36,706 nt of DNA from assembly GCA_024400995.1 (NCBI GenBank), contig JAKSLU010000014.1, forward strand, positions 1 through 36,706, written 5' to 3'. Made by a program: the position numbers and the translations under genes. This DNA comes from Bacteroidaceae bacterium (GTDB taxonomy: Bacteria; Bacteroidota; Bacteroidia; Bacteroidales; Bacteroidaceae). Under the pieces are notes generated by a model. It made no database searches. It saw only the letters and a program-made list of their open reading frames with translations, and was not told the DNA's origin. Below, in pieces: positions 1 through 36,706 of this stretch (the stretch's first letter is position 1; each line of letters starts with the position of its first letter).

Positions 1-840
1 CCCAACCGCCATCTTCTCGACGACCACATCGTAGCATCCCTCTTCTTTGAACCCAGCCCCCGCACCCGCCTCTCTTTTGAGACTGCGGCCAATCGTCTCG
101 GAGCCAAAGTCATTGGCTTTGCTGACCCCAAGGTGAGCAGTGGCGTGAAGGGTGAGACCCTCAAGGATACCATCATGATGGTCAGCAACTACGCTGACAT
201 CATAGTGATGCGCCATTTCAAGGAGGGAGCCGCCGAGGAGGCCGCCAAGGTGAGCCCCGTGCCCATCGTCAACGCCGGTGATGGCAGCAACCAGCATCCC
301 TCTCAGACCATGCTCGACCTCTATAGCATGTACAAGACGCAGGGCACGCTGGACAACCTGACCATCCATCTCGTAGGTGACCTCAAGTATGGCCGCACCG
401 TGCACAGTATGCTCCAGGCCATGCGCCACTTCAATCCCACCTTCCACTTTGTCTCCCCCAAGGAACTCCGTATGCCCGAGGAGTGGAAGCAGTACTGCCA
501 TGAGCACGGCATAAGCTACTACGAGACCGAGGAGTTTACACCCGAGAGCATAGCCTCCGCCGACATTCTCTACATGACCCGTGTGCAGCGCGAGCGCTTT
601 GAGGACCTCGATGAGTACGAGCGCGTCAAGGATGTGTATATCCTCAACCGCGACATGCTCCGTCTGGCCAAGGACACCATGAAGGTGCTCCACCCCCTGC
701 CTCGTGTCAACGAGATCGCAGAGGACGTGGACGACGATCCCCGCGCCTACTACTTTGAGCAGGCCCGCAATGGTCTGTATGCCCGTGAGGTAATCCTGAC
801 CCGCGTGCTGGGCATGACCAAGGAGCAGATAAAGGCCTGA
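1..840 (+). CDS. pyrB: Aspartate carbamoyltransferase catalytic chain, 5' end cut by window
   Basis: Frame 1 is open from the first base to TGA at 838-840, giving 279 residues; about 25-30 N-terminal residues are missing compared with the usual ~305. The enzyme condenses carbamoyl phosphate with aspartate in the second step of pyrimidine synthesis, in the cytoplasm. Visible signatures are the carbamoyl-phosphate loop EPSPRTR (fragment residues 17-23, a variant of STRTR), the DGSNQHPSQ segment, and HPLPR with its His at fragment residue 231. An internal GTG at 133 could be mistaken for a start, but the upstream sequence is clearly PyrB. The regulatory-chain gene pyrI, often directly downstream in Bacteroidales, is not here; the next gene is a polysaccharide export protein. 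Confidence 0.95.
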
Positions 841-915
841 GAAGTTGCCGATACTTGATGCTCTGCACAATAAAACTGCCTTTTGCGCGTTATACTACAA
901 AGAACTAAAATCAAC

Positions 916-3468
916 ATGAAGATACGAAGCCTCTTATTTGTCCTGCTCCTGATGTTTACCGGAGTACCTGCCGCTTTCGCTCAGAGTGCAATGAGTGACA
1001 GTCAGGTCATGGACTACATCATCAAGGAGAACGACAAGGGCTCCTCGCGTTCCGATATTACCAAGAAACTCATCGAGAAGGGTGTCAGTATCGACCAGCT
1101 CCGTCGCGTCAAAACCAAGATGGAGAAGGAGCAGAAGAACCAGCAGATGGGTGCCCGCAATATCAGTACGGGCGGAACAGAGAACCGTCTGCGCACGAGC
1201 AATGCGCAGGAGCGCTCCACCAACCCTCACTATACCAATCGTTACAAGGAGCCTGTAGATATCAACAAGCTCCCCCCCTCGCAGCGTCGCCGCTATCTTG
1301 AGGAGCAGAACTATGGCTATGAGGATGAGATGTTCTATATGGGTGTGCGCGACACCAGCGAGCTGAATGCTGAGGAAATGGAGGGCATGATGCAGATGCG
1401 CCAGCCCAAGGACCCTACGAAGCAGGTGTTCGGTCGTAATATTTTTAGCAACAAGCTTCTCACCTTTGAGAGCGACATGAACCTCGCCACCCCCAGCGAC
1501 TACCGCCTGGGGGCAGGCGATGTGGTCAACGTCGATGTGTGGGGCTCTGCCTCCCAGAGTTACGAGTGTACCGTGAGCCCCGATGGTGATATTGTGATTG
1601 AGGGTTTTGGCGTTGTGTCCGTAGGTGGACTCACCGTGGCCCAGGCTCAGAACCGCCTCAAGAATACCCTCGGCGCCCGCTATCAGGGTAGTCGTATCAA
1701 GCTCACAGTGGGGCAGACCAAGACCATCTCCGTCAACATTATGGGTGAGGTGGTCAATCCTGGCACCTATACTCTCAGTGCCTTTGCTAACGTGTTCAAC
1801 GCCCTCTATATGGCGGGCGGTACGAACGAGATTGGTACTCTGCGTGATATCAAGATCTATCGTAATGGCCGCATCATCGGCAACGTAGATATCTACGACT
1901 ACATACTCAATGGTAATGCCAAGGGCAACGTGCGCCTGGCCTCTAACGATGTCATCGTGGTAGGCCCCTACGACTGTCTCGTGCAGATTCAGGGCAAGGT
2001 CAAGCGCCCCATGTTCTATGAGATGAAGCCCACTGAGAGCGTAGCAACTCTGATCAAGTACGCCGGTGGCTTTGCTGGCGATGCATACGAGGACAATGTG
2101 CGCCTTGTTCGCAAGAAAGGAGGCCGCCTGAGCGTATATACCCTCGACGAGTTTGAACGCGGCACGTTCCAGTTGGCTGATGCTGACTCTCTCTATGTGG
2201 ATTCCACCCTTGTGCGTTACGAAAATATGGTCGAGGTCAAGGGTGCCGTGCGTCGCCCTGGTATGTACCAGATGGATGGTGGCGTGATGACCGTCCGCTC
2301 CCTCATAGAGCGTGCCGGCGGTCTGGACGAGGAGGCCTTTGGCGTGCATGCAGTTATGCACCGCCGCAAGGCGAATCGCCAGCTCGAAGTGCTCTCGCTT
2401 AACGTGGCTGCTATCATGGCTCACGAGGAGAGCGATGTGAGCCTGCGCAATGAGGACGTCCTCTTTATCCCCTCTCTCCAGGATTACAACAAGGAGCTCA
2501 CGCTCAGCATCTATGGTGAGGTGGTCTATCCCGGCACCTATGACTTTGCCGAGAATACCAGCATTGAGGACCTCGTACTCCAGGCTGGCGGTCTGACCGA
2601 TGCCGCCAGTACGGTCAAGGTGGATGTGAGCCGTCGTAAGCGCGACAACAAGGCTACTAGCAGGCAGAACGAGACGGCCATCAACTACTCCTTTACGCTG
2701 CGCGAGGGCTTTGTGATAGATGGCGAAAAGGGCTTTGTGCTCGAACCCTTCGATGAGGTGTTTGTGCGTCGCTCGCCTGGCTATACCCAACAGGGTCATG
2801 TGACGATTACGGGCGAGGTGGCCTTCCCTGGTACCTACGCCATTGACAAGAACAACATGCGTATGTCCGATTTGCTGGCTCGTGCAGGTGGTGTGACGAT
2901 GGACGGCTATGCTCACGGTGCTCGTTTGACCCGTATGCTTACGTCCGAAGAGAAGGAGCAGCAGACCATAGTTCTGCGCACTTTTATGAATAACTCTACC
3001 GATGCCATGACCGACTCCCTCACGGCGCGTGATAAGTTAGAAATTGGCGACACTAAGAGTGTCGGTATTGAACTCGACAAGGCATTGGAAAATCCAGGTG
3101 ACGGACGTTGGGATATCACTCTGGAGAACAATGACGTGATACACGTGCCAGGGCATCTCAATACAGTTACCATCACTGGTGAGGTAATGTATCCCAATAC
3201 AGTGGCCTACAACAGTGATATGCGCTCCCACGACTATATCGACATGGCTGGTGGCTACTCCCAGAAGGCTAAGAAGAGTCGTGCCTTTGCCATCAACCCC
3301 AATGGTACGGTATGTCGTCTCAGTCACTATAGTCGCATTGAACCTGGTGCGACGATTGTGATACCGTCTAAGAAATTAGCTGAAAAGATGGGTGCGCAGC
3401 AGCTTATGAACGTAAGCATATCGCTTGCCTCTCTCGCGGCAGTGCTTGTCAATGCTATGCGTAAATAA
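916..3468 (+). CDS. Polysaccharide export outer-membrane protein with six SLBB repeats
   Basis: 850 residues. The ATG at 916 is chosen because it directly precedes a clean signal peptide (MKIRSLLFVLLLMF, cleavage near AFAQ); an in-frame TTG at 883 only adds a non-signal extension. A Wza-type polysaccharide export domain starts near residue 195 (YRLGAGDVVNVDVWG). Six SLBB beta-grasp repeats follow, each opening with a G-[EKA]-V-x-x-P-x-x-[YV] signature near residues 272, 356, 439, 530, 629 and 752. A hydrophobic helix ends the protein, as in Wza-like transporters. Family role: outer-membrane or periplasmic channel for capsule or exopolysaccharide. It is longer than typical Wza (~380 residues), and no glycosyltransferase, Wzc or flippase gene is beside it, so the exported substrate cannot be inferred. 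Confidence 0.88.
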   Translation: MKIRSLLFVLLLMFTGVPAAFAQSAMSDSQVMDYIIKENDKGSSRSDITKKLIEKGVSIDQLRRVKTKMEKEQKNQQMGARNISTGGTENRLRTSNAQERSTNPHYTNRYKEPVDINKLPPSQRRRYLEEQNYGYEDEMFYMGVRDTSELNAEEMEGMMQMRQPKDPTKQVFGRNIFSNKLLTFESDMNLATPSDYRLGAGDVVNVDVWGSASQSYECTVSPDGDIVIEGFGVVSVGGLTVAQAQNRLKNTLGARYQGSRIKLTVGQTKTISVNIMGEVVNPGTYTLSAFANVFNALYMAGGTNEIGTLRDIKIYRNGRIIGNVDIYDYILNGNAKGNVRLASNDVIVVGPYDCLVQIQGKVKRPMFYEMKPTESVATLIKYAGGFAGDAYEDNVRLVRKKGGRLSVYTLDEFERGTFQLADADSLYVDSTLVRYENMVEVKGAVRRPGMYQMDGGVMTVRSLIERAGGLDEEAFGVHAVMHRRKANRQLEVLSLNVAAIMAHEESDVSLRNEDVLFIPSLQDYNKELTLSIYGEVVYPGTYDFAENTSIEDLVLQAGGLTDAASTVKVDVSRRKRDNKATSRQNETAINYSFTLREGFVIDGEKGFVLEPFDEVFVRRSPGYTQQGHVTITGEVAFPGTYAIDKNNMRMSDLLARAGGVTMDGYAHGARLTRMLTSEEKEQQTIVLRTFMNNSTDAMTDSLTARDKLEIGDTKSVGIELDKALENPGDGRWDITLENNDVIHVPGHLNTVTITGEVMYPNTVAYNSDMRSHDYIDMAGGYSQKAKKSRAFAINPNGTVCRLSHYSRIEPGATIVIPSKKLAEKMGAQQLMNVSISLASLAAVLVNAMRK

Positions 3469-3490
3469 TGCACAGCAAGAGCCAACTGAA

Positions 3491-3532
3491 AATTCAGCCC
3501 CAAACGTCTGCGTCAACGTTTGGGGCTGAGTT
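3491..3532. terminator. Bidirectional terminator hairpin between convergent genes
   Basis: CAGCCCCAAACG (3495-3506) and CGTTTGGGGCTG (3517-3528) form a perfect 12-bp stem around a 10-nt loop. It extends to about 16 bp with flanking A/T pairs and one G-T wobble. It lies between the convergent SLBB gene and PhnP-like gene, 22 bases after the first stop and just before the second, so it can serve both. Flanking T-rich or A-rich sequence is modest. Confidence 0.8.
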
Positions 3533-3535
3533 GTG

Positions 3536-4354
3536 TTATACCTCAATCTCGAGGCCGTCGTAGGCAAGTTGAATGTTTGGGGGCAGGCGCTTGTTGGTCT
3601 CCTCATGGAAGCCCGCGCCGTGGCACATGTGTATGAGGTAGCCGCGCTCCACGCCGAGGAGCTGGCAGAGTTCAACGGCATCCTCTATGCGCTGGTGTGT
3701 GTTGTGCGGACGTTCCCATCGCAGTCCGTTGACGATGAGGGTGCGCACACCGCGCAGAGCTTCTATGGTCTCCTCAGGTGCCGAGCTCATGTCGGTGATA
3801 TAGGCCATGTCGCCTATGCGGAAACCTACGATGGGTTGCTCTCCGTGCATAATACGCACAACCTCGATGTTCAGCCCCTCTATGTGCAGCGTCTGGCCTG
3901 GTTGTATCTCACGTAGAGAGAGATGGGGCGCCCCAGGGTAGGCATTCTCCCTGAAACAGTAGTCCATGTGGCGGTGTATCTCTGCTGCCACCTTCGGCTC
4001 AGCGCATATCTCGATGGGATGCTGATAGGAGGCGGGGCGCAGGTCATCGAGACCACCCACGTGGTCGTAGTGCACATGCGTGATGAGGCAGGCTGAAATG
4101 AGCGGCAGACGATACTGATAGGGACCTACGCTGAAGTCCGCCCACTCTGCCTCGTGCTGGTGCTGAAAACGGAGCATCTGCGTCCTGAAGTCAGGGCCGC
4201 AGTCCAGCAGGATGTAGCGCCCCGTCGGGGCCTGAAGCAAAGCTGATGTTCGCAGACGCTGATCACGAGGGTCGGTGCTGCGACATACCTCGCACTGGCA
4301 ACCCAAATGGGGGACGCCGATGGAGGTGCCTGTACCTAAAAAATGGAGTAGCAT
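3536..4354 (-). CDS. PhnP-like metallo-beta-lactamase-fold phosphodiesterase
   Basis: 272 residues, cytoplasmic (no signal peptide). The N-terminus reads MLLHFLGTGTSIGVP and is followed by C-X-C-X2-C (Cys19, 21, 24), which in PhnP binds a structural zinc. The metal-binding HxHxDH motif is THVHYDHVGG (His93, His95, Asp97, His98). These two features together are typical of the PhnP branch of the metallo-beta-lactamase superfamily, whose namesake hydrolyses 5-phosphoribosyl 1,2-cyclic phosphate in phosphonate use. No phn genes are nearby, so the substrate is unknown and a general cyclic phosphodiesterase role is the safer reading. It sits 21 bases downstream of the DUF4421-like gene on the same strand and may be last in that operon. 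Confidence 0.85.
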   Translation of the reverse strand: MLLHFLGTGTSIGVPHLGCQCEVCRSTDPRDQRLRTSALLQAPTGRYILLDCGPDFRTQMLRFQHQHEAEWADFSVGPYQYRLPLISACLITHVHYDHVGGLDDLRPASYQHPIEICAEPKVAAEIHRHMDYCFRENAYPGAPHLSLREIQPGQTLHIEGLNIEVVRIMHGEQPIVGFRIGDMAYITDMSSAPEETIEALRGVRTLIVNGLRWERPHNTHQRIEDAVELCQLLGVERGYLIHMCHGAGFHEETNKRLPPNIQLAYDGLEIEV

Positions 4355-4375
4355 AGTGGAGGGTGGGGTAGGGAG

Positions 4376-5353
4376 TTAGTGCTTGTTGTACTGACTGCGC
4401 AGGCCAAACTTGATACCTGCATAGATCGAAAAGAAGTTTAGAGAGTTTGTGGCCACGGAGCGAGCACGGCTATACACGTAGTTGTGGCTCACTGCATTGG
4501 CACCAACAAACCACTTGTTGTCCGTCCACATTACACCGAGGCGGGCAATACCGGTTCCACTCATGGCAGATGTGCGCATCTCGCCCGTGTGGTAGGCTGG
4601 GCGCCACATGGTGACGGCTCCCACCTCGGCCTGAAGCCCACCACCCAGTACCCAGCCTGGTGCGAAGACCCAGTTGTAGGCATAGCCGCCAGTGGGGCCA
4701 ATGCTATGGTAGAGATGATGCTGTCCATCAAAGCGTAGATTCTGGTGATCGTAGCGCAAACCCAAAAGCCACGAGCCGCAACTCTTGAGCTGCATAGATC
4801 CCTGAGCCTGCTGTGTGCTGTAGCTAAAACGACGGTGGTTGAAGATGTAGTAGCCGTGCAGTGTGACGAGTGAGGAGAGGCACTGCGGCAGTACTGTGCC
4901 ACCATGGTGGAGGGAGCCGAGTTTGTTGTACTGGTAGATAAGATCGCCGCCTACAGGACGGGTATAGAAGCTCAGGTATTGCGTGGTTTGTCGCCCCGTG
5001 CTGCCAAGTTTGGCCACAGAGTAGCCATATACTATCCAGCGCCAACCAAAATGTGGAGCAAAACTGACCTGCGTTGGTACCTTCATGCGCTGAGTGCCCT
5101 CAGAGGTGTGGAGTATAATGGGTTGCACTTGCGAGTCGGCCGATAGCATGGTACTCCAGTTATAGCGAGTCGGTGCGCAATACAATGAGTCGATGTCGCT
5201 GAAAGCACGAATAGTCCGACCGATAATTCCCTTGGTAAAAAAAGGACGCTCTAGTAGAGGCACACGTTTGTGAAGCGTGCTATCCTTCTGTGCCAGAGCA
5301 GGAAAGAACGTGAACAGGGCAAGGATGAGAGTGATGGGGAGGCGCTGCATCAT
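4376..5353 (-). CDS. DUF4421-like outer-membrane beta-barrel protein
   Basis: 325 residues with an N-terminal signal peptide (MMQRLPITLILALFTFF, cleavage near ALAQ). The remainder is rich in alternating aromatic/polar strands (GWRWIVYGYSVAK, FSIYAGIKFGL near the C-terminus), as expected for an outer-membrane barrel. Length and motifs (YNWSTML early, a long glycine/tyrosine strand pattern later) resemble DUF4421 proteins of Bacteroidales; this is recognition by eye. Two consecutive ATGs (5351-5353 and 5348-5350) overlap the TGA of the upstream oxidoreductase gene (ATGATG), so translation is probably coupled. No enzymatic residues are apparent; the role is unknown. Confidence 0.7.
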   Translation of the reverse strand: MMQRLPITLILALFTFFPALAQKDSTLHKRVPLLERPFFTKGIIGRTIRAFSDIDSLYCAPTRYNWSTMLSADSQVQPIILHTSEGTQRMKVPTQVSFAPHFGWRWIVYGYSVAKLGSTGRQTTQYLSFYTRPVGGDLIYQYNKLGSLHHGGTVLPQCLSSLVTLHGYYIFNHRRFSYSTQQAQGSMQLKSCGSWLLGLRYDHQNLRFDGQHHLYHSIGPTGGYAYNWVFAPGWVLGGGLQAEVGAVTMWRPAYHTGEMRTSAMSGTGIARLGVMWTDNKWFVGANAVSHNYVYSRARSVATNSLNFFSIYAGIKFGLRSQYNKH

Positions 5354-6339
5354 ATCTTGCCTAGTATGCGATCTACCACCCAGTTGACGCTCGTGGCACT
5401 CACACCATCACAGGCGCAGACGGCCTTGTTCTGCAGATGCTCTACTACATTGCGAATGAGCGGTAACTGTACGTAGCGGGGATTTTCGACCATGATTTCC
5501 TGACGACCTTCGGCGTTGTATAGTACAATGGGCTCGTACGTAAAGACGCTGAAGTGCAGCGAGCCCTCATCTCCAATGATGCTGATGCGGTCCTCCTTGG
5601 CACTCTCGTGAGCCACAAAGCACCACGATCCGCTGCCAGGCAAGCCATTGCGGAAGCTGAAGGAGGCAGATACGGTGTCCTCTGCTTCGTACAGACCGCC
5701 GAGGTTGGCCTTGTAGCCCTTGGCCTCAATGATGGGGCCGAACATCTGTTGTAGTAGGTCAATCTGATGGGGGGCTAGGTCATAAAAATAGCCACCGCCT
5801 GCAATGTCGCTTTGCACGCGCCAAGGACGGTTGGAGGTGTTGTAGTCCAGATCGCGCGGAGGTACAGCAAAGCGTATCTGTACGTTCACTACCTTGCCGA
5901 CAGCTCCCTGCTCAACGAGCTGGAATACTCGCTGGAAGTAAGGAAGATACCTGCGGTAGTAGGCTACGAAACAGGGCATGCCTGTGGTCTCGGCTATGCG
6001 GTTGATGCGTAGGCAGTCCTCATAGCGCGTGGCCATGGGTTTCTCGATATAGACGGCCTTGCCGGCCTTCATGGCCATGATAGCATATGTGGCATGCGTG
6101 GAGGGTGGGGTGGCAATATAGACGGCCTGCACCTCCTTGTCGTAGATGAGGGCCTGCACGTCGTCGTAATAGCGGGGGATGCCATTGCGCTCTGCATAGC
6201 TGCGAGCCTTGTCCAGACGACGGCTCATCACTGCCACGACGCAGGAGTCCTCTACTTCGTTAAAGGCGGGGCCGGATTTCTTCTCTGTGACTTCGCCACA
6301 GCCAATAAATCCCCACTTAACTGTTAAGTTTTGTTTCAT
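5350..6339 (-). CDS. Gfo/Idh/MocA-family NAD(P)-dependent oxidoreductase
   Basis: 329 residues, soluble. The N-terminal Rossmann fold begins VKWGFIGCGEVTEKKSGPAF (glycine motif residues 10-15). The family EKP motif is YIEKPMA (residues 98-104) and the catalytic-region histidine is in YDLAPHQIDLL (His191). Family members oxidise or reduce sugars, inositols or related polyols; the substrate cannot be read from sequence. The start is fixed: no other ATG, GTG or TTG lies in frame near the Rossmann fold. The -7 element CAAAAGTA on the opposite strand ends only six bases before this ATG, which would make the mRNA leaderless or nearly so. Its stop overlaps the start of the DUF4421-like gene. Confidence 0.9.
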   Translation of the reverse strand: MKQNLTVKWGFIGCGEVTEKKSGPAFNEVEDSCVVAVMSRRLDKARSYAERNGIPRYYDDVQALIYDKEVQAVYIATPPSTHATYAIMAMKAGKAVYIEKPMATRYEDCLRINRIAETTGMPCFVAYYRRYLPYFQRVFQLVEQGAVGKVVNVQIRFAVPPRDLDYNTSNRPWRVQSDIAGGGYFYDLAPHQIDLLQQMFGPIIEAKGYKANLGGLYEAEDTVSASFSFRNGLPGSGSWCFVAHESAKEDRISIIGDEGSLHFSVFTYEPIVLYNAEGRQEIMVENPRYVQLPLIRNVVEHLQNKAVCACDGVSATSVNWVVDRILGKI

Positions 6340-6344
6340 AAGTG

Positions 6345-6352
6345 CAAAAGTA
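6345..6352 (-). promoter_or_regulatory. -7 promoter element for the oxidoreductase gene
   Basis: Read on the minus strand this is TACTTTTG, a full match to the Bacteroidetes TAnnTTTG -7 element. Its 3' edge lies five bases before the ATG at 6337-6339, so transcription would start at or next to the start codon. I find no -33 TTTG at the usual spacing, so the call rests on the -7 element and its position. Confidence 0.5.
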
Positions 6353-6365
6353 CAGATTTTTTTTG

Positions 6366-6373
6366 TAACTTTG
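6366..6373 (+). promoter_or_regulatory. -7 promoter element for small membrane protein/M6 operon
   Basis: TAACTTTG matches TAnnTTTG exactly and lies 22 bases before the ATG at 6396, giving a short leader. It is back to back with the minus-strand element at 6345-6352, so this 56-base gap is a compact divergent promoter. A T-run (8 T) sits directly upstream; no clear -33 TTTG is visible. Confidence 0.65.
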
Positions 6374-6395
6374 CACGCGCAAATAATTAAAAGTT

Positions 6396-6722
6396 ATGAA
6401 AAAGGCACATATTTGTCTCTCCAGGCGCTCCAGATACCTCCTCGGACTTGCAACTCCATGGGCTATGCTACGTCAGAACTATCTGCTGCGCGCGCTCCTG
6501 CTCCTGTTGCTTCTGTTGCCGTGGGTCGGGGTGGGTCTCGGCTTTCTGGAGTCATGGCGCACCTACTCCATCGGTGATGAGATGCTGGTGCCCCTGTGGG
6601 CCTGGCTGGCGGTTGTGCTGCTCCCCGTAGGTGCCGTGGCGCTGGCTCGTATGATGGCTAATCGCCTTGTGCTGCAGTGGATTCTGCGTAAACGTATGAC
6701 TAAAAACAATAGACTAAAATGA
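6396..6722 (+). CDS. Small two-helix membrane protein of unknown function
   Basis: 108 residues. A basic N-terminus is followed by a strongly hydrophobic, leucine-rich helix (about residues 30-50, containing LLLLLLLL), a short polar loop (ESWRTYSIGDEM), a second helix (about 66-86) and a basic tail ending RKRMTKNNRLK. By the positive-inside rule both termini are probably cytoplasmic. The stop TGA overlaps the ATG of the M6 protease gene by four bases (ATGA, 6719-6722), a sign of translational coupling. An in-frame ATG at codon 24 could give an 85-residue form. I recognise no family; an accessory role for the protease is possible but unproven. Confidence 0.65.
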   Translation: MKKAHICLSRRSRYLLGLATPWAMLRQNYLLRALLLLLLLLPWVGVGLGFLESWRTYSIGDEMLVPLWAWLAVVLLPVGAVALARMMANRLVLQWILRKRMTKNNRLK

Positions 6723-8284
6723 AATACAGATATCTCTCCCTCTTTCTGTTGTTCCAGTTCAGTGTGGTCATGGCTGAGGCTTCGCGCCCCTTCCGCTATG
6801 TTATGAGCCTGCCCAACGGACGTCAGGTTGTGGCGGAAAAGACAGGCTGCTGCTGTCCTTCCTCTATGGGGCTGTACGGAACTATGACTGATATGGTGAC
6901 AACGCGCGACTTTGCGACCAATGCGAGTAATGGCCTAGGTATTTATGGGCAGAGTTCCAAGGGAACATTGCCTAGCGTAGGCGACGTGACTATCCCTGTA
7001 ATCATGGCGAGCTTCCCAGATCGTGACTTTCTAGAAACTACTACGGTGGAGAAGGTGAACCGCCTCTTCAATGAGGTTGGATACCATGACCAAGAGACGC
7101 CCGCTATTGTCGCAGCAGGTTCGGTGCGCGACTACTTTGTGCAGAACTCGGGTGGTATGTTCCGTCCCAGCTTTAAGGTAATCAGTCCTGTCAAGCTCAG
7201 CCGGAGTTATACCTACTATGGCAAGAACAGCAGCTCCCGCAATGATATTAATATCAGCGAAATGATTAATGAGGCCATTAAACTGGCCACAGATGCTGGT
7301 ACGGATTTTAGTCAGTTTGCCCGTGGAGCTAACGGAGTTCCTCTTGTGGTGGTCTATTTTGCCGGCCCTGGTGAGCATGCCTCCTATGAGGAAGGATCCT
7401 CGAACTACATCTGGCCCCACTTTAACGGGAACGTCAAGCGTAATATAGGGGGGGTAACCTTTGCGAGCTATTTCGTGGGCAATGAGACTATGCAGGACTA
7501 CGACCGCGACGCGTATGTTCAGAACCAGAAGTACGTTGTCACCGCCTCCTATACCTCTGGCATCGGTGTACTCATCCATGAGCTTGGACATGCCCTCGGG
7601 CTGCCTGACCTCTACGACACTAAGTACTCGACTGACGTGGTGCGCGAAACTCCCAACTACTGGAGCGTGATGGACTACGGCCAGTATCAGGAGAATGGCT
7701 ACCGCCCTATGCAATACTCAGCTTATGAACGCTCTTGTCTCGGCTGGCTTGACATTCAGCCTCTTTCTGCAGAGGGTACTGTTACCGTCAACCCTGGTGA
7801 GGCCTACCTCGTACAGAATCCAGACAATGAACTACAGTACTACATTATCGAGACCCGTGACGAGGATACTTGGTTCCGCCGTTCGCGTTTTGGCAAAGGA
7901 CTGCTCGTCTGGCATATTGATTACAACCGCAGTCGCTGGGGTAATAACGAACCCAATAATTACCTAGACGCACAGGGTGTGCATGTAGTACCTGCTGATG
8001 GCGCATGGCAGGCTCACAATACCCTGAAGGACTGGAACGAGTTTCGAGGTGACCTTTATCCTGGCGACTACAAGGATGAGGCCTCCCTCACTCATACTTC
8101 CTTGCAGCTCTATAACATGCCCCTCTTTAATATCCGTATGGAGGGTAGCAGTGTTCTCTTGGACTGTGGTACCAATGGTCTGCAGAACCAGTTCAATGCA
8201 CGGCCTAGTACCCTTGGCAGCCAGAGTATGGAACTTAATCCCTGGATTAGTATCCAGAATGGCCAGAAGTACCTGCACCGCTAA
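6719..8284 (+). CDS. Secreted M6-family (immune inhibitor A-like) metalloprotease
   Basis: 521 residues with a signal peptide (MKYRYLSLFLLFQFSVVMA). The zinc site HELGHALGLPD starts at His286 (HExxH plus the GLPD extension typical of M6), followed by a Met-turn-like SVMDYG about 40 residues on. N-terminal features shared with its paralogue include GLGIYGQSSKGTLPSVGDV, TIPVIMASFPD and SVRDYFVQNSGGMF. M6 enzymes are extracellular endopeptidases. Unlike the downstream paralogue it stops shortly after the catalytic domain and lacks the C-terminal Y-x-L-x-G-R motif region. It is coupled to the upstream small membrane protein by a four-base overlap. Confidence 0.9.
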   Translation: MKYRYLSLFLLFQFSVVMAEASRPFRYVMSLPNGRQVVAEKTGCCCPSSMGLYGTMTDMVTTRDFATNASNGLGIYGQSSKGTLPSVGDVTIPVIMASFPDRDFLETTTVEKVNRLFNEVGYHDQETPAIVAAGSVRDYFVQNSGGMFRPSFKVISPVKLSRSYTYYGKNSSSRNDINISEMINEAIKLATDAGTDFSQFARGANGVPLVVVYFAGPGEHASYEEGSSNYIWPHFNGNVKRNIGGVTFASYFVGNETMQDYDRDAYVQNQKYVVTASYTSGIGVLIHELGHALGLPDLYDTKYSTDVVRETPNYWSVMDYGQYQENGYRPMQYSAYERSCLGWLDIQPLSAEGTVTVNPGEAYLVQNPDNELQYYIIETRDEDTWFRRSRFGKGLLVWHIDYNRSRWGNNEPNNYLDAQGVHVVPADGAWQAHNTLKDWNEFRGDLYPGDYKDEASLTHTSLQLYNMPLFNIRMEGSSVLLDCGTNGLQNQFNARPSTLGSQSMELNPWISIQNGQKYLHR

Positions 8285-8315
8285 TACAGAATTCACTCAC
8301 AATCTAAATAATTTA

Positions 8316-8391
8316 TGGGGTGTTCTATCAATTCACCAAACATAGAACATGCCCCTTATATGAGTAGATAAACAAATAATAGAATACCCCA
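8316..8391. mobile_element. Short MITE-like element (76 bp) between the two M6 genes
   Basis: The left end TGGGGTGTTCTATCAATTC (8316-8334) and the reverse complement of the right end (8373-8391) match at 15 of 19 positions. Both are flanked by TA (8314-8315 and 8392-8393), consistent with a TA target-site duplication. A third, inward copy of the end motif at 8342-8355 pairs with the left end as a hairpin with a two-base bulge. The ends match those of the 191-bp element at 34288-34478. No transposase is present. The right end is three bases from the start codon of the second M6 gene, so the element now forms most of that gene's leader. Confidence 0.6.
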
Positions 8392-8394
8392 TAT

Positions 8395-10143
8395 ATGAAG
8401 AAACTTGCTATATTGGCATCAACTCTCCTCGCCACGGCCACAGCCATGGCTTCTCTTCCGCCGCGCTATCCTAGCAGTGGCCCTAATCCTGTAGGTACTA
8501 TCCCCACCGTGCGCGATGCTCAGTTGCTCCAGAGCCGCGTGCAGTCTGGTGTGAACTTCTTGGGATATGGTAATTCCTCCTCCTCTGATGGACTAGGCAC
8601 ATACGGCCAGTCCTGCCCCACGGGAGTAGGACGCGTCAAGACGATAGGCGAGGTGGTACTCCCCGTTCTCATGGTAGAATTTGAGGACATTAAGTTCCAA
8701 GAGACTACGACTGCAGAGAAACTATCCCGCCAACTCAACGAGGCGGGCTACTCCGATGTTGACTATAAGAGCGGTAAGACAGAATATGCCAGTAGTGGCT
8801 CCGTTCGTGACTATTTTCTGAGCCAATCTAGAGGTATGTTCTCTCCCTCCTTTGAGGTAGTAGGCAAGGTGACTCTGACACGCTCGCAGGCTTATTACTT
8901 TGCCAGTGGTAAAGATGAGTTTACAGGCTACGATACGCATGATATGCGTACCTACACCTTTATTGAGGAGGCTATCAAGATGGCACAGGACGCAGGTGTG
9001 GATTTTAGTTCGTATGTGCGTAATGACAATGCCACGAACTATGGTACCTCTACTCGTGCTGTACCAATGGTGTCTCTATATTGTGCAGGCTATGGTGAGG
9101 CCGATACAGGGTCTGCACTTAACTACTACAACAAGACCACGGAGGGAAGCGACATGCCCTGGCCACACTACACGGCACTTGTGAATGAGGAGAAGACAGA
9201 CTTTGGTCGCACCTACAATGGCGTAAAGTTTATGAGTTACTTTATTGGTAACGAGTTGAGCGCAACCCTAGGTCAAGGTGCCGATGGAAAGGTTTATATT
9301 GCAAATAGTTTCCTGTGCGGTATAGGAACCTTTGTGCATGAGTTTGGTCATGCGCTGGGTCTGCCTGACTTTTATTGTACCAACGGCTCAGTGGAGAAGG
9401 GAACTCCTTCCATGTGGAGTGTGATGGACCATGGCTCGTACTATAATGAGAGCTATGTGCCTGTGGGGTATTTGGCCTACGAACGCATACTTTGCGGTTG
9501 GCAGAAATATACTGTGCTTGGTACTAATGCCCGCCAGTGTCAGCTCTACGCCTATACCGACGAGGAGGCCCCTGAGGATGCTGACATGGTCTATGTTATC
9601 AAGAATCCCTCTAGTCTCAAAGAGTACTACGTGTTGGAGAACCGCCGTGGCGACGATGTGTGGTATCCCAAGAAGATGGGCAATGGCTTGCTTGTAAACC
9701 ACGTGTACTTTGACTACAATGCTTGGGAGCGCAATACACTCAATAATGTAGCCTCCACTCTGCGCTACACCATTCTGCCTGCTGATGGTCAGTGGCAGGG
9801 ACCCGAGGTCTCTGGCAATGCCTACCGCAATGACCTATTCCCAGGAGTTACTGGTACCTATAAGGAACTTACAGATACAAGTACGCCTCAGAAGGCTACC
9901 TGCTACGCTGGAACCAAGAAGGTCATGCAGCGTCCCCTCTATAATATAGCTCGTGTGGGCAAGGTATTGACCTTTGACTACATCAAGAACTTCACTCTTG
10001 AGGGCATCAACTCTGCTGTGGGGGAGAGCAATGCTACATCTACGGAGACCTACTCCCTAGATGGTCGCCGCCTCAAGTCGGGTGCAGCGCTTGCTCCTGG
10101 CGTGTATGTGCAAGACGGACGTAAGGTGCTCCGTTCACGCTGA
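8395..10143 (+). CDS. Secreted M6-family metalloprotease, second paralogue
   Basis: 582 residues with a signal peptide (MKKLAILASTLLATATAMA). The zinc site HEFGHALGLPD begins at His315, with SVMDHG downstream. It shares GLGTYGQS, VGRVKTIGEVVLPVLMVEF and SVRDYFLSQSRGMF with the preceding paralogue, so the pair arose by tandem duplication. It carries an extra C-terminal segment, YSLDGRRL ... APGVYVQDGRKVLRSR, resembling the short sorting-like C-terminal domain also seen on the two Omp28-like proteins of this window. The start codon lies three bases after the MITE-like element at 8316-8391; without the element the start would be about 32 bases from the first protease's stop, a normal operon spacing. 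Confidence 0.9.
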   Translation: MKKLAILASTLLATATAMASLPPRYPSSGPNPVGTIPTVRDAQLLQSRVQSGVNFLGYGNSSSSDGLGTYGQSCPTGVGRVKTIGEVVLPVLMVEFEDIKFQETTTAEKLSRQLNEAGYSDVDYKSGKTEYASSGSVRDYFLSQSRGMFSPSFEVVGKVTLTRSQAYYFASGKDEFTGYDTHDMRTYTFIEEAIKMAQDAGVDFSSYVRNDNATNYGTSTRAVPMVSLYCAGYGEADTGSALNYYNKTTEGSDMPWPHYTALVNEEKTDFGRTYNGVKFMSYFIGNELSATLGQGADGKVYIANSFLCGIGTFVHEFGHALGLPDFYCTNGSVEKGTPSMWSVMDHGSYYNESYVPVGYLAYERILCGWQKYTVLGTNARQCQLYAYTDEEAPEDADMVYVIKNPSSLKEYYVLENRRGDDVWYPKKMGNGLLVNHVYFDYNAWERNTLNNVASTLRYTILPADGQWQGPEVSGNAYRNDLFPGVTGTYKELTDTSTPQKATCYAGTKKVMQRPLYNIARVGKVLTFDYIKNFTLEGINSAVGESNATSTETYSLDGRRLKSGAALAPGVYVQDGRKVLRSR

Positions 10144-10160
10144 GTGCCCCCCTACATTAT

Positions 10161-10208
10161 TAATATATAATGACGAGGCCATAATAATATATAATGACGA
10201 GGCCATAA
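10161..10208 (+). repeat. Perfect 24-bp tandem duplication upstream of fabD
   Basis: Two identical adjacent 24-base units (10161-10184, 10185-10208), each beginning TAATATATAATGACGAGGCC and ending ATAA. The pair lies between the stop of the second M6 gene and fabD, 45 bases before the fabD start. It could be a duplicated regulator site or a replication-slippage product. Confidence 0.9.
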
Positions 10209-10253
10209 TTGCAGTTATTACAAATCGCTAATCAAATATAGAAGATAAACCGA

Positions 10254-11153
10254 ATGACAGCTTATGTATTCCCTGGCCAGGGTGCCCAGTTTGTGGGCAT
10301 GGGCCACGACCTCTATGAGCAGCATCCCGCTGCCAAGCAACTCTTTGAACGTGCTAACGAAATCCTGGGCTTCTCTATCACCGATATCATGTTCAATGGC
10401 ACCGATGAGCAGCTCAAGCAGACTGCCGTTACCCAGCCTGCTGTATTCCTACACAGTGTTATTTCGGCTCTCTGCCTGGGCGAGAAGTTCCAGCCCGCCA
10501 TGGTAGCTGGTCACTCTCTGGGTGAACTTTCTGCGCTGACGGCAGCTGGCTGTCTCGACTTTGAGGATGGTCTGCGCCTTGTTGCTAAGCGTGCAGCCGC
10601 CATGCAGAAGGCCTGCGAGGCCAACCCTGGCGGTATGGCCGCCATCATCGCGTTGGGCGATGAACAGATTGAGCAGATTTGCACCGAAGTAAGCACTGAC
10701 GAGGCTATCGTTGTACCTGCCAACTACAACTGCCCCGGCCAGTTGGTTATCTCCGGTCACACGGCTGCTATCGAGGCAGCATGTGCCAAGATGAAGGAGG
10801 CTGGTGCCAAGCGCGCTCTCCCTCTCCCCGTGAGTGGTGCCTTCCACTCTCCTCTCATGCTTCCTGCTCAAGAGGAGCTTGCTGCTGCTATTGCTGCTAC
10901 GGAGTTCCACGCCCCTAAGTGCCCCGTCTATCAGAACGTAGATGGTCAGGCTCACACCGACCCTGAAGAAATCAAGACCAACCTGCTGCGTCAGCTTACG
11001 GGAGCCGTACGCTGGACGAAGGAGGTAAATGCTATGGTTGAGGCTGGTGCCACCGAGTTCGTAGAGTGTGGCCCTGGCAAGGTTCTTCAGGGCATGATTG
11101 CCAAGATCTGTAAGGGTAACGAGAACGTATCAGCGCGCGGCGTAGCCGAATAA
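10254..11153 (+). CDS. fabD: Malonyl-CoA:ACP transacylase
   Basis: 299 residues, cytoplasmic. It loads malonyl groups from CoA onto acyl carrier protein for type II fatty-acid synthesis. Signatures: N-terminal VFPGQGAQFVGMG, nucleophile elbow AGHSLGE (Ser88), and the second catalytic histidine in SGAFHSPLM (His198). Length is normal for FabD (~290-310). It stands apart from other fab genes; its downstream neighbour, 24 bases away, is a GH13 amylase. The tandem 24-bp duplication lies in its leader. Confidence 0.96.
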   Translation: MTAYVFPGQGAQFVGMGHDLYEQHPAAKQLFERANEILGFSITDIMFNGTDEQLKQTAVTQPAVFLHSVISALCLGEKFQPAMVAGHSLGELSALTAAGCLDFEDGLRLVAKRAAAMQKACEANPGGMAAIIALGDEQIEQICTEVSTDEAIVVPANYNCPGQLVISGHTAAIEAACAKMKEAGAKRALPLPVSGAFHSPLMLPAQEELAAAIAATEFHAPKCPVYQNVDGQAHTDPEEIKTNLLRQLTGAVRWTKEVNAMVEAGATEFVECGPGKVLQGMIAKICKGNENVSARGVAE

Positions 11154-11177
11154 AGCAAGAGGAAAGACTCCTAAGGT

Positions 11178-12701
11178 ATGAATATATATCAGGTATTGCC
11201 GCGTCTGTACGGCAATAAGCGTAGCGACAATGTGCCGGGAGGTACACTGGAGCAGAACGGCAGTGGCAAGATGAACGCCTTCACGCAGAAGATGTTGCTT
11301 GACATCCGCCGTATGGGTTATTCGCACATCTGGTTTACGGGCCTTCTGGAGCATGCCACCAAGACCCGCTACACTGGCATTGCCCCCGATCATCCCGATG
11401 TGGTGAAGGGGCAGGCTGGTAGTCCTTATGCCGTTAAGGACTACTACGATATTGACCCCGATTTGGCACAGAATCCCGACAACCGATTTGCAGAGTTCAG
11501 CACTCTGATGCGTCGTGTGCACCGAGCAGGCCTCAAGTTCGTTATGGACTTTATCCCCAATCATGTTGCCCGCCACTATGAGTCCGACGCGGCCCCAGAG
11601 GGTGTGCGTTCTCTCGGTGCTGACGACAATACAGCACGCCACTTTGATCCCGAGAACAACTTCTACTACTGTCCAGGTGAGACCCTCCACTTTGGCGATT
11701 ATCTTGAGACACCCGCCAAGGCTACAGGCAATGACCACTTTGATGCTCACCCAGGTGTGAACGACTGGTACGAGACCTGCAAGCTGAACTATGGAGGTAT
11801 GTCACCCCAGAGCAGTACATGGCGCAAAATGACCGACATTTTGCTCTTCTGGGCCAGCCAGGGAGTTGATGCCTTCCGCTGCGACATGGCAGAGATGGTG
11901 CCTGTACAGTTCTGGGAACATGCGATAGCTACTGTCAAGGCTAAGTATCCCGATGTACAATTCATAGCTGAGGTCTATAATCCTGCCCTGTACCGCGAAT
12001 ACATTCGCAGAGGTGGGTTTGACTATCTCTACGACAAGGTGGGGCTCTACGACACTCTGCGTGGCGTGATGACCAATCCTGAGTGTAGCACTCATAACAT
12101 CACACGCGCCTGGCAGCAGGTCAACGACATTCGTCAGCACATGCTCTACTTTATGGAGAACCATGACGAGCAGCGCATAGCCTCCGATTTCTTTGCAGGT
12201 GATGCCCGCAAGGGACGTCCCGCTCTGGCAGTGGAGGCTCTTATGGGCAACAATCCGTTGATGATATATGCCGGCCAGGAAATCGGCGAGCGCGGCATGG
12301 ACGAGGAGGGCTTTAGTGGTCTCGACGGGCGAACCACCATCTTTGACTACTGGTCGCCCCTTTCGCACCGCAAGCTAGCTGGTCTGGAGCCCATGACGGA
12401 GGAGGAAACAGAACTGCGTCAGTGGTACATCGACCTGCTCCGTATGCGTCTGCGTGATCGTACATATAGAGAGGGTCCCTTCTATGACCTGATGTACATC
12501 AACGAGCACCTGCAGCGCCAGTACGCCTTCCTGCGTGGTGAGAACCGCAATGCCATGCTGGTTGTGGCAAACTTTGAGGATGAGGAATGTACCATCACGC
12601 TGAACATACCTCAGCATGCACGTGAGATGCTCAATCTGCGCTGCGGTGAGACCCTAGAGGTCACTGTACCTGCACTCAACTATATCGTTCAGAAAATCTA
12701 G
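11178..12701 (+). CDS. Cytoplasmic GH13 alpha-amylase-family glycosidase
   Basis: 507 residues without a signal peptide, so probably intracellular. The GH13 catalytic regions are clear: region I FVMDFIPNHV, nucleophile in DAFRCDMAE (Asp236), acid/base in FIAEVYNP (Glu265), and transition-state aspartate in MENHDEQR (Asp330). A C-terminal beta domain follows (about 430-507). Substrates of cytoplasmic GH13 enzymes are maltodextrins or glycogen; specificity cannot be assigned by eye. It follows fabD by 24 bases and is closed by a strong hairpin at 12738-12783, so the two may be cotranscribed. Confidence 0.9.
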   Translation: MNIYQVLPRLYGNKRSDNVPGGTLEQNGSGKMNAFTQKMLLDIRRMGYSHIWFTGLLEHATKTRYTGIAPDHPDVVKGQAGSPYAVKDYYDIDPDLAQNPDNRFAEFSTLMRRVHRAGLKFVMDFIPNHVARHYESDAAPEGVRSLGADDNTARHFDPENNFYYCPGETLHFGDYLETPAKATGNDHFDAHPGVNDWYETCKLNYGGMSPQSSTWRKMTDILLFWASQGVDAFRCDMAEMVPVQFWEHAIATVKAKYPDVQFIAEVYNPALYREYIRRGGFDYLYDKVGLYDTLRGVMTNPECSTHNITRAWQQVNDIRQHMLYFMENHDEQRIASDFFAGDARKGRPALAVEALMGNNPLMIYAGQEIGERGMDEEGFSGLDGRTTIFDYWSPLSHRKLAGLEPMTEEETELRQWYIDLLRMRLRDRTYREGPFYDLMYINEHLQRQYAFLRGENRNAMLVVANFEDEECTITLNIPQHAREMLNLRCGETLEVTVPALNYIVQKI

Positions 12702-12737
12702 CACAGGACTCAGCCTTGTGTATAGCAATCTATTCTA

Positions 12738-12783
12738 TTTCCTAAACCCTGGTCTAGTGTTTACTACACCAAGGTTTAGGAAA
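12738..12783 (+). terminator. Terminator-like hairpin after the GH13 gene
   Basis: TTTCCTAAACCCTGGT (12738-12753) pairs with ACCAAGGTTTAGGAAA (12768-12783) with a single C/A mismatch, around a loop of about 14 nt. It lies 36 bases after the amylase stop. The 3' side is followed by AATTAAA, not a clean T-run, so termination efficiency is uncertain. Its left half and loop (12738-12761) match the first unit of the 22-bp repeat array at 20349 in 19 of 24 positions. Confidence 0.65.
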
Positions 12784-12902
12784 AATTAAACTTGGGACAA
12801 GGGAACACCATCCCTGGCTGTAAGGAATTGTATATGTAAGTTAGTAAATAATGAGGCGTTACATCAGTGTGACGCAATAACTAAACTAGGAAATCACGAA
12901 CT

Positions 12903-14294
12903 ATGTCTGAAAGAAGCAAATTCAGTAGCAAGATGGGCCTACTCCTGGCTGCCGCAGGTAGTGCTGTAGGGTTAGGTAACATCTGGCGATTCCCTACCGA
13001 AGTCGGGCAGAATGGTGGCGCTGCCTTCATCTTGCTCTACATCATCGCAATTGTTATCTTCGGTATGCCCATCATGATAGGTGAGTTCATGATAGGACGT
13101 GCCTCACGTGTCAGTGTGGGCCGGAGCTACAAGAAACTCAAGCCTGGTACAAACTGGAAATGGCTGGGACGTGCACTCGTAGTGACGCCCTTTCTCATCT
13201 TCTGCTACTACAATGTGGTAGCGGGATGGACGCTCTATTATTTTGGTTCAGCGGTGACAGGCACTCTCTCCCATGTGGCCAATGCTGCCTTGCCTGAGTT
13301 TTTTAGCACTTTCACGGGTGGTCCGCTGACCAGTTTTAGTGCAGGCAGTGCATGGCAGTTGGTGTGCCTTGTGATATTCTGTATGCTGACACATTTCATT
13401 GTCGTCAAGGGTGTGACGAGCGGCATTGAACGCTTTGCTAAACTAATGATGCCTGGCCTTTTCTTTATCCTCTTGGCTCTTTGCATCTGTTCTCTGACCA
13501 TGGAAGGCGCGCCTGCGGCATTGCGTTTCCTCTTCACCCCCGACTGGAGCAAGATAACCCCCTCCGTCACGCTCTCAGCCGTAGGCCAGGCCTTCTTCTC
13601 CCTTTCGCTGGCTATGGGCATCCTGACGACCTATGCGTCTTACTTTAAGGATGACACCAATCTAGGCAAGACTGCCCTGCAGATTGGCTTCCTCGATACG
13701 CTGGTCAGCATCATGGCTGGCATGGTCATGTTCCCTGCGATATTCTGTGTAGCCGGCCCCGAGGCTGTTTCGGCTGGTCCCGCCCTCATTTTTATAGCAC
13801 TACCCGGCGTGTTCAATACCGTATTCGCCAACCTGCCTTGGCTGGGGTATGTTTTCTCCCTAGCCTTCTATGCGCTCCTCGTACTGGCCACTTTGACGTC
13901 CACCATTTCCCTGCATGAGGCTGTTACCAGCTATGTGAGTGAGGCCTCAGGCTGGACGCGAACCCGCAGTGCCCGCATCGTGACTTTTACCAGCCTCATT
14001 ATCGGCTTGTGCTGTGCACTGAGCTTCGGCCCATGGAAGAACCTCACGGTGTTCGGTCTCACCATATTCGATCTCTTTGACTTCGTTACTGCCAAGCTCC
14101 TCCTGCCCATTGGCGGCATCTTTATCAGCCTCTTTGCTGGCTGGCGCCTGCCTGTACGCATCTGGTGGGAGCAGATGACCAATCGTGGTAGCAAGGAGTA
14201 CCCCTTCTTTGGCGTGAGCATCTTCATGCTGCGTTGGGTGTGCCCCTTCGGCATACTGCTCATCTTCCTCCAGCAGTTGGGATTCTTTGGCTGA
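12903..14294 (+). CDS. Neurotransmitter:sodium symporter (NSS/SNF) family transporter
   Basis: 463 residues, polytopic inner-membrane protein. The N-terminal signature GLLLAAAGSAVGLGNIWRFP (from about residue 12) is the unwound TM1 substrate/Na+ site of the LeuT fold, and FSLSLAMGILTTYASYF is the conserved TM6 region. Bacterial members import amino acids with sodium. The 200-base gap upstream contains the amylase terminator and an imperfect hairpin (12856-12875, GCGTTACA/TGTGACGC) in the leader. The MATE gene follows after 25 bases, suggesting cotranscription. Confidence 0.93.
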   Translation: MSERSKFSSKMGLLLAAAGSAVGLGNIWRFPTEVGQNGGAAFILLYIIAIVIFGMPIMIGEFMIGRASRVSVGRSYKKLKPGTNWKWLGRALVVTPFLIFCYYNVVAGWTLYYFGSAVTGTLSHVANAALPEFFSTFTGGPLTSFSAGSAWQLVCLVIFCMLTHFIVVKGVTSGIERFAKLMMPGLFFILLALCICSLTMEGAPAALRFLFTPDWSKITPSVTLSAVGQAFFSLSLAMGILTTYASYFKDDTNLGKTALQIGFLDTLVSIMAGMVMFPAIFCVAGPEAVSAGPALIFIALPGVFNTVFANLPWLGYVFSLAFYALLVLATLTSTISLHEAVTSYVSEASGWTRTRSARIVTFTSLIIGLCCALSFGPWKNLTVFGLTIFDLFDFVTAKLLLPIGGIFISLFAGWRLPVRIWWEQMTNRGSKEYPFFGVSIFMLRWVCPFGILLIFLQQLGFFG

Positions 14295-14319
14295 TAATAT
14301 ATAGTTCCCCGTTCCGTTC

Positions 14320-15696
14320 ATGACCAAGTCGCAACTCCTACAGGCCCTCCGCGAGGGCGGTGCACTCAGCTTTCGTGATCAGCTCCGTCTGGTGGCGTTG
14401 CTCAGTGGGCCCGCCATGCTCGCCCAGCTATCCTACATCGCCATGCAGTACATCGATGCCACGATGGTGGCACGTCTGGGTGCCGATGCAATGGGAGCCA
14501 TAGGTCTGGTGAGCACCACGCTATGGCTCATGGGCGGACTGTGTGGTTGCGCGGCCACGGGATTCTATGTTCTCGCGTCCCACAAGATAGGCGCGCGTGC
14601 CTTTGGTGAGGCCCACCGCGTACTCCGGGTGGCTCTGCCAGTCACGCTCTGTTGGAGTCTGCTCCTGCTGGGCGTGGGCGTGGCCATTGCCCCCTATCTG
14701 CCCCACTGGCTCGGCGGCGGAGAGAGCATCTGTGGCATGGCCAGCAGCTATTTCCTCATCTTTGTCAGCATTCTGCCCCTCATGCAGATGAACGCTCTGG
14801 CGAGTGGCATGCTCCGCTCCGCTGGCAACCTCAAGGCACCCAGCTACCTCAATGCCCTGATGTGCCTCTTCGATGTGGTGTTCAACTACCTATTCATTTA
14901 TCGTCTCGACATGGGAGTGGAGGGAGCCGCGCTAGGTACGGTTGTCGCCGAGGGACTGGGTGTGGCAGGCATGATGTACTACATGTTCCGTCAGCCAGAG
15001 TTGCGTCCTGATCCTGCCTCCCTCCCAGAGGAGACACCTCGTCTGCGCTGGCGCGGTGGCTTCATGGTGATACGCGAGGCGCTCGGCATTAGTGCGCCGA
15101 TGGGCTTGGAGCGTATCTTTTTCACTGGAGCACAGATTGTCAGTACGGTGATAGTAGCTCCCCTCGGCACGATAGCCATTGCCGCCAACTCGCTGGGCAT
15201 CACCATCGAGGCTCTGTGCTATATGCCAGGCTACGGCATTGGCGAGGCTGCTACAACTCTCGTTGGTCAGAGCCATGGTGCCAAGCGGTCAGAACTTGTC
15301 TATTCCTTCTCTCGTATCACACTCTATGCTGCCGTAGCTGTTATGAGCCTTATGGGTGTCGTTATGTTCGTCGGCGCACCCGCCTTGATGGCTCTCATGG
15401 GGCCCGACCCCGCTGTGGGTGAACTCTGCACGCAAGTACTGCGTATAGAGGCCTTTGCTGAGCCCATGTATGGTGCCAGCATTATCTGCTACTACGTCTT
15501 TGTGGCTCTCGGCGACACGCTGCGTCCTTGCCTGATGAACCTCCTCAGCATCTGGGGGGTGCGCATCAGCCTGGCAGCTCTGCTTGCGGGCAGTATGGGG
15601 CTCCCGGGCGTGTGGCTTGCCATGGCTGTGGAACTCACCTTCCGTGGCATTATCTTCCTCATTCGACTCAAACTGAAAGTAAAACTCATAAAATAG
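14320..15696 (+). CDS. MATE-family multidrug/metabolite efflux transporter
   Basis: 458 residues, about 12 predicted transmembrane helices in two homologous halves. The N-terminal half contains SGPAMLAQLSYIAMQYIDATMVARLGADAMGAIG, positions about 31-64, the classic MATE TM1 region. The second half has the equivalent APMGLERIFFTGAQIVSTVIVAPLG segment near residue 260. MATE proteins extrude cationic drugs or metabolites using Na+ or H+ gradients; the substrate is not predictable. It follows the NSS transporter and is 10 bases upstream of the DUF3737 gene. Confidence 0.92.
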   Translation: MTKSQLLQALREGGALSFRDQLRLVALLSGPAMLAQLSYIAMQYIDATMVARLGADAMGAIGLVSTTLWLMGGLCGCAATGFYVLASHKIGARAFGEAHRVLRVALPVTLCWSLLLLGVGVAIAPYLPHWLGGGESICGMASSYFLIFVSILPLMQMNALASGMLRSAGNLKAPSYLNALMCLFDVVFNYLFIYRLDMGVEGAALGTVVAEGLGVAGMMYYMFRQPELRPDPASLPEETPRLRWRGGFMVIREALGISAPMGLERIFFTGAQIVSTVIVAPLGTIAIAANSLGITIEALCYMPGYGIGEAATTLVGQSHGAKRSELVYSFSRITLYAAVAVMSLMGVVMFVGAPALMALMGPDPAVGELCTQVLRIEAFAEPMYGASIICYYVFVALGDTLRPCLMNLLSIWGVRISLAALLAGSMGLPGVWLAMAVELTFRGIIFLIRLKLKVKLIK

Positions 15697-15706
15697 CTTC
15701 AATACT

Positions 15707-16555
15707 ATGCAACTGATAAAGAACCAGGAGTTTGGCGGCGAACGTCCGCTCTACGCCTCTCACGACCTGCGTCTCGAGGGCGTAACCATCCACGTGGGTG
15801 AGTCCAGCCTGAAGGAGTGCTCCGACATCGAGGCCGAAGACTGCCGATTTGAGGGCAAGTACGTCTTCTGGGAGGTCGATCGCTTCACGGCGACCAACTG
15901 CTATTTTGCAGAGTCGGCCCGCTCCTCTGTATGGTACTCCCGTGGCTGCACCCTGCGCAACTGTCAGGTGGATGCCCCCAAGATGTTCCGCCGTGCCCAC
16001 CACATAGAGGTGGAGAACTGTCAGTTCCCCCACGGCGAGCAGACGCTCTGGGACTGCACCGATGTGCATCTGAGCCACGTCACTATAGCGGAGTGCGACT
16101 ACCTCTTCATGCACTCCACCGACATCCGCATAGAGCACTATCGTCAGGATGGCAACTACTCCTTCCAGTATGCCAAGCGCGTAGAGATACACGATGCTGT
16201 AATTAACTCCAAAGATGCCTTTTGGGAGTGTGAGGATGTCACCGTTTATGACTCCGAGATCAATGGCGAGTACCTCGGTTGGTACGCCAAGAACCTCCGA
16301 CTTGTGCGCTGCCATATTACAGGCGAACAGCCTCTGTGTTACTGCGAGAATCTCGTGCTGGAGGACTGTACCTTTGGCGATGATGCCAACCTGGCCCTGG
16401 AGTACTCCACCGCCGAGGCCACCATCAAGGGCCACGTCGTGAGCATCAAGAACCCCACCTCGGGCCATATCCGTGTGGAGACGCTCGGTGAGCTCATTAT
16501 CGACGAGAACCAGAAGCAGCCCGCCGATGCTGTAGTAGAGATAACAAATCCATAA
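15707..16555 (+). CDS. DUF3737 right-handed beta-helix protein
   Basis: 282 residues, no signal peptide. The N-terminus MQLIKNQEFGGERPLY and the repeated short strands ending in cysteine or aromatic residues (EDCRFEGKYVFWE, NCYFAESARS, NCQFPHGEQTLWDC) match the DUF3737 family, which folds as a parallel beta-helix like pectate-lyase or pentapeptide-like solenoids. No catalytic residues are known to me for this family. It is in a tight operon: 10 bases after the MATE gene, 14 bases before the SGNH hydrolase. Confidence 0.85.
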   Translation: MQLIKNQEFGGERPLYASHDLRLEGVTIHVGESSLKECSDIEAEDCRFEGKYVFWEVDRFTATNCYFAESARSSVWYSRGCTLRNCQVDAPKMFRRAHHIEVENCQFPHGEQTLWDCTDVHLSHVTIAECDYLFMHSTDIRIEHYRQDGNYSFQYAKRVEIHDAVINSKDAFWECEDVTVYDSEINGEYLGWYAKNLRLVRCHITGEQPLCYCENLVLEDCTFGDDANLALEYSTAEATIKGHVVSIKNPTSGHIRVETLGELIIDENQKQPADAVVEITNP

Positions 16556-16569
16556 GCATAATAGATACG

Positions 16570-17307
16570 ATGAACCGTACACTACTCACCCTCCTCCTCG
16601 TGCTCACGGCCGTGGGCCTGCAGGCCAAGGAACCCCTCCGTATTGCTATCTTTGGCGACAGTTACTCCACCTTTCAGGGCTACATGAGCCCCGCCATCAA
16701 CGAGTGCTGGTATCCACACAACCCCAATAACGATGTCAAGTCCGTTGAGCAGACATGGTGGTGGCAGGTCGTTGACCGTCTCGGTGCTACCCTCGTACAG
16801 AACAACTCCTACAGTGGTAGCACCATCGGCTTCAGAGGCTACCGCCGCGACAAGGAGAACCAGAACGATGGTCATAGTTGGCGCAAGGAGTATGCCGATT
16901 TCAGCCCCCGCTCATTCATTGCTCGCGCTGTCAATCTGGGCGACTCTATAGGCGATCCCGAACTTCTCCTCGTGCTGGCAGGTACCAACGATAGCTGGAC
17001 GGGAGCCGAGATGGGTGACTACCGGTGGGGCAACTGGACGCGTCAGGATCTCTTCAAGACACGTCCTGCCATTGCGCGCCTCTGTCACGATCTCAAGATG
17101 CTCTATCCCGAGACCCGCATCGTGTTCATCCTCAACACGGAGCTCACGCCCGCCTTCAACGAGTCGCTGCACACCATCACCAAGTACTATGAGCTGGAGT
17201 GCCTCGACCTGCACGACATCCACAAGCAGAGCGGTCATCCCTCTCAGCAAGGAATGACCGCTATAGCTGACCAGGTGGTCGCTTATCTTCAGAGCAATAC
17301 CAAATAA
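16570..17307 (+). CDS. Secreted SGNH/GDSL-family hydrolase
   Basis: 245 residues with a signal peptide (MNRTLLTLLLVLTAVGLQA). Block I is IAIFGDSYS (Ser31 nucleophile), block III is LAGTNDSW (oxyanion Asn), and the C-terminal block has GHPSQQGM (His223). The usual Asp three residues before the catalytic His is not present (Gln220), but this variant occurs in Bacteroidales members. Family activities include esterase, acetylxylan or peptidoglycan deacetylation. The gene ends three bases before the convergent rsmE stop, with no room for a separate terminator. Confidence 0.88.
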   Translation: MNRTLLTLLLVLTAVGLQAKEPLRIAIFGDSYSTFQGYMSPAINECWYPHNPNNDVKSVEQTWWWQVVDRLGATLVQNNSYSGSTIGFRGYRRDKENQNDGHSWRKEYADFSPRSFIARAVNLGDSIGDPELLLVLAGTNDSWTGAEMGDYRWGNWTRQDLFKTRPAIARLCHDLKMLYPETRIVFILNTELTPAFNESLHTITKYYELECLDLHDIHKQSGHPSQQGMTAIADQVVAYLQSNTK

Positions 17308-17310
17308 GAC

Positions 17311-18018
17311 TTATCTCTTGGCGAGTTGCATGATGTGCACCGTCGCCAGAGCAGCCGTCTCAGTGCGCAGACGACTCTCTCCGAGACTGATGGGGTGGAA
17401 GCCTGCCTGCGTGGCGGCTTCCACCTCTTCTATGCTAAAGTCTCCCTCTGGCCCAATCAGCACCAGTGTGGGCTGGGTGGGGGAGCATACGTCCATAAGA
17501 TGGGGCTTGGTGCCCTCGTAGCAGTGGGCAATAAACTTCTGCCCCTCAAACTCTCGGCCCAGCACCTCCGTGAGGCGCGTCATGCCCTGGAGTTCAGGCT
17601 TGACAGCCTTATGGCTCTGCTTCATGGCCGATACCAGAATCTTGTCTATACGCTCCGTCTTGACCACAGTGCGCTCCGAGTTGGCTGTATGCAGAAAGGT
17701 GATGGAGTCCATACCCATCTCCGTGGCCTTTTCGGCGAGCCACTCCATGCGGTCCATATTCTTGGTGGGAGCTACGGCCAGATGTATGCCGCTCTGCCAC
17801 GTACGTTGCCACTCCTCGCGCTGGTTGATAGCGAGGTGGCAGGCCTTCTTGGAGGTCAGCGTGATGGTGCAGTGGTAGAGCATGCCGCGGCCGTCGGTGC
17901 AGAGCAACTCATCGCCCTCCTGCATACGGAGCACACGGACGGCATGAGCGGCCTCCTCCTCGGGCAGACAGCTTGTCTGCTCTATGTCGGGGGCGTAGAA
18001 GATGTGGTACTCCTTCAT
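17311..18018 (-). CDS. rsmE: 16S rRNA m3U1498 methyltransferase
   Basis: 235 residues. The start at 18016-18018 gives MKEYHIFYAPDI, the normal RsmE N-terminus; an in-frame ATG 42 bases upstream would overlap the asnB end and add 14 unconserved residues. The SPOUT knot signatures are LVLIGPEGDFS and ISLGESRLRTETAAL near the C-terminus, which bind S-adenosylmethionine. The enzyme methylates N3 of U1498 in 16S rRNA. It follows asnB by seven bases and is probably cotranscribed with it. Confidence 0.94.
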   Translation of the reverse strand: MKEYHIFYAPDIEQTSCLPEEEAAHAVRVLRMQEGDELLCTDGRGMLYHCTITLTSKKACHLAINQREEWQRTWQSGIHLAVAPTKNMDRMEWLAEKATEMGMDSITFLHTANSERTVVKTERIDKILVSAMKQSHKAVKPELQGMTRLTEVLGREFEGQKFIAHCYEGTKPHLMDVCSPTQPTLVLIGPEGDFSIEEVEAATQAGFHPISLGESRLRTETAALATVHIMQLAKR

Positions 18019-18025
18019 CTCAACT

Positions 18026-19729
18026 TTAGTAGGCCGCATCGTGTACGCCAGCGACGGCACGACCAGAGGGCTCGTTCATGTTCTTCCAGGCTGCATCCCA
18101 CTCCAGAGCCTTGGCGGTGGAGCAGGCCACACTGGCCTCGTGGGGTACACTGCGGGCGGCGCTCTCTGAGGGGAAGTGCTCCTCAAAGATGCTGCGGTAG
18201 TAGTACTCCTCCTTGTTCATGGGCGTGTTGATGGGGAACCGCTCTGCGGCCTTGGCCATCTGCTCGTCCGTAACGGCGGCAGAGGTCATCTCGCGCAGGG
18301 TGTCAATCCAGGAGTAGCCCGCACCATCGCTGAACTGCTCCTTCTGTCGCCATGCCACGCTCTCAGGCAGCAGGTCGGCAAAGGCTTCGCGTACCACGCG
18401 CTTCTCGATGTCCTGACCAGGACACATCTTGGTGGCAGGATTGAGGTTCATGGCTATGTCGAGGAAGTCCTTGTCGAGGAAGGGAACACGTCCCTCCACA
18501 CCCCAGGCACTCAGCGACTTGTTGGCACGCAGGCAGTCGTAGAGGTGGAGCTTGCCCAGCTTGCGCACGGTCTCCTCGTGGAACTCCTGTGCGTTAGGGG
18601 CCTTGTGGAAGTAGAGGTAACCACCGAACACCTCGTCAGCACCCTCACCAGAGAGTACCATCTTGATGCCCATCGACTTGATGACGCGAGCCAGCAGATA
18701 CATGGGAGTGCTGGCGCGCACAGTGGTCACATCGTAGGTCTCTATGTAGTAGATGACGTCACGGATGGCATCGAGGCCCTCCTGTATGGTGTAGTTGATC
18801 TCATGGTGCACGGTACCAATGTGCTTGGCTACCTCGCGGGCCTTCTCCAGGTCGGGCGCACCCTTGAGACCTACAGCAAAGGAGTGCAACTGAGGCCACC
18901 AGGCTTCTTGTTGACCCTCAGACTCCACGCGCTTGCCAGCATACTTCTTGGCGATGGCAGAGATCACGCTGCTGTCCAGACCACCAGAGAGCAGGACACC
19001 GTAGGGCACGTCGCACATGAGCTGACGGCGTACTGCCTCCTCTAGCCCATGCTGCACGGCACGTACGGCCTTGAACTCAGGGCTGGCCTTGCTGTAGCCT
19101 GTCTGCTGGCTGACGGCATCGCCAGTAGGCACGGAGTCCATCCATTCGCGTTTGTACCAGCGCACCATCTTGCCCTCCGAGCCGAGGTAGTAGTGGCCGG
19201 GCAGGAAGGGCTCGTACTCATCGCAGAGACCCTCCAGAGCCTTGAGCTCGCTGGCCACGTAGATGTGGCCCTCTGCGTCGTGACCGATGTAGAGGGGAAT
19301 CACGCCGATGGGGTCACGGGCAATCAGGAAGTCGTCCTTCTCCTCATCATAGAGGGCAAAGGCGTAGATGCCGTTGAGCTGCTCCAGGAAGTCGATGCCA
19401 TGCTCGCGATATAGGGCCAGTATGACCTCGCAGTCGCTGCCTGTCTGGAACGCGTAGCGGTCGGCATACTTTTGGCGGAGTTCCTTGTGGTTATAGATTT
19501 CGCCATTGACGGCGAGCACCTGCTTGTGGTCAGGGGCAAAGAGGGGCTGGCTGCCACTCTCGGGGTCAACGATGGCCAGGCGCTCGTGACAGAGCACGGC
19601 GGACTGTCCACTATAGATGCCACTCCAGTCTGGACCGCGGTGGCGAATGCGGCGGCTCATCTCCAGAGCCTTATTGCGCAGTTCGGGTGTCTGCTGCTTG
19701 ATACGGAAGATTGCTGTTATTCCACACAT
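18026..19729 (-). CDS. asnB: Glutamine-hydrolysing asparagine synthase B
   Basis: 567 residues. The start at 19727-19729 gives MCGITAIF, placing Cys2 as the N-terminal glutaminase nucleophile; the in-frame ATG 63 bases upstream would bury this cysteine and is rejected. The N-terminal Ntn glutaminase domain (about 1-200) includes RLAIVDPESGSQPL and NGEIYNH. The synthetase domain contains the PP-loop LLSGGLDSSVIS near residue 248. It converts aspartate, glutamine and ATP to asparagine and glutamate. A good promoter (19750-19757) lies 20 bases upstream. Confidence 0.97.
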   Translation of the reverse strand: MCGITAIFRIKQQTPELRNKALEMSRRIRHRGPDWSGIYSGQSAVLCHERLAIVDPESGSQPLFAPDHKQVLAVNGEIYNHKELRQKYADRYAFQTGSDCEVILALYREHGIDFLEQLNGIYAFALYDEEKDDFLIARDPIGVIPLYIGHDAEGHIYVASELKALEGLCDEYEPFLPGHYYLGSEGKMVRWYKREWMDSVPTGDAVSQQTGYSKASPEFKAVRAVQHGLEEAVRRQLMCDVPYGVLLSGGLDSSVISAIAKKYAGKRVESEGQQEAWWPQLHSFAVGLKGAPDLEKAREVAKHIGTVHHEINYTIQEGLDAIRDVIYYIETYDVTTVRASTPMYLLARVIKSMGIKMVLSGEGADEVFGGYLYFHKAPNAQEFHEETVRKLGKLHLYDCLRANKSLSAWGVEGRVPFLDKDFLDIAMNLNPATKMCPGQDIEKRVVREAFADLLPESVAWRQKEQFSDGAGYSWIDTLREMTSAAVTDEQMAKAAERFPINTPMNKEEYYYRSIFEEHFPSESAARSVPHEASVACSTAKALEWDAAWKNMNEPSGRAVAGVHDAAY

Positions 19730-19749
19730 AGTCAAAGATATTTTAGGTG

Positions 19750-19780
19750 CAAAAATACAAAAATGTAAGCAATAGGCCAA
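19750..19780 (-). promoter_or_regulatory. Promoter of asnB-rsmE
   Basis: On the minus strand TATTTTTG (19750-19757) matches TAnnTTTG. TTGG (19777-19780) lies 19 bases upstream, close to the consensus TTTG -33 element and spacing. The leader to the AsnB ATG would be about 15 nt. Confidence 0.65.
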
Positions 19781-20157
19781 GAAAAATGCCAACTTTAGTG
19801 TGACAGATGCGCATATAGTGGGAAAATAATGTTTTTTTATGACAGGAATGGGCCTAAAGTGACCAAAATCATCCTTTAGCGTAGCACAATTGAGACGGAA
19901 TGTGATGCTTTATGTAACGTGGTGCTTTGAAAAACACCATTCAATATATCGAAAAGTAACTTTTTGCTCAATGGATGGAGCAAATTGCTATGTGGGTCGA
20001 AAAAAGTAGATGAGTAACTTCGAGATGGTTGCCCTGATGTGTCAAATTCCTAAAAACCTGAAATGCAACAAAATAGCCGTATTTGGCTATTACTGATATA
20101 ACAAAAAAAACAATATAAACAACCCCAAAAATTATGTTCTTTAACATATAAATCAAA

Positions 20158-20189
20158 TTTGCACCAGTCGAAATTTATCAGTAATTTTG
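20158..20189 (+). promoter_or_regulatory. Strong promoter of candidate small RNA
   Basis: TTTG at 20158-20161 and TAATTTTG at 20182-20189 match the Bacteroidetes -33/-7 consensus with a 20-base spacer. Predicted transcription start is about 20194-20197 on the plus strand. No plus-strand protein gene follows before the terminator at 20251-20290. Confidence 0.65.
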
Positions 20190-20194
20190 CGTAG

Positions 20195-20290
20195 CAATTT
20201 GTAAATAACCAATCTTTTTACCTTAAAAACTAATACTGTAGGAAAACACAGTGGGCGTTTCGATGCGAATCGGAACGCCACAACTTTTTT
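20195..20290 (+). ncRNA. Candidate small RNA, about 95 nt
   Basis: The transcript is bounded by the promoter at 20158-20189 and by an intrinsic terminator at 20251-20290. No ORF with a start codon and a coding look lies inside. Downstream genes are on the other strand, so this is not an mRNA leader. I do not recognise a known RNA family; the 5' part is AT-rich and largely single-stranded by eye. The start is inferred from promoter spacing and may be off by several bases. Confidence 0.5.
20251..20290 (+). terminator. Intrinsic terminator of the candidate small RNA
   Basis: GGCGTTTCGAT (20254-20264) pairs with ATCGGAACGCC (20269-20279) around the tetraloop GCGA, with one T-G wobble. The stem extends by two pairs (GT/AC) past a bulged G. 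A run of six T (20285-20290) follows after five bases, a classical rho-independent structure on the plus strand. Confidence 0.75.
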
Positions 20291-20348
20291 AGTAGATATC
20301 CCACAACTTTCGAAAGTAGGTTGGCAGGCACCTGCTCCGAGGTCTCGC

Positions 20349-20436
20349 TTTTCCTAGAGTAGGGTCTAGTGTTCCGTAGTGTATAGACTAGTTTTTCGTA
20401 GTGTATAGACTAGTGATTCTTAGTGTATAGACTAAT
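20349..20436 (+). repeat. Array of four 22-bp repeats, copy A
   Basis: Units at 20349-20370, 20371-20392, 20393-20414 and 20415-20436. Each has a T-rich start (TTTTC or GTTCC), then TAG(T/A)G, a variable core (GTATAGAC or GTAGGGTC) and the end CTAGT or CTAAT. Three units share TAGTGTATAGACTA, whose TAGT/ACTA arms can pair. A second array with the same organisation is at 36464-36592. There are no unique spacers. Confidence 0.9.
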
Positions 20437-20472
20437 TTTGGCAAATCGCAAACCCGTTGCAAATATACCTAT

Positions 20473-20507
20473 TGAGGGCTTGCCTCAGGTGGTGAGACAA
20501 GCCCTCA
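20473..20507 (-). terminator. Terminator-like hairpin downstream of dedA
   Basis: TGAGGGCTTGCCTCA (20473-20487) and TGAGACAAGCCCTCA (20493-20507) form a 15-bp stem with one mismatch and a five-base loop. It lies 20 bases past the dedA stop on the minus strand. No long T-run follows on that strand, but the stem is very stable. Confidence 0.7.
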
Positions 20508-20526
20508 GTCTGAATATTTGTATGGT

Positions 20527-21153
20527 TCACTTACGCCCCTTCCAGAGCAGGATGCCCAGGATGAGCACCACGACAGCTATCATGATGATGCCCAGTTCGT
20601 GGCTGTAGTGAGTGGCAGTGGCAATGAGTTCCTCGCGTGTGGCGCAGACCCCTTTGAGAGAGTAACCGATGGCAGCCAGCACGGCGTTCCAGATACCGGC
20701 GCCGAGGGTGGTATAGCCGATAAACTTCCAGTAGCTCATGCGTGCCAGACCTGCAGGGATGCTGATGAGCTGACGGATGGCGGGGATGAGGCGACCGACA
20801 AAGGTACCCACCGCACCATGCTCGTCAAAGTACTGCTCCGCCTTGCGTACTTTGGCCTCGTCGATGAGGCACATGTGGCCGATGCGGCTGTTGGCAAAGG
20901 CATACACCACTGGACGGCCCAGCCAGAGGGCGAGGCAATAGTTGATGGTGGCACCCAGGTCAGCGCCCAGTGTGGCAAAGAGCACGACGAGCACCACGTT
21001 GAGATCGTCGCCCGTGGCAGCCAACCAGGCTGCGGGGGGGATGACCACCTCGCTAGGGAAGGGTATGAATGAACTCTCGATGGTCATCAGCAGTGTGATG
21101 ACCCAGTAGTTGAGGTGCGCCAGGCACCACTGGATGAAGGCTACGCTCTGCAT
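20527..21153 (-). CDS. DedA-family (VTT domain) membrane protein
   Basis: 208 residues, polytopic inner-membrane protein. The N-terminal ESSFIPFPSEVVIPPAAWLA is the conserved re-entrant DedA segment, and FVGRLIPAIRQLISIPAG carries the family FxGR...R motif (residues about 116-133). DedA proteins flip polyprenyl phosphate or phospholipids and support membrane homeostasis and proton-motive force. The fhs stop is 11 bases upstream, so dedA is probably the last gene of a transcript ending at the hairpin at 20473-20507. Confidence 0.92.
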   Translation of the reverse strand: MQSVAFIQWCLAHLNYWVITLLMTIESSFIPFPSEVVIPPAAWLAATGDDLNVVLVVLFATLGADLGATINYCLALWLGRPVVYAFANSRIGHMCLIDEAKVRKAEQYFDEHGAVGTFVGRLIPAIRQLISIPAGLARMSYWKFIGYTTLGAGIWNAVLAAIGYSLKGVCATREELIATATHYSHELGIIMIAVVVLILGILLWKGRK

Positions 21154-21164
21154 GTGGAAGGCCT

Positions 21165-22823
21165 TTAGCTCAGTCCGACAATCTCACCATCAACGAGGTC
21201 AATGTGGTTGGCCTGAGGATCCTTGGGCAGGCCCGGCATACGGATGATGTCGCCAGCAAGGGCTACAATCATCTCGGCACCAGCGTTGATGACCACGTCC
21301 TTGATGTTGAAGTCGAAGCCAGAGACAGCGCCGTACTTCTTCTGGTCGGCACTGAAGGAGAACTGCGTCTTGGCGATGCACACGGGGAAATGGCCAAAGC
21401 CCAGGTCCTCGGCCAGCTTGAGGCGCTTGAGGGCTGCGGGTGCGAAGGTAACGTTGCCCGCACCGTAGATCTTCTTGGCTACGGCCTCAATCTTCTGGCG
21501 CAGGGGTTCGTCATCGCTATACATGAACTGCAGGGGCTGGGAGGGCTGCTCCTCGATGGTCTTGACCACGAGTTCGGCCATCTCCTTGCCACCCTCGCCG
21601 CCCAGAGCATAGGCGTTGTTGATGACAAAGGGAGCGTGGAGTGTCTGCTCGCAGTGCTCACGCAGCAGAGCCATCTCCTCGTCGGTGTCGGTGGCAAAGC
21701 GGTTGAACACCACAACGACGGTCTGACCGAACTTGCGGAGATTATCCACGTGGCGGTCGAGGTTGGCAAGACCAGTGCGCAGGCCCTCAAGGTTGGGCTC
21801 CTTGATCTGGTCGAGTGCCACACCGCCGTGCATCTTCAGACCCTGAGCGGTGGCCACGATCACGGTGCAGGCAGGCTGCAGACCAGCCTTGCGGCACTTG
21901 ATGTCATAGAACTTCTCGGCACCGAGGTCAGCACCGAAGCCTGCCTCCGTCACGGTGTATTCGCTGTGAGCAAGAGCCATCTTCGTTGCGATGATGGAGT
22001 TGCAGCCATGGGCGATATTGGCAAAAGGACCGCCGTGTACTACAGCAGGGGTCTGCTCGGTGGTCTGCACAAGGTTGGGTTGTATGGCGTCCTTGAGGAG
22101 TACGACGATGGAGCCGGCTACGCCCAGGTCTTTGACGGTGAAGGGCTTGCCCTCATAGGTGTAACCCAGCAGTATCTGCTCGATGCGGCGGCGCAGGTCG
22201 TTCTCGTCCTTGGAGAGGCAGAGGATGGCCATGAGCTCGGAGGCAGGGGTGATGTCAAAGCCAGCCTGCTGCTCCAGACCATTGGTGGCGGGACCGAGAC
22301 CAGTGACAATCTGACGCAGGCTGCGGTCGTTCACATCGAGCACGCGGCGCCACAGAATTTCCTTTAGACCAAATCCCTCGGCGCGGTGCTGGTAGAGATA
22401 GTTGTCCAGCAGGGCAGAGATCATATTGTGGGCGGAGGTGATGGCGTGGAAGTCGCCCGTGAAGTGGAGGTTGATCTTCTCCATGGGCAGTACCTGGGCA
22501 TAGCCACCGCCGGCGGCACCGCCCTTCATGCCAAAGCAGGGACCCAGTGAGGGCTCGCGCAGAGCTACGACAGCCTTCTTGCCAATGGCGTTCAGACCCA
22601 GTGCAAGACCTATGCTGACGGTGGTCTTGCCGATACCAGCCTTGGTGGCGGTGATGGCGGTTACGAGGATGAGTTTGCCCTTGGGCTCCGTGATGAGGGA
22701 GAGAGGGAGCTTGGCGATGTGCTTGCCGTACTGCTCAATGCTGTCGGCATTGATGTCCATTTTGGCGGCCACCTCAGCGATGGGGGCCAGCTCACAGGCG
22801 TGAGCGATTTCGATATCTGTCAT
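21165..22823 (-). CDS. fhs: Formate--tetrahydrofolate ligase
   Basis: 552 residues, close to the usual ~555. It joins formate and tetrahydrofolate with ATP to make 10-formyl-THF for one-carbon metabolism. The nucleotide loop is TKAGIGKTT (about residues 60-68; the canonical form has AGEGKTT, so Ile replaces Glu). The conserved [19 protein letters not shown] segment follows and [11 protein letters not shown] is present. The start [15 protein letters not shown] is at 22821-22823. The leader contains an imperfect 8-bp repeat (22826-22857). dedA follows 11 bases downstream. Confidence 0.97.
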
Positions 22824-22825
22824 AT

Positions 22826-22857
22826 GTGAGGTTGTGAGGTTTTAAGGTTGTGAGTAT
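22826..22857 (+). repeat. Imperfect 8-bp tandem repeat in the fhs leader
   Basis: Consecutive octamers GTGAGGTT, GTGAGGTT, TTAAGGTT and GTGAGTAT occupy the 47-base gap between the GPH transporter stop and the fhs start, directly next to the start codon. Two units are perfect and two degenerate. A change in unit number would alter the distance between any fhs ribosome-binding site or promoter and the ATG. Confidence 0.7.
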
Positions 22858-22870
22858 TGAGTTCTTTAGT

Positions 22871-24271
22871 TTAGGAGTTACGACGCAGCTGAGCGTTGAT
22901 CTCCCTCATGCGCTGCGTGGTGAGGGGGTAGGCCAGAATGAAGGCGGCTGAGAGCAGGGCGATGGCGGCGGGGATGAAGCTCATCAGATAGCGTATGCCC
23001 TGAACGGCCTCGGGGGTCTGGCTCGTAACGCCTTCGGTGGTGTCGTAGCCAAAGGCACCAAGTAGCCACATGACACCTGCGCCGCCCAGCGCTCCACCAA
23101 ACTTCTGCGCCATGCTGCTGGAGGAGAAGATGAGGCCCGTGGAGGCCGTCTTGAACTTGAGCTCGGCGTAGTCGCTGATGTCGGCGTACATGCTCCATAC
23201 CAGAGGGGAGATGACACCTGTCAGGATGCAGAACACTACCTGCACGATGAGCATGAGCCAGTAGCCCTCAGTGGTAGCGGGGATGAAGTAGAAACCACTG
23301 CACAACACGGCAATGGCTACCAGAGAGAGAAGGAAGGTGGACTTCTTGCCCAACAGACGGGTGATGGCAGGGGTGCAGGCCACACCAGTCATGTTGGCTA
23401 CTTCGCCTACAGCAAGGAACACGCCAGCATAGAAGGCGAACTCCCATGATAGGAATGAAAGCGTGGCATCGGGGGCTACGACGCAGATAAAGTAGAAGGG
23501 AATAGCAGCATAGCGTATGGCATTGAAGAAGTTCATGCACAGTACGCCTGCCAGGAGTATCCACCAGGGCCCATTGTGTGTGAGGGTAGCCAGATCGCCC
23601 GCCACACTGGTCTGCTTGGGGGCTGTCAGGATGTGTTCGCGTGTCATCAGGAAGGTGAGCACAAACAGGGCGGCCACGTAGATGCCCACCAGCACCATAC
23701 CCATCTGCCAAGCGGAGGGGCTGAGATAGGCCGCCTCGGCAGAGGAACTGCCCATGAGGCCGCCGAGCCACTTGACCAAAGGCTCCCAGGCGGCGAGTAT
23801 GATGAACGAGCCGCCATAGGCAAAGAACATGCGATAGGAGGAGAAGACTGTCTTCTCGTCACTGTCCTCCGTCATCACGCCGAGCATGGAGCCGTAAGGC
23901 ACGTTGATACCCGTATAGACGGTCATCATCAGGATGTAGGTGGCAAAGGCCCATATAGTCTTGCCCGTCTCGCCCAGTCCTGGGTCGGTAAAGAGGAGCA
24001 CGCCCGCAATGGCAAAGGGGAGCGCCATCCACAGGAGGTAGGGACGGTACTTGCCCCAGCGGGTCTGTGTGCGGTCGGCGATAATACCCATCATGGGGTC
24101 GCTCACGGCGTCCCAGATGCGGGTGACCAGCATCAGTGTGCCTGTGGCAGCAAGGGAGAGATGGAATACTTGGGCGTAGAAGAAGGGGAGATAGGCCGTA
24201 AAAATCTTCCAGAACGTGGAGGAGGCCATGTCGCCCAGGCCGTAGCCAATCTTTTCGGACAACTTTGCCAT
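22871..24271 (-). CDS. GPH-type (MFS) sugar:cation symporter
   Basis: 466 residues with about 12 transmembrane helices. The N-terminus KLSEKIGYGLGDMASSTFWK and the RIWDAVSDPMMGIIADRTQTRWGKYRPYLLW segment (about residues 51-81) are the hallmarks of the glycoside-pentoside-hexuronide:cation symporter family (MelB/XylP type). It imports a glycoside or sugar acid with Na+ or H+; the substrate is unknown. The upstream anSME gene ends 24 bases before its start, so they are likely cotranscribed. Confidence 0.9.
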   Translation of the reverse strand: MAKLSEKIGYGLGDMASSTFWKIFTAYLPFFYAQVFHLSLAATGTLMLVTRIWDAVSDPMMGIIADRTQTRWGKYRPYLLWMALPFAIAGVLLFTDPGLGETGKTIWAFATYILMMTVYTGINVPYGSMLGVMTEDSDEKTVFSSYRMFFAYGGSFIILAAWEPLVKWLGGLMGSSSAEAAYLSPSAWQMGMVLVGIYVAALFVLTFLMTREHILTAPKQTSVAGDLATLTHNGPWWILLAGVLCMNFFNAIRYAAIPFYFICVVAPDATLSFLSWEFAFYAGVFLAVGEVANMTGVACTPAITRLLGKKSTFLLSLVAIAVLCSGFYFIPATTEGYWLMLIVQVVFCILTGVISPLVWSMYADISDYAELKFKTASTGLIFSSSSMAQKFGGALGGAGVMWLLGAFGYDTTEGVTSQTPEAVQGIRYLMSFIPAAIALLSAAFILAYPLTTQRMREINAQLRRNS

Positions 24272-24295
24272 GGTTCAGAGAGAGGATGACGTTCG

Positions 24296-25522
24296 TTAGA
24301 GGGTATGTGTTTTGAGATATTCGACTATGTTGGCAGGAGGCAGTTCCTGGTCGAGTTGCGCCTTCATGTAGTCCATGTAGGGTGCCACGTGGTGGAAGAA
24401 CTGGCGGTAGCCCTGGCACAGGTAGTTCAGGCCTGGCTCACCATCAGCGGTGGTGGCAAAGCGATTCTTGGGGCATTCGCCATTGCAGGCAAACTTGTAG
24501 GGGCACTCGCGACACTGACGTGGGAGGTGCTGCGTCTTGAGCTTGGCGAACTCCTGCTGCTGAGGCCCATAGAGCATCTCGTAGAGGGAATGCTCGCGGA
24601 TGTTGCCCAGGCGGTACTCGGGAAACACAAAGTGGTCACAACTATACACGTCGCCATTGAACTCCATCACGGCAGCATGACCACAGGACGCTGCCATAGA
24701 GCAGACGCCTGGTGTCTTGCCACACCAGTTGCAGAGGGTGGCATCGAAGAGTTGCACGTAGAACTGGCCTACGTCATGGCGCACCCACTCATCAAAAATG
24801 GTACAGAGGAAGTTGCCCCACTGATCGGGGCGTACGGTGAAGTCGGCCAGCGGGGCCTCCTTGTCCTGCAGGTGAGCCAGATGACGACCATCGGCGTGGG
24901 GCAGAATGCGCTCTACGATGGGAGCGAACTGCAGGTACTGGCACTGGAGCTCATCGCGGAAGAAACGATAGAAATCTAGAGGGTAGTCGGCATTGTAGTC
25001 GTTGACCACAGCCATAGCGTTCCACTCACAGCCGTGCTTCTTGAGCAGGTCGATACCCTTCATGACCTCACGCCATGAGGGCTTGCCGGTGCGGGTGCGA
25101 CGGAACTCATCGTGGAACTCCTGTGGCCCGTCGATACTGACACCGACCAGCCAACCGTTCTCCGCAAAGAACTCGCACCACTCGTCTGTTAGGAGTGTGC
25201 CGTTGGTCTGTATACAGTTGTCTATGGTGCGGTCTCCCGCATAGTGGCGCTGGAGTTCCATGGCCTTCTTGTAGAAGGAGAGTGGGCGCATGAGGGTCTC
25301 GCCGCCATGCCAGGTGAAGAGTACCTGGGGCATGGTCTGCGCGCCGATATACTGCTTGATGAACTCCTCCAGCATCTCGTCGGTGATAACGTGTTTGGCT
25401 ACTACGTTCTTGTAGAGATTGGCCTTCTCGAGATAGTAGCAATAGTGGCACGCCAGGTTGCAGTGGGCACCGACGGGCTTGAGCATCACATAGAGTGGCT
25501 TGGAAAAGGGAGAGGCTATCAT
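24296..25522 (-). CDS. Anaerobic sulfatase-maturating radical SAM enzyme
   Basis: 408 residues. The radical-SAM cluster motif is CNLACHYC (Cys21, Cys25, Cys28), preceded by KPLYVMLKPVGAH, typical of anSME. The C-terminal SPASM domain with two auxiliary clusters is visible from CGKTPGVCSMAASCG through CRECPYKFACNGECPKNRF. These enzymes oxidise a Ser or Cys of sulfatases to formylglycine in the cytoplasm before export. No sulfatase lies in the window, so its clients are encoded elsewhere. It sits between the M48 protease (12 bases) and the GPH transporter (24 bases). Confidence 0.93.
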   Translation of the reverse strand: MIASPFSKPLYVMLKPVGAHCNLACHYCYYLEKANLYKNVVAKHVITDEMLEEFIKQYIGAQTMPQVLFTWHGGETLMRPLSFYKKAMELQRHYAGDRTIDNCIQTNGTLLTDEWCEFFAENGWLVGVSIDGPQEFHDEFRRTRTGKPSWREVMKGIDLLKKHGCEWNAMAVVNDYNADYPLDFYRFFRDELQCQYLQFAPIVERILPHADGRHLAHLQDKEAPLADFTVRPDQWGNFLCTIFDEWVRHDVGQFYVQLFDATLCNWCGKTPGVCSMAASCGHAAVMEFNGDVYSCDHFVFPEYRLGNIREHSLYEMLYGPQQQEFAKLKTQHLPRQCRECPYKFACNGECPKNRFATTADGEPGLNYLCQGYRQFFHHVAPYMDYMKAQLDQELPPANIVEYLKTHTL

Positions 25523-25533
25523 CGGAGTGGGGA

Positions 25534-26526
25534 CTAGAATTGTTCCAGAATGCGGATACGCTCTGCTGTGTCGGGGTGCGTACTGAAGAGTCCGCTAAAC
25601 CAACCGCTCACACCACCAGCAAGGGCTTGGGGATGAACGATGTAGAGCTGAGCGATGTCCTCGCGTTCCACACCTCGCAGACCAGGGTCGCCGCTGATCT
25701 TGCGCAGGGCTGAGGCGAGAGCCAAGGGCTTGCCACTGATCTCGGCACCGCCTGCATCGGCCATGAACTCACGCTTGCGGCTAATGGCAAAACGGGTGAG
25801 CAGTGCAAAGAGGTAGCCAACAGCTGCCAGAACAGCGGCGATGGCAATCACTACTATAATGGCGGCTCCGTTGCCCTTTTCCTTGCTGTCGCGACGACTG
25901 CCGCCACCATAGACAAAGGTGTTCCACAGTATGCGGGTCGTGAGGGAACAGATGGTGGAGAGAATGCCTACGAAGATAATGCTCACAATGAGCAGGCGGG
26001 TGTCCTTGTTGCGGATGTGAGTGAGCTCGTGGGCTATGACACCAGCCAGCTCGTCATCGTTCAGACGCTGGCAGATGCCTGTGGTGACGGTCACGGTGTA
26101 GCTGTTCTTGTCGATGCCCGAGGCAAAGGCATTGAGCTGCGGGTCGTCTATGACGTTAATCTTGGGCATGTCCATTCCGCAGCCCATGCAGAGGTTCTCT
26201 ACTATATTATATACGCGAGGATTTTCGCGGCGCTCCAGGGGACGGGCTCCCGTGGCACGGCGCACCATGGCGGTGTTGGCAAAATAGGCTATCGTGAACC
26301 AAAGGCCCACGGCTACTACCACCCATGGCAATGCCTGCAGCCACTGATCGGTGGCATAATAGGCCATCATGTCGGGCGTCATATAGGAGGCATTGCCTCC
26401 CATATAAATCAGGGCGTAGAAGAACACCCATACCAGCGAGAGGATGAGAAGGGGAAAAAAGCACAAAAGCAGCAGGGAGCGCGTGTTGTTGCGCACCTGC
26501 TGCGAGTATATTCCTACATACTTCAT
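25534..26526 (-). CDS. HtpX-like M48 membrane metalloprotease
   Basis: 330 residues. Two N-terminal transmembrane helices (about 15-40 and 60-80) precede the zinc site HELTH (His166, Glu167, His170); the third ligand is probably Glu253 in REFMADAGG. Two further helices lie between (about 180-240). GIDKNSYTVTVTTG is the M48 strand region. HtpX-type enzymes degrade misfolded membrane proteins with the active site in the cytoplasm. The LemA gene is directly upstream (24 bases), a widely conserved LemA-M48 pairing that supports a joint envelope-stress function. Confidence 0.93.
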   Translation of the reverse strand: MKYVGIYSQQVRNNTRSLLLLCFFPLLILSLVWVFFYALIYMGGNASYMTPDMMAYYATDQWLQALPWVVVAVGLWFTIAYFANTAMVRRATGARPLERRENPRVYNIVENLCMGCGMDMPKINVIDDPQLNAFASGIDKNSYTVTVTTGICQRLNDDELAGVIAHELTHIRNKDTRLLIVSIIFVGILSTICSLTTRILWNTFVYGGGSRRDSKEKGNGAAIIVVIAIAAVLAAVGYLFALLTRFAISRKREFMADAGGAEISGKPLALASALRKISGDPGLRGVEREDIAQLYIVHPQALAGGVSGWFSGLFSTHPDTAERIRILEQF

Positions 26527-26550
26527 GTGAGGAGTGTACGTTGGAGGGGA

Positions 26551-27114
26551 TTAGAACTCAATGACGGGAGCCTTCTCTATGATAGCACGCTCAGCGGCGG
26601 GTACCTCAAACATGGGCTCTGCATGGAAGCCGAACATGCCGGCGAAGAGGTTGTTGGGGAAACTCTGGCAGGCGGTGTTCAACTCCTTGGTGGTGGAGTT
26701 GAAGAAGCGGCGGGTGGCGGCCAGCTTGTTCTCCATGTCTGCAATCTCGTTCTGTAGCTGCAGGAAGTTCTGGTTGGCCTTGAGGTCGGGGTAGGCCTCC
26801 AGACTGACGCGCAGTCCAGCGAGGGCAGAGGAGAGCTGGTTCTCGGCCTGAATCTTGTCGTTGATGGTAGTAGCACCCATAGCTGCGGTACGAGCTGCGG
26901 TGACACTTTCGAGGAGGTTCTTCTCGTGTGCGGCATAGCCCTTGACGGTAGCTACGAGCTGGGGAATGAGGTCGTGGCGCTGCTTGAGCTGCACGTCAAT
27001 GTTGGCAAAGGCGTTCTCGCGGTTGTTGCGCAGAGATACGAGGCTGTTGTAGATGCCGGCTACCCAGAGGAGGAGCATGACAACTGCGATAGCAAGAATG
27101 ATCAGTGAGGTCAT
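26551..27114 (-). CDS. lemA: LemA family protein
   Basis: 187 residues. The start at 27112-27114 is chosen because it opens the single N-terminal transmembrane helix (MTSLIILAIAVVMLLLWVAG); a longer form from 27189 adds 25 unconserved residues that overlap the promoter. The LemA helical domain signature NRENAFANIDVQLKQRHDLIPQL follows at about residues 31-53. The topology is an N-terminal helix with a soluble coiled alpha-helical body. It is paired with the M48 protease downstream. Function in Bacteroidales is not established. Confidence 0.93.
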   Translation of the reverse strand: MTSLIILAIAVVMLLLWVAGIYNSLVSLRNNRENAFANIDVQLKQRHDLIPQLVATVKGYAAHEKNLLESVTAARTAAMGATTINDKIQAENQLSSALAGLRVSLEAYPDLKANQNFLQLQNEIADMENKLAATRRFFNSTTKELNTACQSFPNNLFAGMFGFHAEPMFEVPAAERAIIEKAPVIEF

Positions 27115-27186
27115 AATAGTCTGTTTTAGGGGTTTGTTGAATGTTGTAAGTAGGCCAGTCAGTAGTATATGCTGGTTTTGTGTGGG

Positions 27187-27194
27187 CAAAGGTA
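27187..27194 (-). promoter_or_regulatory. -7 promoter element of lemA
   Basis: Minus-strand TACCTTTG matches TAnnTTTG. It lies 73 bases before the lemA ATG, giving a leader of about 65-70 nt, and supports 27114 over 27189 as the start. A TTTT occurs 22 bases upstream, only a weak -33. Confidence 0.55.
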
Positions 27195-27271
27195 CTAATT
27201 TATTTTCGTTTGGCCTAAAAGCAACGGATATTTAATACTTGTTTACGTTTCCGAGGGGGACGTACTCCCCT

Positions 27272-28369
27272 TTACTTTTTCATCTCAACGATGGTCGTTG
27301 GGGCTAGTTCGCGGTTGCGGCGCTCGGTCTCCTCGATAACGCGCTCTGCCAGCTGTCGGAAGGCGAGGCCTGTGGCTGTCTCGCCCAGAGCAGCGGGGCG
27401 ACCTGCGTCGCCACTCTCGCAGATGCTCTGCACGATGGGTATCTGGGCGAGCAGGGGTACTTGCATTTCCTCTGCCAGGCGCTTGGTGCCCTCGCGACCG
27501 AAGATGTAGTAACGGTTCTCGGGGAGTTCGGCGGGCGTAAACCAGGCCATGTTCTCCACCAGACCGAGAAGGGGTACACCTACCTTCTCGTTCTGGTACA
27601 TGTCTATGCCCTTGCGGGCATCAGCCAGAGCTACCTGCTGGGGCGTGCTGACGATGACAGCACCTGTGATTGCCAGGTTCTGCAGCAAGGTGAGGTGTAT
27701 GTCGGAGGTGCCGGGAGGGGTGTCGAGGATAAAGTAGTCCAGTTCGCCCCACTGCGTGTCGGCAATGAGTTGCTTGAGAGCGTTGCTTGCCATGCCGCCT
27801 CGCCATAGTGTAGCGGTCTCGGGCTTGACGAAGAAGCCAATGCTGAGCATCTTGACGCCAAACTTCTCGGCAGGGATGAGCAACTGGCGACCATCCACCT
27901 GCTCGGCAAAGATGTCGATGTGTTCCATCTCGAACATCTTGGGCATGGACGGACCGAATATGTCCGCATCGAGCAGACCTACCTTGTAGCCCATCTGGGC
28001 CAGAGCCACGGCGAGATTGGCAGCTACGGTGCTCTTTCCCACGCCTCCCTTGCCGCTGCTCACGGCTATGACGTTCTTGACTTGGGGTAGCATCTTGCCT
28101 GGTTCGGGTCGGCGTGCAGCCGCATATTTGGCGCTGACAGTCACCTCCACTGCCTTATCTACGTAGGTGTGGATGGCAGCTTCGGCTGCCTTGAGTACGG
28201 ACTTCTGGAATGGGTCGGTGTCCTGCGGGAAGATAATGCTGAAGCTGACCTTCATGCCGTCTATGCGGAGGTCGTCCTCGAGCATATCCGCCTCAACGAT
28301 ATTCTTGCCCGTGCCAGGATAGCGCACCTGCTGCAGGGCATCGGTTATGAGTTTGGGATAGAGTGTCAT
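27272..28369 (-). CDS. mrp: Mrp/NBP35-type P-loop ATPase lacking the CXXC motif
   Basis: 365 residues. An N-terminal MIP18/DUF59 domain (about 1-90) precedes a MinD-type P-loop domain with SSGKGGVGKST and ILDTPPGTSDIHL. Mrp/ApbC proteins carry Fe-S clusters to target enzymes. The normal C-terminal CXXC that binds the bridging cluster is absent: the equivalent stretch reads VENMAWFTPAELPENRYYIFG, and the protein contains a single cysteine (in SICESG). This form is common in Bacteroidales in my recollection. A small GGGG/CCCC hairpin (27254-27271) lies just after the stop, without a T-run. Confidence 0.92.
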   Translation of the reverse strand: MTLYPKLITDALQQVRYPGTGKNIVEADMLEDDLRIDGMKVSFSIIFPQDTDPFQKSVLKAAEAAIHTYVDKAVEVTVSAKYAAARRPEPGKMLPQVKNVIAVSSGKGGVGKSTVAANLAVALAQMGYKVGLLDADIFGPSMPKMFEMEHIDIFAEQVDGRQLLIPAEKFGVKMLSIGFFVKPETATLWRGGMASNALKQLIADTQWGELDYFILDTPPGTSDIHLTLLQNLAITGAVIVSTPQQVALADARKGIDMYQNEKVGVPLLGLVENMAWFTPAELPENRYYIFGREGTKRLAEEMQVPLLAQIPIVQSICESGDAGRPAALGETATGLAFRQLAERVIEETERRNRELAPTTIVEMKK

Positions 28370-28410
28370 GTGTACGTAGGATAGAACTATATTATATATA
28401 ATGTGCGGTC

Positions 28411-28620
28411 TTAGGCGTTGAGAGTGCCCGATAGTCCCTGTACCAGACTAGGGTCGAGCTGCATGGCGCGTTGAGCGTCCTGCATGGCGCCGTCGGGGTT
28501 GTGTGCCTTGCGCTTCATCTCGCCGCGCTCCAGGAGGAGCTGAGCAAGGAGGGCGTTGGTGGCGGGGGAGGGGGCTGCCTCAAGGGCGGCTATGGCGGTG
28601 TTGATTTCGTCGTAGGTCAT
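28411..28620 (-). CDS. Small TPR-like protein
   Basis: 69 residues, soluble. One tetratricopeptide-like helix pair is visible, ending NPDGAMQDAQRAMQLDPSLVQG (residues 41-62), with an N-terminal helical stretch MTYDEINTAIAALEAAP. The DP and A-x-x-D spacing matches the TPR consensus. It lies between the MG2-domain gene and mrp, on the same strand, 28 and 41 bases away. TPR motifs mediate protein contacts; the partner is unknown. Confidence 0.75.
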   Translation of the reverse strand: MTYDEINTAIAALEAAPSPATNALLAQLLLERGEMKRKAHNPDGAMQDAQRAMQLDPSLVQGLSGTLNA

Positions 28621-28648
28621 GTGAAATGGGACTATATGGTCGTGTGAA

Positions 28649-30910
28649 TTACTGCTCTACATTGATAATGTGGCCGTCGGGTGTGATGCCTCGTAGTGAG
28701 AAGGATAGCTCGGTGTCGGGACGGGCTCCGTTGAAGAATACCACACTTGCTTTGCCCTCGTCGTTGGTCGTGAGGCGCGGTGCCCAGTAGAGGGTTCGTC
28801 GGTAGTCCTCCTTGTCCTCTGGCTCCAGACCATTGTACTGGGGAGCTGGGTAAGGTACAGGCTTCTGGAAACCCTGGATGATGCGCATGTCAACGCCTTT
28901 CTTGCCCTTGTAGAGGTAGCTCTTGGGACGCGTATAGACAAAGATGGCCGTCTCGATTTCGGGGGCCTTTTCGAGCCACACTTGCTCCTTGTAGTCCGTA
29001 AAGCGCCACCAGTTGTCGCGGCGTTCCATCACCAGGACACTCTTGATCTCACTTGCCCAGTATGAGGTCTGCAGGTCAAGCCTGGAACGTCCTATGTTGC
29101 TGCGCATGTCCTCTGCTTCCTCCAATTTTGTAAGACGGTAGAGGTCGTGATCCACTGTACAGAGTTGATTGTCTATAAAGACCACGGCCTTCTTTCCCTT
29201 GTAGTGGAAGTTAAGCCCCTCCACCTGGTCCTCGTTGGGTATCTTGTCAAAAGGAGTGTGGTAGTTTATGTTGTAGTACTCAAAGTCCTTGTCGTAGAGA
29301 GGCAGGAAGTCCTGCAGGAACTCTCCACCTCCGCCCTGGTCTTTCCACTGTTCCAGGGCCATGGGGATGTTGATGTACTTGTCGGCAAAGTGCATACCGC
29401 GTTTTTCGCCTCCCCGATGGGAGAAGCGGTCCCCCTTGAGTCCACTATACTTACCCTTCCCCATGACCTTGGCTTCGGCCAAAGCTATAGCCTTGTTGAT
29501 GCGGGGTATGGTGTCCTCCCACTCAAAGAGGCGTGGCGCCACAGGCTCCTCTGCGGGAGAGAGTGCGGTGATGCGCTCAAGTTCAAAGTCCTCTGTGGTC
29601 CAGCGGTGCGGCTGCAGTGCAAACCAGCGATTGAGAGCCACGCGGCTCCACTTGCGCTTGCCCTCGTCGTTGCGCACGGAGAACTGTGCAATCCAGTCGC
29701 CCATATAGTCCTCGTTGGAGGTGAAGGCAAAGCGGCCTTCCTCGTCTGTACGGGCATCACCGCTCAGAGCTCCACCTTCGGGAGAGTACATGTTGACAAA
29801 TAGGTTGAAGTTGGGCATGGGGCGACGCTTGTCGTTATCGCGGAAGAGCTGCCCCTGTAGGAGGAGTTTATCCTCAATGGGCTGTTTCAGCGCAAAAGGA
29901 GTGGCACCCGTCATCACCTCCAGCGGCATACGTTCACCGCCCTGGTCATCTAGCAGATGCTGGGTCATGTCGGCCCCCACGGGCTGGGTAATGAATCCAT
30001 CGCGGTCGCGTACGGCTAGACTAAACTCGGCATTGCGCACGGGTCGGCCTTGGGCGTCGCTGACCTGTACCTCCACCGCTACAGGTGCAAAGGGGGCATA
30101 GCTACCCTTATTCTGCTGTATGCTCACGCGCAGTTCGCGACCGATGGTGGGGTCCTTCCATATCTTGCACTGGCCCAGTGAGGTGCCTCGGGTAGTCATG
30201 AGGTAGCACTGGTTCCAGCCATCGTGGAGCACACTGCGTTCCAACTCCAACTGTACGAGGCCGGCAGCGCCACCCACGGTCAGAGTGTCCACATAGCAGG
30301 GACGCTCGCGGCAGGTCACTAGCAGGGCGCATAGTTGCATGGAGTCCACGCCCTCGCCGGCCGTAAGGATATAGCCCTCGGAGCTTTCCTCGCTCGTCAG
30401 TGCACCAGTGGCGTCGGCGGGAGGAGTAGGTGTGCTCTTGAGGTCGGGAACGGAGATGTCGAGGCGCTCGTCAAAGACGGGGATAATCTTGGAGTAGATC
30501 GCCTCCTCGTGCCAGTTGACCATCTCACGGGTGTAGGCCCTCAACTCGTAGAATCCATCGTGGATGGGGTCGCAGAGCTCAATATGCCCCTCGGCCTGAC
30601 CGTTGGCGTCAATCTGCAGAAGTTGGCGGTCCACGATCTGCCCGTCCGTATTGAGCAGTTCGACATAGAGCACACGGCTCACGGGACGGGGCATCAGGCT
30701 GGAGGCGCGCACCACCATTGCCTTGATCCACATGGTCTCCCCCTGGACATAGGAGTCCTGGTCGGTATGCAGATAGACCTTCTCGCGGGGGTACTCATTG
30801 TCGTACTTGGATACGCCGTTGAGCCACCTTTGCAGGAGCTGCATGTCCGTCTGCGCCTGCATTGTGAGCGAGGCGAGGAGGAGTGCGAGTATGGTGAGGA
30901 GTCTATGCAT
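28649..30910 (-). CDS. Secreted MG2-domain protein with degenerate TonB plug-like segment
   Basis: 753 residues with a signal peptide (MHRLLTILALLLASLTMQA). The N-terminal EKVYLHTDQDSYVQGETMWIKA (about residues 44-65) is the macroglobulin MG2 strand pattern found in many Bacteroidetes envelope proteins; further Ig-like segments follow. Near the C-terminus KAVVFIDNQLCTVDHDLYRL ... SYWASEIKSVLVMERRDNW resembles a TonB-receptor plug domain without any barrel. There is no thioester motif, so it is not a trapping alpha-2-macroglobulin. Its start overlaps the end of aroB by eight bases. Confidence 0.78.
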   Translation of the reverse strand: MHRLLTILALLLASLTMQAQTDMQLLQRWLNGVSKYDNEYPREKVYLHTDQDSYVQGETMWIKAMVVRASSLMPRPVSRVLYVELLNTDGQIVDRQLLQIDANGQAEGHIELCDPIHDGFYELRAYTREMVNWHEEAIYSKIIPVFDERLDISVPDLKSTPTPPADATGALTSEESSEGYILTAGEGVDSMQLCALLVTCRERPCYVDTLTVGGAAGLVQLELERSVLHDGWNQCYLMTTRGTSLGQCKIWKDPTIGRELRVSIQQNKGSYAPFAPVAVEVQVSDAQGRPVRNAEFSLAVRDRDGFITQPVGADMTQHLLDDQGGERMPLEVMTGATPFALKQPIEDKLLLQGQLFRDNDKRRPMPNFNLFVNMYSPEGGALSGDARTDEEGRFAFTSNEDYMGDWIAQFSVRNDEGKRKWSRVALNRWFALQPHRWTTEDFELERITALSPAEEPVAPRLFEWEDTIPRINKAIALAEAKVMGKGKYSGLKGDRFSHRGGEKRGMHFADKYINIPMALEQWKDQGGGGEFLQDFLPLYDKDFEYYNINYHTPFDKIPNEDQVEGLNFHYKGKKAVVFIDNQLCTVDHDLYRLTKLEEAEDMRSNIGRSRLDLQTSYWASEIKSVLVMERRDNWWRFTDYKEQVWLEKAPEIETAIFVYTRPKSYLYKGKKGVDMRIIQGFQKPVPYPAPQYNGLEPEDKEDYRRTLYWAPRLTTNDEGKASVVFFNGARPDTELSFSLRGITPDGHIINVEQ

Positions 30911-31937
30911 CGCGCAGGAAGTCGAGTGATTCGTCTATGAGAGTGCGCTCCACATGCTGGTCGATGAGTACGTCGCCAGGCTCGTGGAGTAGCGTGAAGT
31001 TGATGTCGCGTCCACGGTTCTTCTTGTCGTGGAGCATGAGGTCGTAGAGAGCGTCGTAGTCATTGCAGCCAATGGCGGGACGTCCGTAGTGGTCAAAGAC
31101 AAAGCGGGCCGTCTGGCGCAGTACCTCCGTCGGCATTTCGGTCTGAGCCGCAGCGAGATAGAGTTCAGCTACGAGTCCCCAAGCCACGGCGTAACCATGC
31201 AGTAGGGCCTCGGCGTGGTGGGCGTTGTGCCATGACTCCAGCGCATGACCGATGGTGTGCCCCAGGTTGAGAGCCTTGCGGATGCCCTGTTCGTGTGGAT
31301 CCTGAGCTACAATGCTCTGCTTGACCTCTATGCTCTGCTGCACGAGGGTCTGGAGCTGACCGAAGTCTGGGTCTGCCAGGTCGAAGAGCAGATGCTCACT
31401 CCACATTCGTCGGGAGGAGAGCAACGAGTGCTTGAGCATCTCGGCGTAGCCAGAGCGGAGGTTGGGGGCATCGAGCGTAGCGAGGAACTTGGTGCAGATG
31501 AGCACCTCCTCGGCCTCGCGGAAGCTGCCTACCTCGTTCTTCAGGCCGCCAAAGTTGATGCCCGTCTTGCCTCCCACCGCAGCATCGACCATACCGAGTA
31601 GTGTGGTGGGGATGTTGACAAAGCGTATGCCGCGCTTGAATGTAGCTGCAGCAAATCCACCGAGGTCAGTCACCATACCGCCGCCCAGATTGACGAGCAA
31701 CGAGTGGCGTGTGGCTCCTCCCTGCTGCAGTGCTGTCCATACGCTGGCCAGAGTGTCCAGCGTCTTGGCTGCGTCGGAGGGCTGAATGGTGATGACACGC
31801 CCAGCAGACTGCAACAGGGACAGACATAACTGCTCCGTGTGGCTGTCGCACAGTACAAAGACCTGGTCGGGAGCGTGCTTGGTGACGATCTCGGAGAGGG
31901 CCGCTGCAGCGTTCTGTGTGTATCTGACTGTCTGCAT
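30903..31937 (-). CDS. aroB: 3-dehydroquinate synthase
   Basis: 344 residues from the ATG at 31935-31937; a GTG two codons upstream (31943), overlapping the thioesterase stop, is an alternative. It converts DAHP to 3-dehydroquinate in the shikimate pathway. NAD-binding and active-site segments are NLGGGMVTDLGGFAAATFKRG, IPTTLLGMVDAAVGGKTGIN and LNLGHTIGHALE (metal-binding histidines). Length is normal. It sits between the thioesterase (upstream) and the MG2-domain gene (eight-base overlap), with no other aro gene in view. Confidence 0.96.
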   Translation of the reverse strand: MQTVRYTQNAAAALSEIVTKHAPDQVFVLCDSHTEQLCLSLLQSAGRVITIQPSDAAKTLDTLASVWTALQQGGATRHSLLVNLGGGMVTDLGGFAAATFKRGIRFVNIPTTLLGMVDAAVGGKTGINFGGLKNEVGSFREAEEVLICTKFLATLDAPNLRSGYAEMLKHSLLSSRRMWSEHLLFDLADPDFGQLQTLVQQSIEVKQSIVAQDPHEQGIRKALNLGHTIGHALESWHNAHHAEALLHGYAVAWGLVAELYLAAAQTEMPTEVLRQTARFVFDHYGRPAIGCNDYDALYDLMLHDKKNRGRDINFTLLHEPGDVLIDQHVERTLIDESLDFLRDA

Positions 31938-31942
31938 TTGCA

Positions 31943-32374
31943 CTACTTGATTTCGCTCTGTATGCCCTCAAAGCTCTCGATGGCCCGACGGAACTCCTCG
32001 GGCATGGGCACGGACTTCTGGGCTGCGATGTCCATGAACACCATCACCGTAGTGCACTGGCACATGGTGCGTCCCGTGGTCTGGTTGACGGCGCGCTGCT
32101 GGAGCGTGAAACTCTTGTTGCCAATACGGCTCACGCAGGTCTGCATAATGATCTGGTCGCCGTAGAACATAGGCTCCAGAAAGTCAGCGTTGATGTTGGC
32201 AATGACGGGCAGAATCTGTCCTGTAGCGTAGTCCACCTTGAGCACGTCGATGATGTATTTTTCCTTGCCCAGGTCATAGTAGGCAAAGTAGGCGTTGTTG
32301 TTGACGTGTCCCAGACGGTCGATATCGTTAAAGCGTATCTGGATGGGTGTGAGGTGCTTGAATGTGGGTTCCAC
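31943..32374 (-). CDS. Hot-dog-fold acyl-CoA thioesterase
   Basis: 143 residues starting with GTG (32372-32374); no ATG is available in frame before the conserved region. FNDIDRLGHVNNNAYFAYYDLG (about residues 15-36) is the signature of 4-hydroxybenzoyl-CoA thioesterase/YbgC-like hot-dog enzymes, with the catalytic Asp at about 17. They hydrolyse acyl-CoA or acyl-ACP thioesters; the substrate is uncertain. The stop abuts aroB, so the two are coupled. Confidence 0.88.
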   Translation of the reverse strand: MEPTFKHLTPIQIRFNDIDRLGHVNNNAYFAYYDLGKEKYIIDVLKVDYATGQILPVIANINADFLEPMFYGDQIIMQTCVSRIGNKSFTLQQRAVNQTTGRTMCQCTTVMVFMDIAAQKSVPMPEEFRRAIESFEGIQSEIK

Positions 32375-32421
32375 TTGTGAGAGTATTTATCGGGTTAGAT
32401 ACTTGTGCATCATGCCCTGTG

Positions 32422-34266
32422 TTATCGGCAGAGCGTGATGCGGTGGTTGCGGATGACTAGCCCCTTGGCAGAGGCGGAGCGTGAGAGCTGGCGGCCTTGC
32501 AGGTCGTATGCTACATGGTCAGGCTGGGCAGTGGCTGTGGTCACAGCCCCGATGCCCTCCGTGAAGTAGCCCTGCATGCGGGCACTACCAGCGTTGAGGA
32601 CAAAGTTGTTCTGCATCACCTTTTTGTCGATGAGGTGCACGATGGCCACCACGTCGCAGTTGGCCAGGACGACCTCCTTGTTTATGCTCTGAGGTTCGTA
32701 GCTCACGTTGTAGGAATAGCTGTCGCCCTCCACGATGTCGAGCTTGTCACCAGCGGGGTTGATGTTGAAGTAGTTGCGTATCACACCGTTGTGGCGGTAC
32801 TTGTCCTTGAGGTCAGCGGGAGCGCTGGGATCGTCGAGGCCCATCTGATAGTTGTTGCCGTCCTTGCCCGAGGAGCCCGTAGGCTTGATGTCGTTCTCGA
32901 TGAGGTAGCAGCTGAGGTAGATGTCCTTGGTCTCCTGTAGGAGGTAGCGGTTGATGCTGCCAGACACCTGAACGCTCATGCTGCCATCCTGGAGAGTGGG
33001 GATGACTGTGACCTCTGCCAGTGCGGGGAAGGAGGCTGCCTCGATGATAGCCTCGGAGTAGGGGTCGGTCTCGGCCAGCTTGGCTGACTGCAGCACCGAC
33101 TGTGAGCCGCTCAGCATACGGCGGTCGTACATGACGGCGGGGTTGTAGCTGTCGCCCTCAAAGAGGTAGAGCAACTCCAGGTCTGGCGACTTGGTGAAGC
33201 GATCGTTCACAAAGCCAGCGTGGTGAGCCACGTAGAGGCAGGGGTGTCCCTGCTCGCGGTACTCCTCCATGGCACGGTCGAGATAGTAGGCCATGAAGGG
33301 GCAGTTGACGCAGGCCTGTGAGGTGAACTCCTCCACCACAGGCACGCGCTCGTAGGCATCGAGTGCCACGTAGAGCACACCCTGGGTGGGCATGGTGGGT
33401 GAGGCCGTCTGGCTGTTCACCTTGGTGACGCTGAGCGTAAGGCTCTCGCTCATGCCCTCATGCGAGGGCGCAACGAGCTGATACGGGATGGCCACTCCAT
33501 CGTAGGGTGCCAGCTCCTCGGGGAGCGTAACGCTATAGGGTGTAACGACGCCATAGGCATCGCGTCCCTCGAACTCTACCGACGTGATGGGGTGGGACGA
33601 AAGGTTGCGCACATAGAGATTGCAGCTGAAGGGCTTGGAGGGCTGCACCATCTTGGTCTTCACGCCACTGAAGGCCACGAGGGCACTGTTCTGCAGGTTG
33701 TTGATAGCCTCAGCACCCTCGATGATAGCCTGTACGAGCAGAGTGCCTCGGTTGAGGTAGTTCTGGTAGCCCTCACGCGCAGGGTTGATGCAACAGGCTG
33801 TGGGGATGTTGGCGTGAGCATAGCTGGCCACGGGGTGGGGGGCTCCTATCGTCTCATACACCTGGTAGCCCACGTAGTTCTTGCCCTCGGCGATGGCTAC
33901 GGGCTGCGCAAAGCGTATCTCGTTCCAGCCCAGCACAAAGTTGTCCACCTGCTTGGCCACGGGCTCGTTGGCGGCATCGCCCTGACGGACCTGTATGAGG
34001 GAACGCTGCTGGGAACGCTGCTTGTAGTCATGAGTGACGTAGAAGCGTACGCCCGCAATCTGTGCCCCAGCCTCGTGGAGCTTCATGACGAGCGGATCTA
34101 CCTCCGTGTCGAGGCAGATGGCCGCCTCCATAAAGTTGTTCTTGCCCGTACCGATGGCAGTCACATCGGTAGGCTCCACCTGCATGGGGCAGTAGCCGTA
34201 GTAACTCTGTGCTACGGCCAGCAGCTGGGTGCATAGGAGCAGGAGCGTGAGAGATATGTGTTTCAT
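32422..34266 (-). CDS. Secreted Omp28-like protein with CxxC thioredoxin-like motif
   Basis: 614 residues with a signal peptide (MKHISLTLLLLCTQLLAVA). A beta-rich N-terminal half is followed by an Omp28/thioredoxin-like domain: VVEEFTSQACVNCPFMAYYL, with the redox-type pair Cys319-Cys322. The C-terminus carries a short AYDLQGRQLS ... KGLVIRNHRITLCR segment resembling a sorting or anchoring domain, shared with its upstream paralogue and the second M6 protease. Likely location is periplasm or outer surface. The 191-bp element at 34288-34478 now separates it from the paralogue; before insertion its ATG would have overlapped the paralogue's TGA. Confidence 0.82.
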   Translation of the reverse strand: MKHISLTLLLLCTQLLAVAQSYYGYCPMQVEPTDVTAIGTGKNNFMEAAICLDTEVDPLVMKLHEAGAQIAGVRFYVTHDYKQRSQQRSLIQVRQGDAANEPVAKQVDNFVLGWNEIRFAQPVAIAEGKNYVGYQVYETIGAPHPVASYAHANIPTACCINPAREGYQNYLNRGTLLVQAIIEGAEAINNLQNSALVAFSGVKTKMVQPSKPFSCNLYVRNLSSHPITSVEFEGRDAYGVVTPYSVTLPEELAPYDGVAIPYQLVAPSHEGMSESLTLSVTKVNSQTASPTMPTQGVLYVALDAYERVPVVEEFTSQACVNCPFMAYYLDRAMEEYREQGHPCLYVAHHAGFVNDRFTKSPDLELLYLFEGDSYNPAVMYDRRMLSGSQSVLQSAKLAETDPYSEAIIEAASFPALAEVTVIPTLQDGSMSVQVSGSINRYLLQETKDIYLSCYLIENDIKPTGSSGKDGNNYQMGLDDPSAPADLKDKYRHNGVIRNYFNINPAGDKLDIVEGDSYSYNVSYEPQSINKEVVLANCDVVAIVHLIDKKVMQNNFVLNAGSARMQGYFTEGIGAVTTATAQPDHVAYDLQGRQLSRSASAKGLVIRNHRITLCR

Positions 34267-34287
34267 CGTGTGATGGGGATGGGCTTA

Positions 34288-34478
34288 AGGGGTCTTCTAT
34301 TAATTCGTTAATCAGTTCATACAAGGGTAATGTCCTATGCTTGGCCGCTTTTGGCCTTTATCTCGTATCTTTCTCTCTTTCACTCAGTCACGTAGCCCGC
34401 TACGCTCCTTCCTTCAAGAGAGAAATCTACTTCGCTAAAGCCTCAAAATCGACTCAAGCGAATTAATAGAACACCCCT
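34288..34478. mobile_element. 191-bp MITE-like element inserted between Omp28-like paralogues
   Basis: The terminal inverted repeats are 20 bp with one mismatch: left 34288-34307, right 34459-34478, whose reverse complement is AGGGGTGTTCTATTAATTCG. Both sides carry TA (34286-34287 and 34479-34480), a TA duplication as made by IS630/Tc1-type transposases (inference). The interior has nested palindromes: TTTCTCTCTT/AAGAGAGAAA (34370-34379, 34416-34425) around CGTAGC/GCTACG (34391-34404). It encodes no transposase. The right end is translated into the last residues of the upstream paralogue, whose stop (34435-34437) lies inside the element. Confidence 0.8.
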
Positions 34479-36339
34479 TAATAATCTTCTGGCCATTGCG
34501 GATCATGATGCCCTTGGCTGCATGTCCCTGGAGTTGACGGCCCTGGAGGTCATAGGCACGTCCGGTCGTGCAGGAGAGGGTGGTGGTACGGATGCCCTCG
34601 GGAGTGGGGAATGCCTGCTCCGTAGAGTTGATCACGTTGCCGCGCCACTTGCCGTTCTTCTGAGGATTGAGGGTGAGATAGGCCAGCACGCGCATGTCCT
34701 GCACCTTCCAGTCCTCCTCGAGCTCAAAGTCATAGGTCTTGGAGTATGTGCCCTCTTCAGTGATGACGTCGCCATAGAGAGGGGTGAGGCGGTAGCGGCC
34801 CACGTTGTTGTGGGTTACATGACCATAGACCTGACTTCCATCGTCATCACCCTTGCGGCGCACCTTCTTGTCGTCTTTCTTGTCGTCCTGCTTTACCTCG
34901 TCGATGAGCTGCGAGTCGCTGTCCACCTTGTCCTCAACGAGAACTACCACGAGGCCCAGTTCGTCGCTCTCGGCGAGAATGTTCTCAGCCACCTCGCCGC
35001 TCACGGTGATCTGGCCCTTGAGTGTCTGCTCATCGTAGTCGATCTCTGCCGTCACGCTGGCAAAGGTGGGCAGCTCCAGGGCAGCCTCGTAGAGAGGACC
35101 TACGAACTGGGGCATGACTACGCCCTGAGCCCAAAGGGCGTAGTTGCAGATAGCGTCGGACGAGTAGGTGACCATCTGCGTGCGGTCGATCATGAAGGTG
35201 GGGACGTATATCTTGGAGGAGTCCTTGTCGCATAGGTGCAGGAGCATCTCCAGTTCCTCGTCGTCGCCCGTCATGAACTGGTCCTCAAAGTGGCAGGAGA
35301 GCAGCGACATGCGGTCGCGGTAGCTGTCGATGCCGGGTGCGAGATAGTCGTCGTAGTACTTGACGCAGTTCCAGGCGTTCTCACTCTCTATCCACTCCAC
35401 GAGAGGACGGCGTGTGTAGCGTTCAGCTACATCGGCGGGAACGGCGGTCTGATAGTATGTGATGGTGCCCTTGAGGCGGTTGTCGGTGTCGTTAACCTTG
35501 GTTATGCTCACGCTGTGCTCACCCGTGCCGAGGTTACACACGGGAACGGCGATGTTGGCCTTTTTGCCCTTCAGTATGGCTGTCTTGAGGGGGATGGCCT
35601 TCTCTTCGCTCTTCTCGCCCAGGGTATAGGTCAGCGTGAGAGAGTTGATAGAGGACATGCCCTCGTTGCAGAGAGTGAGCAGTCCGTCACTGGTCTCTCC
35701 CTGAGTAGCAATAGGGTAGCGACGCAGGTTCTGCAGGCTGGCAATGTTGCCGTACTCGCTGGTCTCGCCCTCAACGATGAGTTGGATGGAGAGTGTGCCG
35801 CTTTCGCTGAGATCCTCCCAGAGCAGCTGGCCGCTCTCATCGTTCACGCCCTCGCGGGAGAGGAAGGCAGAGCCGGCCTGGTTGTGGGGGTACATGTTGC
35901 TCACACCCCATGAACCAGCCTTGAGCGTGCACTGATAGCCCACGTAGATGTGGTCAAAGTCCTCCGCAATGGTGATGGGAGTCTTGAAATTTACAGTGTT
36001 CCACGAGCCGTTGTTCCTGTCGTAGAGAGTGCCGGTGCCGGTAGCCAGGTCCTCTCCGTTCAGCTCCGTGCGAGCAAAGGTGGTCGCCTTGGTGCTGGCG
36101 GTGGGGTCGGCCCATCCTATGCGTAGTCCCTTGATGTTAGCGCCGATGTAGGGAGCCACCATATCGCGGGTCACGAGGATGGCCGCGCCGATCTTGGTGT
36201 CCTTGTCGAGTCCACCAAATCCGTCGTACGAATAGACGTAGTCGTAGTCGATGGGGTAACCTACATAGAGGGTGCCCTTGGCTGCATGTGCGCTCAGGCA
36301 GAGGCACATAATGAACAGGATAGCGTAGAGTTTCTTCAT
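34435..36339 (-). CDS. Secreted Omp28-like paralogue with degenerate CxxC and element-derived C-terminus
   Basis: 634 residues; the start at 36337-36339 opens the signal peptide (MKKLYAILFIMCLCLSAHA), 30 bases inside the longest frame. It has the same architecture as the downstream 614-residue protein (N-terminal beta region with IYVGYQ, central LVEWIESENAWNCVKYYDDY, C-terminal AYDLQGRQLQ). The redox pair is lost: Ala322-Trp-Asn-Cys325 replaces Cys-x-x-Cys. A charged insert, KQDDKKDDKKVRRKGDDDG, interrupts the later part. The final residues GCSINSLESILRL are encoded by the inserted element; the predicted ancestral ending is PIPITR. A strong promoter lies at 36367-36398. Confidence 0.8.
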   Translation of the reverse strand: MKKLYAILFIMCLCLSAHAAKGTLYVGYPIDYDYVYSYDGFGGLDKDTKIGAAILVTRDMVAPYIGANIKGLRIGWADPTASTKATTFARTELNGEDLATGTGTLYDRNNGSWNTVNFKTPITIAEDFDHIYVGYQCTLKAGSWGVSNMYPHNQAGSAFLSREGVNDESGQLLWEDLSESGTLSIQLIVEGETSEYGNIASLQNLRRYPIATQGETSDGLLTLCNEGMSSINSLTLTYTLGEKSEEKAIPLKTAILKGKKANIAVPVCNLGTGEHSVSITKVNDTDNRLKGTITYYQTAVPADVAERYTRRPLVEWIESENAWNCVKYYDDYLAPGIDSYRDRMSLLSCHFEDQFMTGDDEELEMLLHLCDKDSSKIYVPTFMIDRTQMVTYSSDAICNYALWAQGVVMPQFVGPLYEAALELPTFASVTAEIDYDEQTLKGQITVSGEVAENILAESDELGLVVVLVEDKVDSDSQLIDEVKQDDKKDDKKVRRKGDDDGSQVYGHVTHNNVGRYRLTPLYGDVITEEGTYSKTYDFELEEDWKVQDMRVLAYLTLNPQKNGKWRGNVINSTEQAFPTPEGIRTTTLSCTTGRAYDLQGRQLQGHAAKGIMIRNGQKIIKGCSINSLESILRL

Positions 36340-36366
36340 AGCTGGGTGTGTTATATTTATGCGCTG

Positions 36367-36398
36367 CAAAGTTACGAATATCTTGGCGAAAGGCCAAA
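36367..36398 (-). promoter_or_regulatory. Promoter of the Omp28-like gene pair
   Basis: On the minus strand TTTG (36395-36398) and TAACTTTG (36367-36374) match the Bacteroidetes -33/-7 consensus with a 20-base spacer. Expected leader to the ATG at 36339 is about 20-25 nt. It supports the choice of 36339 as start, since an upstream ATG at 36369 would lie within the promoter. Confidence 0.75.
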
Positions 36399-36706
36399 TT
36401 TATTTCGCGCTTTTCGCGCGCGTATGTATATAATATGTTGCAAAGCCCTAGTGGATGGATGGTTTTTCCTAGAGTATAGACTAGTTTTTCCTACTGTATA
36501 GACTAGTTTGTCGTAGTGTAGGGACTAGTATTTCTTAGTTGCCGACTAGTATTTCTTAGTTGCCGACTAGTGTTTCTTAGTTGCCGACAAATTCACCCTC
36601 TCCTCCAGAAAAAATCCAAAACGCCCCCACGTGACCTACACCTACACTACACCGATAAACATCTTTTAGACCTTGCTTACCACTATCTTGGTGCGGGAGC
36701 GGGGAG
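36399..36706. other. Intergenic region at window end with repeat array B
   Basis: It contains AT-rich sequence, the repeat array (36464-36592), and about 70 bases before the window edge. On the minus strand a frame open from the edge to TAA at 36666-36668 reads RSRTKIVVSKV and could be the 3' end of a gene outside the window; 41 bases are too few to decide. I see no other gene. Confidence 0.5.
36464..36592 (+). repeat. Array of six 21-22-bp repeats, copy B
   Basis: Units: 36464-36485, 36486-36507, 36508-36529 (22 bp each), then 36530-36550, 36551-36571 and 36572-36592 (21 bp). The first unit, CCTAGAGTATAGACTAGT after TTTT, matches the first unit of the array at 20349 in its opening. Cores change along the array: GTATAGAC, GTATAGAC, GTAGGGAC, then TTGCCGAC three times. 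All but the last end in ACTAGT. It lies upstream of the promoter of the Omp28-like genes. Confidence 0.9.

Follow-up and report, generated by a model that had tools for sequence, protein, structure and literature searches.

Between two neighbouring paralogous genes of a Bacteroidaceae genome lies a precise insertion that, judged from its sequence, is a non-autonomous, MITE-like DNA transposon of 189 bp. What unites the superfamily that it represents is an inner hairpin of ~126 nt, more than any common type of end; the hairpin occurs widely in the family and is probably kept as a structured RNA.

Boundaries and copies of the element

The element, delimited by its copies in its own genome and genus and by its fold, occupies positions 34289..34477 of the window (the whole stretch analysed, 36,706 nt). 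Its sense strand, which is also the better-folding one, is the minus strand, and both flanking genes lie on the minus strand likewise. It starts with GGGG and ends with CCCC, and the terminal inverted repeats (TIRs), GGGGTCTTCTATTAATTCG (34289..34307, plus strand) and GGGGTGTTCTATTAATTCG (34459..34477, minus strand, read from 34477 down to 34459), match at 18 of 19 positions when compared by eye. A TTAA adjoins each end (34285..34288 and 34478..34481), forming the target-site duplication. Exact 4-bp repeats were found at 35 of the 61 copies with full flanks, as compared to a mean of 5.4 and a maximum of 14 in 2000 permutations. These copies came from eleven genomes of the genus, including the one that carries the window; 62 of the 64 loci had both ends, and one lacked a full left flank. 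The duplications included TTAA, TAAA, TATA and TCAA, and the four full-length copies in the window's own genome, one of them with an internal insertion, were flanked by TTAA, TAAA, TATA and TTAT. The earlier note had proposed a 191-bp insertion (34288-34478) with 20-bp inverted ends flanked by TA. The insertion and the inverted ends hold, with the bounds corrected to 34289-34477 and the ends to 19 bp, and TA as the target was dropped since the 4-bp repeats fit. The element is short and multi-copy, has TIRs and a target-site duplication, and contains no listed ORF of at least 60 aa wholly inside it.

Other copies, which the earlier note had suggested looking for, are present: the own genome has nine matches at seven distinct places, including the window copy, and one copy elsewhere in it (C36) differs at 2 of 189 bases. 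This similarity and the exact target duplication support the claim of a precise, fairly recent insertion. Element matches occurred in 12 of the 61 genomes searched, including the own genome, and all 12 belong to one genus. The end pattern was present in 25 of 58 genus genomes, as compared to none for a reversed control pattern, and the highest end-motif counts, in a single draft genome, were 134 forward and 137 reverse. Several copies of this kind lack the structured inner unit described below, for which we built the covariance model R1. A 74-bp relic with the same end type lies in the window itself (8317..8390), between two co-directional genes, and does not match R1; six short copies of 79-123 bp have exact repeats and no R1 match, and two further ones measure 75 and 98 bp. 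Since short copies without the hairpin carry duplications, the hairpin appears to be dispensable for integration. The window element had no match in plasmids, and one of its relatives had none in phages. A protein-based contig scan with the upstream gene product gave 49 pattern matches, of which none was confirmed.

The element would have been moved by a DDE-type transposase acting in trans. The surroundings of the PF01609 and PF13701 transposases of 13 genomes revealed no cognate transposase or autonomous element with the same ends, and end pairs led to none among the matches listed; draft genomes tend to lose repeats. The PF13701 elements, which we take to be IS1380, and the PF01609 elements, presumably of the IS5 or IS1182 type, were rejected as the cognate transposon, as no type I end pair surrounded them as their own ends. 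One PF01609 element (L176 in genome G028), with the TIR GAGGGTGTGTCAAAATAGG and the duplication TAAT, resembles the window element in style only. Ten proteins adjoining solo ends were rejected as transposases: no transposase family was matched by any of them, a phage integrase domain was present in one, and another had no match at all. In addition, a 718-bp look-alike with a TATA repeat in two viral contigs was discarded, because its single long ORF (234 codons) showed no apparent likeness to a transposase, and the repeat was taken as chance.

The host gene and its downstream paralogue

The upstream gene, P0001 (34435..36339, minus strand), encodes an Omp28-type protein (PF11551, E 7e-11); the listed ORF reaches 36369 from a TTG, and the start used here is an internal ATG. 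Orthologues occur in 21 of 58 genus genomes, including the own one (E <= 1e-60). The downstream paralogue, P0002 (32422..34266, minus strand), is Omp28-like, with profile scores below the cut-offs (PF11551, 32.5 bits against 34.9; NF033782, 48 bits against 150). As the earlier note had stated, the P0001 reading frame ends within the element, at 34435, after 13 element-encoded residues, GCSINSLESILRL, and a TAG stop (34435..34476, minus strand). In 14 of the 19 relatives with a readable end, seven of which were compared by alignment, the protein stops 1-2 residues past a motif of the NG-x-K-x-x type, which the window protein shares as NGQKIIK. The 13-residue tail that follows the motif is therefore new in P0001, in agreement with the earlier note. 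The remaining five relatives have other tails, four ending in K[VI]AF and one in RVIKRMVK. The description of the motif as sorting-like was not borne out, as Pfam and NCBIfam gave no sorting-domain match (E up to 10) on either tail or on the tails of two relatives.

Excision of 34289-34477 with one TTAA (193 bp) restores the junction ...ATTATTAAGCCC..., in which P0001 ends with KIIKPIPITR and its TGA overlaps the ATG of P0002 as ATGA. The corrected bounds thus yield DNA identical to that of the excision originally proposed. The overlap had been considered hard to obtain by chance; we found that 951 of 9024 trials (10.5%), reading in from points 18-29 nt upstream of called starts, reach an ATGA overlap, because 358 of 752 called genes start with ATGA, and it was dropped as strong proof of the insertion. 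The proposed former coupling of the paralogues found no support: none of the 19 readable relative loci has ATGA, and the distance from the stop to a start candidate ranges there from 2 to 249 nt. In the window, 168 nt separate the P0001 stop from the P0002 ATG, close to the ~170 bases given before. Both genes are also present as a pair at 20 relative loci, none of which R1 matched; the nearest relative (G009) has a degraded pair. A search for a same-species empty site found none.

The inner hairpin and its distribution

The conserved structured unit spans 34336..34460 on the minus strand and scores 124.8 bits with R1; the 25 sequences on which the model was trained include this copy. Its apical hairpin, GCGTAG-CGGG-CTACGT (34390..34405, minus strand), was defined in alignments A1 and A2, and just below it two GA/GA internal loops surround a 2-bp stem. 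The predicted fold of the window element reaches -76 kcal/mol (z -8.2) on the sense strand, as compared to -55.6 kcal/mol (z -6.2) on the antisense strand, and the sense strand folds better in 60 of 62 copies, the other strand in two. The consensus fold of 28 type I elements has double changes in 21 of 38 pairs. In that of 25 units comprising the inner ~126 nt (A2; 17 with type I-like ends and 8 with other ends), compensatory double changes occurred in 30 of 33 pairs, although these counts are non-independent events because the copies are related. With the structure derived from the same alignment, 92.2% of the paired cells in the 25 units could pair, as compared to 69.4% after shuffling, and covariation was 0.618, as compared to 0.195; none of the 500 shuffles reached the observed values, and slid structures gave 0.07-0.17. 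Such compensatory changes beyond both shuffled and slid controls are the mark of a conserved structured RNA.

G-U cells outnumbered A-C cells by 79:13 in A2, by 82:11 in A3 and by 48:7 in A4; A3 and A4 are fits to the model, and for A2 the structure came from that alignment itself, read on the sense strand, a derivation that already favours G-U over A-C. The inner GA/GA loop was kept in 20/25, 24/29 and 13/20 units of three alignments and the outer one in 19/25, 25/29 and 15/20; a lower loop was GA/GA in just 9/25, 9/29 and 4/20, and a variant group has GC/AA at the inner loop. Most copies keep a CGGG or CGAG loop. The eight units with other ends and one type I-like unit were obtained by an exact 25-mer search, and therefore the identity of their apical hairpins reflects selection; the stems beyond these hairpins were free of it. 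The E-values of this hairpin model are rough, as the window read in antisense already gives 33.6 bits (E 6e-5). Rfam gave no match in the window and none for the locus at E up to 5; for ten other loci, the three matches obtained were to miRNA models and fell below the gathering scores. The earlier reading as MITE-like stands, but the element goes beyond a MITE: the covarying hairpin conserved inside it, and the distribution of that hairpin through the family, had gone unnoticed.

Of 399 family genomes, 148 contained the structured unit; they represent 20 of 30 genera. Among 395 genomes drawn phylum-wide, two matched R1, both inside the family. As far as sampled, the superfamily appears confined to Bacteroidaceae. 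The unit recurs inside TIRs of different types, bounded by duplications of either 4 bp or 3 bp: in a second sample, 23 of 34 type I-like copies had 4-bp repeats, and 3-bp repeats (TAA/TTA) flanked all eight fetched copies of one genome (G094) and five of six distinct type III copies. Among 70 units, 27 were sense and 17 antisense to co-directional neighbours, and their intergenic classes resembled the background; for this reason a role of the hairpin in neighbouring mRNAs is only putative.

Possible roles of the hairpin and comparison with known systems

We consider it probable that the hairpin is maintained as a structured RNA. Read-through from a neighbouring gene, or a short transcript, would yield a stable rod with a protective or pausing effect, or one cleaved by RNases, which may soften or regulate the effect of each insertion or help the element to persist. 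In the window, a presumed mRNA of P0001 and P0002 would contain the sense strand of the element between the two genes. The likely local effects are therefore an altered C-terminus, a rod of RNA on the 3' side of P0001 and a more independent translation of P0002. More tentatively, the hairpin module itself could be the unit of selection, taken up by, or having outlived changes of, several transposition systems in at least 20 genera of the family, possibly as a trans-acting multi-copy small RNA and not as a side product of a palindromic transposon.

It is unlikely that the element is a plain MITE, with a hairpin that is left over from an imperfect palindrome and has no RNA role. Template switching at quasi-palindromes corrects one arm from the other, and such correction and shared descent would together account for the compensatory changes. 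This explanation fits the long stem-loops usual in bacterial MITEs, according to the accessible part of one report (PMC2229807), as well as the lack of a clear gene-orientation preference and the short copies without the structured unit. However, arm correction should remove mismatches, yet the GA/GA loops persist across genera. It also predicts equal G-U and A-C, in contrast to the observed 79:13 (a ratio subject to the above bias from deriving the structure on the sense strand), and it does not predict one inner unit within different ends. A function in the form of single-stranded DNA, by which the hairpin would increase transposition, for instance while the DNA is replicated or excised, is in our view quite improbable. 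Tandem G-A pairs form in DNA too, and strand-specific folding without a clear gene-direction preference fits single-stranded DNA as well as RNA; nevertheless, integration also occurred for copies (75-123 bp) that share the ends and have matching duplications but lack the unit, and the unit is common to systems with different ends and duplication lengths. A misjoined repeat is very improbable, even though the own genome (G000) is a draft metagenome-assembled one (78 contigs, 68% complete) and repeats often break contigs, as the 36.7-kb contig continues on both sides of the element, the flanking paralogues are neighbours at 20 relative loci as well, and an exact TTAA duplication adjoins both ends.

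In the usual view, a MITE consists of transposon ends, and the part between them is disposable. In the present elements that part is a fold, covarying and strand-specific, which elements with different ends have in common in a family of gut bacteria. If the hairpin is a functional RNA, these elements would seed many RNA structures in intergenic regions, which would explain recurrent, unannotated structure in 3'-UTRs and intergenic regions. The window copy is a clean case of a structured element that supplies a new protein C-terminus.

No published account of the hairpin element was found in the literature covered, which omits most subscription journals. A MITE of Porphyromonas gingivalis, also of the order Bacteroidales, reportedly contains a minisatellite and is set apart by this description alone. 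The accessible part of a survey of stem-loop families (PMC2267715) had no match for the host names or MITE terms. PINSR of Prevotella intermedia/nigrescens is, in the text available, a short non-coding amplified repeat without TIRs, distinct from MITEs (PMC4755523); the window element is likewise short and non-coding, and at least one type I copy (L292, in Prevotella sp. P5-108) occurs in Prevotella, but the window element has TIRs, and PINSR was rejected as its identity. The NEMIS or Correia repeats of Neisseria are described, in the portion consulted, as small TIR-flanked repeats with a 24-bp TIR and a terminal TA motif, whose transcribed hairpins are proposed RNase III targets in neighbouring mRNAs and some of which are fused to ORFs (PMC2229807). 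Our element is similarly a small TIR-flanked hairpin repeat fused to an ORF; it differs from them, as described there, in its 4-bp or 3-bp AT-rich duplications, its several TIR types and its hairpin across 20 genera of another phylum. ERIC/RU-1 and YPAL/RU-2 of enterobacteria (100-200 bp, a long hairpin, mostly intergenic, sometimes adding host-protein residues; extracts of PMC2229807 and PMC2759123) are alike in size, long hairpin and added residues, and their descriptions set them apart by the end motifs and by reporting, in those extracts, no unit with different ends. Correia/NEMIS and ERIC, as TA-type small repeats, do not fit as identities: the element has no terminal TA motif, and has GGGG...CCCC termini and 4-bp or 3-bp duplications. 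QMITE2 of Coxiella burnetii (~190 bp, with TIRs; PMC5896051) is in an unrelated host and has 7-9 bp repeats, with no covarying inner unit reported in the part of the paper available. In one strain, an in-frame QMITE2 insertion presumably extends a host protein by 33 residues at its C-terminus (PMC5896051), and in size, TIRs and an element-encoded C-terminus, as far as that part describes it, QMITE2 resembles the window element.

The inserted element and its host genes

The window carries two tandem Omp28-type genes on its minus strand, P0001 (ORF end at 34435; PF11551, E = 7e-11) and then its paralogue P0002 (32422-34266), whose PF11551 score lies just under the cut-off. The 189-bp MITE-like element lies between them at 34289-34477, with TTAA on each side and inverted termini, GGGGT[C/G]TTCTATTAATTCG, that match at 18 of 19 positions. 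The TA flanks described in the earlier note, a first reading of the sequence, are present but are just part of the TTAA duplication, not the target. Scripted removal of the element and one TTAA yielded DNA identical to that of the excision proposed there, in which the first protein ends in KIIKPIPITR and its TGA stop overlaps the ATG of P0002. This ATGA overlap had been considered hard to get by chance; however, 951 of 9024 read-ins from 18-29 nt upstream give it, and since about half of the called genes (358 of 752) begin with ATGA, it is a weaker argument than claimed.

The gene pair is retained at 20 relative loci, and a search for the structured unit at these 20 loci found it in none. The ATGA overlap, expected at empty orthologous sites, occurs in 0 of the 19 relatives with a readable junction, in which candidate starts for P0002 are spaced 2 to 249 nt past the P0001 stop. 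The gene pair is degraded in the nearest relative (G009, 51% identity), where the P0001 frame shifts and afterwards continues into the P0002 homologue (L041).

The P0001 homologue ends 1-2 residues past an NG-x-K-x-x type motif in 14 of the 19 readable relatives (the alignment shows 7 of these tails, the L052 row being one residue short), and the tail of a fifth differing relative ends in RVIKRMVK. Four relatives (L045, L046, L047 and L060) have a common different tail, ending in K[VI]AF. In the window's product, 13 element-encoded residues do follow NGQKIIK. The restored tail would run six residues beyond the relatives' usual end, so the P0001 stop may have been lost ahead of the insertion. 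The C-terminal motif had also been called sorting-like, but the tails match no sorting-domain profile, so the link to type IX secretion is a presumed resemblance.

Mobility, target and the search for a transposase

The proposed search for further copies returned nine matches at seven distinct places, the window's own included, in the element's own genome, a 1.53-Mb draft that is 68% complete. Four copies are full-length, one carrying an internal insertion, and the nearest and second nearest differ at 2 and 22 of 189 bases, respectively. Matches were found in 12 of the 61 genomes searched (own included), every one in the window's genus, and the end motif occurred in 25 of 58 genus genomes, at a maximum of 134 forward and 137 reverse places, while the reversed control motif gave 0. 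We extracted 62 two-ended elements from 64 loci in eleven genomes, and an exact 4-bp duplication, most commonly TTAA, TAAA, TATA, TTAT or TCAA, bounded 35 of the 61 with full flanks, versus a permuted mean of 5.4. Taken together, the copies, end-motif counts and duplications settle that the element is mobile with a 4-bp target.

A relic of 74 bp that shares the end type is found at window positions 8317-8390, between two co-directional genes, and its flanks, TTAT and ATAT, match inexactly. Elsewhere in the genome, a copy on contig C39 (L003/L237, 6203-6391) sits on the stop codon of the upstream gene; the first G of the element completes a TAG there, so the upstream protein seems unchanged. 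The AT-richness of the targets may guide insertions towards the ends of genes.

No cognate transposon was found around PF01609 or PF13701 transposases in 13 genomes, between matching end pairs in six further genomes, or among the matches listed for end pairs in one complete genome (two mismatches allowed) and for three viral-contig scans. This is weak evidence, because transposons present in several copies are often missing from draft genomes. G028 carries a complete transposon (L176, 607-2456) with a PF01609 transposase ORF of 566 codons, ends GAGGGTGTGTCAAAATAGGCAC and a TAAT duplication; these ends are like type I, the ends of the window's element, in style.

The fold of the inner unit

The sense (minus) strand of the element folds at -76 kcal/mol (z = -8.2) and the opposite strand at -55.6 (z = -6.2); the sense strand was the better folder in 60 of 62 copies, oriented by BLAST similarity independently of energy. 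Twenty-eight aligned type I elements have 38 pairs, with compensatory double changes in 21. The exact 25-base apical sequence is found in at least 118 stretches of the species genomes, and several of the matches listed fall within elements of quite different ends, such as TTAGTGATGG..., GGAATGATGAAAAAATAA, TAAGTAGGTGGTC... and AGGTAACATC... When 25 inner units are aligned, of which 17 have type I-like ends and 8 have others, the result is 33 pairs with double changes in 30, 92.2% paired cells (69.4% shuffled) and a covariation of 0.618, compared with 0.195 shuffled and 0.07-0.17 slid, a value reached by no shuffle.

The hairpin might be a palindrome maintained merely as double-stranded DNA, or by arm-to-arm repair. 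An excess of G-U over A-C cells is not expected from either, yet three alignments gave 79:13, 82:11 and 48:7; the last two of these alignments were made by fitting to the model, and the structure itself was derived on the sense strand. Mismatched loops should likewise not persist; beneath a CGGG or CGAG loop on a 6-bp stem, two GA/GA internal loops flanking a 2-bp stem are retained in most copies, while a third GA/GA loop, which the window copy has lower down, is retained in fewer than half. We infer an RNA role for the core. On the plus strand, antisense to the element, the sequence GGCCGCTTTTGGCC at 34343-34356 forms a terminator-like hairpin followed by a T-rich tail (one found versus 0.6 expected).

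With R1, a covariance model of the inner unit, we sampled the gene context of 70 units, using a simple longest-ORF caller. These came from 82 hits to 60 long stretches, of which 7 were excluded as duplicates on the opposite strand, 2 as cut and 2 as weak, along with one of 67.9 bits (L197). Two units fall within called ORFs, 44 between co-directional genes (27 sense, 17 antisense), 9 between divergent and 7 between convergent genes, and 8 at edges. This resembles the background gaps (248 tandem, 63 convergent, 62 divergent), and thus the fold is not clearly linked to the direction of neighbouring genes.

Spread, differing ends and known MITEs

R1 matched 148 of 399 Bacteroidaceae genomes, which span 20 of 30 genera, when no more than eight matches were scored per genome; phylum-wide, 2 of 395 drawn genomes matched (own genome and G094), both within the family. 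The family search supplied 47 loci for a second look at the ends, including some in the window's genus; type I-like ends bound 34 of them, with an exact 4-bp repeat in 23 of the 34. All eight copies fetched from G094 have ends GAAACTGTTTTGAATTT and 3-bp TAA or TTA repeats; among the type III copies, which have ends of their own, such repeats flank 5 of the 6 that are distinct (L267 and L379 are apparently one place). The G094 copies (L404, L406, L408, L410-L414) are 192 bp each, the seven printed being nearly identical, which suggests a recent burst with a different end type and the same inner fold. A copy from another genus (L377, in G239) shares 91.5% identity over 189 bp with a window-genus copy, and one from Prevotella sp. 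P5-108 (L292) shares 92.6%, suggesting horizontal movement, for L377 between genera. Six short type I-ended copies (79-123 bp) with exact repeats and two further ones (75 and 98 bp) have no R1 match, so the ends alone seem enough for integration.

An Rfam search gave no match for the element, and a literature search found no published description. Based on these results and the inner fold common to differing ends, we rate the element, from its sequence, as belonging to a superfamily of MITEs whose core is conserved and RNA-like. According to published reports, the bacterial MITEs NEMIS, ERIC and YPAL form long stem-loops in their transcripts and are occasionally fused to ORFs (PMC2229807, PMC2759123), and QMITE2 presumably supplies 33 C-terminal residues to a protein (PMC5896051). 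The element resembles the former in kind, as a structured small mobile repeat, but in another phylum, and QMITE2 in adding residues to a host protein's C-terminus. It differs from these in target length and host and, mainly, in an inner fold common to differently ended elements.
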